A stretch of 64,000 nt of DNA from Microbacterium neungamense (GTDB taxonomy: Bacteria; Actinomycetota; Actinomycetes; Actinomycetales; Microbacteriaceae): the NCBI RefSeq assembly GCF_024971095.1, contig NZ_CP069717.1, positions 1,984,001 through 2,048,000 of the forward strand, written 5' to 3'. Position 1 is the stretch's first letter. Every line of letters begins with the position of its first letter. Under the pieces are notes generated by a model. The model was given only the letters and a program-made list of their open reading frames with translations, searched no databases and was not told where the DNA came from. A program made the translations under genes and the position numbers. Below are positions 1 to 64,000 of this stretch, one piece after another.

Positions 1-971
1 CACTGCGCGGACGTCGTCCCCGGTGCCGGCGTCGTCGCGCCCGGCGTCGGAGTCGGCGTGGACTCGCCCTCGCCGTAGTAGGCGTCGCTGGCGATGGTCA
101 GCACGAACTGCGAGAACTCCGCCGGGTCGTCCATCGCGCCGACATACGCCTCGCCCTCGACCACGATCATCGGGGCGCCGCTGAGCTTCAGGTCGTCGGA
201 ACCGGCCAGCGGACCCTCGAGGGCGCGCGCCGTGGCATCCTTCGCCCACGACACGAAGTCCTGCTTCTCGATGCACGAACGCACCCGCTTGACGTTCTCC
301 GCCCCCACGGCCACGGCCAGGTCGGCGAGCTGCGCGTCGGTGCGGCCGTCGGTGCCCTCCTCGGGCTGGTCGGTGAGCAGCTCGTGGTTGTAGTCGTAGA
401 ACTGCGGGGCCGAGTGCGTCGCGACGCAGGCGGCCGCCGCCGCTGCGCGCAGGGAGTACTTCGTGCCGTTCGAGTTGGCGGTCAGCAGCGCCACCGGGTG
501 ATACGTGACGGTGACGGCGCCCTCGCTGATCCAGCCGGACAGCTGGCGGGCGTTGGCGCGCTCGAAGTCGGCGGCGCCGGGCGACATGTAGTCGACGTAG
601 ATGTGGATGTCGACCGGCTCGGCCGCCGCGGTCTCCTCCGGCGCCGGCGTCGCGGACCCGGCCTCGCTGGGCTCGGCGGACGGCGTCGCCGCGGCGCCCT
701 CCTGGGGCGCGGAGACGTTCACGTCGCGGACGGTGACCCCGTCATCGGCCATGCCCGAGGGGGTGAGGTTCGGCCTCGAGATCGACGAGGTGACGGCCAG
801 CGCGACCGCCGTGCCGATGGATCCGACGGCGACGATCGCGACGAGACCGATGATCACCCGTCGCATGAGCCTCGCCCTCGACTGCTGGGCGTACACCTGC
901 TGGGCCTTCTCCCGCACCGCCTGACGCGAATCGCGAGCGGCAGGGACGTTCGGCGTTTCGTCGCTCGACAT
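1..971 (-). CDS. DsbA-fold thioredoxin-domain membrane protein, 3' end outside window
   Basis: Starts at ATG 971 and stays open to the window edge. A charged cytoplasmic N-terminus is followed by one membrane segment (about residues 33-55), a Ser/Pro/Glu-rich linker and a DsbA/DSBA-like thioredoxin fold facing outside. It ends in a Thr/Pro-rich tail (STPTPTPGATTPAPG). After the first fold strand (IYVDYMSPGAADFE), where the family carries CPxC, the sequence reads SPGA, so both redox cysteines are absent. Two other cysteines remain (AAAACVATH and RSCIEKQ). The family normally makes or isomerises disulfides in exported proteins. This copy is probably not a standard oxidase and may be a chaperone-like or binding derivative (inference). 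Confidence 0.75.
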   Translation of the reverse strand, partial: MSSDETPNVPAARDSRQAVREKAQQVYAQQSRARLMRRVIIGLVAIVAVGSIGTAVALAVTSSISRPNLTPSGMADDGVTVRDVNVSAPQEGAAATPSAEPSEAGSATPAPEETAAAEPVDIHIYVDYMSPGAADFERANARQLSGWISEGAVTVTYHPVALLTANSNGTKYSLRAAAAAACVATHSAPQFYDYNHELLTDQPEEGTDGRTDAQLADLAVAVGAENVKRVRSCIEKQDFVSWAKDATARALEGPLAGSDDLKLSGAPMIVVEGEAYVGAMDDPAEFSQFVLTIASDAYYGEGESTPTPTPGATTPAPGTTSAQ

Positions 972-1133
972 CGTTCCTCTTGAAAGTCCGGCGGGGAATC
1001 GGCGTCCCCACGGCCGCGAGAAGCGCGGCACCGGGTTCGATGCTAGTCAGGCAGGCTGAGAAATCCCCAGGTGCCGCACGTGGCGCGGATGCCCAGGAGA
1101 ATCCCGTCATACCCGGATCGGGGACTCCCATGC

Positions 1134-1222
1134 CATACTGAACTCGGCCCGACGAGGGGCCGCGGCGGGGCAACCCACCGTTTCCATCACTACGGATCGT
1201 CCGGCACGTACCTGCCGGTGAA
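1134..1222 (+). promoter_or_regulatory. Putative promoter and hairpin-containing leader of the sugar-ABC ATPase gene
   Basis: A -10-like CATACT (1134-1139) lies about 95 nt before the ATG. The leader can form CGGCCC/GGGCCG (1145-1150 with 1157-1162) and CCGGCA/TGCCGG (1201-1206 with 1213-1218). The second hairpin ends just before the Shine-Dalgarno GAAGGAG. Streptomyces msiK genes have a described leader motif (msiK RNA); I cannot tell whether this is the same motif. No clear -35 is visible. Confidence 0.35.
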
Positions 1223-1233
1223 GGAGAAACGCC

Positions 1234-2337
1234 ATGGCATCTGTCACTTTCGACGACGCGACCCGCCTCTATCCCGGAGCAACCCGGCCTGCCGTCGACA
1301 AGCTCAACCTCGAGATCGGCGACGGGGAGTTCCTCGTCCTGGTCGGCCCCTCCGGCTGCGGAAAGTCCACCTCGCTGCGCATGCTCGCCGGCCTCGAAGA
1401 GGTCAACTCCGGCCGCATCCTGATCGGCGACCGCGACGTCACCGACGTTCCGCCGAAGGACCGCGACATCGCCATGGTGTTCCAGAACTACGCCCTGTAC
1501 CCGCACATGACCGTCGCGGAGAACATGGGCTTCGCGCTCAAGATCGCCGGCGTCGGCAAGGAGGAGCGCGCCGCGCGCGTGCTGGAGGCCGCGAAGCTGC
1601 TCGACCTCGAGCAGTACCTGAACCGCAAGCCGAAGGCGCTCTCCGGCGGTCAGCGTCAGCGCGTCGCGATGGGCCGCGCGATCGTCCGTCAGCCCCAGGT
1701 CTTCCTCATGGACGAGCCGCTGTCGAACCTCGACGCCAAGCTGCGCGTGCAGACCCGCACCCAGATCGCCTCGCTGCAGCGCCGCCTCGGCGTCACCACC
1801 GTCTACGTCACGCACGACCAGACCGAGGCGCTCACCATGGGCGACCGGATCGCCGTGCTCAAGGACGGTCTGCTGCAGCAGGTCGGCACGCCGCGCGACC
1901 TGTACGAGAAGCCGAACAACGTGTTCGTCGCCGGCTTCATCGGCTCGCCCGCGATGAACCTGTTCCCGGCCGACCTGGCCGAGGGCGGCGTCCGCTTCGG
2001 CTCCGAGGTCGTGCCGCTCGACCGCGATGTGACCGGCCGCGCCCACGGCAGCCAGGTCACCGTCGGCGTCCGCCCGGAGGACATCACGGTCGGCCCGGCC
2101 GACGGCAAGGGTCTCTCTGTCGTCGTGGATCTCGTCGAGGAGCTCGGCGCGGACGGCTACCTGTACGGCCACACCGAGATCAACGGCAAGCGGACCGACA
2201 TCGTCGCCCGCGTCGACGGCCGCAACCACCCGAACGCCGGCGAGACGGTCACGCTCGCCGCGAACCCGGGTCACGTGCACGCCTTCGACGTGGAGACCGG
2301 CGACCGCCTGAACGACAAGCCGATCGTCTCGGCCTGA
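1234..2337 (+). CDS. ugpC: Multiple-sugar / glycerol-3-phosphate ABC transporter ATPase (UgpC/MsmK/MsiK family)
   Basis: Cytoplasmic ATPase subunit of carbohydrate importers, 367 aa, the usual length. Walker [10 protein letters not shown] is at residues 38-46, Q-loop Gln at 84, signature LSGGQ at 136-140, Walker B VFLMDE at 156-161 and the switch His at 194 (YVTHDQ). A TOBE domain fills about residues 240-360, as in MalK/UgpC. GAAGGAG precedes the ATG. No permease or binding-protein genes lie nearby. In actinobacteria such orphan MsiK-type ATPases energise several sugar transporters encoded elsewhere, and I infer that role here. Confidence 0.93.
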   Translation: MASVTFDDATRLYPGATRPAVDKLNLEIGDGEFLVLVGPSGCGKSTSLRMLAGLEEVNSGRILIGDRDVTDVPPKDRDIAMVFQNYALYPHMTVAENMGFALKIAGVGKEERAARVLEAAKLLDLEQYLNRKPKALSGGQRQRVAMGRAIVRQPQVFLMDEPLSNLDAKLRVQTRTQIASLQRRLGVTTVYVTHDQTEALTMGDRIAVLKDGLLQQVGTPRDLYEKPNNVFVAGFIGSPAMNLFPADLAEGGVRFGSEVVPLDRDVTGRAHGSQVTVGVRPEDITVGPADGKGLSVVVDLVEELGADGYLYGHTEINGKRTDIVARVDGRNHPNAGETVTLAANPGHVHAFDVETGDRLNDKPIVSA

Positions 2338-2410
2338 TCACCTTCCGTCGCGCGGCGCGGGTCGACCATGGGGTCGCCCGCGCCGCGTCGTCTTCCCGGA
2401 GAGGATGCCG

Positions 2411-3715
2411 ATGCAGGACGCGCTGCGCATCACCGCCAGCACGGTCGATCCCGGGCTGCTGGAGCTGCCCTGGTCCACCCCCCTCGCGAAATGGCCCTCC
2501 GAGCACATCGTCTCGCTGCCGAAGGGCCTCTCCCGTCACCTCGTGCGCTTCGCGGACCTCTCCGGTCGAGTGGTCGCCGTCAAGGAGACGACCGAGGAGA
2601 TGGCGCGCCGCGAATACGAGATGCTGGGGAACCTGGCGCGCCTCGACGTGCCGTGCGTGAGCCGCGTGGCCGTCATCTCGGGTCGCACCGAGCGCGACGG
2701 CACGCCGCTGCCGGCGGTGCTGGTCACCTCGCACCTGCGGTTCTCGATGCCGTACCGGGCGCTGTTCACCCGCGTGCTGCGCCCGGACACGGCCACCCGC
2801 CTGGTCGACGCGCTCGCGCTGCTGCTGGTCCGGCTGCATAACGTCGGCTTCTACTGGGGCGACGTGTCGCTCTCCAACACGCTGTTCCGGCGCGACGCCG
2901 GCGCCTTCGCCGCCTACCTCGTCGACGCCGAGACCGGAGAGCTGCACGAGGAGGGCCTGACCGACGGTCAGCGCGCGTACGACCTCGACATCGCCCGGAC
3001 CAACATCGCCGGCGAGATCATGGACCTCGCCGCGGGCGGGCGTCTGGAGCGCGGCGTGGACGCGCTGCAGGTCGCCGACGGGATCGTCTCCTCGTACCGG
3101 TCGCTGTGGGCGGCGCTCACCGACGAGGAGTCCTTCGACGTCACCGAGTCGTGGCGGATCACCGAACGCGTGGAGAAGCTCAACGCCCTCGGCTTCGACA
3201 TCGACGAGATGTCGATGCAGACGACCGCGGACGGCACGGTGGTGCGGATCCAGCCTAAGGTGGTGGATGCCGGGCACCACCAGCGCCGCCTCATCCGGCT
3301 CACCGGCCTGGACGTCGAGGAGAACCAGGCGCGGCGGCTGCTGAACGACCTGGACGAGTTCCGCGCCCGGTCGACCAAGCAGTACGCGGATGAGGAGATG
3401 TACGCGCACGAGTGGCTGACGCGCGTGTTCGAGCCGGTGGTCCGGGCGATCCCGTACGACCTGCGGGCCAAGCTCGAGCCCGCCGAGGTGTTCCACCAGG
3501 TGCTCGAGCACCGCTGGTACCTGTCGCAGGCGCAGGGCCGCTCGGTGCCGCTCGCCGAGGTGCTCACCAGCTACATCAACGACGTGCTGCGGCACCGCCG
3601 CGACGAGGCGACCATCATGGGCCCGCCGACGGAGACGATGGGCCTGCCCGTGATCACCGGCGAGCTCCCCGTCTCCGACGAGACCGGCGCGATCGACTGG
3701 CGCGACCTCGTCTGA
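2411..3715 (+). CDS. DUF4032 protein with kinase-like N-terminal domain
   Basis: 434 aa from ATG 2411, preferred over ATG 2405 because GGAGAGG (2398-2404) then sits at normal distance. The N-terminal half resembles a lipopolysaccharide/protein-kinase fold: a lysine in VVAVKE (K58), a Glu in the following helix, a catalytic-loop-like WGDVSLSN (D151, N156) and an acidic VDAETGE (D172) in the metal-binding position. The C-terminal half matches the actinobacterial DUF4032 family as I remember it. Substrate and function are unknown. It follows the sugar ATPase by 73 bp and converges with the next gene. Confidence 0.7.
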   Translation: MQDALRITASTVDPGLLELPWSTPLAKWPSEHIVSLPKGLSRHLVRFADLSGRVVAVKETTEEMARREYEMLGNLARLDVPCVSRVAVISGRTERDGTPLPAVLVTSHLRFSMPYRALFTRVLRPDTATRLVDALALLLVRLHNVGFYWGDVSLSNTLFRRDAGAFAAYLVDAETGELHEEGLTDGQRAYDLDIARTNIAGEIMDLAAGGRLERGVDALQVADGIVSSYRSLWAALTDEESFDVTESWRITERVEKLNALGFDIDEMSMQTTADGTVVRIQPKVVDAGHHQRRLIRLTGLDVEENQARRLLNDLDEFRARSTKQYADEEMYAHEWLTRVFEPVVRAIPYDLRAKLEPAEVFHQVLEHRWYLSQAQGRSVPLAEVLTSYINDVLRHRRDEATIMGPPTETMGLPVITGELPVSDETGAIDWRDLV

Positions 3716-3785
3716 GTCCCCGGACGCGCCCGGACCCCTGGCGGGGTGGGGATGGGAGACCCCGTGACCCGAAGGGGCGCGGGGA

Positions 3786-4427
3786 TCAGTAGCCGACGGT
3801 GAAGCGGGCGCGGCGGTGGGCGGGGCGCTCGATCTCGTCGACGACGGCCACGGCGAAGTCCGCGCCGGAGATGTACGACGTGCCGTCCTCGGCCTCGACG
3901 ACGACCTCGCCCCCGGTGCGGTACCGTCCGGTGCGCTCGCCCGGCTCCCACGAGCCGAACACCTTCGGCGGGTGCACCAGGAACCAGTCCAGCCCCGGCT
4001 CGGACTGCTGCAGCAGCTCCAGCGTGTCGATGCCGACCTGCGCCTCGTGGCGGTACTCCTCCGGCACGCCGAGGTCCCACAGCCGCGGGCCGCCGGGGGC
4101 GGCGAGGCTGCCCATCGCGCCGCCGACGACGCCGAGGCGCGTGGACGTGCCGGTCAGCTTTGTGGCAAGCGCGCGGACCGCGTCCAGACCCTTGTCCGCC
4201 ATGTCGCCGCGCGGGGACACGGCCGAGATCACGGCATCCGCCCCGTCGAAGACGTCGCCGAGCGCGTCGATGTCGAGCACCGAGCCCTGCACGTACTCCA
4301 CGCCCTCGATCGGCTCGTCGGGCACCGTGCGGGAGACCGACACCACCTCGTGCCCTCGACTCACCGCCTCGCGGACGATGTGCGATCCGGCGTACCCGGT
4401 TCCTCCGACGACGACGATGCGGGCCAT
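3786..4427 (-). CDS. NAD(P)-binding epimerase/NmrA-like oxidoreductase
   Basis: 213-aa Rossmann-fold protein of the atypical short-chain dehydrogenase group. The dinucleotide-binding GGTGYAG lies at residues 8-14, with the usual segments after it (an acidic turn DALGDVFDGADAVISAVS, then LDWFLVHPPKVFG). No YxxxK active-site pair is obvious, which favours an NmrA/YwnB-like binding or reductase role over a classical dehydrogenase. ATG 4427 is chosen because GGAAGGAAG precedes it; an ATG 15 nt upstream lacks such a site. The substrate cannot be predicted. Confidence 0.75.
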   Translation of the reverse strand: MARIVVVGGTGYAGSHIVREAVSRGHEVVSVSRTVPDEPIEGVEYVQGSVLDIDALGDVFDGADAVISAVSPRGDMADKGLDAVRALATKLTGTSTRLGVVGGAMGSLAAPGGPRLWDLGVPEEYRHEAQVGIDTLELLQQSEPGLDWFLVHPPKVFGSWEPGERTGRYRTGGEVVVEAEDGTSYISGADFAVAVVDEIERPAHRRARFTVGY

Positions 4428-4482
4428 GGGGCTTCCTTCCATTCGGGATGTGCTGACAAAGACAATCGCCGACGAGGCGGCG

Positions 4483-5490
4483 CTATTCCGCCGCGGCGCG
4501 CAGGGTGGCGACCTGGTACAGCGCGACGGATGCCGCGATGCCGGCGTTCAACGACTCCGTCGCGGCGGAGATCGGGATCGAGACGACCTGGTCGCAGGTC
4601 TCCGTCACCAGGCGCGACAGCCCCTTGCCCTCGGAGCCGACGACGATGACGACCGGCCGGTCCGCCAGCTCCAGGGCGGGCAGCGCGACGTCGCCGCCGC
4701 CGTCCAGGCCGAGCACGAACACGCCCTGCTTCTTGAACTCCTTCAGCTGCGTGGTCAGGTTCGCGGCGAGGGCCACCGGGATCCGCGCGGCGGCGCCGGC
4801 GCTGGTCTTCCACGCCGCGGAGTTCACGCTCGCGGAGCGACGCTGCGGCAGGATCACGCCCTGCCCGCCGAACGCGGCGGTCGAGCGGATGATCGCGCCG
4901 AGGTTGCGCGGGTCGGTGATGCCGTCCAGGGCCACGAGCAGCGGCGTCTCGCCGCGGTCGATGATCTGCTCCAGCAGGTCCTGCGGGTGCGCGTACTCGT
5001 ACGGCGGCACCTTGAGGCCGACGCCCTGGTGCACGCCGTCGAAGCCGGCCATGCGGTCGAGCTCCTGACGGGTGACCTCCAGCACCGGGATGTCGCGGTT
5101 GCGGGCGATCGCGAGCATCTCCTTGACGCGGTCGTCCATCTCGACGCGCTGGGCGATGTACAGCGTCACCGCGGGGATCTTCGCCCGCAGCGCCTCCAGC
5201 ACCGAGTTGCGCCCGGTGACGATCTCGGTGTCGTTGGTGCTCTTCCCCGCCCCGGATGCCGGGCGCCGGGACGCACCGCTCTGGCCCTTCTGACCCGGCT
5301 TGCCCTTGCCGCCGGCGGCGGCGTAGCGCTCCTGCGCCGCCTTCCGCTTGCCGGCGACGTGCCAGGACCGGTCCTCGGCCTTGGGGGTCGGGCCCTTGCC
5401 TTCGAGCGCCTTGCGCCCGTGCCCGCCGGTGCCCTTCAGGGCGCCCTTCTTCTTGCTGTTGCCCGCTCCCGGGCGACCTGGCTTAGCCAT
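4483..5490 (-). CDS. rlmB: 23S rRNA (guanosine-2'-O)-methyltransferase RlmB
   Basis: 335-aa SpoU/TrmH-family enzyme that methylates the ribose of G2251 (E. coli numbering) in 23S rRNA. A basic low-complexity tail (residues 1-95, Lys/Gly/Ala-rich) precedes the L30e-like substrate-binding domain (from TGRNSVLEALRAK). The SPOUT methylase follows, with motif 1 (DPRNLGAIIRS), motif 2 (VVGSEGKGL) and motif 3 (SIPISAATESLNAG). The ATG overlaps the cysS stop by 8 nt, so translation is probably coupled. The rlmB-cysS-ispDF-carD order matches the M. tuberculosis block. Confidence 0.95.
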   Translation of the reverse strand: MAKPGRPGAGNSKKKGALKGTGGHGRKALEGKGPTPKAEDRSWHVAGKRKAAQERYAAAGGKGKPGQKGQSGASRRPASGAGKSTNDTEIVTGRNSVLEALRAKIPAVTLYIAQRVEMDDRVKEMLAIARNRDIPVLEVTRQELDRMAGFDGVHQGVGLKVPPYEYAHPQDLLEQIIDRGETPLLVALDGITDPRNLGAIIRSTAAFGGQGVILPQRRSASVNSAAWKTSAGAAARIPVALAANLTTQLKEFKKQGVFVLGLDGGGDVALPALELADRPVVIVVGSEGKGLSRLVTETCDQVVSIPISAATESLNAGIAASVALYQVATLRAAAE

Positions 5491-6889
5491 CGATGCTCCA
5501 ATGCGTTCCGTCCGGAGTGTCCTCCAGAGTGATCCCCGCCGCGCCGATCGCATCACGGATGCGGTCGGCGGCGGGCCAGTCCTTGTCGGCGCGCGCCTGC
5601 GCGCGCTGCGCGATGAGTGTGCGGATGAGGGCGTCGAGAGCGGATGCCGTCGCCCCGCCCTCCGCCGCGACGGCGTCGCCCTCGTCCAGCCCGAGCACAC
5701 CGGTCATCGCGGCCACGGCGCGTGCGGCGTCCGTGGCGGTGTCGAGATCGCCCCGGTCGAGCGCCCCGTTCGCCGTGCGCGCGGTCTCGTGCAGCACGGC
5801 GAGAGCCTGCGGCACGCCGAGGTCGTCGTCCATGGCATCCGCGAACGCCGTCGGCAGCGTTCCCGGGACGAGCGCCGCGGGGTCCGCGTTCGTGGCGCGC
5901 AGGATGCGCTGCCGGAGCGTCCGGATCCGCCCCAACGCCGCCTCCGCCTCCGCCCAGGACGACTCGGTGAGGTCGAGACTGGAACGGTAGTGCGCGGCCG
6001 CGAGCGCGTACCGCACCACGAGCGGGTCGTGCGCGGCGAGCACGTCGGCGGCGAGGGTGAAGTTGCCCAGCGACTTCGACATCTTCTGCCCGTCGACGGT
6101 GACCAGGCCGTTGTGCACCCAGTACCGCGCGAAGCCGTCGCCGGCCGCGGTGGACTGGGCGAGCTCGTTCTCGTGGTGCGGGAAGCGCAGGTCGAGCCCG
6201 CCGCCGTGGATGTCGAACTCGGCGCCGAGGTAGCGCTTGGCCATCGCGGAGCACTCGATGTGCCAGCCGGGGCGGCCCGGGCCCCAGGGCGAGGCCCACA
6301 CGGCATCCGCGGGCTCCTCGGGCTTGGCACCCTTCCACAGCGCGAAGTCCTGCGGGGTGCGCTTGCCGCGCGGGTCGGCGTCCGCCGCGGCCTCCATGGC
6401 GTCGACGGACTGGTTCGTCAGCTCGCCGTAGGACGGCCAGGAGCGCACGTCGAAGTACACGTCGCCGGAGCCGTCCGGCGCCGGATAGGCGTGGCCCCGC
6501 TCGATGAGCGCCGCGATGATCTCCTGCATCTGCGGGATCGACGCGGTCGCCCTCGGCTCGTACGTCGGGGGAAGGATGCCGACGGCGGCATACGCCCGGG
6601 AGAACTCCTGCTCCATGCGGTAGGCGAGCGCCCACCACGGCTCGGCGTCGGTGGCGTTCGCGAGCACCTTGTCGTCGATGTCGGTGACGTTGCGGACGAA
6701 GGTCACCCGGCCGTACCGATGCGTCAGCCAGCGGCGGAGCAGATCGAAGCTCAGCGCGGCGCGGACGTGCCCGATGTGCGGTCCGGACTGCACGGTCGGC
6801 CCGCAGACGTACATCGTCACGTTCGAGGCGTCGAGCGGAACGAAGTCGCGCAGCTGCTGAGCGCGGGTGTCGTACAGGCGGAGGGTCAC
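5483..6889 (-). CDS. cysS: Cysteinyl-tRNA synthetase
   Basis: 468-aa class I synthetase that charges tRNA-Cys. HIGH-type motif PHIGH is at residues 37-41 and KMSKS at 269-273. Zinc ligands C29, C213 and H238 are in place (MYVCGPTV, WHIECSAMA, FPHHENE). The C-terminal DALR/anticodon region ends in the usual LEDTPDGTHW. The start is GTG 6889 (VTLRLYDT). It lies 73 bp after ispDF and overlaps rlmB, so the three probably share a transcript. Confidence 0.97.
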   Translation of the reverse strand: MTLRLYDTRAQQLRDFVPLDASNVTMYVCGPTVQSGPHIGHVRAALSFDLLRRWLTHRYGRVTFVRNVTDIDDKVLANATDAEPWWALAYRMEQEFSRAYAAVGILPPTYEPRATASIPQMQEIIAALIERGHAYPAPDGSGDVYFDVRSWPSYGELTNQSVDAMEAAADADPRGKRTPQDFALWKGAKPEEPADAVWASPWGPGRPGWHIECSAMAKRYLGAEFDIHGGGLDLRFPHHENELAQSTAAGDGFARYWVHNGLVTVDGQKMSKSLGNFTLAADVLAAHDPLVVRYALAAAHYRSSLDLTESSWAEAEAALGRIRTLRQRILRATNADPAALVPGTLPTAFADAMDDDLGVPQALAVLHETARTANGALDRGDLDTATDAARAVAAMTGVLGLDEGDAVAAEGGATASALDALIRTLIAQRAQARADKDWPAADRIRDAIGAAGITLEDTPDGTHWSIDG

Positions 6890-6962
6890 CGCTCAAGACT
6901 ACCGGGGCCGCTGTGCCGCAGCCGGGCGGTGACATCGCACGACGCCCGCGGATGCGCGCGGG

Positions 6963-8156
6963 TCATCCCGCCGGAACGACCAGCGCGACGGCGGTGACCG
7001 CGACGCCCTCGCCCCGGCCGGTGAACCCCAGCCCGTCGGTGGTGGTGGCCGTCACCGACACCGGGGCGCCGCCGAGGGCGGCGGAGAGCACCCGCTCGGC
7101 CTCCGCCCGCCGGGCGCTGAACCGCGGCCGGTTGGCCTGGAACTGCACCGAGACGCTGCCGATGCCGAACCCGGCCTCGGCGAGCAGCTGCGCCGTCCGC
7201 CGCAGGAAGACGTCGGCGTGGGCGCCGGCGTACTCGGGATGGTCGGTGCCGAAGTGCGTGCCGATGTCGCCCAGCCCTGCCGCCGAGAGCAGCGCGTCGA
7301 CGATCGCGTGCGCGACCGCGTCGCCGTCGGAGTGGCCGGACAGCGCCCGCCCCCCCGGCCAGCGCAGACCCGCCAGCCACAGGTCGCCCTCGCCGCCGTA
7401 CGCGTGGGCGTCGGTGCCGATGCCGATGCGCGGCAGCGCGGGCGCCGCCGGGACCCCGGCGTGCCCGAGGAGGTGCCGGGCCCGCTCCAGGTCCGCGGGC
7501 GTGGTGATCTTGAAGGCCCGTTCGGATCCGGGAATGCGTCGCACCGGGTGTCCGGCGGCGGCGAACAGGGCGGCGTCGTCGGTGTGGTCGGTGCCGGATG
7601 CGGCCGCCTGCGCGTACGCCTCCTCGAGGGCGCGCCGGGGGAAGCCCTGGGGAGTCTGCGCGGCGGCGAGCTCGGACCGGTCCACCGCGGCGACGACCTC
7701 CGCCCCGTCCACCCGCTTCAGGGTGTCCACGACCGGCAGCGCCGGGATCACGCCCGCCTGCCCGGTGACCGCATCGGCCACCGCGTCGATCTGGGCGGGC
7801 GGCGTGAGCGCGCGGGCGGCGTCGTGCACGAGCACGGTCGTCACGTCGGCCCACAGGGCGCGCAGCCCTGCGGCGACGGACTGCTGCCGGGTCGCACCGC
7901 CGGTGACGACGCGGCCGAGGTCGGCGCGATCGCCGGCGGCCGCGCGCAGCTCCGCCTCGGCCTCCCCCTCGTAGCCGGCCGGGGCGACGACGACGACCTG
8001 CATGGGCGCGGCGGCGAACACGCCGTCCAGGGCGTGCCGCAGGATCGACCGGCTGTCGATGCCGACGAACGCCTTCGGCGCGTCGGCGCCGAGCCGCGTG
8101 CCGGAGCCGGCCGCGACGACGATGATCGCGGTGGTGGGGACGGGAAGCAGGGTCAC
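6963..8156 (-). CDS. ispDF: Fused IspD/IspF of the MEP isoprenoid pathway
   Basis: 397-aa bifunctional enzyme. The N-terminal domain (about 1-232) is 2-C-methyl-D-erythritol 4-phosphate cytidylyltransferase, with the nucleotide-binding VVAAGSGTRLGADAPKAF, VLVHDAAR and TPQGF. The C-terminal domain (about 240-397) is 2-C-methyl-D-erythritol 2,4-cyclodiphosphate synthase, with the metal-binding GIGTDAHAY, the substrate loop LSGHSDGDAVAHAI and GDIGTHF. The two enzymes catalyse non-consecutive steps (IspE lies between). Such fusions are known in several Microbacteriaceae and proteobacteria. The start is GTG 8156. Confidence 0.95.
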   Translation of the reverse strand: MTLLPVPTTAIIVVAAGSGTRLGADAPKAFVGIDSRSILRHALDGVFAAAPMQVVVVAPAGYEGEAEAELRAAAGDRADLGRVVTGGATRQQSVAAGLRALWADVTTVLVHDAARALTPPAQIDAVADAVTGQAGVIPALPVVDTLKRVDGAEVVAAVDRSELAAAQTPQGFPRRALEEAYAQAAASGTDHTDDAALFAAAGHPVRRIPGSERAFKITTPADLERARHLLGHAGVPAAPALPRIGIGTDAHAYGGEGDLWLAGLRWPGGRALSGHSDGDAVAHAIVDALLSAAGLGDIGTHFGTDHPEYAGAHADVFLRRTAQLLAEAGFGIGSVSVQFQANRPRFSARRAEAERVLSAALGGAPVSVTATTTDGLGFTGRGEGVAVTAVALVVPAG

Positions 8157-8172
8157 GGTCTCACGTTACCGA

Positions 8173-8883
8173 TCAGGCGACGCCGAGCAGCCCCACGACG
8201 AGCGACACGGTCATCGCGACCACCAGGGAGTTGAAGCCGAAGCCGATCACGGTCTGGGTCCGCACGGCGGACAGGCCCGCCCTCGTCCGCGGGGTCGCCG
8301 CCGACAGCGCCCCGGCGGCGGCGATCATCACCGCCAGCGACACGAAGTCCGGGAACCCGGGCTCCTCGTCGATGTCGAACTCGATCCGCTCCCCGGCGGC
8401 GTGCAGCCGGAAGTACTTGAGCGCGAACGCGTAGGCCATCAGCACCCAGGAGAGGGCGGCCGTGCCGAGGGCGATCAGCGGCAGCCACAGCATCCGATCC
8501 GTGTACCAGACGACCGCGGTCGCGATGGCGACCACCAGCGCGGTGACCGCGGCCGACATCGCCCAGTTCTCCGGGCCGCCGAACCCGACCACGCGGGACA
8601 TCCGGCTCGGTCCGCCGCGATGCTGCTCCGCTGCGATGCGCAGAGCCTCCCCCTCGGGGGTCGCCGCGTACAGGCGGTGCGTCCAGACCACGTAGACGAG
8701 GGAGAACACGGTGAGCGAGACGCCGACGGATGCCACGAGCACGCTCACCGGCACGTCGGCCCCGACGAGTCGCGCGACGATCGGCACCACCATGAACACC
8801 GCGGAGACCGCCATCGCGATCGCCCCGCGGAACCCGTCGTCATAGCGGAGGGGGATCGTGCGTCGTCGTGCCGGGCGGGGCAT
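8173..8883 (-). CDS. DUF1345 multi-pass membrane protein
   Basis: 236 aa from ATG 8883. Five hydrophobic segments are visible (about residues 21-43, 46-66, 106-128, 131-150 and 190-235, the last possibly two). A short charged loop with FDIDEEPGFPDF lies before the last pair. This matches the DUF1345 family of uncharacterised inner-membrane proteins. It lies 16 bp upstream of ispDF on the same strand, so it may head that transcript. Function unknown. Confidence 0.72.
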   Translation of the reverse strand: MPRPARRRTIPLRYDDGFRGAIAMAVSAVFMVVPIVARLVGADVPVSVLVASVGVSLTVFSLVYVVWTHRLYAATPEGEALRIAAEQHRGGPSRMSRVVGFGGPENWAMSAAVTALVVAIATAVVWYTDRMLWLPLIALGTAALSWVLMAYAFALKYFRLHAAGERIEFDIDEEPGFPDFVSLAVMIAAAGALSAATPRTRAGLSAVRTQTVIGFGFNSLVVAMTVSLVVGLLGVA

Positions 8884-8917
8884 CCCGTCAGTGTAACGAT
8901 CCGTCCGGACAGACGAA

Positions 8918-8945
8918 GAAGGCGGATGCCGGAGCATCCGCCTTC
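8918..8945. terminator. Intrinsic terminator after carD
   Basis: Perfect 12-bp stem (GAAGGCGGATGC / GCATCCGCCTTC) with a 4-nt CGGA loop, 9 bp after the carD stop. On the carD strand it is followed by TTCGTC rather than a long T-run, common for high-GC terminators. Confidence 0.75.
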
Positions 8946-8954
8946 TGTCGCGCG

Positions 8955-9437
8955 TCAAGAAGCGAGCACCTCGTCGAGGAGTTCGCCGGCCTTGTCCTCG
9001 TCGATCTTCTCCGCCAGGGCCAGCTCGGAGACCAGGATCTGCCGGGCCTTGGCCAGCATCCGCTTCTCCCCGGCCGACAGACCGCGGTCCTGATCGCGGC
9101 GCCACAGGTCGCGGACGACCTCGCTCACCTTGATGACGTCGCCCGAGGCGAGCTTCTCCAGGTTCGCCTTGTAACGACGCGACCAGTTGGTCGGCTCCTC
9201 GGTGAACGGGGCGCGCAGTACCTCGAACACGTGGTCGAGGCCCTCCTTGCCGATGACGTCGCGGACGCCGACGAGATCGACGTTCTCTGCCGGCACCTCG
9301 ATGATCAGATCGCCCTGGGTGACGTTGAGCTTCAGGTACTTCTTCGTCTCGCCCTTGATGATCCGGTCCTTGACCTCGATGATCGTGGCGGCTCCGTGGT
9401 GCGGATAGACGACTGTTTCGCCAACCTCAAAAAGCAT
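8955..9437 (-). CDS. carD: CarD-family RNA polymerase-binding regulator
   Basis: 160 aa. The N-terminal Tudor-like RNA-polymerase-interacting domain (residues 1-55, opening [17 protein letters not shown]) and the helical DNA-contacting C-terminal domain (60-160, with the family tryptophan in EPTNWSRRY) are both complete. Mycobacterial CarD is essential and stabilises open complexes at rRNA and many other promoters. It is divergent from an LpqE-like gene and followed by ispDF, as in M. tuberculosis. GAAAGGA precedes the ATG. Confidence 0.95.
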
Positions 9438-9462
9438 AAAACGTGTCCTTTCGGCAACCTCC

Positions 9463-9491
9463 AGAATACCACAGCCGGTATGCAGTAAAGT
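9463..9491 (-). promoter_or_regulatory. Putative carD promoter
   Basis: On the minus strand, ACTTTA (9486-9491) and TATTCT (9463-9468) are separated by 17 bp, 25 nt before the carD ATG. The segment is AT-richer than its surroundings. The -35 match is weak. Confidence 0.45.
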
Positions 9492-9570
9492 TCGCGCCTG
9501 CGGCCTCCCGGCCGTGCGGCGCGGACCCACTACACTGAAGCAGGACACCCGTCGCACCTCAGGAGGATCC

Positions 9571-10119
9571 GTGAAATCGCGCCTTGCTGCGTCCGTCGCT
9601 CCGCGCCTTGCCGCCACCGCCGTGCTCGGCGCCGCCGTCGCCTTCGGCGCCACCGGATGCGCGTTCCTGACGCACCAGGCGACCACCATCCAGTATCCCG
9701 CCTCCGACGGCGTGAACATCGAGACCACCGGCGGTCCGGTCGAGGTCCGCAACGCGATGGTCGTCGCCGACGCCGAGGGGGAGGTCGGGAACCTGGTCGC
9801 GGCGCTCGTGAACACCTCGAACGACGACGCCACCCTCACGGTCGAGGTGAACGGCGAGACGCTGACCGTGGACGTCCCCGGCGGGGAGCGGGTCAGCCTG
9901 GGCGCCGACGAGGACCCGCTGGAGATCGAGGGCCTGGACGCCGTGCCCGGGTCGACGGTGGAGATCTACTTCGCCTCCGGCGGCGACGCCGGCTCGGCCG
10001 CCGAGGTGCCCGTGCTCGACGGCACCCTGCCGTACTACCGCGACCTGGTGCCCGGCGGCTTCACGCCGGCTCCGGAGCCGACCGAGAGCGAGAGCGACCA
10101 CGAGGAGTCCTCGCACTGA
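9571..10119 (+). CDS. LpqE-like lipoprotein
   Basis: 182 aa from GTG 9571, preceded by AGGAGGA. A lipoprotein signal peptide (about 1-30) ends in the lipobox GATGC, so the mature protein should be anchored to the outer leaflet. The mature part has beta-rich segments ([30 protein letters not shown]) and an acidic Pro/Glu tail. Placement divergent from carD matches M. tuberculosis lpqE beside carD, and I assign family by position plus signal. Function is not established. Confidence 0.75.
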
Positions 10120-10140
10120 CCGACTCCCGGCACAGACAGC

Positions 10141-10176
10141 CGTGAAGGGCCGGCCCCGCGGGGCCGGCCCTTCACG
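10141..10176. terminator. Bidirectional terminator between the LpqE-like gene and regX3
   Basis: A perfect 36-bp palindrome centred on CCCCGCGGGG, so either strand forms a 16-17 bp stem. It lies between convergent genes: 22 bp after the lipoprotein stop and 14 bp after the regX3 stop. Confidence 0.85.
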
Positions 10177-10189
10177 TTCCCGGCGGGGC

Positions 10190-10873
10190 TCAGCCCTCGA
10201 AGCGGTATCCCAGCCCGCGGACGGTGACCAGCATCACCGGCTCGGACGGGTTCTCCTCGATCCGGGAGCGGATGCGCTTGATGTGCACGTCCAGCGTCTT
10301 CGTGTCGCCGAAGTAGTCGCTCCCCCACACCCGGTCGATGAGCTGCCCGCGGGTGAGCACCCGGCCGGCGTTGCGCATCAGCACCTCGAGCAGCTCGAAC
10401 TCCTTCAGCGGCATGTTGATCTGCTCGCCGGCCACCGACACGGTGTGCCGGTCGATGTCCAGCGTGACCCGGCCGCCCTCCAGCACCCGCTCGTCGAGCT
10501 CGCTCTCGGCCTGCACCACGCGGCGCAGCACCGCCCGCATCCGGGCGAGCAGCTCGCGCGAGGAGTAGGGCTTCGTGACGTAGTCGTCCGCGCCGAGCTC
10601 CAGCCCGACGACGATGTCCACCTCGGAGTCCTTCGCGGTGAGCATGATGATCGGCACCGCGGAGGACTGCCGGATCTGCCGGCACACCTCGGTCCCGGGC
10701 ATCCCGGGCAGCATGAGATCCAGCAGGACGATGTCGGCACCGCGCTCGCGGAACGCGTTCAGCGCGCCCGGTCCGTCCTCGGCGATCTCGACCTCGTAGC
10801 CCTCGCGGCGCAGCAGGTACGCCAGCGGGTCGGCCAGGTCGGGTTCGTCCTCGACGAGCAGGATGCGGGTCAT
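10190..10873 (-). CDS. regX3: Response regulator RegX3 (phosphate-starvation, OmpR family)
   Basis: 227 aa. Receiver domain 1-118 has the acidic pocket LLVEDE (E9, D10), phospho-acceptor D52 in VLLDLML and K101. The winged-helix DNA-binding domain spans about 130-227, with the recognition region KTLDVHIKRIRSRIE. It overlaps senX3 by an ATGA. Adjacency to SenX3 and divergent phoU defines it as the actinobacterial phosphate regulator (SenX3-RegX3/PhoR-PhoP type). PHO-box-like repeats before pstS and ppk1 in this window are its likely targets. Confidence 0.93.
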   Translation of the reverse strand: MTRILLVEDEPDLADPLAYLLRREGYEVEIAEDGPGALNAFRERGADIVLLDLMLPGMPGTEVCRQIRQSSAVPIIMLTAKDSEVDIVVGLELGADDYVTKPYSSRELLARMRAVLRRVVQAESELDERVLEGGRVTLDIDRHTVSVAGEQINMPLKEFELLEVLMRNAGRVLTRGQLIDRVWGSDYFGDTKTLDVHIKRIRSRIEENPSEPVMLVTVRGLGYRFEG

Positions 10874-12090
10874 GCGTTCTCTCCGTTCCGTACGCGCAGC
10901 CGCCCGTTGCCGGCCTTGCGTGCGCGCTTCTTCTTGGTCTTCTTCGCGGTGAGGTCGTCCTCGGTGGGGGCGTCGATCCGCGGCAGCCGCATGGTGAAGG
11001 TGGAGCCGCGCCCGGGACGCGACCACAGCCGCACCTCGCCGCCGTGGCGCTGGGTGGCGTGCTTCACGATCGACAGGCCGAGCCCGGTGCCGCCGGTGCG
11101 GCGGGAACGGGCCTCGTCGGCGCGGTAGAACCGCTCGAAGATGCGCTCGCGATCGGCCTCCGAGATGCCGATGCCCTGATCGGTGACGGCGATCTCGACC
11201 ACCTCGGCATCCGCCTTGACGCCGATCCCGACGCGGGAGCCCTTCGGCGAGTACGCGATCGCGTTGGCGATGAGGTTGCCGACCGCCTCGATGAGGATCT
11301 GCGCGTCGCCGCGCACCCAGACGCCGCGGTCGCCGCCGCGGGTGAGCTCGACCCCGGCCGAGTCGGCCTGCACCGCGTGCGCCTCGATCGACGCCGCGAT
11401 CACCTCGTCGATCGCCACCGGCCCCACCTCGGTCAGCCCCTCCGCGGCCTGCAGCCGGGACAGGCTCATGATCCGGCCGGTGAGCTGCCCGAGCCGGGCG
11501 GCCTCGGCGGAGATGCGGGCGGCGAAGATGCGCACCTGCTCGGGGTCGTCGGCCGCGGATTCGATGGCCTCGGCGAGGAGGCTCACGGCCCCCACCGGCG
11601 TCTTCAGCTCGTGGCTGGTGTTGGCCACGAAGTCGTTGCGCATCTGATCGAGCCGCTCGCGCTCGGTCACGTCCCGGATGATGAGCAGCGTCAGCCGCGA
11701 GCCGACCGCGCTGGCACGCGCCGAGACGAGCCGCGGGTCGAGCCCGGCTCCGCCGCGGGTCAGCCGCAGCGTCTCGGTGGCGGTGCCGCCGCTGCCGCGC
11801 ACCCCGCGGACCAGCTGGCGCAGCTCCGGGTTCTCCAGCACCGATCCCGCCTCGATCCCGAACCGGGTGGCCGCCTGCGAGGTTGCGACCACGAGACCGG
11901 AGGCGTCCAGCACGCACGCGGCGTCGTCCATCCCCGCCAGCACGTCGGTGATCCCGGTCGGGATCGCGTTCGAGGTCTCCTCGGCGACGCGCGCCCGGGT
12001 GCGGTACGCCCAGACGAGCAGGAGGGTGACACCGACGCCGATCATCACTCCGATGGCGAGTGCGATCAGCGCGAGCTGCGGTGAGGGCAT
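10870..12090 (-). CDS. senX3: Sensor histidine kinase SenX3
   Basis: 406 aa. One N-terminal membrane helix (about 4-28) leads to a cytoplasmic PAS-like region (about 45-140), the dimerisation/phosphoacceptor helix with H160 in NTSHELKTPVG, and an HATPase domain with N-box NLIANAIAYSP and G-boxes DQGIGI and GTGLGLSIVK. A Lys-rich tail ends it. ATG 12090 is chosen because a -10-like TACTCT lies 6 nt upstream, predicting a leaderless start; a GTG at 12114 would add eight residues. It reports phosphate status to RegX3, with PhoU and Pst damping the signal. Confidence 0.93.
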   Translation of the reverse strand: MPSPQLALIALAIGVMIGVGVTLLLVWAYRTRARVAEETSNAIPTGITDVLAGMDDAACVLDASGLVVATSQAATRFGIEAGSVLENPELRQLVRGVRGSGGTATETLRLTRGGAGLDPRLVSARASAVGSRLTLLIIRDVTERERLDQMRNDFVANTSHELKTPVGAVSLLAEAIESAADDPEQVRIFAARISAEAARLGQLTGRIMSLSRLQAAEGLTEVGPVAIDEVIAASIEAHAVQADSAGVELTRGGDRGVWVRGDAQILIEAVGNLIANAIAYSPKGSRVGIGVKADAEVVEIAVTDQGIGISEADRERIFERFYRADEARSRRTGGTGLGLSIVKHATQRHGGEVRLWSRPGRGSTFTMRLPRIDAPTEDDLTAKKTKKKRARKAGNGRLRVRNGENA

Positions 12091-12096
12091 GCCTCC

Positions 12097-12102
12097 AGAG
12101 TA
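12097..12102 (-). promoter_or_regulatory. -10 element of senX3-regX3 (leaderless type)
   Basis: TACTCT on the minus strand is followed by GGAGGC and then the ATG at 12090. The transcript would begin at or next to the start codon. Confidence 0.5.
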
Positions 12103-12158
12103 GGGCCCGTTCACCCGTCGTCCCGTGGCTCAGCGGCCCCTGCGCGGGCGGTGCGGGC

Positions 12159-12191
12159 TAGTATTCACGTTCTGGGCACCGTTCGTTAACC
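12159..12191 (+). promoter_or_regulatory. Putative phoU promoter and PHO-box-like site
   Basis: TAGTAT (12159-12164) looks like a -10. Downstream, GTTCTGG (12169-12175) and GTTCGTTAACC (12181-12191) resemble the 11-12 bp spaced GTTCACC units of actinobacterial PHO boxes. The GTTAACC core is also present near pstS at 22941. Weaker than the pstS and ppk1 sites. Confidence 0.35.
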
Positions 12192-12283
12192 TTCGACGAA
12201 CACAATCGGCTCTGGTCCGCGCCGCCGTGCGCGTCCGATTCGGCCCGAGCCCCGCCGAGCCCACGACGAAAGGTTGCGCCGAC

Positions 12284-12976
12284 ATGCGCGAAGTCTTCCA
12301 CCAGTCCCTCGAGGACCTCCAGTCCCGCCTGGTCGAGATCTCCGATCTGGTGACGATTGCGATCGAGAAGGCGACCCGTGCATTCGCGCAGAGCGACGTG
12401 GCCCTGGCCGAGGAGGTCATCGCCGACGACGCGAAGATCGACCACCTCGCCGTCGCCCTGGACGAGCAGGCCATCGAGATCCTCGCCCGCCAGCAGCCGG
12501 TCGCCCGCGACCTGCGGATCGTCATCACCGCGCTGCGCGTGAGCGCCTCGCTCGAGCGGATGGGCGACATGGCCGAGCACATCGCCCAGCTCGCGCGGCT
12601 GCGGTTCCCCGAGCGCGCGATCCCGAAGGGGCTGAAGAGCACCTTCAAGCGGATGGGCGAGCTGGACGTGGAGATCTCCCGCACCCTGAGCGACCTGCTG
12701 CGCACCCAGGATCTGCGCCACGCCGACGCGATCCGCAACGCGGACGACGACGTGGACGAGCTGCACCTCAGCGTGTTCGAGAAGGTGCTCAGCGACAACT
12801 GGAAGGGCGAGGCGACCGCGACCGTGGACGCCACCCTGGCCAGCCGGTACCACGAGCGCTTCGCCGACCACGCCGTGGCCGTGGCGAAGAAGGTCGTCTA
12901 CCTGTCCACCGGCGACTGGACCGTGGACGAGCAGGACATCGCCCTCGCCGCCGAGGCGCAGGAGGAGCGCAACTAG
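12284..12976 (+). CDS. phoU: Phosphate signalling protein PhoU
   Basis: 230-aa all-helical protein with two PhoU repeats (about 8-100 and 110-205), opening MREVFHQSLEDLQSRLVEI and containing ASLERMGDMAEHIAQLA, the metal-cluster helix of the family. PhoU links the Pst transporter to SenX3 and keeps RegX3 inactive when phosphate is plentiful. It is divergent from senX3 with a 193-bp gap. Its TAG stop lies in a CTAG palindrome shared with the stop of the next gene on the other strand. Confidence 0.95.
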   Translation: MREVFHQSLEDLQSRLVEISDLVTIAIEKATRAFAQSDVALAEEVIADDAKIDHLAVALDEQAIEILARQQPVARDLRIVITALRVSASLERMGDMAEHIAQLARLRFPERAIPKGLKSTFKRMGELDVEISRTLSDLLRTQDLRHADAIRNADDDVDELHLSVFEKVLSDNWKGEATATVDATLASRYHERFADHAVAVAKKVVYLSTGDWTVDEQDIALAAEAQEERN

Positions 12977-13725
12977 CTCCCCGGCCCCCGCGCGATCCCG
13001 GACCCCGGCGCGCTCCGCGCCCCCGGCCGGGCGCGGCCGAAGTCCGACGCCAGCCACGCCTCCACCGATTCCTCGGGGAACGGACGCTCTCGAGCCGTGC
13101 CCGGCGCGGGCTCGGCATCCGTCACCCGATCCAGGCGGAACAGCCGCCAGTCGTCGCGGTCCACGTCGAAGGCGACCAGGTACCAGACGTCGCCGCGCAG
13201 CACATGACGGTACGGCTCGGTGAGCCGCCGCGTGGCGCGGCCCTCCCCGTCGGTGTAGGAGAACCGCACCCGGGTGCCGGCGGCCACGGCATCCGCGATC
13301 GTGCCGATCACCGCCACGTCCACGGCGGGACGGATGCCGGTGCGGAGCACCTGGGTCGACAGCGCCACCGCGCGGGCCCGCCGGGCGAGCCGCGGCGGCA
13401 GCACCTGCGCGAGCTTCCCGGCGGCGGCGACGGCGGCCTCGTCCTCCGGCGCCCAGGCCGCGAGCACACCGAGCCCGGCGGCGACGGCCGCGACCTCGTC
13501 CTCGGTGAACAGCAGCGGCGGGATGCGCACACCCGGATGCAGCCGGTATCCCGATCCCGGCCCCGGACGCGACCGGACGTCGTATCCGAGGTCGCGCAGC
13601 CGACGGGCATCCCGCCGCACCGTGCGCTCGCTCACGCCGAGCCGCCGCGCCAGCAGCCCCGCGGGCAGATCCCCGCCGGCCTGCAGCAGGGACAGCAGGC
13701 GCAGAGCGCGGTCGGTCGGCGTCAC
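12973..13725 (-). CDS. YafY-type transcriptional regulator (HTH + WYL)
   Basis: 250 aa from GTG 13725. The N-terminal winged helix-turn-helix (about 3-60, RRLGVSERTVRRDARRL) is followed by a linker and a WYL ligand-sensing domain (about 135-220, GDVWYLVAFDVDRDDWRLFRLDR, split here by the usual WYL motif). Family members respond to small molecules or nucleic acids. The divergent oxidoreductase 76 bp away is the likely target, as is usual for this pairing. The C-terminus is Pro/Gly-rich. Confidence 0.88.
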   Translation of the reverse strand: MTPTDRALRLLSLLQAGGDLPAGLLARRLGVSERTVRRDARRLRDLGYDVRSRPGPGSGYRLHPGVRIPPLLFTEDEVAAVAAGLGVLAAWAPEDEAAVAAAGKLAQVLPPRLARRARAVALSTQVLRTGIRPAVDVAVIGTIADAVAAGTRVRFSYTDGEGRATRRLTEPYRHVLRGDVWYLVAFDVDRDDWRLFRLDRVTDAEPAPGTARERPFPEESVEAWLASDFGRARPGARSAPGSGIARGPGS

Positions 13726-13801
13726 GCTGCGAGTCTCGCACGGGATGCGGACAGAAGTCGTCCTCATCCGCCCGTAGCGTGACAGCCGGAGAGGAGAACA
13801 C

Positions 13802-14671
13802 ATGAGGATCGCTGTCACCACGCCGAACGGGCACGTCGGCCGCCACCTCACCCGCGCCCTGATCAGGGCGGGGGTGCGTCCCCGGGTCCTGCTCCGGGAT
13901 GCCGGCCGGCTGGACGCGGAGCTGCGGGACGTCGTCGACGTCGCCGAGGCCGATTCCCGCGTCGCGGAGGACGTCGTGGCCGCCACCCGCGGCGTCGACG
14001 CACTGCACTGGATCAGCCCGCCCGCCGCGGGCGACGACCCGCTCGCGGAGTACGCCCGCGCCCGCGAGGCGCTCGTGCGGGCGGTCACCGCCAACGGCAT
14101 CCGCCGGGTGGTGTTCCAGAGCAGCGTCGGGGCGGAGAAGCGGCACGGCGCCGGCGAGATCGACGGACTCGCGGCCACCGAGGTCGCGCTGGACGAGCTC
14201 GGCATCGACGTCGTGCATCTGCGCTGCGGCTACTTCTTCACCAACCTCGCGTTCCAGGTGGACGCCATCCGCGCCGGGACGATCCCGGTGCTGCTGCCGC
14301 CGGATGCCCGGATGCCGTGGGTCGCCCCGCGGGACATCGCAGAGGTCGCGGCCGGACTGCTGCTGAACACCGGGTGGTCGGGCCGGCGGGTGCAGGCGGC
14401 GCACGGCCCCGCCGACCTCAGCTGGAACGACGTCGCGGCGCTGCTGACCGCGGAGATCGGACGCCGCGTCACGGCCGAGCGGATCGCCGACGAGGAGATG
14501 CGCGAGGCCTACCTGTCGATGGGGATGTCCCCGGCATGGGCGGACGCCATGATCGGCATGTCGGCCGGTCTGCGCGACGGGTTCGTGCCGGAGCAGCCGC
14601 GGACCGTGGCATCCACCACGCCCACCACGCTGCGGTCGTGGATCCGCGACGAGCTGGCCGCGATCGTGTGA
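13802..14671 (+). CDS. NmrA-like NAD(P)-binding protein
   Basis: 289 aa, preceded by GGAGAGGAG. The Rossmann motif is TTPNGHVGRHL (residues 6-16), a relaxed GxxGxxG, with the QSSVGA strand and the CGYFFTNLAFQVDAIR segment typical of NmrA/HSCARG and quinone-oxidoreductase-like SDRs. No canonical YxxxK pair is seen. It is divergently paired with the WYL regulator, suggesting inducible detoxification or redox sensing (inference). Confidence 0.83.
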   Translation: MRIAVTTPNGHVGRHLTRALIRAGVRPRVLLRDAGRLDAELRDVVDVAEADSRVAEDVVAATRGVDALHWISPPAAGDDPLAEYARAREALVRAVTANGIRRVVFQSSVGAEKRHGAGEIDGLAATEVALDELGIDVVHLRCGYFFTNLAFQVDAIRAGTIPVLLPPDARMPWVAPRDIAEVAAGLLLNTGWSGRRVQAAHGPADLSWNDVAALLTAEIGRRVTAERIADEEMREAYLSMGMSPAWADAMIGMSAGLRDGFVPEQPRTVASTTPTTLRSWIRDELAAIV

Positions 14672-14678
14672 CGGATGC

Positions 14679-14716
14679 GGGGAGGGGCGGATGCCGCGCG
14701 GCATCCGCCCCTCCCC
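14679..14716. terminator. Bidirectional terminator between the NmrA-like gene and gpmA
   Basis: Perfect 17-bp stem (from GGGGAGGGGCGGATGCC) with a GCGC loop, placed between two convergent genes. No T-run. Confidence 0.8.
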
Positions 14717-14729
14717 GTGGACCTGCGGG

Positions 14730-15473
14730 CTACTTCTTGCCCTGCGCGGCGACGGCCGCGGCGCCCGCGGCGGCCGCCTCGGGGTCGAGGTAGCGGCCAG
14801 GGCCGGTGGGCCGGTTCTGCTCGTCGAGCTCGTAGACGAGCGGGATGCCGGTGGGGATGTTCAGCTCCGCGATGTCGGCGTCGCTGATGCCCTCCAGGTG
14901 CTTGACCAGACCGCGCAGCGAGTTGCCGTGCGCGGTGACGAGCACGGTCTTCCCGGCGGCGAGGTCGGGGACGATCGCGCTCTCCCAGTACGGCAGGAGG
15001 CGGTCGATGACGAGCTTGAGCGACTCGGTGCGCGGCACCTCGCCGTCGATGCCGGCGTAGCGCGGGTCGTTCACCTGGCTGAACTCGCTGTGGTCGTCCA
15101 GCGGCGGCGGCGGAACGTCGAAGGAGCGGCGCCACAGCTGGAACTGCTCGGGACCGAACTCCTCCAGCGTCTGCGCCTTGTCCTTGCCCTGCAGGGCGCC
15201 GTAGTGGCGCTCGTTCAGGCGCCACGAGCGCTGCACCGGGATCCAGAGGCGATCCGCGGCGTCGAGCGCGATGTCGGCGGTCTGGATCGCGCGGCTGAGC
15301 AGCGAGGTGTGCAGCACATCGGGCAGGATGCCGGACTCCGCGAGCAGCTCGCCGCCGCGGCGCGCCTCGGCCTTGCCCTTCTCGGTGAGCCGGACGTCCA
15401 CCCAGCCGGTGAAGAGGTTGAGCTCGTTCCATTCGCTCTGGCCGTGACGGAGGAGGATCAGGGTGCGCGTCAT
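14730..15473 (-). CDS. gpmA: 2,3-bisphosphoglycerate-dependent phosphoglycerate mutase
   Basis: 247-aa glycolytic enzyme that interconverts 3- and 2-phosphoglycerate. The RHG motif is [10 protein letters not shown] (H10), the conserved acid lies in [12 protein letters not shown], and the second active-site histidine in [10 protein letters not shown]. The C-terminus carries an Ala/Gly/Lys-rich extension ([15 protein letters not shown]). The promoter region contains the complex repeats described at 15550-15804. Confidence 0.96.
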
Positions 15474-15549
15474 GCGTCCCAGCTTAGCGATGCACCGATG
15501 ACGGGACTGTTTCGTGTCGGGCCGGGTTCGGCGGCTCTGGGGGTTCCGC

Positions 15550-15640
15550 GGGGATGTCCTCCCTTCGCTCGCAGAGCGGGTTCCCTCCCCGCTCTGCGAG
15601 CGGGGCCCCTCCCGATGCTCGCTCCCGGGAGGACATCCCC
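15550..15640. repeat. Nested inverted repeats in the gpmA-methyltransferase gap
   Basis: An outer 14-bp inverted repeat (GGGGATGTCCTCCC at 15550-15563, complement at 15627-15640) encloses a perfect 15-bp inverted repeat (15566-15580 with 15588-15602, 7-nt loop TTCCCTC). The 350-bp gap 15474-15824 shows no coding potential I trust. Confidence 0.8.
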
Positions 15641-15679
15641 GCTCGCGCACCGGATCGGGCCCCTCCCGATGCTCGCTCC
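15603..15679. repeat. 23-bp direct repeat
   Basis: The 23-bp sequence at 15603-15625 recurs exactly at 15657-15679 (it begins GGGCCCCTCCCGATGC). The period is 54 bp. It overlaps the outer inverted repeat. Confidence 0.85.
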
Positions 15680-15760
15680 GGGAAGGCCGCCGAACCCTCT
15701 CCGGTGACGGGGACGCAGGACGGGCGCCCTGGGGTGGGGCGGTAGGTGGGTGCGCTTCTT

Positions 15761-15804
15761 CCGGTCGTTGAGCGAGGACGCGCGGAGCGCGGACGAGACG
15801 AAAC
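15761..15804 (+). repeat. Dispersed repeat element, forward copy
   Basis: Begins CCGGTCGTTGAGCGAGG and ends GAGACGAAACG with a short GC-rich centre. The same two blocks occur inverted at 16679-16721, so the pair brackets the methyltransferase gene. From memory, similar elements are common between genes in Microbacteriaceae. Confidence 0.65.
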
Positions 15805-15824
15805 GCCCCGGGCGGGCAGGGTGC

Positions 15825-16649
15825 TCACTCCGCCGGCGCCACCGCGTCCCACGGCACGGTGAGCTCGCCGAGGCGCCAGCGGGCCGGGCGCCCGAGCACC
15901 GGCCAGCCCTCCGCCTTCACGGCGGCGACGGCTGCGGCGAACCGCTGCGTGGCGCCGAACACCGACAGACCGGCCGCGCGGTCCCACGCCTGGTCGAGAG
16001 CGGCGAGCAGCTCGTGCACGCGCTCCCCGGGGACGTTCCGGTGGATCAGCGCCTTCGGCAGCCGTTCCGCCACGACGCCCGGCCGCTCCAGCTCCGCCAG
16101 CCGGAGCGAGATCGTGAAGCGGACAGGACTCCCGTCCGGGGCGACGTCGACCCACGACGCGATCCGGCCGATCTCGTCGCAGGTGCCCTCGCACAGCATC
16201 CCGCGGGTCGCCAGGCGCGACGCCATCGCCCGCCACGCCTCCCCCACGTCGCCCTCGTCGTACTGCCGGAGCACGTTCATGGCGCGGATGACCGCCGGCC
16301 GGCGATCGTCCGGGAGCGGCACCTCGAAACCCCCGCGCGCGAACGACACCGGCAGGTCGGGCGGGAACGGGGTGCGCCCCGCGCGCACCTCGGCGAGCTG
16401 CGCGCGCGCCGTCTCGACCCGCTCCGGGTCGAGCTCCAGGCCGAGCACCTCGGCGTCGGCGCGGTGCCGTCGCAGCCGCGCGGCCAGTTCGAAGGCCGTC
16501 ACCCCGCTGGCCCCGAACCCGAGGTCGACGACGAGAGGGTCGGATGCCGCGCGGAACGCCGGGCTCGCCGCGATCCACCGGTCGTTCCGCCGCAGCCGGT
16601 TCGTCCCCGTCGTCCCCCGTGTGGGCCGACCGAGCGGAGAACGCGCCAT
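15825..16649 (-). CDS. Class I SAM-dependent methyltransferase
   Basis: 274 aa from ATG 16649 (GGGAG just upstream; ATG 16679 is a longer alternative). The SAM-binding glycine motif is VVDLGFGASG, followed by the acidic strand VLGLELDPERV. A central RAMNVLRQYDEGDVGEAWR segment and a C-terminal RWRLGELTVPWDAV are present. The target is not evident. The gene is isolated and flanked by inverted copies of a dispersed repeat. Confidence 0.8.
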   Translation of the reverse strand: MARSPLGRPTRGTTGTNRLRRNDRWIAASPAFRAASDPLVVDLGFGASGVTAFELAARLRRHRADAEVLGLELDPERVETARAQLAEVRAGRTPFPPDLPVSFARGGFEVPLPDDRRPAVIRAMNVLRQYDEGDVGEAWRAMASRLATRGMLCEGTCDEIGRIASWVDVAPDGSPVRFTISLRLAELERPGVVAERLPKALIHRNVPGERVHELLAALDQAWDRAAGLSVFGATQRFAAAVAAVKAEGWPVLGRPARWRLGELTVPWDAVAPAE

Positions 16650-16678
16650 CCCCCCATTCTCCCCCGCCGGCGCGGGCA

Positions 16679-16721
16679 TTTCGTCTCGGGCGCCCTCCGG
16701 GCGCCCTCGCTCAACGACCGG
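16679..16721 (-). repeat. Dispersed repeat element, reverse copy
   Basis: Reverse-complement counterpart of 15761-15804: TTTCGTCTCG then a GGGCGCCC palindrome pair then CCTCGCTCAACGACCGG. Its last part merges into the 17-bp tandem repeats. Confidence 0.65.
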
Positions 16722-16795
16722 AAGGACTCAACGACCGGAGGGCGTCAGCGACCGGAAGGCGTCAGCGACGGGAGGGGCTCAAAGACCGGAAGGAC
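16711..16795. repeat. 17-bp tandem repeat, five units
   Basis: Five consecutive 17-bp units of the form TCAACGACCGGAAGGAC, with substitutions but no length change (second unit ends GAGGGCG, third begins TCAGCG, fourth TCAGCGACGGG, fifth TCAAAG). The first unit comes from the adjacent dispersed element. The last unit supplies the stop codon and final codons of ygfZ. Confidence 0.9.
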
Positions 16796-17891
16796 TGCCG
16801 GGGGCGGCCTCCGGGCGGCGGGAGAGCCTGGTGAGGCGGGGGACGTCGGCGGTGGCCCCGGCATCCGCGGGCACGATCACCTGCTGCGCGGCGGCGATGT
16901 CCACGCCGTCGCTGCGGACGACGAGGTCGCCCTCGGGGGCGCGCCGCGACAGGATCGCGAGCGCGATCGGGCCGTCCTCGTGGTGCCGCGCGGCCGAGGT
17001 GATCCGGCCGACCTCGGCGTCGCCGGCCAGCACGGGGTCGCCGGGCGACGGCAGCACCGCGTCGCTGCCGTCCAGGTGCAGGGCGGCGAGCCGGCGCGGC
17101 GGATGCCCGAGGTTGTGCACCTTCGCGACCGTCTCCTGCCCGCGGTAGCAGCCCTTGTTCAGGTGCACCGCGCTGCGGATCCAGTCGGTCTCGTGCGGCA
17201 GGGACTTCTCGTCGACCTCGGTCGCCCAGCGCGGCCGCCACGCGGCGATGCGCAGCGCCTCCGCGGCGAGCGCCCCCGCGAACGGCACCGCGGACGGCCC
17301 CGTGAGCTCGGCATCCTCCGCGACCACGGCGACGCACCATGCGAACCCGGCGGACGGATGCCCGGCCGCCTGCGCGTACTGGTGCCCGCCGGGCTGGACC
17401 TGCGGCCACGGGTCGCGCCAGACGAGCGGCACCCCGTTCGGGGCGTACGCCGGCACCGCCGCCTCGGCCTCCCCGCCGGCGTGGAAGCCGACCAGCGCGA
17501 GCTCCGGACGCGGCGTGACGGTCACCCGCGACCGGAACACCATCCGCTGCAGCCAGGCGGCCAGTCCGTCCGCGTCCCCGGCATCCGCGATCAGCCACGT
17601 GGACACCCCGTCGTCGATGATGCCGGCGGCGTGCTCGATGTGGCCGTGCGGGTCGAGCACCAGCAGCTCCGTGCTCTCCCCCGGTCGCAGCCCGGCGACG
17701 GCCTGGGACGTGATGGAGTCCAGCCAGGTCAGCCGGTCCTCGCCGGCGACCTCGATCAGCCGGCGATCGCCGAGCGGCACCACGGCCGCACCGGCCGCCA
17801 GCCGGCGCTGCTCCGTCATCGGGTCGCCGAAGTGCGCGATGGTCTCGCCGTCTCGGACGGCCCCGGGGATGCTGCCGAGGTCCACGGTCAC
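16779..17891 (-). CDS. ygfZ: Folate-binding YgfZ/GcvT-like protein
   Basis: 370 aa from GTG 17891, overlapping the preceding gene by GTGA. The family signature LNKGCYRGQETVAKVHN, with its conserved cysteine, is present, as is the barrel-type domain with LTWLDSITSQAV and LLVLDPHGHIEHA. YgfZ binds tetrahydrofolate and supports iron-sulfur enzyme maturation. The last residues (SPSGL) and the stop are encoded by a 17-bp tandem-repeat unit, so the C-terminal end seems recently formed. Confidence 0.92.
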   Translation of the reverse strand: MTVDLGSIPGAVRDGETIAHFGDPMTEQRRLAAGAAVVPLGDRRLIEVAGEDRLTWLDSITSQAVAGLRPGESTELLVLDPHGHIEHAAGIIDDGVSTWLIADAGDADGLAAWLQRMVFRSRVTVTPRPELALVGFHAGGEAEAAVPAYAPNGVPLVWRDPWPQVQPGGHQYAQAAGHPSAGFAWCVAVVAEDAELTGPSAVPFAGALAAEALRIAAWRPRWATEVDEKSLPHETDWIRSAVHLNKGCYRGQETVAKVHNLGHPPRRLAALHLDGSDAVLPSPGDPVLAGDAEVGRITSAARHHEDGPIALAILSRRAPEGDLVVRSDGVDIAAAQQVIVPADAGATADVPRLTRLSRRPEAAPGSPSGL

Positions 17892-18490
17892 ACCTTCGCC
17901 AGCCGGGCCGAGGCGTGCGAGGCGAGCGGGGATCCCTCGGCGGCGATGTCCCACGCCCACAGCAGGTGCCCGTCGACGAGACCGTACATGCGCGAGGCGG
18001 CGGTGTACGCCTTCGCCCCGGCGGTGCGCACCACGGCATCCGTGGCGATGTCGATGCGGGGACCGGCGATCCGCCCCAGGTACAGCTCGAGGGTGCCGTC
18101 CGAGTGCGCGAGCGACACCTCGATCGGGAAGCCGTCGGAGGTGCGCAGCTCCTCGACGTCCTCCGCGGTGCGCGCGGCGGACCTCTCGCTCGGCGGCAGC
18201 AGCGCCGGGCCCGGATCCGCCGCGGTCTGCCGGCGCGACACCCGCCAGAAGCCGGTCTCGGCCAGCAGCGGCACCGGCGGCTCGTCGCCCGTGGCGCCCA
18301 GGAACGAGGCCGTCGCGGCGTAGTTCAGGAACGGACCGCCGTCGTGGCTGAAGCTGACGCGGTGCGTGAACTCGCCCTGATGGTGATGGTCACCGGCGGT
18401 GTAGTCGATCACGCCGGTGCCCTCCCACACGCCCAGCAGCCACGACAGCGGGACGATGTCGGCGGGCAGGTCGGTCGGCAGATCGCGCAC
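17888..18490 (-). CDS. Nitrobindin-like heme-binding protein (FABP/THAP4 C-terminal family)
   Basis: 200-aa beta-barrel protein. The family signature near the start reads LLGVWEGTGVIDY (GxWxGxG-like), and the C-terminal heme-side strands read YGLVDGHLLWAWDIAAEG. Homologues bind ferric heme and isomerise peroxynitrite. Start GTG 18490. It lies 12 nt after the small membrane peptide and overlaps ygfZ, so the three form one transcript. Confidence 0.88.
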   Translation of the reverse strand: MRDLPTDLPADIVPLSWLLGVWEGTGVIDYTAGDHHHQGEFTHRVSFSHDGGPFLNYAATASFLGATGDEPPVPLLAETGFWRVSRRQTAADPGPALLPPSERSAARTAEDVEELRTSDGFPIEVSLAHSDGTLELYLGRIAGPRIDIATDAVVRTAGAKAYTAASRMYGLVDGHLLWAWDIAAEGSPLASHASARLAKV

Positions 18491-18502
18491 GACGTCCTCG
18501 GA

Positions 18503-18616
18503 TCAGCGCTGGCCGCGGAACAGGTTCAGCAGCACGACGCCGGAGACGAAGGCGATCGCGAGGCTCGCCAGGCCGAGGAGGCCGAGGAAGAAGATTTCGA
18601 GCGCGACGAGGTCCAT
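18503..18616 (-). CDS. 37-residue hydrophobic membrane peptide
   Basis: A short reading frame of 37 codons: acidic start MDLVALE, then a 26-residue hydrophobic stretch rich in Leu/Ile/Phe/Gly, ending basic NLFRGQR. A -10-like TAGAGT sits 6 nt before the ATG, and the gene ends 12 nt before the nitrobindin start. Together these make a real small gene likely. It has the topology of a single-pass small membrane protein. I recognise no family. Confidence 0.55.
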   Translation of the reverse strand: MDLVALEIFFLGLLGLASLAIAFVSGVVLLNLFRGQR

Positions 18617-18622
18617 GCCTCC

Positions 18623-18628
18623 ACTCTA
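18623..18628 (-). promoter_or_regulatory. -10 element of the small peptide-nitrobindin-ygfZ operon
   Basis: TAGAGT on the minus strand, then GGAGGC, then ATG: the leaderless arrangement also seen at senX3. Confidence 0.45.
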
Positions 18629-18684
18629 GTCACTCGCCGCCACGCGCGGGCCGCGGATGCCGGGCGCGACGGGGCGCCGGATGC

Positions 18685-18975
18685 TCAGGCGCCGCCCAGC
18701 GCGGCCAGGGCGAAGCCGATCGAGACGATGCCCATCAGCGCCAGGGCGCCCATCACGCTGCCCGCAGTGCGCACGATGAAGCCCTGCACCCGCCCGTAGG
18801 CGAGCTGCACCGCGAAGGACAGCAGGATGATCGCGCCGAACGCGATGAGCACCCACCGCACCCGCTCGGCCTCGGGCACGAGGAACCCGAGGAGGATCGC
18901 GGTGACGAACGACACGATCCACACGGCGACGACGCCGTGGAACGCGTTGCGCGGGGCGAGGGCCGGTTCGGACAT
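18685..18975 (-). CDS. Small three-helix membrane protein
   Basis: 96 aa from ATG 18975 (GGGGG upstream). Three hydrophobic segments (about 14-35, 40-61 and 70-95) are separated by EAERVRW and GRVQGFIVR. No family recognised. It is divergent from the GlnR-type regulator with only a 40-bp gap, so the promoters overlap. Confidence 0.6.
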   Translation of the reverse strand: MSEPALAPRNAFHGVVAVWIVSFVTAILLGFLVPEAERVRWVLIAFGAIILLSFAVQLAYGRVQGFIVRTAGSVMGALALMGIVSIGFALAALGGA

Positions 18976-19003
18976 GCCCCCATTGTCACCCATGCACTGC
19001 CCC

Positions 19004-19009
19004 TAGCAT
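19004..19009 (+). promoter_or_regulatory. -10 element of the GlnR-type regulator gene (leaderless type)
   Basis: TAGCAT followed by six bases and GTG 19016. TTGTCA at 18983-18988 could serve as -35 with a short 15-bp spacer. Confidence 0.5.
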
Positions 19010-19015
19010 GGTGGC

Positions 19016-19687
19016 GTGGCCCAGCTGCTGGTTCTCTCCGCCGACGCGGACGGCGTCCTGCCCGCGCTCGAGCTGCTCTCGCACGGGGTGCGGCAGCATC
19101 CCGCGGATGCCGCGCGCCTGGCCTCCGCGCCCGACGCCGACGTGATCGTGGTGGACGGGCGCACCCAGCTCGCGCAGGCGAAGTCGCTGTGCCGGCTGCT
19201 GGAGACCGCCGGCAACGACACCCCGGTGCTGCTGGTGGTGGGCGAGGGCGGGATGAGCGCGGTCGCGGCCGAGTGGGGATTCGACGACGTCATCCTGAGC
19301 ACCGCGGGTCCGGCGGAGACGGATGCCCGCATCCGCCTGCTCCTGGCCAGGGCGGAGGCCTCCGAGCCCACCGGCGTGCACGTCTCGGGGATCACCATCG
19401 ACGAGCAGTCGTACTCCGCCAAGCTGCACGGCAAGCCGCTGGACCTCACCTACAAGGAGTTCCAGCTGCTGCACTTCCTCGCCACGCATCCGTCCCGCGT
19501 GTTCACGCGCGAGCAGCTGCTCAGCGACGTGTGGGGCTACGACTACTTCGGCGGCACCCGCACCGTGGACGTGCACGTGCGGCGGCTGCGCGCGAAGCTC
19601 GGCGAGGCGGAGCACGTCATCGGGACGGTCCGCAACGTCGGCTACCGTTTCAACCTCTTCGACGACGACCACCCGCGCGCGGAATAG
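19016..19687 (+). CDS. Orphan OmpR-family regulator (GlnR/MtrA-like winged helix)
   Basis: 223 aa. The N-terminal receiver-like domain (1-110) has [10 protein letters not shown] where a phospho-Asp would lie, but the acidic pair at the start is reduced (LVLSADADG), as in atypical GlnR receivers. The C-terminal winged helix (about 125-220) has [18 protein letters not shown] and [15 protein letters not shown]. No partner kinase is adjacent. It resembles actinobacterial GlnR (nitrogen) regulators, but its target cannot be told here. Start GTG 19016 is set by the promoter spacing. Confidence 0.82.
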
Positions 19688-19708
19688 TTCACACGGGCGT
19701 CACCGCGC
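19687..19708 (+). promoter_or_regulatory. PHO-box-like direct repeat before ppk1
   Basis: Two adjacent 11-bp units, GTTCACACGGG (19687-19697) and CGTCACCGCGC (19698-19708), fit the G(G/T)TCAC direct-repeat pattern of actinobacterial PHO boxes, 18 bp before the ppk1 start. ppk is a known Pho-regulon member in streptomycetes. Confidence 0.5.
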
Positions 19709-19726
19709 GGTGCAAGGATGTACCCC

Positions 19727-21892
19727 ATGATGGAACCGGCACTGGCAGATGCAGGGCTCGGCGACGCCGAGGACGACGACTTCGACGCGGTCGAAGCCCC
19801 GGACGTGCTGCTCCCGGACCACCGCTACCTCGACCGCGAGCTGAGCTGGCTCGCGTTCAACCAGCGGGTGCTGGAGCTCGCCGAGGACCCGTCGCTGCCG
19901 GAGCTGGAGCGCGCGAACTTCCTCGCCATCTTCGCCAGCAACCTCGACGAGTTCTTCATGGTGCGCGTCGCCGGCCTCAAGCGCCGCATCGTCACCGGGC
20001 TGGCGGTGCCCACGAACGTCGGACGCTCCCCCAGCGACGTGCTCGCCGACATCTCCCGCGAGGCGCACAAGCTGCAGCTGCGCCACGCGGACGTGTGGAC
20101 CGAGCAGGTGCGGCCCGCGCTGGCGGATGCCGGCATCGAGATCGCCGACTGGGAGGACCTCACCGACGCCGAGCGGTCCACGCTCAGCGACTACTTCCAG
20201 GCGCAGGTGTTCCCGGTGCTGATGCCGCTGGCCGTGGACCCCGCGCATCCGTTCCCGTACATCTCCGGGCTCTCGCTGAACCTCGCCATCCGCATCCGCA
20301 ACGCCCGCACCGGGCGGCAGGAGTTCGCCCGCCTGAAGGTGCCGCCCATGCTGCCGCGCTTCGTCGAGGTGCCCAGCGCCGGCGAGATCACCCGGTTCAT
20401 CCGGCTCGAGGAGCTCATCGCCAACCACCTCGACGACCTCTTCCCCGGCATGGAGGTGCTCGACCACCACGCGTTCCGGCTCACCCGCAACGAGGACGTG
20501 GAGATCGAGGAGGACGAGACCGAGAACCTCATCCAGGCCCTCGAGGCCGAGCTGCTCCGGCGCCGCTTCGGGCCGCCGATCCGGCTCGAGATCACCGACG
20601 ACATGGACGACGTCACCCTCGAGCTGCTGCTGAAGGAGCTCGACATCACCGACCAGGAGGTGTACCGGCTGCCGGGGCCGCTGGACCTGCGCGGCCTGTT
20701 CGACCTGGCCCGCGTCGACCGCCCGGACCTGCGCTACCCGCCGCACGTGCCGACCACGGCCCTCGCCTTCCAGCCCGGCGACAGCAACGAGCGCCCCGAC
20801 ATCTTCAAGGCGATCGGCAAGGCGGACGTGCTCGTGCACCACCCCTACGAGTCGTTCGCGACCAGCGTCCAGGCGTTCCTGGAGCAGGCCGCCCGCGACC
20901 CGCACGTGCTCGCCATCAAGCAGACCCTGTACCGCACCTCGGGCGACAGCCCGGTCGTGCAGGCTCTCATCGACGCCGCCGAGGCGGGCAAGCAGGTGCT
21001 CGCCCTGGTCGAGGTGAAGGCCCGCTTCGACGAGGCCAACAACATCGTGTGGGCCCGCAAGCTGGAGAAGGCCGGCGTGCACGTGGTCTACGGACTGGTC
21101 GGGCTGAAGACGCACTGCAAGCTCGCGCTCGTCATCCGCGAGGAGGACGGCGTGCTGCGGCACTACTCGCACGTCGGCACCGGCAACTACAACCCGAAGA
21201 CCAGCCGCATCTACGAGGACTTCGGCCTGTTCACCGCCGACCCGCAGGTGGGCAAGGACCTCACCCGCCTGTTCAACGAGCTCAGCGGCTACGCGATCGA
21301 GAAGAAGTTCAAGCGCCTGCTGGTCGCTCCGCTGCACCTGCGCAAGGGCCTGCTGCGGCACATCGACAACGAGCGCAAGAACGCCGAGGCCGGCCGGCCC
21401 GCGCACATCCGGATCAAGGTCAACTCGATGGTCGACGAGCAGATCATCGACGCGCTGTACCGCGCCAGCCAGGCCGGCGTCCGGGTGGACGTGTGGGTGC
21501 GCGGCATCTGCAGCCTGCGCGTGGACCTGCCCGGCATCAGCGACAACATCACGGTGCGCAGCATCCTCGGCCGCTACCTGGAGCACTCCCGGATCTTCGC
21601 CTTCCACAACGACGGCGACCCCCAGGTGTTCATCGGCAGCGCCGACATGATGCACCGCAACCTCGACCGGCGGGTGGAGGCGCTGGTGCGGGTGGGCGAC
21701 CCGGCGCACGTGCACGAGCTGGTGTCGCTGTTCGACGCCGCGATGGACGACGGCATCGCCTCCTGGCACCTCGGCGCCGGCGGCGTGTGGACCCGACACG
21801 CCGAGGATGCCGCCGGCGAGCCGCTCGCGGATCTGCAGGATCGGACCATGTCCGAGATCCAGCGTCGCCGTCGCAAGCGAACGGCCCGATGA
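19727..21892 (+). CDS. ppk1: Polyphosphate kinase 1
   Basis: 721 aa. Makes polyphosphate from ATP at the membrane. The four-domain PPK1 layout is complete. The catalytic histidine is H463 in [11 protein letters not shown], and a second conserved histidine lies in [14 protein letters not shown] (479-492). ATG 19727 is preferred since AAGGA at 19714-19718 is 8 nt upstream; ATG 19718 would overlap it. A PHO-box-like site precedes the gene, and it overlaps mutT1 by ATGA, the ppk1-mutT1 pairing known from mycobacteria. Confidence 0.96.
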
Positions 21893-22827
21893 CCGACACG
21901 GCCGTGTACGCGGCGGGCGCCGTGGTGTGGCGCCTGGTCGAGGGCAAGCTGAGGGTCCTGCTCATCCACCGCACCAAGTACCGCGACGTGACGCTGCCCA
22001 AGGGCAAGGTCGACCCGGGCGAGACGCTCGCCGAGACGGCGGTGCGCGAGGTGCGCGAGGAGACCGGCATCCGCGTCAGCCTCGGCGTGCCGGTCGGGGT
22101 CAGCCGCTACCACCTGCGCCCCCGGCGGCAGAAGGTGGTGCACTACTGGGCCGCGGAGGCCACCGAGGAGGCGATCCGCGCCTCCAGCTTCGTGCCGAAC
22201 GGCGAGATCTCCGGGATCGAGTGGGTGAGCCTGAAGAAGGCGCGGGCGCGTCTGAGCTACCCGGTGGACGTGGAGATCCTCGAGGCGTTCGCGCACCTCG
22301 TCGACGACGGCGTGCTGCACACCTTCCCGGTGATCGCGCTGCGGCACGCGAAGGCCCTGCCGCGCTCGGAATGGGACGGGCCGGATGCCGAGCGCCCGCT
22401 CACCGAGCGCGGGATGCGCCAGGCGAAGGCGATCGTCGGGCCGCTGCGCGCGTTCGGCGTGCGCCGCATCGTCACCAGCGACGCCGTGCGCTGCGTGCAG
22501 AGCGTCGCGCCGCTGGCCAAGAAGATCGGCCGCACGCCGGTGCGGACCGCGAAGATCAGCCAGGACGCGTGGGAGGCCGGCACCGCCGACATCCGCTCCG
22601 TGATCGGCAAGCGGGTGCGTGCGCGCAAGCCCGCCGTGGTGTGCAGCCACGGGCCGGTGCTGCCGGCGATCATGTCCGAGATCGCCCTGGCCACCGGGAC
22701 GCTGCAGGGGTCGTACGTGGGCAGCGCGAGCGCCCTGGACGTCGCGGCCTTCTCGGTCGTGCACCTGTCGCTGACGAATCCGGGATCCGGCATCATCTCG
22801 ATCGAGACGCACGAGCCGCGGGTCTGA
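21889..22827 (+). CDS. mutT1: MutT1-type NUDIX + histidine-phosphatase protein
   Basis: 312 aa in two domains. The N-terminal NUDIX hydrolase (1-135) has the box [17 protein letters not shown] followed by REETGI. The C-terminal histidine-phosphatase-like domain (about 150-300) has ALRHAKA and CSHGPVLP as its two active-site histidines. Mycobacterial MutT1 cleans 8-oxo-dGTP/GTP and hydrolyses Ap4A. The gene is coupled to ppk1 by a 4-nt overlap. Confidence 0.92.
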
Positions 22828-22906
22828 GCGCGAAGCGGGGCGCCCACGCACCGTGGGTCTGGGCTCGAACGGCCGGTCCGCGGGCGACGTTCCCCGTCCC
22901 CGAGCC

Positions 22907-22961
22907 GTTCACCTGCTGTTCACCTGCGTGGGTGAGTCTCGTTAACCGTCCCTCCTAACGT
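22907..22961 (+). promoter_or_regulatory. pstS promoter with PHO box
   Basis: Two perfect consecutive 11-bp units, GTTCACCTGCT (22907-22917) and GTTCACCTGCG (22918-22928), match the actinobacterial PHO-box direct repeat. A related GTTAACC follows at 22941, and a -10-like TAACGT lies at 22956-22961. The spacing places the repeats around -35, as expected for activation by RegX3/PhoP. Confidence 0.75.
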
Positions 22962-23014
22962 CACTGTGTGCCCTGCACCGGGCCTCTACCCATCCACGAT
23001 CGAACGGATCCACA

Positions 23015-24118
23015 GTGAAGATCACCCGAATCGCTCGAATCGGCGCCATCGGCGCCGTCGCCGCCCTCGCCCTCGCCGGCTGCGCCGCGAACGAGGGCAC
23101 CGCGCCGGAGGGCTCCGAGGCTCCGGCCGCCTCGAACCTCGAGGGCACGCTCAAGGCCACCGGCGCATCGTCGCAGGGTTCGGCGCAGGAGGCGTGGGTC
23201 GCCGCGTTCCAGACCGCCAACCCGAACGTCACCATCAACTACGAGCCGACCGGCTCGGGCACCGGCCGTGAGAACTTCCTCGCCGGCGCGAGCGACTTCA
23301 TCGGCTCCGACCGCGCGTTCAAGGACGACGAGGTCGCCGCGGGCGGCTTCGGCACCTGCGCCTCGGACGCGATCGTCGAGGTCCCGCTGTACATCTCCCC
23401 CGTCGCCGTCGCGTTCAACCTCGAGGGCATCGAGTCGCTGAACCTGGACGCGAAGACCATCGCGGGCATCTTCGCCGGCACCATCACGAAGTGGAACGAC
23501 CCGGCCATCGCCGCGCAGAACGACGGCGTCGAGCTGCCCGACCTGGCCATCTCGCCGGTGCACCGCTCCGACGACTCGGGCACCACCGAGACCTTCACCG
23601 GCTACCTCGCCGCGACCGCCCCCGACGTGTGGACCCACGAGCCCGACGGCGAGTGGCCGGTCCAGGGCGGCGAGGCCGCGCAGGGCACCTCCGGCGTGGT
23701 GCAGGCGATCAAGTCCGGCAACGGCGCGATCGGCTACGCCGACGCCTCGCAGACCGAGGGCCTGGGCCAGGTGCACGTCGAGGTGGCCGGCGAGTACGTC
23801 GAGTACTCCGCCGAGGCCGCCGCGGCGCTGGTGGAGAGCTCGCCGCTGGTCGAGGGCCGCGGCGCCGGCGACCTGGTCTTCGACGTCGACCCCGCCGCCG
23901 CCGAGAAGGGCTCCTACCCGATCGCCCTGGTCAGCTACCTGATCGCGTGCGAGGAGTACGAGGACAACAACACCGCCGCGCTGGTGAAGGCGTACTTCGA
24001 GTACATCGCCAGCGAGGAGGGCCAGCAGGCCGCCGCCGACAACGCCGGCAGCGCCCCGATCTCGGAGGGCCTCCGCGAGAAGGTCCTCGCCGCGATCGAC
24101 ACGATCAAGGTCGACTGA
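23015..24118 (+). CDS. pstS: Phosphate ABC transporter substrate-binding lipoprotein PstS
   Basis: 367 aa from GTG 23015. The lipoprotein signal ends at ALAGC (C23). The phosphate-binding motifs are present: TGASSQGSAQEAW, the GSGTGRENF loop, SDRAF, and HRSDDSGTTETFTGYL. It binds inorganic phosphate outside the membrane and delivers it to PstCA. A PHO box lies upstream and a hairpin downstream, which fits higher expression than pstCAB. Confidence 0.97.
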   Translation: MKITRIARIGAIGAVAALALAGCAANEGTAPEGSEAPAASNLEGTLKATGASSQGSAQEAWVAAFQTANPNVTINYEPTGSGTGRENFLAGASDFIGSDRAFKDDEVAAGGFGTCASDAIVEVPLYISPVAVAFNLEGIESLNLDAKTIAGIFAGTITKWNDPAIAAQNDGVELPDLAISPVHRSDDSGTTETFTGYLAATAPDVWTHEPDGEWPVQGGEAAQGTSGVVQAIKSGNGAIGYADASQTEGLGQVHVEVAGEYVEYSAEAAAALVESSPLVEGRGAGDLVFDVDPAAAEKGSYPIALVSYLIACEEYEDNNTAALVKAYFEYIASEEGQQAAADNAGSAPISEGLREKVLAAIDTIKVD

Positions 24119-24148
24119 CCGCCGCATGACGGTCCGCTGACGCCGGTG

Positions 24149-24174
24149 CCCTCGCGCTCCCCGGAGCGCGAGGG
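24149..24174 (+). terminator. Attenuating hairpin between pstS and pstC
   Basis: Perfect 12-bp stem CCCTCGCGCTCC / GGAGCGCGAGGG with a 2-nt loop, 30 bp after the pstS stop. It probably lets only part of the transcripts reach pstCAB. Confidence 0.65.
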
Positions 24175-24260
24175 CCCTGGGCCGTCAGGGAACGACCCGC
24201 CGGCATCCCGCATCCCCGCCCGACAGCCGGCATCCGCATCCCAGCCCGAAACAGGAGACC

Positions 24261-25253
24261 ATGAGCACGACGACCACGAAGGCGCCGCCCGCCTCGCCGG
24301 GCACGCCCGCCGCGCGACCGGCGCCTGCGCCGATCAAGGCCAAGCAGCGCCTGGGCGACCGGGTCTTCTCGGGCACGGCGCTGGGCGCCGGCATCATCAT
24401 CCTCATCGTCCTCGCGGCGGTCGCGACGTTCCTCGTCGTGCAGAGCCTGCCCGCGTTCGCGCCGGACACGAGCGACAACCACATCCTCCAGGGCGAGTCG
24501 TTCTGGGAGTACGTGGGCCCCCTCGCGTTCGGCACCGTGTGGGCGTCGTTCCTGGCGCTGCTGATCGCCACGCCGATCTCGATCGGCATCGCCCTGTTCA
24601 TCTCGCACTACGCGCCGCGCCGCCTGGCCGGCGTGCTCGGCTACATCATCGACCTGCTCGCCGCGGTCCCCTCGGTCGTCTTCGGCCTCTGGGGCGGCCT
24701 GGTGCTGGCCCCGCTGCTGCAGCCGGTGTACGCGTGGCTGAACGAGAACGCCGCCTGGGTGCCGATCTTCGGCGGCCAGGTCTCCTCGACCGGCCGCACG
24801 ATCATGACCGCCGCGCTCGTGCTCGCGGTCATGGTGATCCCGATCATGACCGCCATCTGCCGCGAGGTGTTCCTGCAGACCCCGAAGCTGCACGAGGAGG
24901 CCGCCCTCGCCCTCGGCGCCACCCGCTGGGAGATGGTCCGGATGGCGGTGCTGCCCTTCGCCCGCGGCGGCATGGTCTCGGCCGTGATGCTCGCCCTGGG
25001 CCGCGCCCTCGGCGAGACGATGGCGGTGACCATGGTGCTCTCCCCCTCGGCGGTGGTCAGCTTCCTGGTGCTCACCTCCACCAACCCGACGCCCATCCCG
25101 GCGAACATCGCCCTCGCCTTCCCGGAGGCGCACGACACCGGCGTGAACACGCTGATCGCCACCGGCCTGATCCTGTTCGTCGTCACCTTCGCGGTGAACG
25201 CCGTGGCGCGCTGGATCGTCGCGCGCCGGGCCGAGTTCTCGGGAGCGAACTGA
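24261..25253 (+). CDS. pstC: Phosphate ABC transporter permease PstC
   Basis: 330 aa with a Pro/Ala-rich cytoplasmic N-terminus (1-40) and six membrane helices. The EAA loop that docks PstB reads HEEAALALGATRWEMVRMAV. AAACAGGAG precedes the ATG. pstA begins 1 nt after its stop. Works with PstA as the membrane channel for phosphate. Confidence 0.96.
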   Translation: MSTTTTKAPPASPGTPAARPAPAPIKAKQRLGDRVFSGTALGAGIIILIVLAAVATFLVVQSLPAFAPDTSDNHILQGESFWEYVGPLAFGTVWASFLALLIATPISIGIALFISHYAPRRLAGVLGYIIDLLAAVPSVVFGLWGGLVLAPLLQPVYAWLNENAAWVPIFGGQVSSTGRTIMTAALVLAVMVIPIMTAICREVFLQTPKLHEEAALALGATRWEMVRMAVLPFARGGMVSAVMLALGRALGETMAVTMVLSPSAVVSFLVLTSTNPTPIPANIALAFPEAHDTGVNTLIATGLILFVVTFAVNAVARWIVARRAEFSGAN

Positions 25254-25254
25254 C

Positions 25255-26340
25255 ATGACCGTCCTCACCGCACCCGTCGTCTCCGGCGGCTCGCTCACCT
25301 CCGGCCGGCTCCCGCGCTGGGCGCCGTGGGCGCTGCTCGGGGCGTGCCTGGCCGTGTCCTTCGTCGTGTTCGGCGTCGCGTCCATCGGCGCCGACCTGGC
25401 CGACTTCAACATCGCCGGGGCCGTGATCGTCGGCGTCCTGCTGTACATGGTGCTCATCACGGTGCTCTCGTCGATCGTCGAGAGCCGCCGCAAGGCCGTC
25501 GACCGGCTGATGACGGCGCTCGTGGCGACCGCGTTCACGATCGCCCTGCTACCGCTGATCTCGCTGCTGTGGACGGTCGTCGCGAACGGCCTGCAGCGCT
25601 TCGACGCCGAGTTCTTCAGCTTCTCGATGCGCAACATCGTCGGCGACGGCGGCGGCATCGTGCACGCCATCTGGGGCACCGTCCTGGTCACCCTGACCGC
25701 CGCCGTGATCTCGGTCCCGATCGGGCTGATGACCTCCATCTACCTCGTCGAGTACGGCCGCGGCCGCATCGCGAAGGGCATCACCTTCCTGGTGGACGTG
25801 ATGACCGGCATCCCGTCGATCGTCGCCGGTCTGTTCATCTACTCGGTGTTCGCCCTCTTCGTCCGCCCCGGCATCTCGATGGGCTTCATGGGCGCGCTGG
25901 CCCTCGCCGTGCTGATGGTGCCGGTGGTGGTGCGCGGCAGCGAGGAGCTGCTGCGGATCGTGCCGAACGAGCTGCGCGAGGCCGCCTACGCGCTGGGCGT
26001 GCCGAAGTGGCTGACCATCCTCAAGGTCGTGCTGCCCACCTCGATGGCCGGCATCACCACCTCGGTCATGCTGGCCATCGCCCGCGTCATCGGCGAGACC
26101 GCGCCGCTGCTGCTGACCGCCGGATTCACCGCGAGCCTGAACACGAACATGTTCAACGGCCAGATGATGACCCTGCCGGTGTTCGCCTACAGCCAGTACA
26201 TGAACCAGGGCGCGCACGCGGATGCATCCGTCGCCCGCGCCTGGGCGTCCGCGCTCACCCTCATCCTCATCGTCATGCTGCTGAACCTGCTCGCGCGCCT
26301 GATCGCCAAGTGGTTCGCCCCGAAGACCAACGGCCGCTGA
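25255..26340 (+). CDS. pstA: Phosphate ABC transporter permease PstA
   Basis: 361 aa. There are three N-terminal hydrophobic segments (about 21-42, 53-75 and 86-105), two more than minimal PstA proteins. The conserved core follows: [30 protein letters not shown] and the EAA-like [20 protein letters not shown]. The spacing of 1 nt from pstC implies coupled translation. Confidence 0.95.
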
Positions 26341-26362
26341 GCCGCAACCCGAAGGAACCCCC

Positions 26363-27142
26363 GTGTCCAAGAGCATCGAAGTCAACGACCTGAACGTCTA
26401 CTACGGCGACTTCCTCGCCGTCGAGGGCGTCTCGCTCGACATCCAGCCGCGCAGCGTCACCGCGTTCATCGGCCCGTCCGGGTGCGGCAAGTCCACGTTC
26501 CTGCGCACCCTGAACCGGATGCACGAGGTCATCCCGGGCGCCCGCGTCGAGGGCGAGGTGCTGCTGGACGGCAAGGACCTCTACGGCCCCGGCGTCGACC
26601 CGGTGCTGGTGCGCCGCCAGGTGGGCATGGTGTTCCAGCGTCCGAACCCGTTCCCGACGATGTCGATCCGCGAGAACGTGCTGGCCGGCGTGAAGCTGAA
26701 CAACAAGCGCATGTCCCGCTCGGACGAGGACGCCCTCGTCGAGAAGTCGCTGATGGGCGCGAACCTGTGGAACGAGGTCAAGGACCGGCTCGACAAGCCC
26801 GGTTCGGGTCTCTCCGGCGGTCAGCAGCAGCGTCTGTGCATCGCGCGGGCGATCGCGGTCGCCCCGGAGGTGCTGCTGATGGACGAGCCGTGCTCGGCCC
26901 TCGACCCGATCTCGACCTACGCGATCGAGGAACTCATCGAGGAGCTGAAGAACGAGTACACCATCGTCATCGTGACGCACAACATGCAGCAGGCGAGCCG
27001 CGTGTCGGACAAGACCGCGTTCTTCAACATCGCCGGCACGGGCAAGCCCGGCAAGCTGATCGAGTACGACGACACCCGGACGATCTTCACCACCCCGTCC
27101 GTGCAGGCGACCGAGGACTACGTCTCCGGCCGCTTCGGGTGA
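26363..27142 (+). CDS. pstB: Phosphate ABC transporter ATPase PstB
   Basis: 259 aa from GTG 26363, with GAAGGA upstream. Walker [11 protein letters not shown]-loop [13 protein letters not shown], signature LSGGQQQR, Walker B EVLLMDEP and switch VTHNMQQ are all present, with the PstB-specific CSALDPIST. It hydrolyses ATP to drive PstSCA import and, with PhoU, signals to SenX3. Confidence 0.97.
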
Positions 27143-27153
27143 ATTCTCGTGAT

Positions 27154-27177
27154 GGCGCCGGTCGCGTCCCCGGCGCC
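27154..27177. terminator. Terminator after the pst operon
   Basis: 8-bp stem GGCGCCGG / CCGGCGCC with an 8-nt loop, 12 bp after the pstB stop and just before the end of the convergent pabC-like gene. Confidence 0.5.
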
Positions 27178-27182
27178 CGGGT

Positions 27183-28064
27183 TCAGCGCGGGGAGAGCAG
27201 GTAGGCGTTCAGCGACGCCGTGAGGTCGGGGTCGGTGGGCAGCGGTGCGCCGTCGACGGCCGTGATCGGCGCGGCGAGACGGATGCTGGAGACCAGCCAC
27301 GCGGCATCCGCTTTCGCCAGGTCGGATGCCGTGAGCGTGGCGTACTCGGCCTGGAAGCCCTGCTTCTCGAGCCATTCGTACACGCTCAGCTGGGTCGTGC
27401 CGTGCAGGATGCCGCCGGACGGCGCCGGGGTGAGGAACCGGTCGCCGGTGCGGATGATGAGCGACGCCGTGGGCGCCTCGAGCACGTAGCCGTCGCTGGT
27501 GACGAACACGGCGTCGTCGGCGCCGCGGCGGCGGGCCTCGCGCAGCGCCGCCATGTTCACCGCGTAGGACAGGGTCTTCGCGCCGAGCAGCAGCCAGGGC
27601 GCGCGCTCGGCGGCGCCGAGGTCGTAGCCGCGGTCGAGGGTGACCACCCGGACGCCGTCCCGCCGCACCGCGCTGAAGTCGGGCGCGGGTGCGGCCGTCG
27701 CCCAGGCGGTGGGGGCCGGGCCGTGCTCCACGCCGCGGCTGAGGATGAGCTTGATCACGGCCTCGCCCGGCGGGCAGGCGGATGCCGCGCGCTGCACGGC
27801 CTGACGCCACTGCTCCAGGTTCGGGGCCGGCAGGTCGCACAGCTTCGCGGAGTGCGCGAGGCGCTGCACGTGGGGCTCGACCTCCTGCGCGTGCCGGTCG
27901 ATCACGCCGATCGACTCGAACACACCGTCGCCCCGCTGGGTGCTGAGCTCGCCGACGCTGAGCGCCGGCGCGGACGGATCCACCTCGGTGAAGGTGTCGG
28001 AGAAGTCGGCGCGGTCGTCCGCGGCGTCGGCGGGGGTGATCATGAGGGCGAACCGGGCTGCCAT
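27183..28064 (-). CDS. pabC: Aminodeoxychorismate lyase / class IV aminotransferase
   Basis: 293-aa fold-type IV PLP enzyme. The Schiff-base lysine lies in LLGAKTLSYAVNM, the phosphate-binding region in GGILHGTTQ, and the substrate segment in RGDGVFES. PabC-type lyases release 4-aminobenzoate for folate. D-amino-acid or branched-chain aminotransferases share the fold, so the exact substrate is uncertain. A -10-like TAAGCT 7 nt before the ATG suggests a leaderless message. Confidence 0.82.
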   Translation of the reverse strand: MAARFALMITPADAADDRADFSDTFTEVDPSAPALSVGELSTQRGDGVFESIGVIDRHAQEVEPHVQRLAHSAKLCDLPAPNLEQWRQAVQRAASACPPGEAVIKLILSRGVEHGPAPTAWATAAPAPDFSAVRRDGVRVVTLDRGYDLGAAERAPWLLLGAKTLSYAVNMAALREARRRGADDAVFVTSDGYVLEAPTASLIIRTGDRFLTPAPSGGILHGTTQLSVYEWLEKQGFQAEYATLTASDLAKADAAWLVSSIRLAAPITAVDGAPLPTDPDLTASLNAYLLSPR

Positions 28065-28071
28065 GGGAACG

Positions 28072-28077
28072 AGCTTA
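28072..28077 (-). promoter_or_regulatory. -10 element of the pabC-like gene (leaderless type)
   Basis: TAAGCT on the minus strand, then seven bases, then ATG 28064. Confidence 0.45.
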
Positions 28078-28110
28078 GGGCTCCGGGGAATACCCCGCCG
28101 CCGGACGCGT

Positions 28111-28205
28111 TACACTTGATCGGCCGGGCCGCATAACCCCGGGCTCCAACTTCTGCCGCTGCGAGCGGCCTTCCGCCGAGAGGCGTTCTTGCGGCCCGGC
28201 CCTTT
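28111..28205 (+). ncRNA. Candidate structured RNA with own promoter
   Basis: A -10-like TACACT (28111-28116) precedes GGCCGGGCCGC (28122-28132), which pairs perfectly over 11 bp with GCGGCCCGGCC (28191-28201). Inside lie two hairpins: GCCGCT/AGCGGC with a GCG loop (28155-28169) and CGCC/GGCG with a GAGA tetraloop (28174-28185). CTTTC follows. The shape is a closed three-way junction of about 84 nt. No coding frame or tRNA fits. It does not carry the SRP RNA core or the C-rich loops of 6C RNA. Identity unknown. Confidence 0.5.
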
Positions 28206-28326
28206 CATGTCCGGGCGGGTCTGCGCCGGGCGTGGGCCGGGGGCATCCCGCCGTCGCGTCCGTCGTCGCTTCCGCCGCCGCATCCGTCCGTGCATCCGCC
28301 CCCACCGCATCCGCCGCCCCATCCCC

Positions 28327-28815
28327 GCCGGGAGAATCCCGCACCTCCCGCGGCCGTCCGCCATGCGGAAAGCTCCTCGCGACAGCGCACTCCTCCGCCG
28401 CCGGGAGAATCCCGCACCTCCCACGCCCGTCCCCCATGCGGAAAGCTCCTCGCGACGGCGCACTCCTCCACTGCCGGGAGAATCCCGCACGCCCGAGGGC
28501 CCTCGCGGATGCAAGAACCTCCCGACGGCGCTGTCCCGACCCCGCCGGGAGAAACCCGCACCTCCCGAGGGCCCTCGGATGCAAGAACCTCCCAGCGCCG
28601 GCGCTCCGATCCCGCCGGGAGAAACCCGCACCTCCCGGGACCGACTCCCGTGCCGAAAGCTCCCGACGACGCCGCGCCCCTTCACTGCCGGGAGAAACCC
28701 GCACCTCGCGGCTCCGTTTCCCATGCGGAAAGCTCCCGACGACCGGGGCACCCTTCAACGCCGGGAGAATCCCGCACCCCCGAGGGGCCTCCTGGATGCG
28801 AGAAGCTCCCGGCGA
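28327..28815. repeat. Tandem array 1: seven units of a 70-73 bp structured repeat
   Basis: Units begin with GCCGGGAGAA at 28327, 28400, 28473, 28544, 28614, 28687 and 28760 (steps 73, 73, 71, 70, 73, 73). Each contains GGGAGAA(T/A)CCCGCAC, a variable middle, then a GATGC(G/A)-AAG-CTCCC-like block. Middles differ in sequence but stay self-complementary, for example CGAGGGCCCTCG, CCCCGAGGGG, and CCGCA with TGCGG. CTCCCG at the end of a unit can pair with CGGGAG of the next. Unit lengths are not multiples of three, so this is not coding. It fills most of the gap 28206-28851; 28206-28326 holds only GC-rich CATCCG-type simple sequence. Confidence 0.9.
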
Positions 28816-28851
28816 CCGCGAAGGCGGACCGGCCGGGCGGAGGCAGGCCCG

Positions 28852-29517
28852 TCAGGTCAGGGCGCCACGGCGCCAGGCGGAGGCGGAGGCGGTGAGGTCG
28901 TCGGCGTACGTGCTCAGCCGCAGGGCGCGGCGCGTGAGGTCGCTGGCGCGCCCGGGCTCGGTGGCCTCGTAGTCGTCTGCGGTGTGCGTGGCCCCGGATG
29001 CCTGCACCCGGCAGTACGCCGCGGCGCGATCCAGGGCGACCGCGAAGTCGCCGCGGAAGACGCCGCGCAGGATCGTGTCCACCAGGGCGACGAGCTCGCC
29101 GGGGCCGGCGGGTGCAGGAGCGCCGGCGATCACGGCATCCGCCGAACGAAGCTCCACGCGCCCGCGCTCGTACAGCATCGCCGTGGTCGTGGCATCCGAG
29201 CGGATCGCGATCTGCAGCAGATAGAGCCGCCACAGTGCGCCCGGAAGCGACCGCGCAGGTGCGTGCGACCACAGCTCGGCAATCTCATCGATGCCGTGCT
29301 CCGACGCGAAGGCGATCAGCCGTTCCGCAGTCTCCCCCGTCTCGTCCCGACGCGTGCGCTCCAGCAGCGCCGCCGCCGTCGCGTGCGCGACGCGCGCCTG
29401 CTCGGCCGGGTCCGCGGCTCCGACGATGTTGTCGAAGGATTCCGGCGGCCGGCGAACGGGGCGATGGAACTGCTCTGGCACCCGATCCAGGGTACGCCGG
29501 TCGGCCGCGAAGCTCAT
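28852..29517 (-). CDS. Conserved-looking hypothetical protein, helical
   Basis: 221 aa from ATG 29517. Mostly helical and soluble, with Ala/Arg-rich segments (ARVAHATAAALLERTRR, LWRLYLLQIAIRSDA, GELVALVDTILRGVF). No signal, membrane segment or catalytic motif is visible. I do not recognise the family. It lies between repeat array 1 and a tRNA-Lys-like gene on the same strand. Codon use matches neighbours, supporting a real gene. Confidence 0.6.
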   Translation of the reverse strand: MSFAADRRTLDRVPEQFHRPVRRPPESFDNIVGAADPAEQARVAHATAAALLERTRRDETGETAERLIAFASEHGIDEIAELWSHAPARSLPGALWRLYLLQIAIRSDATTTAMLYERGRVELRSADAVIAGAPAPAGPGELVALVDTILRGVFRGDFAVALDRAAAYCRVQASGATHTADDYEATEPGRASDLTRRALRLSTYADDLTASASAWRRGALT

Positions 29518-29568
29518 CGATGTCCCCGGCTCAGCGTAGCGTGGCGATGACCGAATTGAGGAGACGAG

Positions 29569-30201
29569 ATGACCGACGGAGAGGTGCCCCCGGGGAATTC
29601 CGACATCCCGACCCACCGGTTAAAAGCCGGTTGCTCTGCCTCTGAGCTACGGGGGCAGACGCCTGCACAGAAGAGGTGCGGCACCTGCCAGAAGTTTAGA
29701 CCACTCACAGATTTCAACCGGAAGTCCTCCCGCCCGGACGGGCTGCAAGAGGTCTGTCGCGAATGCAACCGCGAGTCGTCTCGTGCGTACTACCGACGCA
29801 ATCGCGAGCATCACATCTCTGTCATCCGGGCTCGCACGGTTGCCCAGAGGGAAAGGAGCATCGCCTTTATCGCCGAGTACTTGAGCCAGCACCCTTGCGT
29901 GGATTGCGGAATTGCCGATGTTCGTGTGCTCGACTTCGACCACCGCCCAGGTACGGCGAAGCGTGACGGCGTCATGCAGCTGGTTCGCAACGGCTTCAGC
30001 ATCCCGATCCTCACCGCCGAGATCGCCAAGTGCGATGTCCGGTGTCGCAACTGCCATGCGATCGTCACATATGAACGCATGGGGGACAACTGGCGATCGT
30101 CCGCGGCCGCAGCGGGCGCTCCTGCCGAAGACACCAAGGAACCGAACCCATCGCGTCCTCTCCCAGCCGCGCCGCGCACCGTCGATCACCGGCCTCGATA
30201 A
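29569..30201 (+). CDS. HNH endonuclease-like zinc protein, 5' end antisense to a tRNA
   Basis: 210 aa as drawn. The core starts near residue 35: zinc-finger pairs CGTCQKFRPLTDF and CRECNRES, then an HNH fold with HPCVDCG, VLDFDHRPG and CRNCHAIVTY. The only in-frame starts (ATG 29569, GTG 29584) lie before or in the antisense of the tRNA-Lys-like gene, so the first 30 residues are antisense-tRNA translation. As I recall, related small HNH proteins sit beside tRNA genes in many actinobacteria. Codon use is less GC-biased than neighbours, suggesting a mobile origin. Confidence 0.65.
   Translation: MTDGEVPPGNSDIPTHRLKAGCSASELRGQTPAQKRCGTCQKFRPLTDFNRKSSRPDGLQEVCRECNRESSRAYYRRNREHHISVIRARTVAQRERSIAFIAEYLSQHPCVDCGIADVRVLDFDHRPGTAKRDGVMQLVRNGFSIPILTAEIAKCDVRCRNCHAIVTYERMGDNWRSSAAAAGAPAEDTKEPNPSRPLPAAPRTVDHRPR
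29585..29656 (-). tRNA. tRNA-Lys(UUU)-like gene with deviant T-arm
   Basis: 72-nt cloverleaf: acceptor GCCCCCG/CGGGGGC, D-arm GCTC/GAGC, anticodon arm ACCGG-CTTTTAA-CCGGT (anticodon TTT), discriminator A, no encoded CCA. The T-arm is unusual: GGGAT-GTCGGAA-TTCCC. The universal G53, T54, A58 and C61 are replaced by T, G, G and T. Either a divergent functional tRNA or a decaying one. Confidence 0.7.
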
Positions 30202-30312
30202 CACGATCCCGGGTCGACGACCACCCCCTCGCTCGCGCCCGGCCGCCGTTGCATGCTGTTCCTCGTCCCCACTCTGAGGACGTCACCACGGAACACAGGG
30301 AAAGGATGAACC

Positions 30313-30861
30313 ATGGCGAACGTGTCGGACGCGAAGGTCGCATTCCTGGCCACGAACGGGTACGAGGACAGCGAGCTCACCTCCCCCTGGCAGGCGCTCA
30401 CCGGCGCCGGTGCGACGGCGACCATGGTGTCGCCGACGGCGGACGAGATCACCGGCAAGAACGGGCACGTGCAGACCGTGGACCTGCACGTCGCGGACGC
30501 GTCGGCCGACGACTTCGACGCGCTCGTCCTCCCTGGCGGCGTCGTGAACGCCGACCACCTGCGCATGGACGAGGACGCCGTGGCGTTCGTGCGGGCCTTC
30601 TTCGAGCAGCACAAGCCCGTGGGCGTGATCTGCCACGGCGCGTGGATCCTCATCGAGGCCGGCGTCGTGGACGGCCGCACCCTGACCAGCTACCCCAGCC
30701 TGGCCACCGACCTGCGCAACGCGGGCGCCGCGTGGGTCGACCGGGAGGTGGTCGTCGACCAGGGCCTCGTCTCCAGCCGCACCCCGGACGACCTGCCCGC
30801 CTTCAACGCGAAGGTCCTGGAGGAGGTCGCCGAGGGCGCGCATCGCGGCCAGACCGCCTGA
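30313..30861 (+). CDS. DJ-1/PfpI-family protein (YhbO/YraA-like)
   Basis: 182 aa, preceded by AAAGGA. The nucleophile elbow is GVICHGAWIL (C107, H108), with the conserved Glu in TNGYEDSEL and the strand LVLPGGVVNADHLR. This subfamily has been assigned deglycase/glyoxalase-like or stress-protease activities; its exact reaction is debated. Likely cytoplasmic, stress-related. Confidence 0.9.
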   Translation: MANVSDAKVAFLATNGYEDSELTSPWQALTGAGATATMVSPTADEITGKNGHVQTVDLHVADASADDFDALVLPGGVVNADHLRMDEDAVAFVRAFFEQHKPVGVICHGAWILIEAGVVDGRTLTSYPSLATDLRNAGAAWVDREVVVDQGLVSSRTPDDLPAFNAKVLEEVAEGAHRGQTA

Positions 30862-30863
30862 GC

Positions 30864-30971
30864 GCCGCGAGCAGCCGCACGTCCGCCGGCCGGATGCCGC
30901 TGCCGCGAGCCGACGCACGTCCGACAGACGGATGCCGCGGCCGCGAGCCGACGCACGTCCGCCGGCCGGAT
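30864..30971. repeat. 38-bp tandem repeat with compensating hairpins
   Basis: Two 38-bp units (30896-30933, 30934-30971) and one shortened 32-bp unit (30864-30895) share GCCGCGAGC, GCACGTCCG and CGGATGCCGC. The centres differ (ACAGA versus CCGGC) but each keeps TCCG...CGGA pairing. It lies between convergent genes and could serve as a terminator series. Confidence 0.8.
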
Positions 30972-30988
30972 GCCGCGCGCAGACCGGC

Positions 30989-31651
30989 CTAGGGACGCGG
31001 CACGTCGACGATGCGCTCGATGCCGGTGAGCTCCGCCGCCACGGCGCCGCCGCTCGCCGCCGACACCTCCGCGGAGAGCGCGGCGGCCGCGTCCCCGGGC
31101 GACCACACCTCGAGCACGGCCTGCGCGCCGTAGCGCGTCTCGCCCAGCACGACCTCGCGCCGAGCGGCCCAGTCGCGGAGCAGGTGGTCGTAGCGTCCGG
31201 CATCCGCATGCCGCACTGCGATGCGCACCTGCTGCAACGTCCGTCGGTCGACGAGCCGGGCGCCGTCGAGCGCCTCGGACACCGCCGAGGAGTAGGCCCG
31301 CACGAGCCCGCCCGCGCCGAGCTTGACCCCGCCGAAGTAGCGCGTGACCACCGCGACGACGTCGGTGAGGCGGCGCCGGCGCAGCACCTCGAGCATCGGC
31401 ATCCCCGCCGTCCCCGACGGCTCGCCGTCGTCCGAGGAGCGTGCGCGGTCGCCGTACAGCCCGAGGACCTGCGCGCTGCAGTGGTGCCGCGCATCCCACG
31501 CCCGGCGGCGGGCGCCGGCGATCACGGCATCCGCCTCCTCGACGGATGCCACGGGTGCGACGTGCGCGAGGAAGCGGGACTTCCGGATCACGAGCTCGTG
31601 GTCCACCGGCTCCGCGATCGTGGCAGGGAGATCGGCGGAGTCGGCGTGCAC
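30989..31651 (-). CDS. yigZ: YigZ/IMPACT-family protein
   Basis: 220 aa from GTG 31651. The UPF0029 signature SDDGEPSGTAGMPMLEVL and the following RYFGGVKLGAGGLVRAY are intact, with the C-terminal ferredoxin-like DUF1949 region. Bacterial YigZ proteins have poorly defined roles; eukaryotic IMPACT regulates translation under stress. A -10-like TAGCCT lies 6 nt upstream of the GTG, suggesting a leaderless mRNA. Confidence 0.92.
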   Translation of the reverse strand: MHADSADLPATIAEPVDHELVIRKSRFLAHVAPVASVEEADAVIAGARRRAWDARHHCSAQVLGLYGDRARSSDDGEPSGTAGMPMLEVLRRRRLTDVVAVVTRYFGGVKLGAGGLVRAYSSAVSEALDGARLVDRRTLQQVRIAVRHADAGRYDHLLRDWAARREVVLGETRYGAQAVLEVWSPGDAAAALSAEVSAASGGAVAAELTGIERIVDVPRP

Positions 31652-31657
31652 CCTCCC

Positions 31658-31663
31658 AGGCTA
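31658..31663 (-). promoter_or_regulatory. -10 element of yigZ (leaderless type)
   Basis: TAGCCT on the minus strand, then six bases, then GTG 31651. Confidence 0.4.
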
Positions 31664-31670
31664 CGGCCCG

Positions 31671-31687
31671 CTTCAGTTGCGCTTCAG
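31671..31687 (+). promoter_or_regulatory. Direct-repeat operator before the response regulator gene
   Basis: CTTCAGTTGCGCTTCAG: two CTTCAG half-sites 11 bp apart, about one helical turn, as bound by OmpR-family dimers. It overlaps the -35 position of a possible promoter whose -10 is CAGACT (31699-31704). A similar pair precedes 33826. Confidence 0.5.
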
Positions 31688-31710
31688 CCGCGACCGGCCA
31701 GACTGGCAGG

Positions 31711-32388
31711 ATGCGGATACTGCTCGTGGACGACGAGGTGCGCCTCGCCGACGGCATCCGTCGCGGTCTGGAGGCGGAGGGCATGGTCGTCGACGTCGCG
31801 CATACCGGGCCCGACGGCCTGCGGATGGCGAGCGACCACGACTACGACGCCATCGTCCTCGACGTGATGATGCCCGGCATGAGCGGCTACCGCGTGTGCC
31901 AGGCGCTGCGCGCGGCCGGGATCTGGACCCCGGTGCTGTTCCTCACCGCGAAGGACGGCGAGTGGGACGAGGTGGAGGGCCTGGACACCGGAGGCGACGA
32001 CTGGCTGACCAAGCCGTTCTCCTATCCGGTGCTCGTCGCCCGGCTGCGTGCCCTCGTGCGTCGCGGCGGACGGGAGCGCCCGGCGGTGCTGGAGGCCGGC
32101 GACCTGCGCCTGGACCCGGCCGCCCGACGCGTCTTCCGCGGCGGGACCGAGGTCTCCCTCACCGCGCGCGAGCTGGCGGTGCTGGACTTCCTGATGCGGC
32201 GCCGCGGCGAGGTCGTCACCAAGCCCGAGGTCATCGCGAACGTGTGGGGCTCGGACTTCGACGGGGACGCCAACATCGTCGAGGTGTACATCGGGCATCT
32301 GCGCGGCAAGATCGACCGCCCGTTCGGGCGCGAGGCCATCGAGACGGTGCGGGGCGCCGGCTACCGGCTCGCCGCCGGGGGCGGCTGA
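31711..32388 (+). CDS. OmpR-family response regulator
   Basis: 225 aa. The receiver has D7/D8 (LLVDDE), phospho-acceptor D51 (IVLDVMMPG) and the lysine of TKPFSYP. The winged helix (about 128-222) has ARELAVLDFLMRRRGEVV and ANIVEVYIGHLRGKI. The kinase gene starts 1 nt after its stop, so they form a two-component operon. Direct repeats upstream suggest autoregulation. Confidence 0.93.
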   Translation: MRILLVDDEVRLADGIRRGLEAEGMVVDVAHTGPDGLRMASDHDYDAIVLDVMMPGMSGYRVCQALRAAGIWTPVLFLTAKDGEWDEVEGLDTGGDDWLTKPFSYPVLVARLRALVRRGGRERPAVLEAGDLRLDPAARRVFRGGTEVSLTARELAVLDFLMRRRGEVVTKPEVIANVWGSDFDGDANIVEVYIGHLRGKIDRPFGREAIETVRGAGYRLAAGGG

Positions 32389-32389
32389 G

Positions 32390-33769
32390 ATGGCCGGCCG
32401 GCGGCGCGTGCTCCGGTCCATCCGCGGCCGGGTGACGGTCGGCGCCCTGCTCATCGTGGCGATCGCCCTCGGCCTGGGCGCGGTGGCCGCGGTGCAGCTT
32501 TTGCGCACCTCCCTGACCGACGGCGTGGCGGTCGCGCTCGAGCAGGATCTGGATGCGATCGACGACGGCCCGGATCGCGGGCCGGGCCCGATCGACCAGG
32601 TCGACGACGACGTGCTCGTCCGCGTGCACGGCCCGCAGGGCGCTGAGAACGACCCCGGCAAGGACGACCCCGGCGGGGACGACCCCGGCGAGGGAGAGGG
32701 CGACGGCGGCTCCGGCGACGGCGCGGTGAACGACGAGGACGCCGCCGCGCTGCCGATCGTCCCCGAGGGGCGCACGGCCCGCGTGGTCGTCGACGACGAG
32801 CCGTACCTCGCCGCCTCGCACGAGACCGACCGCGGCACGGTGACCGTCGCCCGATCGCTGGAGGCGGTCGACGAGGCGGTCGCGGCGACCGCGGGCCTGC
32901 TCGCGGTCGCGGTGCCGCTCGTGCTGGCGCTGGTCGGCGTGGTGCTGTGGGTGGTGGCGACGCGTGCGCTCGCCCCCGTCGAGCGCCTGCGCAGCCAGGT
33001 GGATGCCATCGGCGCCACGGAGCTGGATCGCCGGGTGGATGCCGGCGGGGACGACGAGCTCGGCGCGCTCGCGGTGACGATGAACCGGATGCTGGAGCGC
33101 ATCGAGCACGCGCAGAAGACGCAGCGGCGGTTCGTCAGCGACGCCTCGCACGAGCTGCGGTCCCCTCTGGCGACGATCCGGCAGCACGCCGAGGTCGCCG
33201 CCGCGCATCCGGAGGCGATGCCGGTGGCGGAGCTCAGCCGCGTGGTGCTGGACGAGGGCGCGCGGATGCAGGAGCTCGTGGAGGCGCTGCTGCTGCTGGC
33301 GCGGCTGGACGAGCACCGGGTGCCGCATCCGGCGCCGGTGGACCTCGACGATCTCGCGTTCGCGGAGGCGCAGCGGCTGCGCCGCATGGATGTGGACGTG
33401 GACGCCTCCGGAATCGGGCCGGCCCGGGCACTCGGCGCGCAGCAGCTGCTCGCCCGGGCGATCCGCAACCTCGCCGACAACGCCGTCCGGCACGCCCGCA
33501 CCCGGGTGGTGCTGCGCTCCGGGACGCGGGACGGACGCGCGTTCGTGCAGGTGGAGGACGACGGCTCGGGCATCCCTCCGGCGGAGCGGGAGCGCGTCTT
33601 CGAGAGGTTCACCCGCCTGGACGAGGCCCGGGCGCGGGACGACGGCGGCAGCGGGCTCGGACTCGCGATCGTCCGCGAGGTCGCCCTCGCGCACGGCGGG
33701 CGGATCCTGCTCGACGAGGGCGAGGCCGGCGGCGCCCGCTTCACGCTGGAGCTGCCGGCGGCATCCTGA
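32390..33769 (+). CDS. Sensor histidine kinase with Asp/Gly-rich extracellular loop
   Basis: 459 aa. Membrane helices at about 18-38 and 167-190 frame a 125-residue outside domain. That domain has an acidic stretch (about residues 60-115) rich in DDPG-type repeats, a possible cation- or cationic-peptide-binding segment (inference). A HAMP domain, phosphoacceptor H254 (SDASHELRSPLA) and HATPase domain (NLADNAVRHA, DDGSGIP, GSGLGLAIV) follow. Paired with the upstream regulator. Confidence 0.92.
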   Translation: MAGRRRVLRSIRGRVTVGALLIVAIALGLGAVAAVQLLRTSLTDGVAVALEQDLDAIDDGPDRGPGPIDQVDDDVLVRVHGPQGAENDPGKDDPGGDDPGEGEGDGGSGDGAVNDEDAAALPIVPEGRTARVVVDDEPYLAASHETDRGTVTVARSLEAVDEAVAATAGLLAVAVPLVLALVGVVLWVVATRALAPVERLRSQVDAIGATELDRRVDAGGDDELGALAVTMNRMLERIEHAQKTQRRFVSDASHELRSPLATIRQHAEVAAAHPEAMPVAELSRVVLDEGARMQELVEALLLLARLDEHRVPHPAPVDLDDLAFAEAQRLRRMDVDVDASGIGPARALGAQQLLARAIRNLADNAVRHARTRVVLRSGTRDGRAFVQVEDDGSGIPPAERERVFERFTRLDEARARDDGGSGLGLAIVREVALAHGGRILLDEGEAGGARFTLELPAAS

Positions 33770-33775
33770 AGAGCC

Positions 33776-33791
33776 CTTCAGGTTCCTTCAG
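33776..33791 (+). promoter_or_regulatory. Second CTTCAG direct repeat
   Basis: CTTCAGGTTCCTTCAG, half-sites 10 bp apart, lies 34 bp before the PepSY-like gene start. The first half also forms a small hairpin with CTGAAG at the kinase stop. Likely bound by the same regulator as 31671-31687. Confidence 0.45.
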
Positions 33792-33825
33792 CAGCGGTTC
33801 ACCGCCCGGTGGGCACAGTGGAGAC

Positions 33826-34815
33826 ATGGATACCAACGAGCCCCGCACCCCCGACCAGCCCGAGACCCCGGACCAGTCTCAGACCCCGGACCAGCCGCAG
33901 ACCCCGGGTCGGCCCGAGACCGGCCCCGGCGCGACCGAAGCGCCCGCCCGCCCCGGCACGGCCGACCCGGCCGACGAGGCCCCCGCCGCCGCGGCCGCCG
34001 CCGCGGCCGCCACCGAGACGCAGCGCCTTTCCGAGCAGCCGGCGGGTGCGACCGCCGCCGGTTCCGCATCCACGCCCGGCGACGCGGCGGCACCGGCCGG
34101 CGACGCGGCGGCACCCGCAGCCGACGCCGACCGCAAGCGCCGTCGCCGCCGGACGCTCCTGATCGGCGCCGCAGCGGCGGCCGCGCTGCTCCTCGTGGGC
34201 GGTGGCGCCTACGCGATCGGCAACGCCGTCGGCGACGAGGATGACGACGACCGCCCCGGCATCCACCAGGAGGGCGGACCCGGCGCCCCCGGCGGCGACC
34301 GCCCCGACGGCCCGCGCGGCGACGACCGCGAGGATCAGGACGATCGGGACGACGAGGACGGCCGCCCCGCGACCGAGGACGACGCCGGTGCCGCCGCGGC
34401 GGGCCTGCCGGACGCGGATGCCGCCGCGCTGCGCGCCGCCGCCGAGGCCGCGATCGCCGCGGTCGACGGCGAGGGCGTCACCTCCATCGACGTCGAACGG
34501 GGCGGATACGAGGTCGAGGTGCGGCTCGCGGACGGCAGCGAGCCGGACGTCTTCGTCGACATCGAGGGCACCGCCACGCGACGCGACGATGACGACGTGG
34601 AGGGCAGCGCCGACCCCGTCCTCGATCTCGACCGCCTGGCTGAGGTCATCGAGGCCGCCCTCGCCGCCGCCGAGGCCGAGGGCACCGTCGACGCGGTCGC
34701 CGCGAGCGACGACCCCGGCATCGCCTATGAGGTCGGCATCCGGCTCGCCGACGGCGGCGACGCCGACGTGGATCTCGCCGAGGACCTCAGCCCGGTGAAC
34801 GTCGACATCGACTGA
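33826..34815 (+). CDS. Single-pass membrane protein with two PepSY-like repeats
   Basis: 329 aa. A long Pro/Thr/Ala-rich cytoplasmic part (1-100) is followed by RKRRRR, one membrane helix (about 110-132), an extremely acidic linker (about 135-180, Asp-rich) and two PepSY-like units (about 190-240 and 255-325; YEVEVRLADGSEPDVFVDIE and YEVGIRLADGGDADVDL). The acidic linker mirrors the acidic sensor loop of the upstream kinase. Probably a target or modulator of that system. Confidence 0.7.
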   Translation: MDTNEPRTPDQPETPDQSQTPDQPQTPGRPETGPGATEAPARPGTADPADEAPAAAAAAAAATETQRLSEQPAGATAAGSASTPGDAAAPAGDAAAPAADADRKRRRRRTLLIGAAAAAALLLVGGGAYAIGNAVGDEDDDDRPGIHQEGGPGAPGGDRPDGPRGDDREDQDDRDDEDGRPATEDDAGAAAAGLPDADAAALRAAAEAAIAAVDGEGVTSIDVERGGYEVEVRLADGSEPDVFVDIEGTATRRDDDDVEGSADPVLDLDRLAEVIEAALAAAEAEGTVDAVAASDDPGIAYEVGIRLADGGDADVDLAEDLSPVNVDID

Positions 34816-35028
34816 CCGGTGCAGCCGGGGCGCGGGCCGGCCGCCTGCTGCGGGGCCGACCTCCCGCGGCGAGAGCCGTCCCGGCCCCGGGTCCGGCTCC
34901 GTGTTCCGCCCCGGCGACGGCCGCGCCGCGTCAGGCAACGGGCGCGGGCCGTGTGACGCGTGGAGCCAGGTCAACCATCGAGCCGGCCCCGGGCCTGGCT
35001 GGGTGTCCGCCCCGGGCGGCGAGCCGCG

Positions 35029-35568
35029 TCAGGCGGTGAGCTCCGCGAGCTTGCGCACTGTGAGGACGTTGCGCGCGGTCCCGGCGACCCCGAGCGCGCG
35101 GTCGAGCACGGGCCTCGTGAGCCGTGTCGAGTGCACGCCGCCGGCGGCGTAGTCGATCCACAGGTCGCGTCCGTGCAGGGCGATCCGCTCCCCCGGCACC
35201 AGGCGCGGCGTGAGCGCTGCGACGGCGTCGCCCGGCGGCTCGTCCTCGAGGAACATCACGTGCACGAGCTTCTCCGCCGCGGCATCCGCGAACGGGTTGC
35301 GCGCCAGCGCCGCGACCAGCTCGTCGTGACGGCGCGGGATCACCGGGGTGTCGACGCCGAAGGCATCCGCGATCAGCGCGCGGACCTCGGCGCACGCCGC
35401 CGCCGTGTCGTCCGGGGTGCGGCACAGCACGTTCCCGCTCGCGATGTAGGTCGAGACGTCCTGCAGCGTCGTGCGCTCGGCGAGCAGAGCGCGCAGTTCG
35501 GCCATCGGCACCCGGTTGCGGGCGCCGAGGTTCACGGCGCGCAGCAGCAGGACGCTGCGCCCCGTCAC
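35029..35568 (-). CDS. DUF1697 protein
   Basis: 179 aa from GTG 35568, overlapping the nicotinamidase stop by GTGA. The family pattern is clear: LLLRAVNLGARNRVPMAELR, YIASGNVLC, VHVMFLEDEP and TARNVLTVRKLAEL. DUF1697 proteins have a ferredoxin-like fold and no known function. The preceding gap (34816-35028) is GC-rich without recognisable elements. Confidence 0.85.
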   Translation of the reverse strand: MTGRSVLLLRAVNLGARNRVPMAELRALLAERTTLQDVSTYIASGNVLCRTPDDTAAACAEVRALIADAFGVDTPVIPRRHDELVAALARNPFADAAAEKLVHVMFLEDEPPGDAVAALTPRLVPGERIALHGRDLWIDYAAGGVHSTRLTRPVLDRALGVAGTARNVLTVRKLAELTA

Positions 35569-36146
35569 CGGGCGGTGCTCTCGACCAGCTCGGCGCCCGC
35601 GTGCGCGAGCTCGGCGAGGGCCGCGGCGCTGGACTCCTCGCCGACGCCGGCGATGAGGTCGGTGAAGATCCGCACCCGCAGGCCGTGCGCGACGGCATCC
35701 AGGGCGGATGCCCGCACGCAGTGATCCGTGGCGATGCCGACGACGTCGGCGCTGACCACGCCGTGCTCGGTGAGGATCGCGCCGACCGTCTCGCCGTCCT
35801 CGGTGGTGCCCTCGAACATCGAGTACGCCGGCTTCCCCTGTCCCTTCCGGACGTGATGGGTGATCGCCTCGGTCTCCAGCAGCGGGTCGTAGTCGGCGCC
35901 CTCGGTGCCGGCCACGCAGTGCACCGGCCACGAGTCGACGTAGTCGGGGTCGTCGGAGAAGTGACCGCCGTTGTCGCCGTCCGCGTCGTGCCAGTCGCGC
36001 GAGGCGATGATCACCTCGTAGTCCCCGGCCCGCTCGGCGAGCAGCCGGGAGACCGCCGAGGCGACCGCGTCGCCGCCGGTCACGGCGAGCGCGCCGCCCT
36101 CGGTGAAGTCGTTCTGCACATCGACGATGAGGAGTGCTCTGGTCAT
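35565..36146 (-). CDS. pncA: Nicotinamidase / isochorismatase-family hydrolase PncA
   Basis: 193 aa. The catalytic triad is visible: D9 (LIVDVQNDF), the lysine in VRKGQGKPAYS and the cysteine in ATDHCVRASALDA. The metal-binding DWHDADGDNGGHF is present. It hydrolyses nicotinamide to nicotinate for NAD recycling; pyrazinamide activation in mycobacteria uses the same enzyme family. Confidence 0.92.
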   Translation of the reverse strand: MTRALLIVDVQNDFTEGGALAVTGGDAVASAVSRLLAERAGDYEVIIASRDWHDADGDNGGHFSDDPDYVDSWPVHCVAGTEGADYDPLLETEAITHHVRKGQGKPAYSMFEGTTEDGETVGAILTEHGVVSADVVGIATDHCVRASALDAVAHGLRVRIFTDLIAGVGEESSAAALAELAHAGAELVESTAR

Positions 36147-36176
36147 ACCTCGAGGGTACGCCGCGAGGAACGCGAA

Positions 36177-36204
36177 GGCCCCGGGATGCAGGCATCCCGG
36201 GGCC
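36177..36204 (-). terminator. Terminator after tRNA-Thr
   Basis: Stem GGCCCCGGGATGC / GCATCCCGGGGCC (13 bp, 2-nt loop), directly after the tRNA 3' end on its strand. Confidence 0.8.
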
Positions 36205-36206
36205 GA

Positions 36207-36282
36207 TGGAGCCGCCTAAGGGAATCGAACCCTTGACCTATTCATTACGAGTGAATCGCTCTGCCGACTGAGCTAAGGCGGC
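36207..36282 (-). tRNA. tRNA-Thr(CGU)
   Basis: Cloverleaf with acceptor GCCGCCT/AGGCGGC, D-arm GCTC/GAGC, anticodon arm ATTCA-CTCGTAA-TGAAT (anticodon CGT), T-arm AAGGG-TTCGATT-CCCTT and discriminator T. CCA is encoded (36207-36209). A -10-like TAAGAT lies upstream on the minus strand near 36310. Confidence 0.95.
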
Positions 36283-36353
36283 GTGCGCGGCGCACCGCGG
36301 CACGATCATCGATCTTACCCTGTCCCGGGGCGCACCGCGAAATGCGCGACTGG

Positions 36354-38021
36354 TCACCCGCAGCGCAGTCCGTCCTGCGGGACTGTGCCCTCGATGAGGA
36401 ACTCCTCGACCGCGCGATCGACGCATGTGTTGCCCTTGTTGTAGCCGGTGTGCCCCTCCCCGACGCGGGTGATCAGCACGCCCTGCTCCAGCTGCGCGGC
36501 CAGCGACTCGGACCACTCGTAGGGGGTGGCCGGGTCGTTCGTCGTGCCGACGACGAGGATCGGGCCGGATCCCGGCGCGGCGATCTCGCCGCGGGTGCCG
36601 GTCGGCGGATGCGGCCACACCTCGCACGGGTCGGGGCCCTCCCAGTACGGGGCGAAGGTCGGGGCGCCCTCGCGGATCCGCGCCATGGTGGCCTCCTCCG
36701 CCGCGGGGTCGTCCTCCACGGGGTAGTCCATGCAGTTGTAGGCGCGGAACGCCTCGGTCGAGTTGTCCAGGTACTGGCCGTGCTCGTCGCGCCCGTTGTA
36801 GTTGTCGGCGAGGAAGAACATCTCGGACGGCTCGCCCTCGAGCACGCCGGTGAGGGCGCTGCTGAGGTAGGGCCAGTACTCCTCGCTGTACAGCGCCTGG
36901 ATCACCCCGGTCACCATGGTGTCGACGCCCAGCATCCGTCCGTCCCCGTTCGGCAGCGGCACGCGCGCGACGGCGGCGAGCAGGGCGCGGAAGTCGGTGA
37001 GCGCCTGGTCGACGGTGCCGTTGAACGGGCACTCCGCCGTGTCCAGGCAGCTCTCCAGGTAGGCGCGGAGCGCCTTCTCGAACCCGAGCGCCTGCGTCGC
37101 GCCGACCTCGAGGCCGGGGATGGACGGGTCGATCGCCCCGTCGAGCACCAGGCCGGTGGCCCGCTCCGGGTGCAGCTTGGCGTAGGTGGCGCCGAGGAAC
37201 GTGCCGTAGGAGTAGCCGAGGTAGTTCAGCTCGGTGTCGCCGAGCACGGCGCGGAGCAGGTCGAGATCGCGTGCCGCGTTCTCGGTGGTGATGTGGGGAA
37301 GGATGCCGGCGCTGTTGGCCTCGCACGCCTCGGCGAACTCCGCGTTGCGCGCGGTCAGCTCGGCCTCCCACTCCGGGGTGCCGCGTTCGACCTCCGGGAT
37401 GCCGTAGAGGTAGGCGTCCATGGCCTCGGCGTCCAGGCAGGTCACCGCCGTGGACCGGCCGACGCCGCGCGGATCGAAGCCGACGACGTCGAAGCTCTCG
37501 ATCAGGTCGGGACCGACCGCGTAGCCGAGGCTCTCCGCGACGAAGTCGAATCCGCTCGCACCGGGACCGCCCGGGTTGATCAGCAGCGACCCCTGCGGCT
37601 CGCCGGCGGACTGGTGCCGCACCACCGCGAGCTCGATCTCACCGGCATCCGGGTCGTCCCAGTCCAGCGGGGCGGTGACCGTGGTGCAGTCGAACGACGG
37701 GCCGGCCGTCGGGCACGCCTTCCACTCCAGGGTCTGCCCGTAGAACGGCAGCAGCTCCGCGGGCACGCCGCTGGTGTCGGGCGCCTTGGTGCGGGACGGC
37801 CGGGACTCCGGGATCATCGCGTACAGGCATCCGGACAGCGCGACGGCCAGCGCGGCAGCGCCGGCGACGACGGCGAGGAGACGACGCGCACCTCTGCGGG
37901 CGGCATTGCGCGTCGCGGCACCGTGCGCGGCCGCACCGTGCGCGGCGGCACCGTGCGCGGCCGCACCGCGGGCCGCATCTGGGGCGGGCGGGGTTCGGGG
38001 GGTGAGGCTTCCGCGGATCAC
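36354..38021 (-). CDS. Exported alpha/beta-hydrolase, tripeptidyl aminopeptidase family
   Basis: 555 aa from GTG 38021, overlapping holB by GTGA. An Ala/His/Gly-rich N-terminus leads into a lipoprotein-type signal ending AVALSGC. The hydrolase core has INPGGPGASG (oxyanion region), the nucleophile GYSYGT, and a C-terminal TAP-like domain with VGTTNDPATPYEW and GEGHTGY (catalytic Asp and His). Relatives in Streptomyces (SlpD/SlpE, Tap) trim peptides outside the cell. The N-terminal repeats are covered at 37918-37977. Confidence 0.88.
   Translation of the reverse strand: MIRGSLTPRTPPAPDAARGAAAHGAAAHGAAAHGAATRNAARRGARRLLAVVAGAAALAVALSGCLYAMIPESRPSRTKAPDTSGVPAELLPFYGQTLEWKACPTAGPSFDCTTVTAPLDWDDPDAGEIELAVVRHQSAGEPQGSLLINPGGPGASGFDFVAESLGYAVGPDLIESFDVVGFDPRGVGRSTAVTCLDAEAMDAYLYGIPEVERGTPEWEAELTARNAEFAEACEANSAGILPHITTENAARDLDLLRAVLGDTELNYLGYSYGTFLGATYAKLHPERATGLVLDGAIDPSIPGLEVGATQALGFEKALRAYLESCLDTAECPFNGTVDQALTDFRALLAAVARVPLPNGDGRMLGVDTMVTGVIQALYSEEYWPYLSSALTGVLEGEPSEMFFLADNYNGRDEHGQYLDNSTEAFRAYNCMDYPVEDDPAAEEATMARIREGAPTFAPYWEGPDPCEVWPHPPTGTRGEIAAPGSGPILVVGTTNDPATPYEWSESLAAQLEQGVLITRVGEGHTGYNKGNTCVDRAVEEFLIEGTVPQDGLRCG
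37918..37977 (-). repeat. 15-bp in-gene tandem repeat (GAAAH)
   Basis: Three perfect or near-perfect 15-bp units (GCACCGTGCGCGGCC on the plus strand) and a partial fourth encode GAAAH repeats before the signal peptide. In-frame slippage would lengthen or shorten the N-terminus by five residues. Confidence 0.85.
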
Positions 38022-39175
38022 GGCGTCCTTCCGCTGGCGATCGTGATGAGCAGGCTCTCCAGGGCGAGCAGCGGGGCGACGTTGCGCTCCAGGGACTCAC
38101 GGGTGTCGGCGATCGCGTCGAGGGCGACGATGGTCCGCTCGACCGGCCAGGCCGCGGCGAGCGCGGCCAGCTCCGCGCCGAGCTCGCGGTTGATCAGCGC
38201 CTCGCCGCGCCCGTACTGCAGCATCACGACGTCGCGGTAGAGCGACTGCAGGTCGGTGAGCACCCGGTCGATGCCGTCGCGCAGACTGCGGGTGGCCCGC
38301 TTCTTCTGCTCGTCCTCGAGGGCGGAGACCTGGGCGCGCAGCGCCGGCGGCACCGGCTGCCCCTCCGCGACGCCGACGGTGCGCAGCAGCGCCCGGCGCT
38401 CGGCCTCGTCGCGCTCGGCGGTCAGCGCCTTGGCGTCGTCCGTCGCGGTCTGGATGATGCGGCCGGCGACCTCGACGGCATCCGCCACCCCGCGCACGCC
38501 GAGCACCGCCCGCAGCGACTCGTCACGCCGGCGCCGGGCCGCCTCGTCGGTGGCGAGGCGCTGCGCCATGCCGATGTGGCGCTGCGCGTGCCGGGCCGCC
38601 TGCTCCGCGGTCGCCTCGTCCGCGCCGGTGCGCAGCGTGATCAGCCGTGCCACGTCGGCGACATCCGGCTCGCGCAGCCGCAGGGGCCGCACCCGCGAGC
38701 GGATGGTGGGCAGCAGATCGGCCTCGCTCGGCGCGCACAGCACCCACACCGTCTGCTCCGGGGGCTCCTCGAGCGCCTTGAGCAGCACGTTCGAGGTGCG
38801 CTCGACCATCCGGTCGGCGTCCTCCACCACGATCACCCGGTAGCGTCCGGCGGAGGGGGCGAAGTAGGAGCGCTCGACGAGCGCGCGCGCCTCGGCGATC
38901 GTGATGATGACCTTGTCGGTGCGCAGCGCCGTGACGTCCGGATGCGTGCCGGCGAGCACCTGCCGCATCGTCGCCTCGTCCTCGGGGCCGTCGGCGATCA
39001 GCGCGGCGGCGAACGCGTAGGCGAGGGTGGACCGGCCGGAGCCCGGCGGCCCCGTGATCAGCCAGGCGTGCGACAGGGATGCCGGGTCGGATGCCGCGGC
39101 GCGCAGCGTCTGGACGGCCTCGTCCTGCCCCCACACATCGGACCACGGGAACGGGGCGGTCGCGACGGTGGTCAT
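38018..39175 (-). CDS. holB: DNA polymerase III subunit delta'
   Basis: 385 aa clamp-loader subunit. AAA+ core with Walker A-like GPPGSGRSTL, the arm VVEDADRMVERTSNVLLKALEEPP and sensor region PTIRSRVRPLRL. The zinc-module cysteines typical of gamma/delta' are missing, as common in actinobacterial copies. ATG 39175. It lies 38 bp after tmk, the classical tmk-holB pairing. Confidence 0.92.
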   Translation of the reverse strand: MTTVATAPFPWSDVWGQDEAVQTLRAAASDPASLSHAWLITGPPGSGRSTLAYAFAAALIADGPEDEATMRQVLAGTHPDVTALRTDKVIITIAEARALVERSYFAPSAGRYRVIVVEDADRMVERTSNVLLKALEEPPEQTVWVLCAPSEADLLPTIRSRVRPLRLREPDVADVARLITLRTGADEATAEQAARHAQRHIGMAQRLATDEAARRRRDESLRAVLGVRGVADAVEVAGRIIQTATDDAKALTAERDEAERRALLRTVGVAEGQPVPPALRAQVSALEDEQKKRATRSLRDGIDRVLTDLQSLYRDVVMLQYGRGEALINRELGAELAALAAAWPVERTIVALDAIADTRESLERNVAPLLALESLLITIASGRTP

Positions 39176-39213
39176 GCGCTCCAGCCTAGCCGCGGGCACG
39201 GACGCCGGCCGGG

Positions 39214-39879
39214 TCAGGCGCCGAGCAGCGCCTGCACGCGGCCGCGAATCCGCTCGGCGATGACCTCGGGGGCGAGGGCGGCGTCCACGACGAGGAAGCG
39301 CTCGGGCTCGGCATCCGCGAGCCGCAGGTAGGCGTCGCGCACCCGGCCGTGGAACTCGTCCTTCTCCGCCTCGAGCCGGTCGAACGGCTTGTCGTCGGCG
39401 TCGAGCCGGCGACGGGCGTCGGCGGGGTCGAGGTCGAGCAGCACGGTGAGGTCGGGCAGCGCGCCCTCGGTCGCCCACAGCGACAGGTCGCGCACCTCGC
39501 CGGCATCCAGGATCCGCCCGGCACCCTGGTAGGCGACGGAGGAGTCGAGGTAGCGGTCCTGGATGACCACGTCCCCGCGCAGCAGGGCGGGCCGCACCAC
39601 GGCGGCGATGTGGTGCGCCCGGTCGGCGGCGTACAGCAGCGCCTCGGCGCGCGGTGCGATGTCGCCGCGGTGGTGCAGCACGATCTCGCGGATGAGACGG
39701 CCGACCTCGGAACCGCCCGGCTCGCGGGTGTGCACGACCGTGCGACCCTGCGACTGCAGCCATTCGGCGAGCAGGGCGGCCTGGGTGGTCTTGCCCGAAC
39801 CGTCGCCGCCCTCGAGGGTGATCCAGAGACCGGGGTGCGCGGAGGCGCCACGGCTCGCGGAGTCGCGGTCCGCGGTCAC
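39214..39879 (-). CDS. tmk: Thymidylate kinase
   Basis: 221 aa phosphorylating dTMP to dTDP. P-loop LEGGDGSGKTTQ, DR(Y/H) motif VIQDRYLDSSVAYQG and LID region are present. GTG 39879 is chosen because GAAGG lies 7 nt upstream; GTG 39906, overlapping the topA stop by GTGA, would add nine residues and is nearly as plausible. Confidence 0.94.
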   Translation of the reverse strand: MTADRDSASRGASAHPGLWITLEGGDGSGKTTQAALLAEWLQSQGRTVVHTREPGGSEVGRLIREIVLHHRGDIAPRAEALLYAADRAHHIAAVVRPALLRGDVVIQDRYLDSSVAYQGAGRILDAGEVRDLSLWATEGALPDLTVLLDLDPADARRRLDADDKPFDRLEAEKDEFHGRVRDAYLRLADAEPERFLVVDAALAPEVIAERIRGRVQALLGA

Positions 39880-39902
39880 GAATCCGCCTTCGTCACGCCG
39901 GT

Positions 39903-42794
39903 TCACTCCGCCTGCTCGGCCCGGCGCTTCGCGTTCGCGGCGCGCGTCGCGGCGGCCTTCTTCGCCGCAGCCGAACGCGCCGCCGCCTTCGCGCTGTCGG
40001 TCGCGGCCGCCGTCTTGGCCGGCGCCTTGGCACCCGTCTTCGCCGCCGCCTTCGACGCCGGAGCCTTCTTCGCGGCCGTCGTCTTCGCGGCCGTCGTCTT
40101 CGCGGTGGTCTTCTTCGCCGCCGCACGACCGCGCTTGGGCGCCGGGCCCTTCGCGCGCTTGTCGGCGAGCATCTGCACCGCGATCTCGTACGTGATGTCG
40201 CTGGGCTGCTGCCCGCGCGGGATGGTCACGTTCGTCTCGCCGTCGGTGACGTACGGCCCGAAGCGGCCGTCGCGGATGCGGATCGGCTTGCCGCTGACCG
40301 GGTCGGCGTCGAACTCGGCGAGCGCGCTGGAGGCACGGCGGGCGCCGTACTTCGGCTGCGCGTAGATCTCCAGCGCCTGCTCGAGGGTGATGTCGAAGAT
40401 CTGCTGCTCGTTCTCCAGCGACCGCGAGTCGGCGCCCTTCTTCAGGTACGGGCCGAACCGGCCGTTCTGGGCCGTGATCTCCTCGCCGGTGGCGGGGTCG
40501 GTGCCGACCACGCGCGGCAGGCTCAGCAGCCTCAGCGCGGTGTCGAGGTCGATGGTGTCCACCGACATCGACCGGAACAGCGAGGCCGTGCGGGGCTTGG
40601 GCGCGGCCTCCTTCTTCGCACCGCGGCCCTTCGCCTTCGGCGCCTCGACGACCTCGCCGGTGGCCTCGTCCACGGCGGCGGCGGTCTCGTCGACCGGGTC
40701 CTCCTCCTGCACGTACGGTCCGAAGCGGCCGTCCTTGACGACGATGATCTTGCCGTTCTCCGGGTTCTCGCCGAGCACGCGGTCCCCGGCGACGGGGGCG
40801 TCGATGAGCTCCTGCGCTTTCTCCGGGGTCAGCTCGTCGGGGGCGAGGTCCTCGGGCACGTTCACGATCCGCGGCTTCGCGTCCGGGTGGGCGGGGTCGA
40901 CGACCTCGAGGTAGGGGCCGTACTTGCCGAACCGGAGGGTCGCGGTGTCGGTGATCCGCGTGGAGTTCAGCGCCCGGGCGTCGATCTCGCCGAGGTTGTC
41001 GACCACCTGGCGCAGGCCGACGTGGTCCTTCGAGCCGTAGTAGAAGGAGCGGAGCCACTCCACCCGGTTCTGCTCTCCGCGGGCGATGGCGTCCAGGTCG
41101 TCTTCGAGCGCGGCGGTGAAGTCGTAGTCGATGAGGTCGGCGAAGTGCTGCTCGAGCAGGCGCACGACGCTGAAGGCGAGCCAGGTCGGCACGAGCGCCT
41201 GTCCCCGCTTGATCGCGTAGCCGCGGTCGATGACCGTGCCGATGATGCTCGCGAAGGTGGACGGCCGGCCGATGCCGTGCTCCTCCAGGGCCTTCACCAG
41301 CGACGCCTCCGTGTACCGGGGCTTCGGAGTGGTGCGGTGGCCCTTGGCCTCGGCATCCGTCACGGCGAGCTCGTCGCCGACCGCGACCTGCGGCAGGGAC
41401 TGGTCCGCCGCGGTGTCCTGGTCGCCGCGCTTCTCGTCGCGGCCCTCCTCGTACGCCTCCAGGAAGCCCTTGAAGGTGTACACGGTGCCGGATGCCGTGA
41501 ACTCGGCGCGGCGGCCCGCGGCATCCGTCTCGAGCGTGACCGTCGTCGTCTCGTACTTCGCGTCGGCCATCTGGCTGGCGACCGTGCGCTTCCAGATCAG
41601 GTCGTAGAGCCGCAGCTCCTCGCGATCGAGTTCCCCGGAGACGGATGCCGGGGTCCGGAAGTTCTCCCCGGAGGGCCGGATGGCCTCGTGCGCCTCCTGG
41701 GCGTTCTTGCTCTTCGACTTGTACACGCGCGGCTTCAGCGGCACGGCGGCGTCGCCGTACAGCGCGACGGCCTGGTTGCGCGCGGCCTGGACGGCCTGCG
41801 TGCTGAGCGCCGTCGAGTCGGTGCGCATATAGGTGATGTACCCCTTCTCGTACAGGCGCTGGGCGACGCTCATCGCCTGCTTCGCGCTCATCGAGAGCTT
41901 GCGCCCCGCCTCCTGCTGCATGGTGGAGGTCGTGAAGGGTGCGTAGGGGCTGCGGGTGCCGGGCTTGGCCTCGACCTTGGTGACGGTGGCGGAGCCGGCG
42001 GCGTTCACGGCAGCGGCGAGGTCGGCCGCCTCCTTCTCGGTGAGGACGACCACGGCCTTCTTCAGCGCGCCGGTGTCGTCGAAGTCGGTGCCGCGGGCGA
42101 GCTGGCCGCCGTCGACGCGGACTAGACGCACGGTGAAGCCGGAGCGCGCCGCGGTGCGGGCGGATGCCGTGGCCTCGACGTCCCAGTACTCGGCCGAGAC
42201 GAAGGCCATCCGCTCCCGCTCGCGGTCGACGATCATCCGGGTCGCGGCCGACTGCACACGGCCGGCGGACAGGCCGGTCTTGACCTTGTACCAGAGCACG
42301 GGCGAGACGTCCCACCCGTACAGGCGGTCGAGGATGCGGCGGGTCTCCTGCGCGTCGACGAGCGCGTGGTCCAGTTCGCGGGTGTTGCGCACCGCCTCCT
42401 GGATGGCGTCCTTGGTGATCTCGTGGAACACCATGCGCTTGACGGGGACCTTCGGCTTCAGGGTCTCCAGCAGGTGCCACGCGATGGCCTCGCCCTCGCG
42501 GTCCTCATCGGTGGCGAGCAGGAGCTCGTCGGCCTGCTTCAGGGCGCGCTTGAGCTCGGCGACGGTCTTCGCCTTGCGGTCGCTGACGACGTAGTACGGG
42601 TCGAAGTCGTTCTCGACGTCGATCGAGTACTTCCCGTAGGCCGGCTTGTCGGCGGCGGGGATGTCCTTCTTGTCGGCCAGATCGCGGATGTGACCCACCG
42701 AGCTGAGGACCTCGTACTCGTCGCCGAGGTAGCCCTGAATCGAGCGCATCTTCGTCGGCGACTCGACGATGACGAGCTTCTTGCCTGCAGCCAA
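39903..42794 (-). CDS. topA: DNA topoisomerase I
   Basis: 963 aa type IA enzyme relaxing negative supercoils. TOPRIM domain from KKLVIVESPTKMRSIQGYL with the DxDxEG-like LLATDEDREGEA; active-site Y322 in YITYMRTDS. The C-terminus has several FGPY-containing topo I repeats and a Lys/Ala-rich tail of about 90 residues (KKTTAKTTAAKTT type) typical of actinobacterial TopA. TTG 42794 is preferred: AAAGGA lies upstream at normal distance, while the in-frame ATG 42827 lacks a site. Confidence 0.95.
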   Translation of the reverse strand: MAAGKKLVIVESPTKMRSIQGYLGDEYEVLSSVGHIRDLADKKDIPAADKPAYGKYSIDVENDFDPYYVVSDRKAKTVAELKRALKQADELLLATDEDREGEAIAWHLLETLKPKVPVKRMVFHEITKDAIQEAVRNTRELDHALVDAQETRRILDRLYGWDVSPVLWYKVKTGLSAGRVQSAATRMIVDRERERMAFVSAEYWDVEATASARTAARSGFTVRLVRVDGGQLARGTDFDDTGALKKAVVVLTEKEAADLAAAVNAAGSATVTKVEAKPGTRSPYAPFTTSTMQQEAGRKLSMSAKQAMSVAQRLYEKGYITYMRTDSTALSTQAVQAARNQAVALYGDAAVPLKPRVYKSKSKNAQEAHEAIRPSGENFRTPASVSGELDREELRLYDLIWKRTVASQMADAKYETTTVTLETDAAGRRAEFTASGTVYTFKGFLEAYEEGRDEKRGDQDTAADQSLPQVAVGDELAVTDAEAKGHRTTPKPRYTEASLVKALEEHGIGRPSTFASIIGTVIDRGYAIKRGQALVPTWLAFSVVRLLEQHFADLIDYDFTAALEDDLDAIARGEQNRVEWLRSFYYGSKDHVGLRQVVDNLGEIDARALNSTRITDTATLRFGKYGPYLEVVDPAHPDAKPRIVNVPEDLAPDELTPEKAQELIDAPVAGDRVLGENPENGKIIVVKDGRFGPYVQEEDPVDETAAAVDEATGEVVEAPKAKGRGAKKEAAPKPRTASLFRSMSVDTIDLDTALRLLSLPRVVGTDPATGEEITAQNGRFGPYLKKGADSRSLENEQQIFDITLEQALEIYAQPKYGARRASSALAEFDADPVSGKPIRIRDGRFGPYVTDGETNVTIPRGQQPSDITYEIAVQMLADKRAKGPAPKRGRAAAKKTTAKTTAAKTTAAKKAPASKAAAKTGAKAPAKTAAATDSAKAAARSAAAKKAAATRAANAKRRAEQAE

Positions 42795-42899
42795 GGGTGC
42801 GTCCTTTCTTCGAAGCACACCATACACACCGCTGTCGTGACGCCGGCCCAGGGTCGGGTGCGGCCGGGCGGCGGATGCAGCGGCGGAGGTCCGGAGCCG

Positions 42900-43229
42900 T
42901 CATGGTCCCTCGGGTGGCCCGGCGCGGGCACGGGAGACGGCGCTCATCCCAGCGTACGCCGCTTCGACCTGCACGGTCGCCATGAGTCCCTCCAGCGCAC
43001 AGCCGGTGAGCGCCGCCCCGGAGGCCGCGGCGACGCGTGCGGCGACGGCGCACGGATCCTCCGCGGACGGCACCGCGCCGGAGGCGACGTCCGCCGCCGC
43101 GAGGGCCGCCGCGTCCGCGGCCCCGGCGGCGCGCTGCGCGGTGACCGCCGCGCCGCCGACGGCCGCGAACCCCAGCGACAGGGTCGCCGCGACCGTCAGG
43201 ACGCCGGCGGCCATCGCGGTTCCCGCCAT
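42900..43229 (-). CDS. Rv3654c-like TadE/TadG-type pseudopilin-associated protein
   Basis: 109 aa. An N-terminal hydrophobic helix (about 3-30, GTAMAAGVLTVAATLSLGF) then an Ala-rich segment DAAALAAADVASG typical of TadG-like minor pilins, and one Cys pair (EDPCAVA, TGCALE). It is the last gene of the Tad cluster. Exported or membrane-anchored. Confidence 0.75.
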   Translation of the reverse strand: MAGTAMAAGVLTVAATLSLGFAAVGGAAVTAQRAAGAADAAALAAADVASGAVPSAEDPCAVAARVAAASGAALTGCALEGLMATVQVEAAYAGMSAVSRARAGPPEGP

Positions 43230-43246
43230 GGGCTTCTCCTCTCTCT

Positions 43247-43297
43247 TTCGGTGTTCCGGCTCTCGGTGCAGGTTCGGTGTTCCACTCTCGGTGCCGA
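43247..43297. repeat. 26-bp tandem duplication between Tad genes
   Basis: TTCGGTGTTCC...CTCTCGGTGC occurs twice with a 26-bp step in the 92-bp gap before the Rv3654c-like gene. Confidence 0.7.
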
Positions 43298-43321
43298 CCC
43301 CCGGTCTTCTGTCCCTCCAGG

Positions 43322-43714
43322 TCACAGCCCGCCGGCGAGCGCGCAGCTCTCGGCGCCGAGGGGGATCCGCACCAGGGCGCCGACCTGGAACGACGTCGAC
43401 GCCGTGACGCAGACCAGATCCCCGCGCTGCTCCGAGCGAGCCGTGGCGCCGCCGACGGCGGTGGAGACGACCGCGAACGCGCGGCCGGCGTCCTCGCCGC
43501 GACCGAGCAGTCGCGCCGCGTCGGCGGCGGCATCCTGCAGCGACACCTGGCAGGCGGCGGCGCTCAGCGCGCCGACGCCCATCAGGAGTGCGAGCACCAC
43601 GGCGGGCACCGCGAGCGCCAGCTCCGCGGCCACGGATCCGTCCTCGCGCCCCGGGCTCGCACGTCCCCGCGGCGCGGGCCCGGGTCCCGCTCGCCTGCGC
43701 GAGTACCCCGTCAC
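43322..43714 (-). CDS. TadE-like minor pilin
   Basis: 130 aa from GTG 43714, overlapping the DUF4244 gene by GTGA. A basic N-terminus (1-25) precedes GSVAAELALAVPAVVLALL, the TadE-type hydrophobic segment with its conserved Glu. Two C-terminal cysteines (LVCVTAS, ESCALAG) could form a disulfide. Predicted envelope pilus component. Confidence 0.8.
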   Translation of the reverse strand: MTGYSRRRAGPGPAPRGRASPGREDGSVAAELALAVPAVVLALLMGVGALSAAACQVSLQDAAADAARLLGRGEDAGRAFAVVSTAVGGATARSEQRGDLVCVTASTSFQVGALVRIPLGAESCALAGGL

Positions 43715-43914
43715 GACACCGTGAGGGCTCGCCGCACCAGATCGGTGAGGATGCCGCGCACCTCATCCGATCGCATGATCACCACGAGGAGTCCCGCGAA
43801 GGCGACCGCGGCCATCGTGGTGATGGCGTACTCCGCAGTGGCCGCGCCCGTCTCGTCGGTGAACAGGTTCGCCGCCCGGCGCCTGGTCAGGGTCGGCAGT
43901 TCCATCCGGTTCAT
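43711..43914 (-). CDS. DUF4244 Flp-type pilin
   Basis: 67 aa. Short basic leader then TDETGAATAEYAITTMAAVA, the Flp/DUF4244 pattern with Glu at position +5-like and a 20-residue hydrophobic stalk. Likely the major pilin of this locus (Rv3656c type). GGAAAGAAG precedes the ATG. Confidence 0.85.
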   Translation of the reverse strand: MNRMELPTLTRRRAANLFTDETGAATAEYAITTMAAVAFAGLLVVIMRSDEVRGILTDLVRRALTVS

Positions 43915-43979
43915 CTTCTTCTCTTCCTTTCCTCGGGAGGCACCGTGCCTCTCGTTCCGTGGTCCACAGCCCACAGGGC

Positions 43980-44900
43980 TCATCCCGGCAGCGGCGTCGA
44001 ACTCAGCACGCTGAGCATCAGCGGTGCCACGCCGAGCAGGAGGAACGCCGGCAGCGTGCACGCGCCCAGCGGCAGCAGCAGCTTCGCTCCGAGACGCGCG
44101 GCGCGCAGACGTCCCTGGACCCGGGCATCCTGCCGTTGCTGCGCGGCGGATGCCCGGAGCAGCTCGACGGCGGGAACGCCGGCGGCGCGGGAGAGCTCGA
44201 GCACGGCATCCGTGGCATGACGCTCGTCGCGCAGCTGCGCCGCGCTCGTCTCCACCAGCCGCACCGCCCGGGCGATGGCCGCCCCGCCGGACAGGGCGAC
44301 GGCGACGAGTTCGGCGTGCATGCCCGGCGTGCCCGGCTCCGGCTGCGCGCGGCGCACCAGCCGGCGGGTCCACCACCGCGCCAGGAGCACCAGGAGCAGG
44401 CCGGCGGCCACGCAGGCGATCCCGAACGGGTTCGTGGTGAGCACCGTGACGGTGTCGAAGCCGAGCGCGTACCCGAGCAGCAGGCCCGCCACCGGCAGCC
44501 AGAGCAGCAGCCGGGCGGTCCCGGCGGGTTCGGCGAGGGCGATCCTGACGTCATCGGCGGCGGCCGCGGCGTCCTGCAGCGACTCGGCGAGCGCGCGGAG
44601 GACCTCCGCGAGCGGGGCGCCCACCGTGGTGGCCACGTCCCACGCCGCCGCCACATCGACCCAGGTGCCGCCTTCGGCCTCGATCGCCGAGACGAGGTCG
44701 AGGCCGTCCGCGCAGCGCGCCACGACGCGTTCGGCGGAGGCGTTCCCGGAGTCGGCGAGATGCCGCCAGGCCGTCATCGGCCGCGCTCCGGCCTGCAGCA
44801 GCACCGCGAGCGTGCGCACCGCGACCGCTGCGTCCCCGGCGTCGTTCTCGTGTCCCTCGCGACGGCGCGGAAGGCGGATCCGGCGAAGCGGGCTCAGCAC
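43980..44900 (-). CDS. TadB/TadC-type inner-membrane platform protein
   Basis: 306 aa from GTG 44900, overlapping tadA by 7 nt. Two T2SSF-like halves are visible: AVLLQAGARPMTAWRHLADSG and AVALSGGAAIARAVRLVETSA, with membrane pairs at about 145-185 and 270-300. M. tuberculosis has two separate genes here (Rv3657c and Rv3658c), so this may be a fused or condensed form. Confidence 0.8.
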   Translation of the reverse strand: MLSPLRRIRLPRRREGHENDAGDAAVAVRTLAVLLQAGARPMTAWRHLADSGNASAERVVARCADGLDLVSAIEAEGGTWVDVAAAWDVATTVGAPLAEVLRALAESLQDAAAAADDVRIALAEPAGTARLLLWLPVAGLLLGYALGFDTVTVLTTNPFGIACVAAGLLLVLLARWWTRRLVRRAQPEPGTPGMHAELVAVALSGGAAIARAVRLVETSAAQLRDERHATDAVLELSRAAGVPAVELLRASAAQQRQDARVQGRLRAARLGAKLLLPLGACTLPAFLLLGVAPLMLSVLSSTPLPG

Positions 44901-45895
44901 GGCGACATCTCCTCGATCCCCAGGCGGTCGCCGTGCAGCACGAACCTCCCGGCGCGCCGGATGCGGCGGGTGCCGTCCGGATCCCGGCCGAGATGCAGCA
45001 CGACGCTGAACGCGCTGACCACCTGCCGTGCGAGCGCCGTCGCGTCCATGCCGGCGAGCGCCCCGAGGGCTTCCATACGGGCCGGCACATCCGCGAGGCC
45101 ACTCGCGTGCAGGGTGCCGGCGCCGCCGTCGTGCCCGGTGTTCAGCGCGGTCAGCAGCTCGCGCACCTCCTCGCCGCGGCACTCGCCGACCACGAGGCGA
45201 TCGGGCCGCATCCGCAGCGACTCGCGCACGAGCATGGCGAGCGTGATCCGTCCCGCGCCCTCGAGGTTGGCCTGACGCGCCTCGAGGGAGACGTGGTGCG
45301 GATGCCGCGGCCGCAGCTCCGCCACGTCCTCGATGGTGACGATGCGCTCGGTCGGCGGCACTTCGGACAGCAGGGCGGTCAGCAGGGTGGTCTTGCCGCT
45401 GCCGGTGCCGCCGGTGATGAGGACGTTCGCGCGCTCCGCGACGAGCCGCCCCAGCCACTCGCGCTCCCCCGGCGCGAACGTGCCGTATCCAGCGAGCGCG
45501 TCCAGATCGGCCGCGAGCACGCGGGGGATGCGGATGGACAGCGCGGTGCCCGAGGTGGAGACCGGGGCGAGCACCGCGTGCACCCGGATGCCGGAGTCCA
45601 GGCGCACGTCGACGCACGGCGACTGATCGTCGAGATGACGGCCGCCGGCCGCCACGAGCGCCACGGCCAGGTCGCGCACCTCCCGTTCGGATGCCCGCCA
45701 GCCCTCCTCACGCTCCGCGCCCCGTCCGCGGTCGACGAAGAGTCCGCCCGCGCCGTTGACGAAGAGGTCGGTGACCCGGTCATCGGCGCAGAACTCGGCG
45801 AGCGCGCCGAAGGCGGGATCAAGCGGCATCCGTCCCGCGGACGGACCGGACCCCGCGTGTGCGGTGCGGGGGCGGAGGACGAAGGGTTCGGCCAT
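44894..45895 (-). CDS. tadA: TadA/CpaF-type secretion ATPase
   Basis: 333 aa hexameric ATPase powering pilus assembly. Walker A GGTGSGKTTLL, Asp box IVTIEDVAEL, His box and Walker B-like RPDRLVVGECRGEEV; the N-terminal domain has VTDLFVNGAGGLFVDRG. It heads the five-gene Tad operon. No TadZ, prepilin peptidase or secretin is in the window. Confidence 0.9.
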   Translation of the reverse strand: MAEPFVLRPRTAHAGSGPSAGRMPLDPAFGALAEFCADDRVTDLFVNGAGGLFVDRGRGAEREEGWRASEREVRDLAVALVAAGGRHLDDQSPCVDVRLDSGIRVHAVLAPVSTSGTALSIRIPRVLAADLDALAGYGTFAPGEREWLGRLVAERANVLITGGTGSGKTTLLTALLSEVPPTERIVTIEDVAELRPRHPHHVSLEARQANLEGAGRITLAMLVRESLRMRPDRLVVGECRGEEVRELLTALNTGHDGGAGTLHASGLADVPARMEALGALAGMDATALARQVVSAFSVVLHLGRDPDGTRRIRRAGRFVLHGDRLGIEEMSPC

Positions 45896-46030
45896 GCCCC
45901 GACGGTAGGCGGAGCGACGGACGTGCCCGGCCCTCGAACCCGGCCGCTGTGCACAACCCGGCAGAATTGGCCGCCGTGCAGAACGGGCGGGCAGGGGCAT
46001 CCGGCGCGATCGCCCGCGGCCGCCCCCGCC

Positions 46031-46240
46031 GCCGCCGGGAGGAGAACGCACCGCACACGCGACTCCGCGATGCCAGAACCTCCCGACGGCACGGGCATCC
46101 GCCACCGCCAGGAGAAAACCGCACGGCACACGCCGCCCCGCGATGCGGAAAGCTCCCGGCGGCGCGGCATCCGCCACCGCCAGGAGAAGAACGCACCGCA
46201 CACGCCGCCCCGCGATGCGGAAAGCTCCCGGCGGGCCGGG
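46031..46240. repeat. Tandem array 2: three units of the same 70-72 bp repeat family
   Basis: Units start GCCGCCGGGAGG (46031), GCCACCGCCAGGAG (46101) and again at 46173. Each carries GGAGAA..CCGCAC, a middle ending CGCGATGC, and GGAAAGCTCCCGGCGG (CAGAACCTCCC in the first). CTCC-GGCGG of one unit pairs with CCGCC-GGAG of the next across a C/A mismatch. Block order and period match array 1. It fills the tadA-acs gap from 45896 to 46260 except for an AT-poor lead. Confidence 0.85.
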
Positions 46241-46287
46241 GTCGGCGACGTCCCGCGGTCCACGGCGCACCACCCGGAGACGTGAAA

Positions 46288-46322
46288 GGGCGGCACCTCA
46301 CGGGGGGAATGAGATGCCGCCC
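46288..46322. other. 13-bp stem with G-rich loop before acs
   Basis: GGGCGGCACCTCA and TGAGATGCCGCCC pair over 12 of 13 bases around CGGGGGGAA, 209 bp before acs. It could be a terminator of transcripts crossing array 2, or an operator. The rest of 46323-46530 shows a usable AAAGGAG for acs but no clear promoter. Confidence 0.5.
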
Positions 46323-46530
46323 ACGCATGCCCGTGATCGGGGGGTATCGGGCACGCGGAAGCCGGAATACGATTCGGCTGAGGTCAGTGTACGCAACGAG
46401 CGGACCCGCACAAAACCCGCCGCGGGTACCGACTTCCGGCAGTATCCCGCGTCGGTGGCCCGCATTAGATTCGCCGTGTCACGGTCGTGCCCCGCCACGA
46501 CCTCGGTACCCACGCAAAGGAGCGAGCGAC

Positions 46531-48498
<1,968 letters not shown>

Positions 48499-48526
48499 CC
48501 GCCCGCGCCGAGACCCCGTCGAAACA

Positions 48527-48568
48527 CCGAGACCCCCTGCTGTGGACGTCCGCAGCAGGGGGTCTCGG
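48527..48568 (+). terminator. acs terminator
   Basis: Perfect 16-bp stem CCGAGACCCCCTGCTG with a 10-nt loop, 28 bp after the acs stop and before the convergent RidA gene, so it may act in both directions. Confidence 0.85.
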
Positions 48569-48627
48569 CGACAGGACGGGGTGTCGGCCGCGCACCGGGG
48601 CGTCCGCCGCGGCGTCCGCCGGCGACC

Positions 48628-49086
48628 TCAGGCGAGCAGGAAGCTGACCTCGACCTCGACCGGGCTGTCCAGTGGCAGCACCGGAACGCCCACGGCGGCG
48701 CGCGCGTGCTTCCCGGCATCCCCGAAGATCTCGCCGAGCACCTCGCTGGCGCCGTTGATGACGCCGGGCTGGCCGGTGAAGGAGGGGTCGGATGCCACGA
48801 AGCCGCCGACCCGCAGCACGCCGGCGAGCCGGTCCACGCCGCCCGCGGCATCCGCGGCCGCGGCGAGCGCGTTCAGCGCGCAGGTGCGGGCGTACTCCTT
48901 GGCATCCGCCGGGTCGACGCCCCCGCCCACCTTGCCGGTGGCGGGCAGCGCGCCGTCCACGAACGGCAGCTGACCCGACGTGTGCACCAGACCGCCGTGG
49001 ACGACGGCGGGGACGTAGGCCGCCACCGGCGCGGCGACGGCGGGCAGCTCGATGCCGAGCTCCTGGAGGCGTGCGGCGATGCTCAC
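48628..49086 (-). CDS. RidA-family enamine/imine deaminase-like protein
   Basis: 152 aa from GTG 49086, overlapping the DUF4177 gene by GTGA. YjgF/RidA fold: VVHGGLVHTSGQLPF, CALNALAAAADA, and the C-terminal VPVLPLDSPVEVEVSF. The Arg of catalytic RidA is not clearly conserved (AAVGVPVLP where AR(A/T)xVxVxxLP is usual), so it belongs to the Rid2/Rid3-like side of the family. Position matches Rv3678c. Confidence 0.82.
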   Translation of the reverse strand: MSIAARLQELGIELPAVAAPVAAYVPAVVHGGLVHTSGQLPFVDGALPATGKVGGGVDPADAKEYARTCALNALAAAADAAGGVDRLAGVLRVGGFVASDPSFTGQPGVINGASEVLGEIFGDAGKHARAAVGVPVLPLDSPVEVEVSFLLA

Positions 49087-49307
49087 GCGGCACCGCCCTC
49101 GAACTGGCGCGACGCCTCGGCGGCGGCCGCGAGGCCGGCGTTCGCCGTGGCGTCCTGCGTCACCGGACGCTTGAAGTAGGCGACCAGACCGCCCTCGGGT
49201 CCCTGCACCACCTGCACCAGCTCCCAGCCCTGCTTGCCCCAGTTGTTGAGGATCGCGGCGGTGTTGTGGATCAGCAGCGGCGTGGTCAGATACTCCCACG
49301 TGGTCAT
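49083..49307 (-). CDS. DUF4177 small protein
   Basis: 74 aa: MTTWEYLTTPLLIHNTAA then GKQGWELVQVV and a Gly turn before YFKRP, the DUF4177 pattern. Function unknown; stays next to RidA and ponA2 in many actinobacteria (Rv3678A position). Divergent from ponA2. Confidence 0.85.
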   Translation of the reverse strand: MTTWEYLTTPLLIHNTAAILNNWGKQGWELVQVVQGPEGGLVAYFKRPVTQDATANAGLAAAAEASRQFEGGAA

Positions 49308-49377
49308 GGCACTCCTGCGCGTCGGCGACGGCCAGTTCCGGATGCTGGCGTCGAGGCTCTTATTCAGGGAACTCCCC

Positions 49378-49383
49378 TACGAT
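49378..49383 (+). promoter_or_regulatory. -10 element of ponA2 (leaderless type)
   Basis: TACGAT followed by seven bases and ATG 49391. No Shine-Dalgarno sequence lies before the start. Confidence 0.5.
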
Positions 49384-49390
49384 CAAGCGT

Positions 49391-51961
49391 ATGCCTGAAA
49401 CGAAACGCACGCTGAAGGGTGTGCTCGGCGGACTTCTCGGGCTGGTCGGCCTGAGCGCGGTCGCCGGCGTCCTCGTGACCGCGAGTGTCACCCCCGCGAT
49501 CGCCATGGCCGGTTTCTCCGGCTCCCAGGCCCTGACGCTGTTCGAGGAGCTGCCGAGCTATCTGAAGATCGGCGCTCCGATGGAGCCGACGACGATCTAC
49601 GGCACTGGCACGGACGGCAACCCGGTGCAGCTGGCGAAGTTCTACGACCAGAACCGCGTGCCGGTCACCTTCGACCAGGTCTCCCCCGTCCTCTACGACG
49701 CGATCCTCTCCAGCGAGGACAAGAGCTTCTACGAGCACGGCGGCGTCAACCTCGGCGCCACGATCAAGGCCGTCGTGGACAACCTGCGCAAGACCTCGTC
49801 CCGGGGCGCCTCGACGATCAGCCAGCAGTTCGTGAAGAACGTGCTGATCCAGGAGTGCGAGAAGAACGCCTCGCCGAGCGAGGAGGGCTATCTCGACGAG
49901 CTCCGCGCCTGCTGGACCGAGGCCACCCAGGCCACCGGCGCGGCCGGCATCGAGCGCAAGCTGCAGGAGATGCGCTACGCGATCCAGATCGAGAAGGACT
50001 ATTCGAAGAACGACATCCTGCTCGGCTACCTGAACATCGCCAACTTCGGCGGCCAGACCTACGGCATCGAGGCCGCGGCGAACTACTACTTCAACACGAC
50101 GTCCGCGAACCTCACAGTCTCGCAGGCGGCCACGCTGGCCGGCATCGTGCAGAACCCGAACCGCTACCGGATCGACATGCCGGGCGGCTCGACGACGGAT
50201 GCCGACGGAAACCCGCTCAACGGCGCCCACGACGGCTACAAGGAGACCAAGGATCGCCGCGACTACGTGCTCGGCCGCATGCACACCGACGGCAAGATCA
50301 CGGACGAGCAGTACGAGCAGGCGCTCGCCGAGCCGATCACCCCGGTGATCACGCCGACGCAGCAGGGCTGCGGCGCCGCCGGCGACAACGCCTACTTCTG
50401 CCAGTACGTGAAGGCGGTCATCGAGAACGACGAGGCCTTCGGCGAGACGCTCGAGGAGCGGCGCGAGAAGCTCAGCCGCGGCGGCATGGAGATCTACACC
50501 TCCCTCGACATGCGCGTCCAGCAGCCCGCGATCGACGCCATGAACGAGTGGGTGCCGGAGTCCGACCCCAACATGGCCCTCGGCGCATCCGCGGTGTCGC
50601 TCGAGGCGGACACCGGCCGCGTGCTGTCGATCGTGCAGAACACGCGCTTCTCCGAGTCCGCAGGGGATGCCGGCACTCCCGGCGTGTCCAGCCTCGTCTT
50701 CGCCGCCGACAAGAGGCTCGGCGGCGGGAGCGGCTTCCAGGTCGGATCGACGTACAAGCTCTTCACGCTTCTGAAGTGGCTCGAGGACGGGCATTCCATC
50801 AACGAGACGCTGAACGGCGTGAACCGCACGTTCCGCGAGTTCACCTCCTGCGGGCGCCCGTACAACAACAACAGCTTCATCGGCAATTACGAGCAGAACC
50901 GGGGCTACACGGGCTCCGTGCGCAGGTTCACCGAGCAGTCGCTCAACTCGGGGTTCCTCGCCATGGCGCAGGAGCTCGACCTCTGCGAGATCAACAAGGT
51001 CGCGGAGAGGCTCGGGGTCTACCAGGGTGACCTCACCCCGGTGACCGAGAAGAACGACCCCTACGGTGCGGTGCTCGGATCGAAGAACATCGCCCCGCTG
51101 CAGATGGCGGGGGCCTTTGCGGCGGTCGCCAACAAGGGCATCTTCTGCCAGCCTCGCGTGATCGACAAGATCATCGCCCAGGACGGTACCGAGCTGCCGG
51201 TCCCCCAGTCGAACTGCACGCAGGCGATCCAGCCCGAGATCGCCGCGACGGCGGCATTCGCCCTGCAGGGCGTGATGACGAACGGCACCGGCCGCGCCTC
51301 GAATCCGTTCGACGGGACGCCGGTGCTCGGCAAGACCGGCACGCACGAGGACTACAGCACGATGATGGTCGAGTCCAGCACCAAGGTGACCACCGCGGTG
51401 TGGGTCGGCGACTACAAGGGCGAGAACGGCTCGCTGTACGACAAGTGGTGGAACGGCGTGCGCTACTCCGACCTGCGCCACGAGATCGCCCCGGTCATGC
51501 AGCACGCGGCGAACGAGGTCTACGGCGGCGAGGAGTTCCCCCGGCCCGATCAGAACCTCACCCGTCCGGTCATGAAGGAGCTGCCGAACGTCGTCGGCAT
51601 GCCGGTCGACCAGGCGACCCAGACGCTGGAGGAGGCCGGGTTCCAGGTCAGCGTCGGCGCCCCGGTGGACAGCACCGTCGGGGCCGGCCTCGTCGCCGCC
51701 CAGGACCCGGCGGCGGGTCAGGCCGCCGCCGGCACGACCGTCACGATCTCGCCGAGCTCCGGCAAGGCGCCGGCCGCACCGGTGCCGAACGTCGTCGGCT
51801 CGAAGCTCAAGCAGGCCGAGAAGGCGCTCACCGACGCCGGCTACGGGGTGACATCGGACGGATGCGGCAACGACGACGCCGTCGTCGCGCAGAACCCGGC
51901 CGCCGGCGCCGCTGTACCGCCCGGCACCTCCGTCGCACTGCAGTGCGGCGACGACGATTGA
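49391..51961 (+). CDS. ponA2: Bifunctional penicillin-binding protein with two PASTA domains (PonA2 type)
   Basis: 856 aa. One membrane helix (about 13-38), a glycosyltransferase domain (about 75-260) with ILSSEDKSFYEHGGV and RGASTISQQFVKN, a transpeptidase domain with S453 (GSTYK), SLN and KTG (K648), and two C-terminal PASTA units starting LPNVVGMP and VPNVVGSK. Polymerises and cross-links peptidoglycan outside the membrane. Equivalent to mycobacterial PonA2, next to its metallophosphoesterase partner. Confidence 0.95.
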   Translation: MPETKRTLKGVLGGLLGLVGLSAVAGVLVTASVTPAIAMAGFSGSQALTLFEELPSYLKIGAPMEPTTIYGTGTDGNPVQLAKFYDQNRVPVTFDQVSPVLYDAILSSEDKSFYEHGGVNLGATIKAVVDNLRKTSSRGASTISQQFVKNVLIQECEKNASPSEEGYLDELRACWTEATQATGAAGIERKLQEMRYAIQIEKDYSKNDILLGYLNIANFGGQTYGIEAAANYYFNTTSANLTVSQAATLAGIVQNPNRYRIDMPGGSTTDADGNPLNGAHDGYKETKDRRDYVLGRMHTDGKITDEQYEQALAEPITPVITPTQQGCGAAGDNAYFCQYVKAVIENDEAFGETLEERREKLSRGGMEIYTSLDMRVQQPAIDAMNEWVPESDPNMALGASAVSLEADTGRVLSIVQNTRFSESAGDAGTPGVSSLVFAADKRLGGGSGFQVGSTYKLFTLLKWLEDGHSINETLNGVNRTFREFTSCGRPYNNNSFIGNYEQNRGYTGSVRRFTEQSLNSGFLAMAQELDLCEINKVAERLGVYQGDLTPVTEKNDPYGAVLGSKNIAPLQMAGAFAAVANKGIFCQPRVIDKIIAQDGTELPVPQSNCTQAIQPEIAATAAFALQGVMTNGTGRASNPFDGTPVLGKTGTHEDYSTMMVESSTKVTTAVWVGDYKGENGSLYDKWWNGVRYSDLRHEIAPVMQHAANEVYGGEEFPRPDQNLTRPVMKELPNVVGMPVDQATQTLEEAGFQVSVGAPVDSTVGAGLVAAQDPAAGQAAAGTTVTISPSSGKAPAAPVPNVVGSKLKQAEKALTDAGYGVTSDGCGNDDAVVAQNPAAGAAVPPGTSVALQCGDDD

Positions 51962-52890
51962 GCGCCGCACGGACGCACCCGGCCCTCATCGCGCTCGGCG
52001 CGATGGGGGCCGCCGGTGCGGCCGCCGCGGTGTGGGGCATCGGCATCGAGCGGTATCTGTTCACGGTCCGTGAGGCGACGGTGGCCGCCCTCGCTCCCGG
52101 GTCCGCGCCGATCCGGGTGCTGCACGTGTCGGACGCCCACATGGCGCCCTGGCAGGAGCGCAAGCAGCGCTGGCTGGCATCCCTCGCGGCGCTGGAGCCC
52201 GACCTTGTCGTGAACACCGGGGACAATCTCGGGCACCGCGACGGCATGCAGGGCATCCGCCGCGCATTCGAGCCGCTGGCGGGCATCCCCGGCGTCTTCG
52301 TGCACGGCTCGAACGACGTCAGCGCGCCGTCGCCGCGCAACCCGTTCCGCTACTTCCTGGGCCCGTCCGTGAAGAAGCCGGACCCGCGTCCTCTCGACAC
52401 CGCGGCCATGGACCGCTTCTTCACAGAGGAGCTGGGCTGGCACGGGCTCAACAACGCCGCGGTGCGGCTCAGCGTCGCCGGCGGGACCGTCGACCTCTTC
52501 GGCGTGGACGACGCTCATCGCGACTGGGACCGGCTCGATGACCTCCCCGCCGCCCTCGACGGGCTCGGCCCGCGGCCGGAGGGCGCGTCGGTCCTCGGGG
52601 TGACGCACGCGCCGTATCAGCGCGTGCTGAACACGTTCACGGACCTCGGCGCGGATGCGATCTTCGCCGGGCACACGCACGGCGGGCAGGTCTGCCTGCC
52701 GTTCTTCGGCGCCCTCGTCGCGAACTGCGACATCCCGCTGAAGCAGGCGAAGGGCCTGAGCAGCTGGACGCACCACCGCCGCACGGTGCCGCTGAACGTG
52801 AGCGCCGGGTGCGGGCACTCGATCTACGCCCCGGTGCGCTTCGCGTGCCGTCCGGAGGCCACGCTGCTCACCCTCACGGCCCGGGGCTGA
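51958..52890 (+). CDS. Membrane-anchored calcineurin-like metallophosphoesterase
   Basis: 310 aa if started at TTG 51958, which overlaps the ponA2 stop (TTGA); ATG 52003 would remove 15 residues. One N-terminal helix, then the metal ligands of the fold: HVSDAHM, VVNTGDNLGH, VHGSNDV, THAPYQR and GHTHGGQ. A relative is Rv3683, also after ponA2. Its substrate may be a cell-wall or lipid phosphate (inference). Confidence 0.88.
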   Translation: MSAARTHPALIALGAMGAAGAAAAVWGIGIERYLFTVREATVAALAPGSAPIRVLHVSDAHMAPWQERKQRWLASLAALEPDLVVNTGDNLGHRDGMQGIRRAFEPLAGIPGVFVHGSNDVSAPSPRNPFRYFLGPSVKKPDPRPLDTAAMDRFFTEELGWHGLNNAAVRLSVAGGTVDLFGVDDAHRDWDRLDDLPAALDGLGPRPEGASVLGVTHAPYQRVLNTFTDLGADAIFAGHTHGGQVCLPFFGALVANCDIPLKQAKGLSSWTHHRRTVPLNVSAGCGHSIYAPVRFACRPEATLLTLTARG

Positions 52891-53034
52891 CCCGCCGCCG
52901 TCACACCAGGACGGTGTGCGGCAGCCAGCCCTCACGACCGTCCGCGGCGCGGCACAGCTCCAGCCGGACTCCGCACGTTACGAGGACACGCCCGCGCGTG
53001 CCCCCTCGATTCGGAGATCGGCGCCGGTTCGATG

Positions 53035-53040
53035 TAGACT
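53035..53040 (+). promoter_or_regulatory. -10 element of tRNA-Pro
   Basis: TAGACT lies 15 bp before the mature tRNA 5' end. The region 52891-53034 shows nothing else recognisable. Confidence 0.45.
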
Positions 53041-53055
53041 CGAACGGTTGCGAAA

Positions 53056-53129
<74 letters not shown>

Positions 53130-53130
53130 C

Positions 53131-53171
53131 AAACGAGGAAGGGCCCGCCATCGGCGGGCCCTTCCTCGTTT
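53131..53171 (+). terminator. Terminator after tRNA-Pro
   Basis: Perfect 19-bp stem (AAACGAGGAAGGGCCCGCC and its complement) with a 3-nt ATC loop and a T-rich end, starting 2 nt after the tRNA. Confidence 0.92.
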
Positions 53172-53286
53172 CGCCGAGGTGACAGCGGGGCCCCGCGGTG
53201 CAGGAGGCTCCGCGCCCCGGCATCCGCCCCGCCCCGCCCACCCTGAACGCCTCCGTTCAGCCTGCTCCACTACCCTGGAACACACC

Positions 53287-54075
53287 ATGACCTCGACCAC
53301 GCCTCGCCTCGTCGCCTTCGACCTCGATGACACGCTGGCCCCGTCCAAGGGTGCGATCGATCCACGCATCGCGGACCTGCTGCGGGCGCTGCTGCGCCAC
53401 GTGGACGTCGCGATCATCTCCGGCGGCAACGAGGAGCAGTTCCGCTCCCAGGTGATCGCCCGCCTCGGCGAGGCCGACCCCGCCGAGCAGGCGCGCCTGC
53501 ACCTGCTCCCCACCTGCGGCACGCGCTATCTGCGCCACGACGGCACCGGCTTCGCGACCGTGTACGCCCACGACCTCTCCGAGGAGGAGAAGGAGGCGGC
53601 GATGGTCGCGCTCCGCGAGGAGGCCACGCGTCTGGGACTGTGGGAGGCGGAGCCCTGGGGAGAGATCCTCGAGGACCGCGGCTCGCAGATCACGTTCTCC
53701 GCGCTCGGTCAGCAGGCACCGCGCGAGGCGAAGCACCGCTGGGACCCGGACGGCGCCAAGCGCGCCGCCCTGCGCGACGCGGTGGCCGCCCGGCTCCCCG
53801 AGCTCGAGGTGCGCTCGGGCGGCTCGACGTCGATCGACGTCACCCGCGCCGGCATCGACAAGGCGTACGGGATGCTGCAGCTCGCCGAGCACACCGGCAT
53901 CCCGCTGGCCGACATGCTCTTCTACGGCGACCGCCTCGACGAGGGCGGCAACGACTACCCGGTCCTCGCACTCGGCGTCCCCTCGGTCGCCGTCGAGGGC
54001 TGGGAGGACACCGCCGACAAGCTCGACGCCCTCCTGGAGACGCTCGAAGCCGACGTGGCATCCGCTCGCGCCTGA
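53287..54075 (+). CDS. HAD-IIB family hydrolase
   Basis: 262 aa. Motif I AFDLDDTLAPSKG, motif II VAIISGGNEEQF, motif IV FYGDRLDEGGNDYPV; a C2-type cap lies between about residues 85 and 190. This resembles Cof-type/phosphomannomutase-like phosphatases of sugar phosphates. A -10-like TACCCT lies 10 nt before the ATG, giving a very short leader. Confidence 0.88.
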   Translation: MTSTTPRLVAFDLDDTLAPSKGAIDPRIADLLRALLRHVDVAIISGGNEEQFRSQVIARLGEADPAEQARLHLLPTCGTRYLRHDGTGFATVYAHDLSEEEKEAAMVALREEATRLGLWEAEPWGEILEDRGSQITFSALGQQAPREAKHRWDPDGAKRAALRDAVAARLPELEVRSGGSTSIDVTRAGIDKAYGMLQLAEHTGIPLADMLFYGDRLDEGGNDYPVLALGVPSVAVEGWEDTADKLDALLETLEADVASARA

Positions 54076-54108
54076 CCGCGGCCTCCTCGCCCCGTGCGGC
54101 GACGCCAC

Positions 54109-55368
54109 TCAGCGGGCGGCGGCCCCCACGGCATCCGACACCACCGGCACCAGCCGGGTCAGCTGCGTGACGTGCGCCGGCTCGAGCTCGGCGAGCGAGG
54201 ACACGCCGAGCAGGCGCATGGTGCGCTCGATCTCGCCGCGCAGGATCGCGATCGCGCGGTCGACGCCGGCGCGCCCGCCCGCCATCAGCCCGTACAGGTA
54301 GGCGCGCCCGATCAGCGTGAAGTCCGCCCCGAGGGCGACGGATGCCACGATGTCCGCGCCGTTCATGATGCCGGTGTCGATCATCACGGTGAACTCGTCG
54401 CCGACGGCCCGGCGCACCTGGGGCAGCAGGTGGAACGGGATCGGCGCCCGGTCCAGCTGCCGGCCGCCGTGGTTGGAGAGGACGATGCCGTCCACACCCG
54501 CGTCCCGCAGCCGCAGCGAGTCCTCGACCGTCTGCACGCCCTTCACGACGATCCTCCCGGGCCAGAGGTCGCGGATCACGTCGAGGTCGGCGTAGCTGAT
54601 CGTGGGGTCCATCGCCGCGTCCAGCAGCTCGCCGACCGTGCCGCCGGTCGAGCTCAGCGAGGCGAACTCGAGCTTCGGCGTGGTGAGGAAGTCGAACCAC
54701 CACCACGGGCGGGGCAGCGCGTCGATGACCGTGCCCAGCGTGAGCTGCGGCGGGATGGAGAAGCCGTTGCGCTTGTCGCGCAGGCGGGCACCGGCGACCG
54801 GGGTGTCGACGGTGAACATCAGCGTGTCGAAGCCGGCCGCGGCGGCCCGCCGGGTCAGGTCGTACGAGATCTCCCGGTCGCGCATGACGTAGAGCTGGAA
54901 CCAGTTGCGTCCGCGCGGGTTCGCCTCGGTCACGCCCTCGATGGAGGTCGTCCCGAGCGTGGAGAGGGTGAACGGGATGCCGGCGGCGCCGGCCGCGCCC
55001 GCCCCCGCGACCTCGCCCTCGGTCTGCATGAGCCGGGTGAATCCGGTCGGCGCGATGCCGAACGGGAGCGCGCTCGGTCCGCCGAGGATCGACACGCTCG
55101 TGTCCACCGTCGGCGCCGGCTTCAGCATGCCCGGGTGGAACTCGACGTCCTGGAACGCCTGACGGGCGCGGGCGAGGGAGATCTCGCCCTCGGCCGCGCC
55201 GTCGGTGTAGTCGAACGCGGCCTTCGGCGTGCGGCGCTTGGCGATGAGCCGCAGGTCGCCGATGGTGAGCGCGGACTCCAGGCGGCGCTTGCGCAGATCC
55301 AGCTCGGGCTTCTTGAACCTCATCAGCTCGAAGATCTCGCGGGGGTTGGGCAGCTGGCGCTGGACCAT
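54109..55368 (-). CDS. lldD: FMN-dependent alpha-hydroxy acid (L-lactate) dehydrogenase/oxidase
   Basis: 419 aa TIM-barrel flavoenzyme. FMN and substrate residues lie in [32 protein letters not shown] and the signature [13 protein letters not shown], with [12 protein letters not shown]. It oxidises L-lactate or a related hydroxy acid to the keto acid. A FadR-type regulator gene lies just upstream on the same strand, the usual LldR-LldD arrangement. Confidence 0.9.
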
Positions 55369-55422
55369 GGCATTCCTCTCGGTGTGCGGCGGCGGGGGCG
55401 GTCGGTGCGGACGGTCGGGGCG

Positions 55423-56166
55423 TCAGTCGGTGCGGACGGGGCGGTCCTCGGCGACGAGGCCCGCCGCGGTGTAGTAGCCGATGATGTGGTCGTGCACGAG
55501 GGCGCGGGCGGCATCCGCGTCGCCCGCCGCGATCGCCTCCACGATGCGGCGGTGCTCGCCGCGGAGCCGGCCGGCCATCGCCGGCCAGTCCTCCACGCGA
55601 CCCGCCCCCTCGAGGACGTACGACTCGATCGAGGTGCGCAGCCCCGCCATCATCGCGGTGATCACGGTGTTGCCGGAGGCCTCGGCGAGGGCGAGGTGCA
55701 GCCGGGCGTCCAAGGCGAGGAACTCCGGCGCCGTGAGCTCCTCGGCATCCATCGCGTCGAGGATCCGCCGCGCCTCGGCCAGGTCGCGGTCGGGTCGGGC
55801 GGCGAGGGATGCCGCGACCGCGTCCTCCAGCACGAGACGGGTCTGCACCACGTCGCGGAGCGGGAAGCCCTGCGCCGCGACCTGCAGCCGCAGCAGGGCC
55901 GCCATCCCGCCTCCGGGAGCGGCCACGACGATCGCGCCCGCCTGCGGGCCGGAGCCGGTCGTGGTGCGGATCAGGCCCATCACCTCGAGCACCCGCAGCG
56001 CCTCCCGGACGCTGGAGCGCGCCACGCCGAGGTCGGCCGCGAGCTCACGCTCCGACGGCAGACGGTCCCCCGGGCCGAGGACGCCGTCCAGCAGATTTCC
56101 CTCGATCCGCTCCAGCACGGTGCGCCAGGCGCGCGGCGCCTGCGAGCCCTGCCTCGCGTCCGGCAT
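55423..56166 (-). CDS. FadR/LldR-type GntR regulator
   Basis: 247 aa from ATG 56166 (GGGAGG upstream). Winged helix with RLPSERELAADLGVARSSVREALR (given here as two parts: RLPSERELAADLGV and ARSSVREALRVLE) and an FCD ligand domain with metal-type histidines in LDARLHLALAEASGNTV and EHRRIVEAIAAGDADAARA. It probably senses lactate and controls itself and lldD through the twin operators at 56178-56217. Confidence 0.9.
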   Translation of the reverse strand: MPDARQGSQAPRAWRTVLERIEGNLLDGVLGPGDRLPSERELAADLGVARSSVREALRVLEVMGLIRTTTGSGPQAGAIVVAAPGGGMAALLRLQVAAQGFPLRDVVQTRLVLEDAVAASLAARPDRDLAEARRILDAMDAEELTAPEFLALDARLHLALAEASGNTVITAMMAGLRTSIESYVLEGAGRVEDWPAMAGRLRGEHRRIVEAIAAGDADAARALVHDHIIGYYTAAGLVAEDRPVRTD

Positions 56167-56177
56167 CCGCACCTCCC

Positions 56178-56217
56178 TGTGGTCTGACCACAGAGTATCC
56201 TGTGTGGTCTGACCACG
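56178..56217 (-). promoter_or_regulatory. Twin palindromic operators flanking a -10
   Basis: TGTGGTCTGACCACA (56178-56192) and TGTGGTCTGACCACG (56203-56217) each contain TGGTC-T-GACCA, a FadR-type half-site pair. Their centres are 25 bp apart. Between them the minus strand reads GGATACT, a -10. Binding would block the regulator-lldD promoter. Confidence 0.8.
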
Positions 56218-56235
56218 CAACCGCGGCGGCGTCCG

Positions 56236-56895
56236 TCAGCCCAGCCGCCCGCCGGACTCCTCGAGGTAGCAGTTGCCGCACAGCGACTCGTACGACACCA
56301 CGCCCGGCCCGGTGGCCGGGCGCAGCGCCCCGGTGCCGTCGATGGCCACCTGGTCGCCCTGGAACACGAAGCGGCCGTCCACGATCCGGCCGTTGAACAC
56401 GGCCTTGCGTCCGCAGCGGCAGATCGTCTTGAGCTCCTCGAGGGTGTGCGCGATCGCGAGCAGGCGGGCCGAGCCGGGGAAGGCGTGGGTGAGGAAGTCG
56501 TTGCGGATGCCGTAGGCCAGCACCGGGATGCCGTCGAGCACGGCGATCCGGAACAGATCGTCGACCTGCGCGGGGGTGAGGAACTGCGCCTCGTCGATGA
56601 GCAGGCAGGCCACGTCCATGGGGCCGGCCGGGAGCAGTCCGGCATCCGCGCTCCGGCGCACGCGCTCGCGCTCGGCGGCGAACAGGGCACGGGCGTCGTC
56701 GTCGGGGCCGAGCAGGAAGTCGACCTCGCGGGTGACGCCGAGGCGGCTCTCGATCTGCGAGGCGCCCTTCGTGTCGATCGCCGGCTTCGCGAGCAGCACG
56801 TGCTGGCCGCGCTCCTCGTAGTTGTACGCCGCCTGCAGCAGCGCGGTGGACTTGCCGGAGTTCATCGCGCCGTAGCGGAAGTACAGTTTGGCCAC
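56236..56895 (-). CDS. tdk: Thymidine kinase
   Basis: 219 aa type II enzyme. P-loop YGAMNSGKST, Walker B-like CLLIDEAQF, lasso-loop tyrosine in VVSYESLCGNCY and zinc cysteines (ICRCGRK and the CGNC pair). Phosphorylates thymidine. Start GTG 56895 is set by a -10-like TACACT 6 nt upstream, the leaderless pattern. Confidence 0.93.
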   Translation of the reverse strand: MAKLYFRYGAMNSGKSTALLQAAYNYEERGQHVLLAKPAIDTKGASQIESRLGVTREVDFLLGPDDDARALFAAERERVRRSADAGLLPAGPMDVACLLIDEAQFLTPAQVDDLFRIAVLDGIPVLAYGIRNDFLTHAFPGSARLLAIAHTLEELKTICRCGRKAVFNGRIVDGRFVFQGDQVAIDGTGALRPATGPGVVSYESLCGNCYLEESGGRLG

Positions 56896-56901
56896 CGGTC
56901 G

Positions 56902-56907
56902 AGTGTA
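56902..56907 (-). promoter_or_regulatory. -10 element of tdk (leaderless type)
   Basis: TACACT on the minus strand, then six bases, then GTG 56895. Confidence 0.5.
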
Positions 56908-56938
56908 ATGCCGGCCCACTCCCTCGTTCGGGAGGGGG

Positions 56939-58253
56939 TCAGTCGGTCATGCCGCGGCGCAGCAGCCGGCCGCGCGGGGTCTCGAAGTCGATCACCTCGC
57001 CGTGCAGCCACGTCTTGCGCACCACGCCGGCCAGGGGCTTGCCGTGGTACGGGGTGAGCGGGTTCTTGTGGTGCAGCTTCTTCACGTCGACCACGTAGGC
57101 GTCGTCGGCGGCGAACACCGAGAAGTCGGCGTCGTAGCCGGGGGCGATGCGGCCCTTGCCGGTCAGCCCGGCGAACTGCGCCGGGCGCTCGCTCATCCAG
57201 GAGACCACCTGCTCCAGCGACAGCCCGCGCTGTCGCGCCTCGGTCCAGATCAGCGACAGGCCGAGCTGCAGGGACGCCACGCCGCCCCAGGCGACGGCGA
57301 AGTCGCCGTTCTCGAGGTCCTTCAGGTCGAGGGTGGACGGCGAGTGGTCGGAGACGATGAAGTCGATCGTGCCGTCCTCGTGCCCCTGCCAGAGCAGCTC
57401 GCGGTTGCCGGCCTCGCGGATCGGCGGGCAGCACTTGAACTGCGTGGCGCCGTGCGGGATCTCCTCGGCGGTGAGCGTGAGGTAGTGCGGGCAGGTCTCG
57501 ACCGTGAGCTTCAGGCCGTCCTGCTTGGCGGTGCGCAGCATCGGCAGCGCGTCCGAGGAGGACAGGTGCAGGATGTGGGCGCGGGCGCCGGTCCAGCGGG
57601 CCCGCTCGATGACCTCGGCGATGGCGAGGTTCTCGGCGCCGCGGGGACGCGAGGCCAGGAACTTGCTGTAGTCGTCGCCCTCGGGCTGCGGGGCGCGGTC
57701 GATGGCGCGGGAGTCCTCGGCGTGCACGATGAGGACGGAGTCGAAGGATGCCAGCTCGCGCATGTCCTTCTCCATCTCGTCCGCATCCAGCGGCGGGAAC
57801 TCGTCCACGCCCGAGTGCAGCAGGAAGCACTTGAACCCGAACACGCCGGCGTCGTGCAGGGCGCGCAGGTCGCCGGTGTTGCCGGGCACGGCGCCAGAAG
57901 CCGACGTCCACGTGCGTCTGCCCCGTGGCGGCCTCGCGCTTGACGTTCAGCGCCTCCACGTTCACCGTCGGCGGGATGCTGTTCAGCGGCATGTCGATGA
58001 TCGGCGTGACGCCGCCGGCGGCGGCCGCCCTGGTCGCCGAGTCGAAGCCCTCCCACTCGGTGCGGCCGGGCTCGTTCACGTGCACGTGCGTGTCGACCAG
58101 GCCCGGGATGAGGGTCTCGTCGTCGGCGAGCTCGACGACCTCGGTGCCGTCGAGGTTGTTGCCCAGCGGCTGCATCGCGACGATCACGCCGTCGCGCACG
58201 CCCACCTCGCGCGGCCGGATGCCGGCGCTGGTGAGCACGCGCTGACCGCGGAT
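56939..58253 (-). pseudogene. allB: Allantoinase, 5'-truncated and frameshifted
   Basis: The dihydroorotase-like amidohydrolase is readable in two frames. The first part (58253 to about 57895) starts abruptly at IRGQRVLTSAG and has the metal site VDTHVHVNEPGRTEWEGF. The second (57889 to 56939) continues [17 protein letters not shown] through [12 protein letters not shown] and [10 protein letters not shown] to the end. At 57889-57894 TGG is followed by CGCC where TGG-GGC-GCC is expected, so two G are missing. It would open allantoin to allantoate. Not functional as written. Confidence 0.88.
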
Positions 58254-58255
58254 GG

Positions 58256-58468
58256 GATCGCGTCGGCGACGCGGTCGGCGTGCTCGGGCGAGGAGGTGTT
58301 GGCGGTGACGTCGACGATCATGCGGTCGGCGTGCGACTCGACGACGTCGAGCGCGGTGACCTGGCCGCCGGCCGCGCCGACGGCGGCCGCGAGCTCACTG
58401 GTGACCTGGTAGCTCGAGGGCGCTTCGACACGGACGGTGATTGAATAACCGGGGCTGGGGTTGGCCAT
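58256..58468 (-). pseudogene. Malic enzyme, N-terminal fragment fused to allB
   Basis: AAGGAGG and ATG 58468 start a reading frame whose first 71 residues (MANPSPGYSITVRVEA, AAAVGAAGGQVTALDVVE, EHADRVADAI) match the ACT-like N-terminus of actinobacterial NAD-dependent malic enzymes. Homology stops at 58256, where allantoinase sequence begins in another frame (shared ATC at the junction). The catalytic part is absent. Confidence 0.75.
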
Positions 58469-58533
58469 AGGATCCTCCTTGATCGGCGAGGCCCGGCGGG
58501 CGCCGCTGCAACCGACTCCCTTCAGGAGGAACC

Positions 58534-59292
58534 ATGACCGAACGGACCACGGGCGGCGTGCAGTCCGTCGAGCGCGCCTTCGAGCTTCTCGATCTCATGG
58601 CGGACGCCGGAGGCACGCAGACGCTCTCCGAGCTCGCCAACCGCACCGAGCTGCCCCCGCCCACCATCCACCGGCTGCTGCGCACCCTGGTCGGCCGCGG
58701 CTACGTGCGTCAGCTGCCGAACCGCCGGTACGCGCTGGGCCCCCGGCTGATCCGGCTGGGCGACGGCGCCAACCGGCAGCTCGGGCAGATCGCCGAACCG
58801 TACCTCGCCGAGCTCGTCGGCACGCTGCAGGAGACGGCGAACCTCGCCGTGCTCGACGGCGACATGGTGCTGTACGTCGCCCAGGTGCCCTCGCCGCACT
58901 CGGTGCGCATGTTCACCGAGATCGGCCGCCGCGCCCACACTCACGACACCGGCGTGGGCAAGGCCATCCTGTCCCAGCTGGACGAGCAGACGGTGCGCTC
59001 GATCGTGACCCGGGTGGGGATGCCCCGGGCCACCGAGCACAGCATCGGCGACCCGGACCAGCTGCTCGCCCACCTGTCGGAGATCCGCCGCCGCGGCTAC
59101 TCGATCGACGACAACGAGCAGGAGATCGGCGTGCGCTGCTACGCCGTGCCGATCCCGAACGCGCCCACCCCGACCGCGGTGTCCGTGTCCGGTCCGCAGA
59201 CCCGCGTCGACGAGGCGTTCGGCGAGCGCGCCGTGCCGCTGCTGATCTCCGCTGCAGAGGCCATCGGCCGCGAGATGAACCGGGTGGCCTGA
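58534..59292 (+). CDS. IclR-family transcriptional regulator
   Basis: 252 aa, intact, with AGGAGGA before the ATG. Winged helix (about 9-65, TLSELANRTELPPPTIHRLL) and IclR effector domain with LAVLDGDMVLYVAQV and HDTGVGKAILS. In purine clusters such AllR-like proteins respond to glyoxylate or allantoin. It lies in the middle of a decayed urate locus and is the only complete gene there. Confidence 0.88.
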   Translation: MTERTTGGVQSVERAFELLDLMADAGGTQTLSELANRTELPPPTIHRLLRTLVGRGYVRQLPNRRYALGPRLIRLGDGANRQLGQIAEPYLAELVGTLQETANLAVLDGDMVLYVAQVPSPHSVRMFTEIGRRAHTHDTGVGKAILSQLDEQTVRSIVTRVGMPRATEHSIGDPDQLLAHLSEIRRRGYSIDDNEQEIGVRCYAVPIPNAPTPTAVSVSGPQTRVDEAFGERAVPLLISAAEAIGREMNRVA

Positions 59293-59347
59293 GCCGAACC
59301 GGGCGGCCTGAACGAACCAGGAGCCGCCGCAGACGGGAGCGGGGCCG

Positions 59348-59497
59348 GCGCGTGACGTACAGCTCGCGCGGCTGGCCGGCATGCAGCACGGCGCTGTCGG
59401 CGTCGAGGGCCTCGCGGCGCAGTTCGTGGCTGGTCACAGACCACACGTCCGCGGCTACGCCCCACTCCTCGGCGAGGAGGCGCTGCGCCTCGATCGA
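59348..59497 (-). pseudogene. Pyruvate dehydrogenase E1 fragment
   Basis: Minus-strand frame IEAQRLLAEEWGVAADVWSV then TSHELRREALDADS and ELYVTR resembles the C-terminal third of homodimeric E1 (AceE), where LAEEWGVAADVWSVTS is typical. About 50 codons remain, without start or stop, joined at 59491-59498 to uraH. The W-N pair usual after SVTS is missing. Confidence 0.6.
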
Positions 59498-59735
59498 TCG
59501 TGACGACGGGATAGAAGGTGTCCGTGCCGCGCTGCGCGAAGTAGTCGGCGACCTCGAAGCGCAGCCGGTAGTGCCCGGTCTGCAGGGTCTCGGGGCCGAG
59601 GTCCTTCACACGTCCGTCCGCATCGGTGCGGGCGGATGCGACGACCGCGCCGTCGCCGGCCTCGAGCACGACCGCGACGTCCGCGGCCGGCCGGCCGATC
59701 GAGGCGTCGAGGATGTGCGTGGTGACGTGGCTCAT
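59493..59735 (-). pseudogene. uraH: 5-hydroxyisourate hydrolase, 3'-truncated
   Basis: ATG 59735 begins MSHVTTHILDASIGRPAADV, the transthyretin-like HIUase start with catalytic His, and runs to TDTFYPVVTID. The expected C-terminus ending YRGS is lost: from 59493 the sequence belongs to an E1 fragment in another frame. It overlaps uraD by ATGA. Confidence 0.8.
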
Positions 59736-60214
59736 GCGCGGAGGATCCCTTCCAGTCGGAGGAGCGCGATCTGGCGAAGCTGTTCGGCCACTTCCCGGAT
59801 CTCGTCCTCGTCGGTGTTGCCGAGTCGGCGGTTCAGCTCGTCGAGAATCTCCCGACCGCTGCGGCCCGCCGCCCGGATGAGGAAGACACGGCCGAAGCGC
59901 TCCTCATAGGCGCGGTTGCCCTCGAGCAGCTGCTCGGCCAGCGCCGAATCGCTGGCATCGACGCCGGCCTGCTCACCGCGCTACATGCCGGCCTCGGTCG
60001 AGCTTCCACTCGCCCGCTCGCCGATGCGCGGATGATGTGCCAGCGCCGCATCGATGTCCTCGTCCGTCCAGTCGAGCGCCCGTTCGCGGGCAACCGACAG
60101 CACCTCCTCCACGCTGGAGTACGGACGAGCCGACACCACGGCCTCCACCCAGCCGTCGATGTCCGCGCTCGGGCGGATGAGCGCATCCGCCTCGTCGCGC
60201 GTCGCCGTCGTCAC
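59732..60214 (-). pseudogene. uraD: OHCU decarboxylase with in-frame stop and lost start
   Basis: The frame DEADALIRPSADIDGWV to HHPRIGERASGSSTEAGM hits TAG at 59981-59983, then continues in the same frame RGEQAGVDASDSALAEQL to the end (LLRLEGILRA). EAG(L/M)SRGEQAGVD is the family pattern, so TAG replaces a serine codon. The natural N-terminus (about 10 residues) is missing where the frame runs antisense into the SDR start. Confidence 0.82.
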
Positions 60215-60701
60215 CGGAGCGGGCTCCGGGATCGGCCACGCCACCGCGCGAGAGCTGGGCCGGCGCGGCTGGCGGCTCGCCCTGATCGGCCGCACCCCGG
60301 AGACCCTCGAGCGCACGGCATCCGAGATCCGCGCGCAGGGCGGGGCGGACGTGCTGTGCGCGCCTGCCGACGTGACGCGCGCCGACGAGGTCGGCGCGGC
60401 GTTCGACCTCGCCCACGAGCGCTTCGGCCGGGTGGATCTGCTCTTCAACAACGCCGGCTCCTTCGGCCCGCAGGCGCGCGTCGATGAGCTCTCGGACGAG
60501 GACTGGGCGGCCACCCTGGCCGTGAACGTCACCGGCGCGCTGCACTGCGCCCGAGAGGCATTCCGGCGGATGCGGGCGCAGAGCCCGCAGGGCGGACGGA
60601 TCATCAACAACGGGTCCGTGTCCGCCCACCGGCCGCGGCCGCGCTCGGCGGCGTACGCCATCACCAAGCACGCGGTGACCGGCCTCACCCGCTCAATCGC
60701 C
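60177..60701 (+). pseudogene. Short-chain dehydrogenase, 5' part interrupted by an IS element
   Basis: Rossmann motif VTGAGSGIGHA, NNAG, and the active site NNGSVSAHRP with YAITK are present. The frame ends at TRSIA where the IS110 element begins. Joining 60701 to 62067 restores one frame of 257 codons. The first 38 bp overlap antisense uraD. Confidence 0.8.
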
Positions 60702-60702
60702 T

Positions 60703-60991
60703 GTAAGTCTCTGAAGTGGCTGGCCTGGGGTCGGCTGGCAGGGTGGGTGCTGGTGCTCCGTCTGGTCGTGACTCTTGAATCGCCTGGCCTCCCGCTTCGG
60801 CGGGGTGCCTTTCCCAGGATCTGTCCGGCCGGGTGGGTGCCGGCGCCGACCCTGCCCACTCCGATGGCTTGATCAGAAGCTTGCCCGACCGTTCACGGCG
60901 GTCGTGGCCCATTACAGGCCTGCCTCGAAGTGACCATTCCCGGGTCGACGCCAGCAGTGACGTCAACCCAGTGGAGAGGATCACGGTCACC
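60703..60991 (+). ncRNA. Candidate bridge RNA region of the IS110 element
   Basis: IS110-group elements encode a bridge RNA in the non-coding end upstream of the transposase. This 289-bp region has no trusted coding frame. GGCAGGGT (60737-60744) pairs with ACCCTGCC (60849-60856). AATCGCCTGG (60778-60787) equals the left flank AATCGC-CT joined to right-flank GG, so it could be a target guide. The RNA itself is inferred. Confidence 0.45.
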
Positions 60992-62059
60992 ATGACCATC
61001 GTCGCAAACACGTTCGCGTATGTCATCGGCGCGGACACCCATTCCAGAACACACACTCTCGCCGTGCTCGACGCGCGCACTGGCGCCAGAGTGGACACTC
61101 GGACCTTCCCGACGACGCCGGCGGGATTATCACGCGCGGTCGCGTGGATCGCTCGGCGCACCAGCGGGCTGGCCGATGTGCTCGTAACGATCGAGGGCGT
61201 CGGCTCGTATGGCGCCCGGCTCGCGAGAGCATGCCAGGACGCCGGCTACCGGGTCGTGGAGTCGTTCCCGACAGCGGCACGTGAACGTCGCGGACGAGGC
61301 AAGAGCGACGAGATCGACGCGGAACTGATCGCCCGCTCCGTGCTCGGCGTCGATGCCGACAACCTCCGTGATCCGCGTCAGGACGCGGGAGTCCGCGCGG
61401 CGCTGCGGGTGCTGATCGGCGCCCGCGACCTCATCAACCTCGAACGCACCAGGTCGATCAACGCCTTGACCGCGCTGCTTCGAACGGTCGACCTCGGCAT
61501 CGACGCCCGCGCCTCGCTCACCAAGAAGCAGCTCGCGGCGATCGAGTCCTGGCGCACGCGACAGGAGGACCTCGCGACCGCGACAGCCCGCCGGGAAGCG
61601 ATCCGGCTGGCCCGACGGGTTGCCGTCTGCGATGAGGACCTCGCTGCTAACCGTGACGCGATCACCGCGCTGGTCGCCGCCAGCGACGCCGCAATCCTGC
61701 TCGACGAGCCCGGGATCGGCGCGATCAACGCGGCCGTGATCATCGCCGCCTGGTCACACCCCGGCCGGGTCCGCTCCGAAGCAGCGTTCGCCGTGCTCGC
61801 CGGCGTCAGTCCCGTGCCCGCCTCGAGCGGAAACACCACCCGTCATCGCCTCAACCGAGGAGGCGACAGGCGTCTGAACAGAGCCTTATCGTCGATCGCG
61901 CTGACCCGAATGTCGCACCACCCGCCGACCCGCGCCTACGTCGAACGCCGACGAGCCGAAGGACGCACCACCAAGGAAATCCGCCGCTCACTCAAGCGAT
62001 ACATAGCCCGCCAGCTCTACCGCCGCCTCAGCGAGCAGAGCGGACTTGACAACACATAG
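60992..62059 (+). CDS. IS110-family DEDD transposase
   Basis: 355 aa from ATG 60992 (GAGAGGA upstream). N-terminal RuvC-like domain with VIGADTHSRTH, TIEGVGSYG and KSDEIDAELIA supplying the DEDD acids; C-terminal Transposase_20 domain with LLDEPGIGAINAAVIIA and the serine-containing GVSPVPASSG. Complete, so the element may be active. Confidence 0.93.
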   Translation: MTIVANTFAYVIGADTHSRTHTLAVLDARTGARVDTRTFPTTPAGLSRAVAWIARRTSGLADVLVTIEGVGSYGARLARACQDAGYRVVESFPTAARERRGRGKSDEIDAELIARSVLGVDADNLRDPRQDAGVRAALRVLIGARDLINLERTRSINALTALLRTVDLGIDARASLTKKQLAAIESWRTRQEDLATATARREAIRLARRVAVCDEDLAANRDAITALVAASDAAILLDEPGIGAINAAVIIAAWSHPGRVRSEAAFAVLAGVSPVPASSGNTTRHRLNRGGDRRLNRALSSIALTRMSHHPPTRAYVERRRAEGRTTKEIRRSLKRYIARQLYRRLSEQSGLDNT

Positions 62060-62066
62060 AAGCATC

Positions 62067-62315
62067 CTGGACGGGCGCGCGTTCGGCATCACCGCCACCC
62101 AGATCGACATCGGCAACGCCGCCACCGAGCTGCTGCAGGGCATCGGCGCGGACGCCGGCGCGCTGCAGGCGGACGGCTCGCGGCGCCCCGAGCCGTCCTT
62201 CGACGCCGCGCACGCCGCCCGGCTGATCGCCGACGTCGCCGATCTCCCCCTGGACGTCGCTGTGCACGAACTGGTGGTGACGGCCGCGGGCATGCCCTAC
62301 GATGGCCGCGGCTGA
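62067..62315 (+). pseudogene. Short-chain dehydrogenase, 3' part
   Basis: LDGRAFGITATQIDIGNAA to AVHELVVTAAGMPYDGRG and stop is the C-terminal third of the SDR interrupted by the IS element, in the frame that matches the 5' part when the IS is removed. Confidence 0.8.
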
Positions 62316-62379
62316 GAACGCGCCGTTGCGCGCCGCGGCATCCGTGCTCTAGGCTCGGATTCCGATACACAGAAGCTTT

Positions 62380-62396
62380 GTTTCACGATACGGAAC
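62380..62396 (+). promoter_or_regulatory. Possible IclR-type operator before bcp
   Basis: GTTTCACGATACGGAAC is an imperfect palindrome (GTTTC/GGAAC) ending 10 bp before the bcp start. Its shape resembles IclR-family sites. Weak evidence. Confidence 0.25.
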
Positions 62397-62406
62397 TGGA
62401 GGCATC

Positions 62407-62874
62407 GTGGCCACCCAACTCGAGCCCGGAGACGCCGCACCCGACTTCTCGCTCACGGATGCCGCCGGACGCACGGTCCGGCTCGGCGACTTCGCCGGAC
62501 GGCGCGTGATCCTGTACTTCTACCCCGCCGCCTTCACGCCGGGGTGCACCACCGAGGCGTGCGACTTCCGCGACAACCTCGCGTCGCTGCGCGGCGCGGG
62601 CTACGAGGTCGTCGGGGTGTCCGGCGACGACCAGGAGACGCTGGCGCGCTTCGCCGCGGAGGACCGCCTGGAGTTCCCGCTGCTGTCCGACCCCGGCAAC
62701 GAGGTCGCGAAGGCGTACGGGGCGTGGGGCGAGAAGGAGATCGACGGACGCACCCTGACGGGTGTGCTGCGCTCCACCTTCGTCATCGACGGCGACGGGC
62801 GGATCGAGCTCGCGCAGTACCGGGTCGACCCGAACGGGCACGTCGCAGCCCTGCGCGAGGAGCTCGCCGCCTGA
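62407..62874 (+). CDS. bcp: Thioredoxin-dependent peroxiredoxin Bcp
   Basis: 155 aa from GTG 62407. PAAFTPGCTTEACDF contains the peroxidatic C47 and resolving C52, the atypical 2-Cys layout of Bcp/PrxQ. Reduces peroxides using thioredoxin in the cytoplasm. Confidence 0.94.
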   Translation: MATQLEPGDAAPDFSLTDAAGRTVRLGDFAGRRVILYFYPAAFTPGCTTEACDFRDNLASLRGAGYEVVGVSGDDQETLARFAAEDRLEFPLLSDPGNEVAKAYGAWGEKEIDGRTLTGVLRSTFVIDGDGRIELAQYRVDPNGHVAALREELAA

Positions 62875-62919
62875 GCCGGGCCCGTCGCGGCCCCGCGCGA
62901 GTGGCCGCGACGGGCGTGC

Positions 62920-64000
62920 TCAGGCCTGGAGCTGCAGCACCTCGGCGGTGCGGCGCATCGATTCCTGCGCCTTGGTGGCGTCGGTGTTCAGCTTCTCGCC
63001 GTAGGTCGGGATGAGCTCGCGCAGCGCCGGCTCCCACGACCGGAACCGGTCCGGGAAGCAGCGCTGCAGCAGGCTGAGCATGATCGGCACCGCCGTGGAC
63101 GCACCCGGCGAGGCGCCGAGGAGTCCGGCGATCGTGCCGTCCTCCGCCGCGACCACCTCGGTGCCGAACTGCAGGATGCCGCCCTTCTCCGGGTCCTTCT
63201 TCATGACCTGGGCGCGCTGACCGGCCTGGATGAGCTCCCAGTCCTCGTCCTGCGCGGTCGGCATGAACACCCGCAGGCTGTCCACCTTCTTGCGGTGCGT
63301 CTTCAGCAGCTCGCCGACCAGGTAGGTGATCAGGTCGGGGTTGGCGAAGGCGACGCGGAGCATCGGCCAGATGTTGTGCGGCCGCACCTGGGTGACCAGG
63401 TCGAGCAGCGAGCCGTTCTTCAGGAATTTCGGGCTGAACGTCGCGAACGGGCCGAACAGCAGCGACGACTCGCCGTCCACGACGCGCGCGTCCAGGTGCG
63501 GGACGGACATCGGCGGGGCGCCGACGGAGGCCTGCGAGTACACCTTCGCCTTGTGCTGGGCGACGATCTTCGGGTTCGTGGTCTTCAGGAACTGTCCGCC
63601 GATCGGGAAGACGCCGTAGCCCTTGATCTCCGGGATGCCGGAGCGCTGCAGCATCTTCAGCGCCCAGCCGCCGGCGCCGACGAACACGAACCGCGCCTTC
63701 ACCTCGCCCGGGGTGCCGCCGATGGTGCGGCGGTACTTGACCAGCCAGGAGCCGTCCTTCTGGCGCTTGAGGCGGCGCACCTCGGTGTCGGTGCGCAGCT
63801 CCACGCCGTTGGCGGAGAGGTGGTCGAAGAGCTGGTGGGTGAGGGCGCCGAAGTCCACGTCGGTGCCGGAGGGCACCCGCGTCGCCGCGAACGGCTCGCC
63901 CTTGCGGCGCTTCTGCATCAGCAGCGGCGCCCACTGGTTGATCACCCGGGAGTCCTCGCTGTACTCGATGCCCTCGAACAGCGGCTGGTCCTTGAGGATC
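62920..64000 (-). CDS. mqo: Malate:quinone oxidoreductase, 5' end outside window
   Basis: C-terminal 360 residues of the membrane-associated FAD enzyme that oxidises malate to oxaloacetate in the TCA cycle. Mqo features: KGEPFAATRVPSGTDVDFG, FVFVGAGGWALKMLQ, YGVFPIGGQFLKTTNP, SVPHLDARVVDGESSLLFGP and LLGASPGASTAVPIML. The stop TGA is at 62920-62922; the start lies beyond 64000. Confidence 0.94.
   Translation of the reverse strand, partial: ILKDQPLFEGIEYSEDSRVINQWAPLLMQKRRKGEPFAATRVPSGTDVDFGALTHQLFDHLSANGVELRTDTEVRRLKRQKDGSWLVKYRRTIGGTPGEVKARFVFVGAGGWALKMLQRSGIPEIKGYGVFPIGGQFLKTTNPKIVAQHKAKVYSQASVGAPPMSVPHLDARVVDGESSLLFGPFATFSPKFLKNGSLLDLVTQVRPHNIWPMLRVAFANPDLITYLVGELLKTHRKKVDSLRVFMPTAQDEDWELIQAGQRAQVMKKDPEKGGILQFGTEVVAAEDGTIAGLLGASPGASTAVPIMLSLLQRCFPDRFRSWEPALRELIPTYGEKLNTDATKAQESMRRTAEVLQLQA

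Follow-up and report, generated by a model that had tools for sequence, protein, structure and literature searches.

The window, a stretch of 64,000 nucleotides from Microbacterium neungamense (positions 1,984,001-2,048,000 of a genome that forms a single contig of 2,546,128 bp), contains a seven-unit repeat array. The array is located in the gap that separates a class IV aminotransferase gene (27183-28064, -) from an open reading frame at 28852-29517 (-). A second array of the same family, with three units, lies between the divergent genes 44894-45829 (-) and 46531-48498 (+). Both arrays belong to the GGGAG dialect, a term used here for versions of the repeat that differ in their outer arms. 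The covariance model used for scoring was trained on 25 units, the units of the window array among them, and the seven units of the first array scored 59.7-75.9 bits.

28327-28819, +: intergenic seven-unit array of palindromic sites of about 50 bp, GGGAG dialect
28327-28399, +: unit 1, 71.5 bits (reverse strand 29.5)
28400-28472, +: unit 2, 71.9 bits (reverse strand 29.7)
28473-28543, +: unit 3, 67.0 bits (reverse strand 32.9)
28544-28613, +: unit 4, with one base less between the halves, 59.7 bits (reverse strand 24.5)
28614-28686, +: unit 5, 64.0 bits (reverse strand 18.7)
28687-28759, +: unit 6, 68.1 bits (reverse strand 18.7)
28760-28819, +: unit 7, 75.9 bits (reverse strand 39.4)
46034-46238, +: second array, same family, units at 46034, 46107 and 46179 (63.0, 69.3 and 69.7 bits)

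The initial annotation had described a non-coding array with conserved blocks and unit starts at 28327, 28400, 28473, 28544, 28614, 28687 and 28760. The array is real, the starts are exact, and the blocks and the non-coding character were borne out. TRF recovered the array independently (28325-28782, period 73, 6.4 copies, score 386). As a DNA query against the M. neungamense genome, the array matched 17 further places at E <= 6.4e-4 (best 1.1e-21), indicating that it is beyond chance. Neither of the two arrays is present in the orthologous gaps of the relative G104, where the gap corresponding to the seven-unit array is about 172 bp long and array-free; no insertion boundaries were visible in this comparison, and clean junctions could not be read.

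Each unit is a palindrome of about 50 bp composed of two long half-sites, GGGAG-N6-GCAYC. The near-invariant frame of the 25-unit alignment is GCC-GGGAG-AA-N3-CGCAY, about 18 variable bases and RTGC-N6-CTCCC-GGCG. The outer GGGAG/CTCCC and the inner GCA/TGC are complementary within the unit, and the bases between these are mostly non-complementary. The pairing of unit ends with the next unit start, as first proposed, corresponds to CTCCC/GGGAG, the outer arms, which pair inside each unit as well. What had been taken for two unit types appears to reflect differences in the 3' half (GGAAAGCTCC, AAGAACCTCC and, outside the array, also GTTTTCCTCC).

Outside the array, an element of about 77 nt (28118-28205, +) has a 12-bp perfect stem (GGCCGGGCCGCA/TGCGGCCCGGCC; folding z -3.0) and is almost unchanged in G104 although its surroundings have diverged. 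It had no Rfam match at E <= 1 and is a candidate conserved non-coding RNA or attenuator. At 29585-29656 (-), a tRNA was detected by Rfam (51.3 bits) and was not reported by ARAGORN.

Nature and distribution of the units in M. neungamense

The initial annotation interpreted the units as a folded RNA or a DNA hairpin array, with a middle part that changes in a compensating manner. The self-complementarity of the unit was confirmed, and so was its recurrence elsewhere, with 46 sites found genome-wide by the covariance model. The self-complementarity of the middle is not unusual, with shuffle P values of 0.04-1.00 and one of ten units below 0.05. Compensating change was absent among the units of M. 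neungamense, since the covariance test of 25 units gave 2 double-sided cells where 4.2 would be expected from shuffles; it does occur between the dialects of different genes. The lack of covariation and the ordinary middle indicate a conserved dyad within M. neungamense and not a covarying hairpin.

A structural RNA or terminator array, with the units as transcribed hairpins, would be in line with the position of the units between genes. The ten window units each folded marginally better than shuffles (P 0.03-0.12), all in the same direction, and this joint excess is expected of any palindrome. Rfam gave no credible match to the array, the one match, to mir-731, scoring 24.5 bits where the gathering score is 70. 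Together with the marginal folding and the absence of covariation within a dialect, this leaves the folded RNA unsupported, and a structured RNA family was rejected. Terminators were rejected as well, because the arrays occur in all gene-gap types (convergent, tandem and divergent alike) and as seven-fold tandems. The sites are also near-symmetric, with both strands scoring similarly at several loci, and are coupled to a nuclease gene, so that transcribed hairpins are a very improbable explanation. The units are consistent with a protein site in double-stranded DNA that has dyad symmetry. The rigid geometry of about 50 bp and a predicted DNA-binding nuclease gene bracketed by the same palindromes argue for such a protein site; a single-stranded hairpin stage may occur during the spread of the sites.

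On the whole M. neungamense genome, the covariance model gave 81 matches, which correspond to 46 sites in 19 clusters at a joining distance of 1000 bp (18 at 1200 bp and 17 at 3000 bp). None of the 19 clusters overlapped a gene predicted by a simple codon-usage gene finder. The dnaA gene at base 1 and parS-like sites at 2,541,227-2,542,610 place the origin near coordinate 0, and 18 of the 19 clusters are within 0.55 Mb of it, the remaining one being at 1.566 Mb. The better-scoring strand was - in 14 of 17 sites of the first half of the genome and + in 28 of 29 sites of the second half. The units thus mostly point toward the origin, with the strands scoring nearly alike at several sites.

The centre-to-centre spacing within clusters (n = 27) was 73 bp in 16 cases, 72 bp in three, 82-84 bp in five, and 70, 71 and 76 bp once each. 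The 73-bp spacing persists where neighbours are inverted or spacers are unrelated. Helical phasing of the spacings, by seven or eight turns, is no more than suggestive: R was 0.32 (n = 13) once the 72-74 bp class was removed, and spacings of 67-68 bp misfit. Two near-origin places of this genome carry an identically beginning transposase-like frame of 195 residues (L055:6151-6735, -, and L056:1863-2447, -).

Candidate partner gene and its subfamily

A candidate partner gene is located about 93 kb beyond the end of the window, at 2,140,888-2,141,817 (+). It encodes an intact protein of 309 aa and is bracketed by two clusters of palindromes of its own dialect. The protein is predicted, from an AlphaFold model and structure comparison, to be a fusion of an AbiEi-type module with a Vsr/I-Bth0305I-type nuclease, the predicted structure containing both an AbiEi-like two-part antitoxin fold and a Vsr-like catalytic fold. 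The C-terminal domain matched PF18741 just under the cut-off (E 3.6e-9) and PF04480 under the cut-off (E 0.0015); the sequence profile gave nothing below E 0.5 against the PDB. Residues D239, E250, E252, D254, H256 and D266 are invariant in all 32 subfamily proteins compared.

With up to seven best candidates scored per genome, the subfamily (at least 230 bits) comprised 72 genes in 61 of the 366 genomes of the genus. Other DUF559-type proteins scored at most 150 bits, apart from four partial matches at 157-205 bits. Among the 33 subfamily genes examined with their flanks, all open reading frames were intact with a conserved start codon, and 32 encoded 306-312 aa. The gene is seated at several unrelated loci, and no transfer between loci was seen. 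Its flanks contain palindromes with gene-specific arms, often alike on both sides, and the orthologues in the relatives G104, G105 and G176 also adjoin dialect repeats.

The left and right 500-bp flanks shared sequence (score of at least 15) at 19 of 28 subfamily loci and at 1 of 29 other DUF559 loci, at a cut chosen after the scores had been seen, with some matches including simple sequence and with two of 30 subfamily and one of 30 control loci left out for too short flanks. Because flanks are shared among related loci, no single locus scored above the 95th percentile of the cross-locus comparisons. Counting palindromes generically discriminated poorly and was rejected in favour of flank-to-flank similarity, which performed better. 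At least 15 of 18 positions, on either side, were reached by 22 of 30 subfamily loci, 15 of 30 other DUF559 loci and 157 of 600 random loci, and at least 17 of 18 by 13 of 30, 5 of 30 and 14 of 600, respectively. In 15 of the 33 genes, an upstream palindrome has its end 104-127 bp ahead of the ATG, and in 7 of 33, a downstream one begins 1-13 bp past the stop codon.

The pattern TTGTCCAC, with at most one mismatch, is present in 21 of 33 gene leaders, most often at -60/61 or -70/71 from the ATG (e.g., L181, L188 and L051). Shuffling predicts 0.65 such leaders, and 45 of 3000 random windows have the pattern. This pattern resembles the actinobacterial DnaA box, and replication-linked control of the AbiEi-Vsr gene is possible.

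The association of operator-like palindromes with the gene could also reflect titration or self-marking, in which the operator copies would hold a defence nuclease or antitoxin-like repressor or set its level. AbiEi-type proteins autoregulate via long inverted repeats (PMC7319586). The palindrome upstream of the ATG in 15 of 33 genes is consistent with this, as are the weak PADLOC matches to mREase_II in two of four proteins (E 1.3e-4 and 2.9e-3) and a small MT0933-type antitoxin-like protein (PF14013, E 4.8e-6) that neighbours the M. neungamense gene. However, autoregulation needs no dozens of sites, many of them at convergent gene ends. In addition, Pfam detected no AbiEii (DUF1814) toxin among 10 neighbouring proteins at six loci, where other neighbours were judged by eye, and NCBIfam gave no match in the four subfamily proteins searched. 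Titration is an improbable account of the arrays.

Dialects, positions and origin bias in relatives

The exact pattern of the window's dialect was found in 8 stretches among contigs of 84,980 species, a collection from which M. neungamense itself may be missing. One stretch was in Microbacterium sp. AK031, and the seven in unrelated organisms were read as chance. The covariance-model search of relatives that the initial annotation had proposed gave a match in 9 of 366 Microbacterium genomes, M. neungamense included. A phage or plasmid origin was rejected: DNA searches had no match in phages and a single 49-bp match in plasmids (Sphingomonas), protein searches gave none, and viral contigs gave one single-site match.

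Relatives have repeats of identical architecture with other outer arms (TGCGGGGTCA..CGCACC or TCGATGGGAGG..). A model of the GGGGTC dialect, applied to 20 genomes, gave 118 matches in G104, 109 in G201, 70 in G105, 53 in G314, 51 in G176, 37 in G106, 14 in G205 and 8 weak ones in M. neungamense, and none in the other 12. G205 has no subfamily gene, and G106 has a gene fragment only. The half-site TGCGGGATCRAWAACG, read beside a subfamily gene, occurred 6-36 times (at most one mismatch) in all ten chosen carriers of that dialect and never in ten genomes without the subfamily gene, and the reversed pattern was never present in these 20 genomes. This search is free of palindrome-selection bias. 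One dialect thus co-occurs with the gene, and many of the sampled genes have a dialect of their own.

All 30 convergent TGCGGGATCRAWAACG pairs within 60 bp were exactly 40 bp apart (five genomes). For same-strand neighbours within 100 bp, 73 bp was the commonest spacing (6 of 17), the others being 67-68, 72, 74, 80-84 and 92 bp (five genomes). These spacings indicate that the geometry and the preferred spacing also hold in a dialect unlike that of the window. The best dialect palindrome was exactly 50 bp long in 25 of 28 loci having one, in a count that allowed spans of 48-52 bp, assigned ties to 50 and used a hand-picked dialect list with palindromes selected in part for their symmetry. Across dialects, 12 of 13 arm pairs changed on both sides in 25 palindromes, with 83 double-sided cells against 29.0 in shuffles (reached in 0 of 500), in a cross-dialect alignment of palindromes partly chosen for being palindromic. 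Outer-arm distance, from the hand-picked dialect list, correlated with protein distance for 29 genes (r = 0.52; 0 of 5000 permutations). With the same list, no protein window stood out as specificity determining beyond overall relatedness (best partial r 0.29; 21 of 300 permutations).

At two G104 loci of the GGGGTC dialect (L069 and L106), single half-sites also occur every 28-29 bp beside full palindromes, and a nested half-site/palindrome/half-site arrangement is found at 3,443,300-3,443,420 of G104.

Among the relative clusters checked, 65 of 67 had no overlap with a predicted gene; for G105, this check covered 26 of 29 clusters, the three without a fetched stretch being left out. A counterpart in G105 or G176 was found for 20 of 23 G104 clusters, a count favoured by the choice of stretches around sites, and two of the others lacked coverage by the fetched stretches. 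The G104 cluster at 3,443,363 is missing from both G105 and G176, where the gap is shorter; the insertion junction was unreadable. The numbers of units differ among the conserved clusters. In 14 pairwise site comparisons among these three genomes, identity was 86% in arms, 72% in loops and 68% in flanks, an arm-to-flank difference subject to bias, as a match to the model was required of both sites. Between M. neungamense and the three genomes, almost all cluster positions differ, and one locus is shared besides that of the gene.

About 12 kb between two G104 clusters (L101 and L102) is missing from G105, where one fused cluster is left (L122), as if the arrays had recombined.

Of 147 clusters in nine genomes, with dnaA as the origin, the origin-proximal half contained 127 and the distal 40% contained 7. 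These are raw counts, uncorrected for the distribution of intergenic space or conserved genes, with rounded lengths for five genomes and with G152 and G212 in two contigs. Taken alone, the bias was not significant in G152 (6 of 9) and G212 (6 of 8). In four genomes, 66 clusters had a clear sign, and 48 of these were polarised toward the origin; this polarity is carried by M. neungamense (14:1), and the ratios of G104 (13:5), G105 (12:8) and G176 (9:4) were not significant alone.

This distribution could be attributed to a function for the host, with the protein as a nucleoid-associated or regulatory marker of the origin-proximal half of the chromosome and its nuclease as secondary. The layout of Noc or SlmA sites is comparable to such marking. 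The origin bias, the mostly conserved positions in G104, G105 and G176, the better conservation of arms than of flanks and the 73-bp spacing that recurs across dialects and species all suit chromosome-domain sites. The gene is patchy (61 of 366 genomes), however, the dialects vary by species with one cluster locus besides that of the gene shared by M. neungamense and G104, and the site-bracketed gene at several unrelated loci looks like a mobile unit. Chromosome-domain marking is the main rival explanation and, on this evidence, an unlikely one.

Proposed explanation and comparison with known systems

The protein is associated with the dialect of the sites, which have a fixed geometry and are dispersed in origin-proximal intergenic DNA. 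The arrays are proposed to be operator-like DNA sites for one chromosomally encoded AbiEi-Vsr/EDxHD homing-type protein. Binding of the AbiEi-Vsr protein to the palindromic sites is probable on sequence evidence, and two protein molecules may occupy each palindrome of about 50 bp, by analogy with AbiEi on paired 23-bp repeats. The nuclease would nick or cut at the sites, and its action, together with repair or replication at a site, would seed further copies in a REPIN-like manner. If seeding took place behind replication forks, on DNA that is single-stranded or present in extra copies, polarity and origin bias would follow.

A selfish, nuclease-driven spread of the sites has, as judged from the sequences, roughly even chances of being correct. 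The complete proposal, with operator sites, binding, cutting and REPIN-like spread, may equally well prove right or wrong. A more far-reaching version is tentative and somewhat less probable. It would be a self-propagating network that arose independently of Y1 enzymes, in which the AbiEi-guided nuclease seeds its own fork-oriented, origin-proximal operators, the dialect changes together with it, and the arrays are spaced for cooperative binding. In favour of a selfish element are the bracketing of the gene, its patchy presence, the turnover of dialects and cluster positions that change from one dialect to another. The conserved positions in G104, G105 and G176, with arms more conserved than flanks, suit maintained sites more than restless copies, and at 9 of 28 loci the flanks share no sequence at a score of at least 15, which stands against the proposed explanation. 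Further points against it are a polarity that is strong in M. neungamense only, an origin bias that is not significant by itself in G152 and G212, the matches in G205 despite its lack of a subfamily gene, the mere gene fragment of G106, the lack of a protein window that stood out and the invisible insertion boundaries.

The palindrome geometry agrees with the AbiEi inverted repeats of about 23 bp in the AbiE type IV toxin-antitoxin system, with AbiEi, Rv2827c and their operators (PMC7319586); the agreement is one of geometry, read from sequence. Unlike AbiE, the present system has no AbiEii gene among the 10 neighbours at six loci, a nuclease is added C-terminally, and dozens of sites are present genome-wide. 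The EDxHD/Vsr-type homing endonuclease I-Bth0305I (PMC3943268) differs in that the gene described here is outside introns and its N-terminal part is AbiEi-like, and in that target-like palindromes are many, both beside and away from the gene. The match of the C-terminal domain to PF18741 and PF04480, both under the cut-off, is shared with the DUF559/MTES_1575 "Vsr REase" proteins, which are treated in PMC3710099 and, for Caulobacter VsrA, in PMC12907096. Literature searches on DUF559 and MTES_1575 gave no link to dispersed palindromes, and those on REPIN/RAYT, on AbiEi with homing endonucleases and on Microbacterium palindromic repeats gave no description among the matches listed. The array belongs to a species-specific family of sites spelled like the palindromes beside a single nuclease gene, which suggests a partnership of repeat and nuclease in soil bacteria that has not been described before. 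It gives the large group of orphan actinobacterial proteins annotated as "DUF559 / endonuclease domain-containing" a candidate partner and a candidate target. With over a dozen natural pairs of protein and DNA dialect on one geometry, it also offers a view of the joint change of specificity in a protein and its site population.

The closest layout is that of REPINs with their RAYT transposases, as described by Bertels and Rainey (2011; PMC3116915). Shared features are short inverted pairs that are extragenic, dispersed and clustered (here 46 sites in 19 clusters, 0 of 19 overlapping a gene), one chromosomal enzyme gene, and a repeat type that tracks the enzyme lineage. The layout, with the enzyme gene adjoining the repeats, would also be expected of REP or REPIN elements mobilised by a RAYT-type Y1 transposase. 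Y1_Tnp (PF01797) was matched in none of eight genomes, though, with controls positive in 5 of 14, and the association is carried by a different protein, which makes a RAYT the least credible source of the arrays. In contrast to REPIN/RAYT, the enzyme here is an AbiEi-Vsr fusion and not a Y1 HUH transposase, and the palindromes have a rigid span of about 50 bp, a strong origin bias and a preferred spacing of 73 bp. Should the nuclease spread the sites, the REPIN-RAYT way of life would have a second solution, unrelated to the first; otherwise, the sites would mark an origin domain in a code that changes fast. Under either reading, the origin bias allows a direct test of whether replication and repeat spread are linked.
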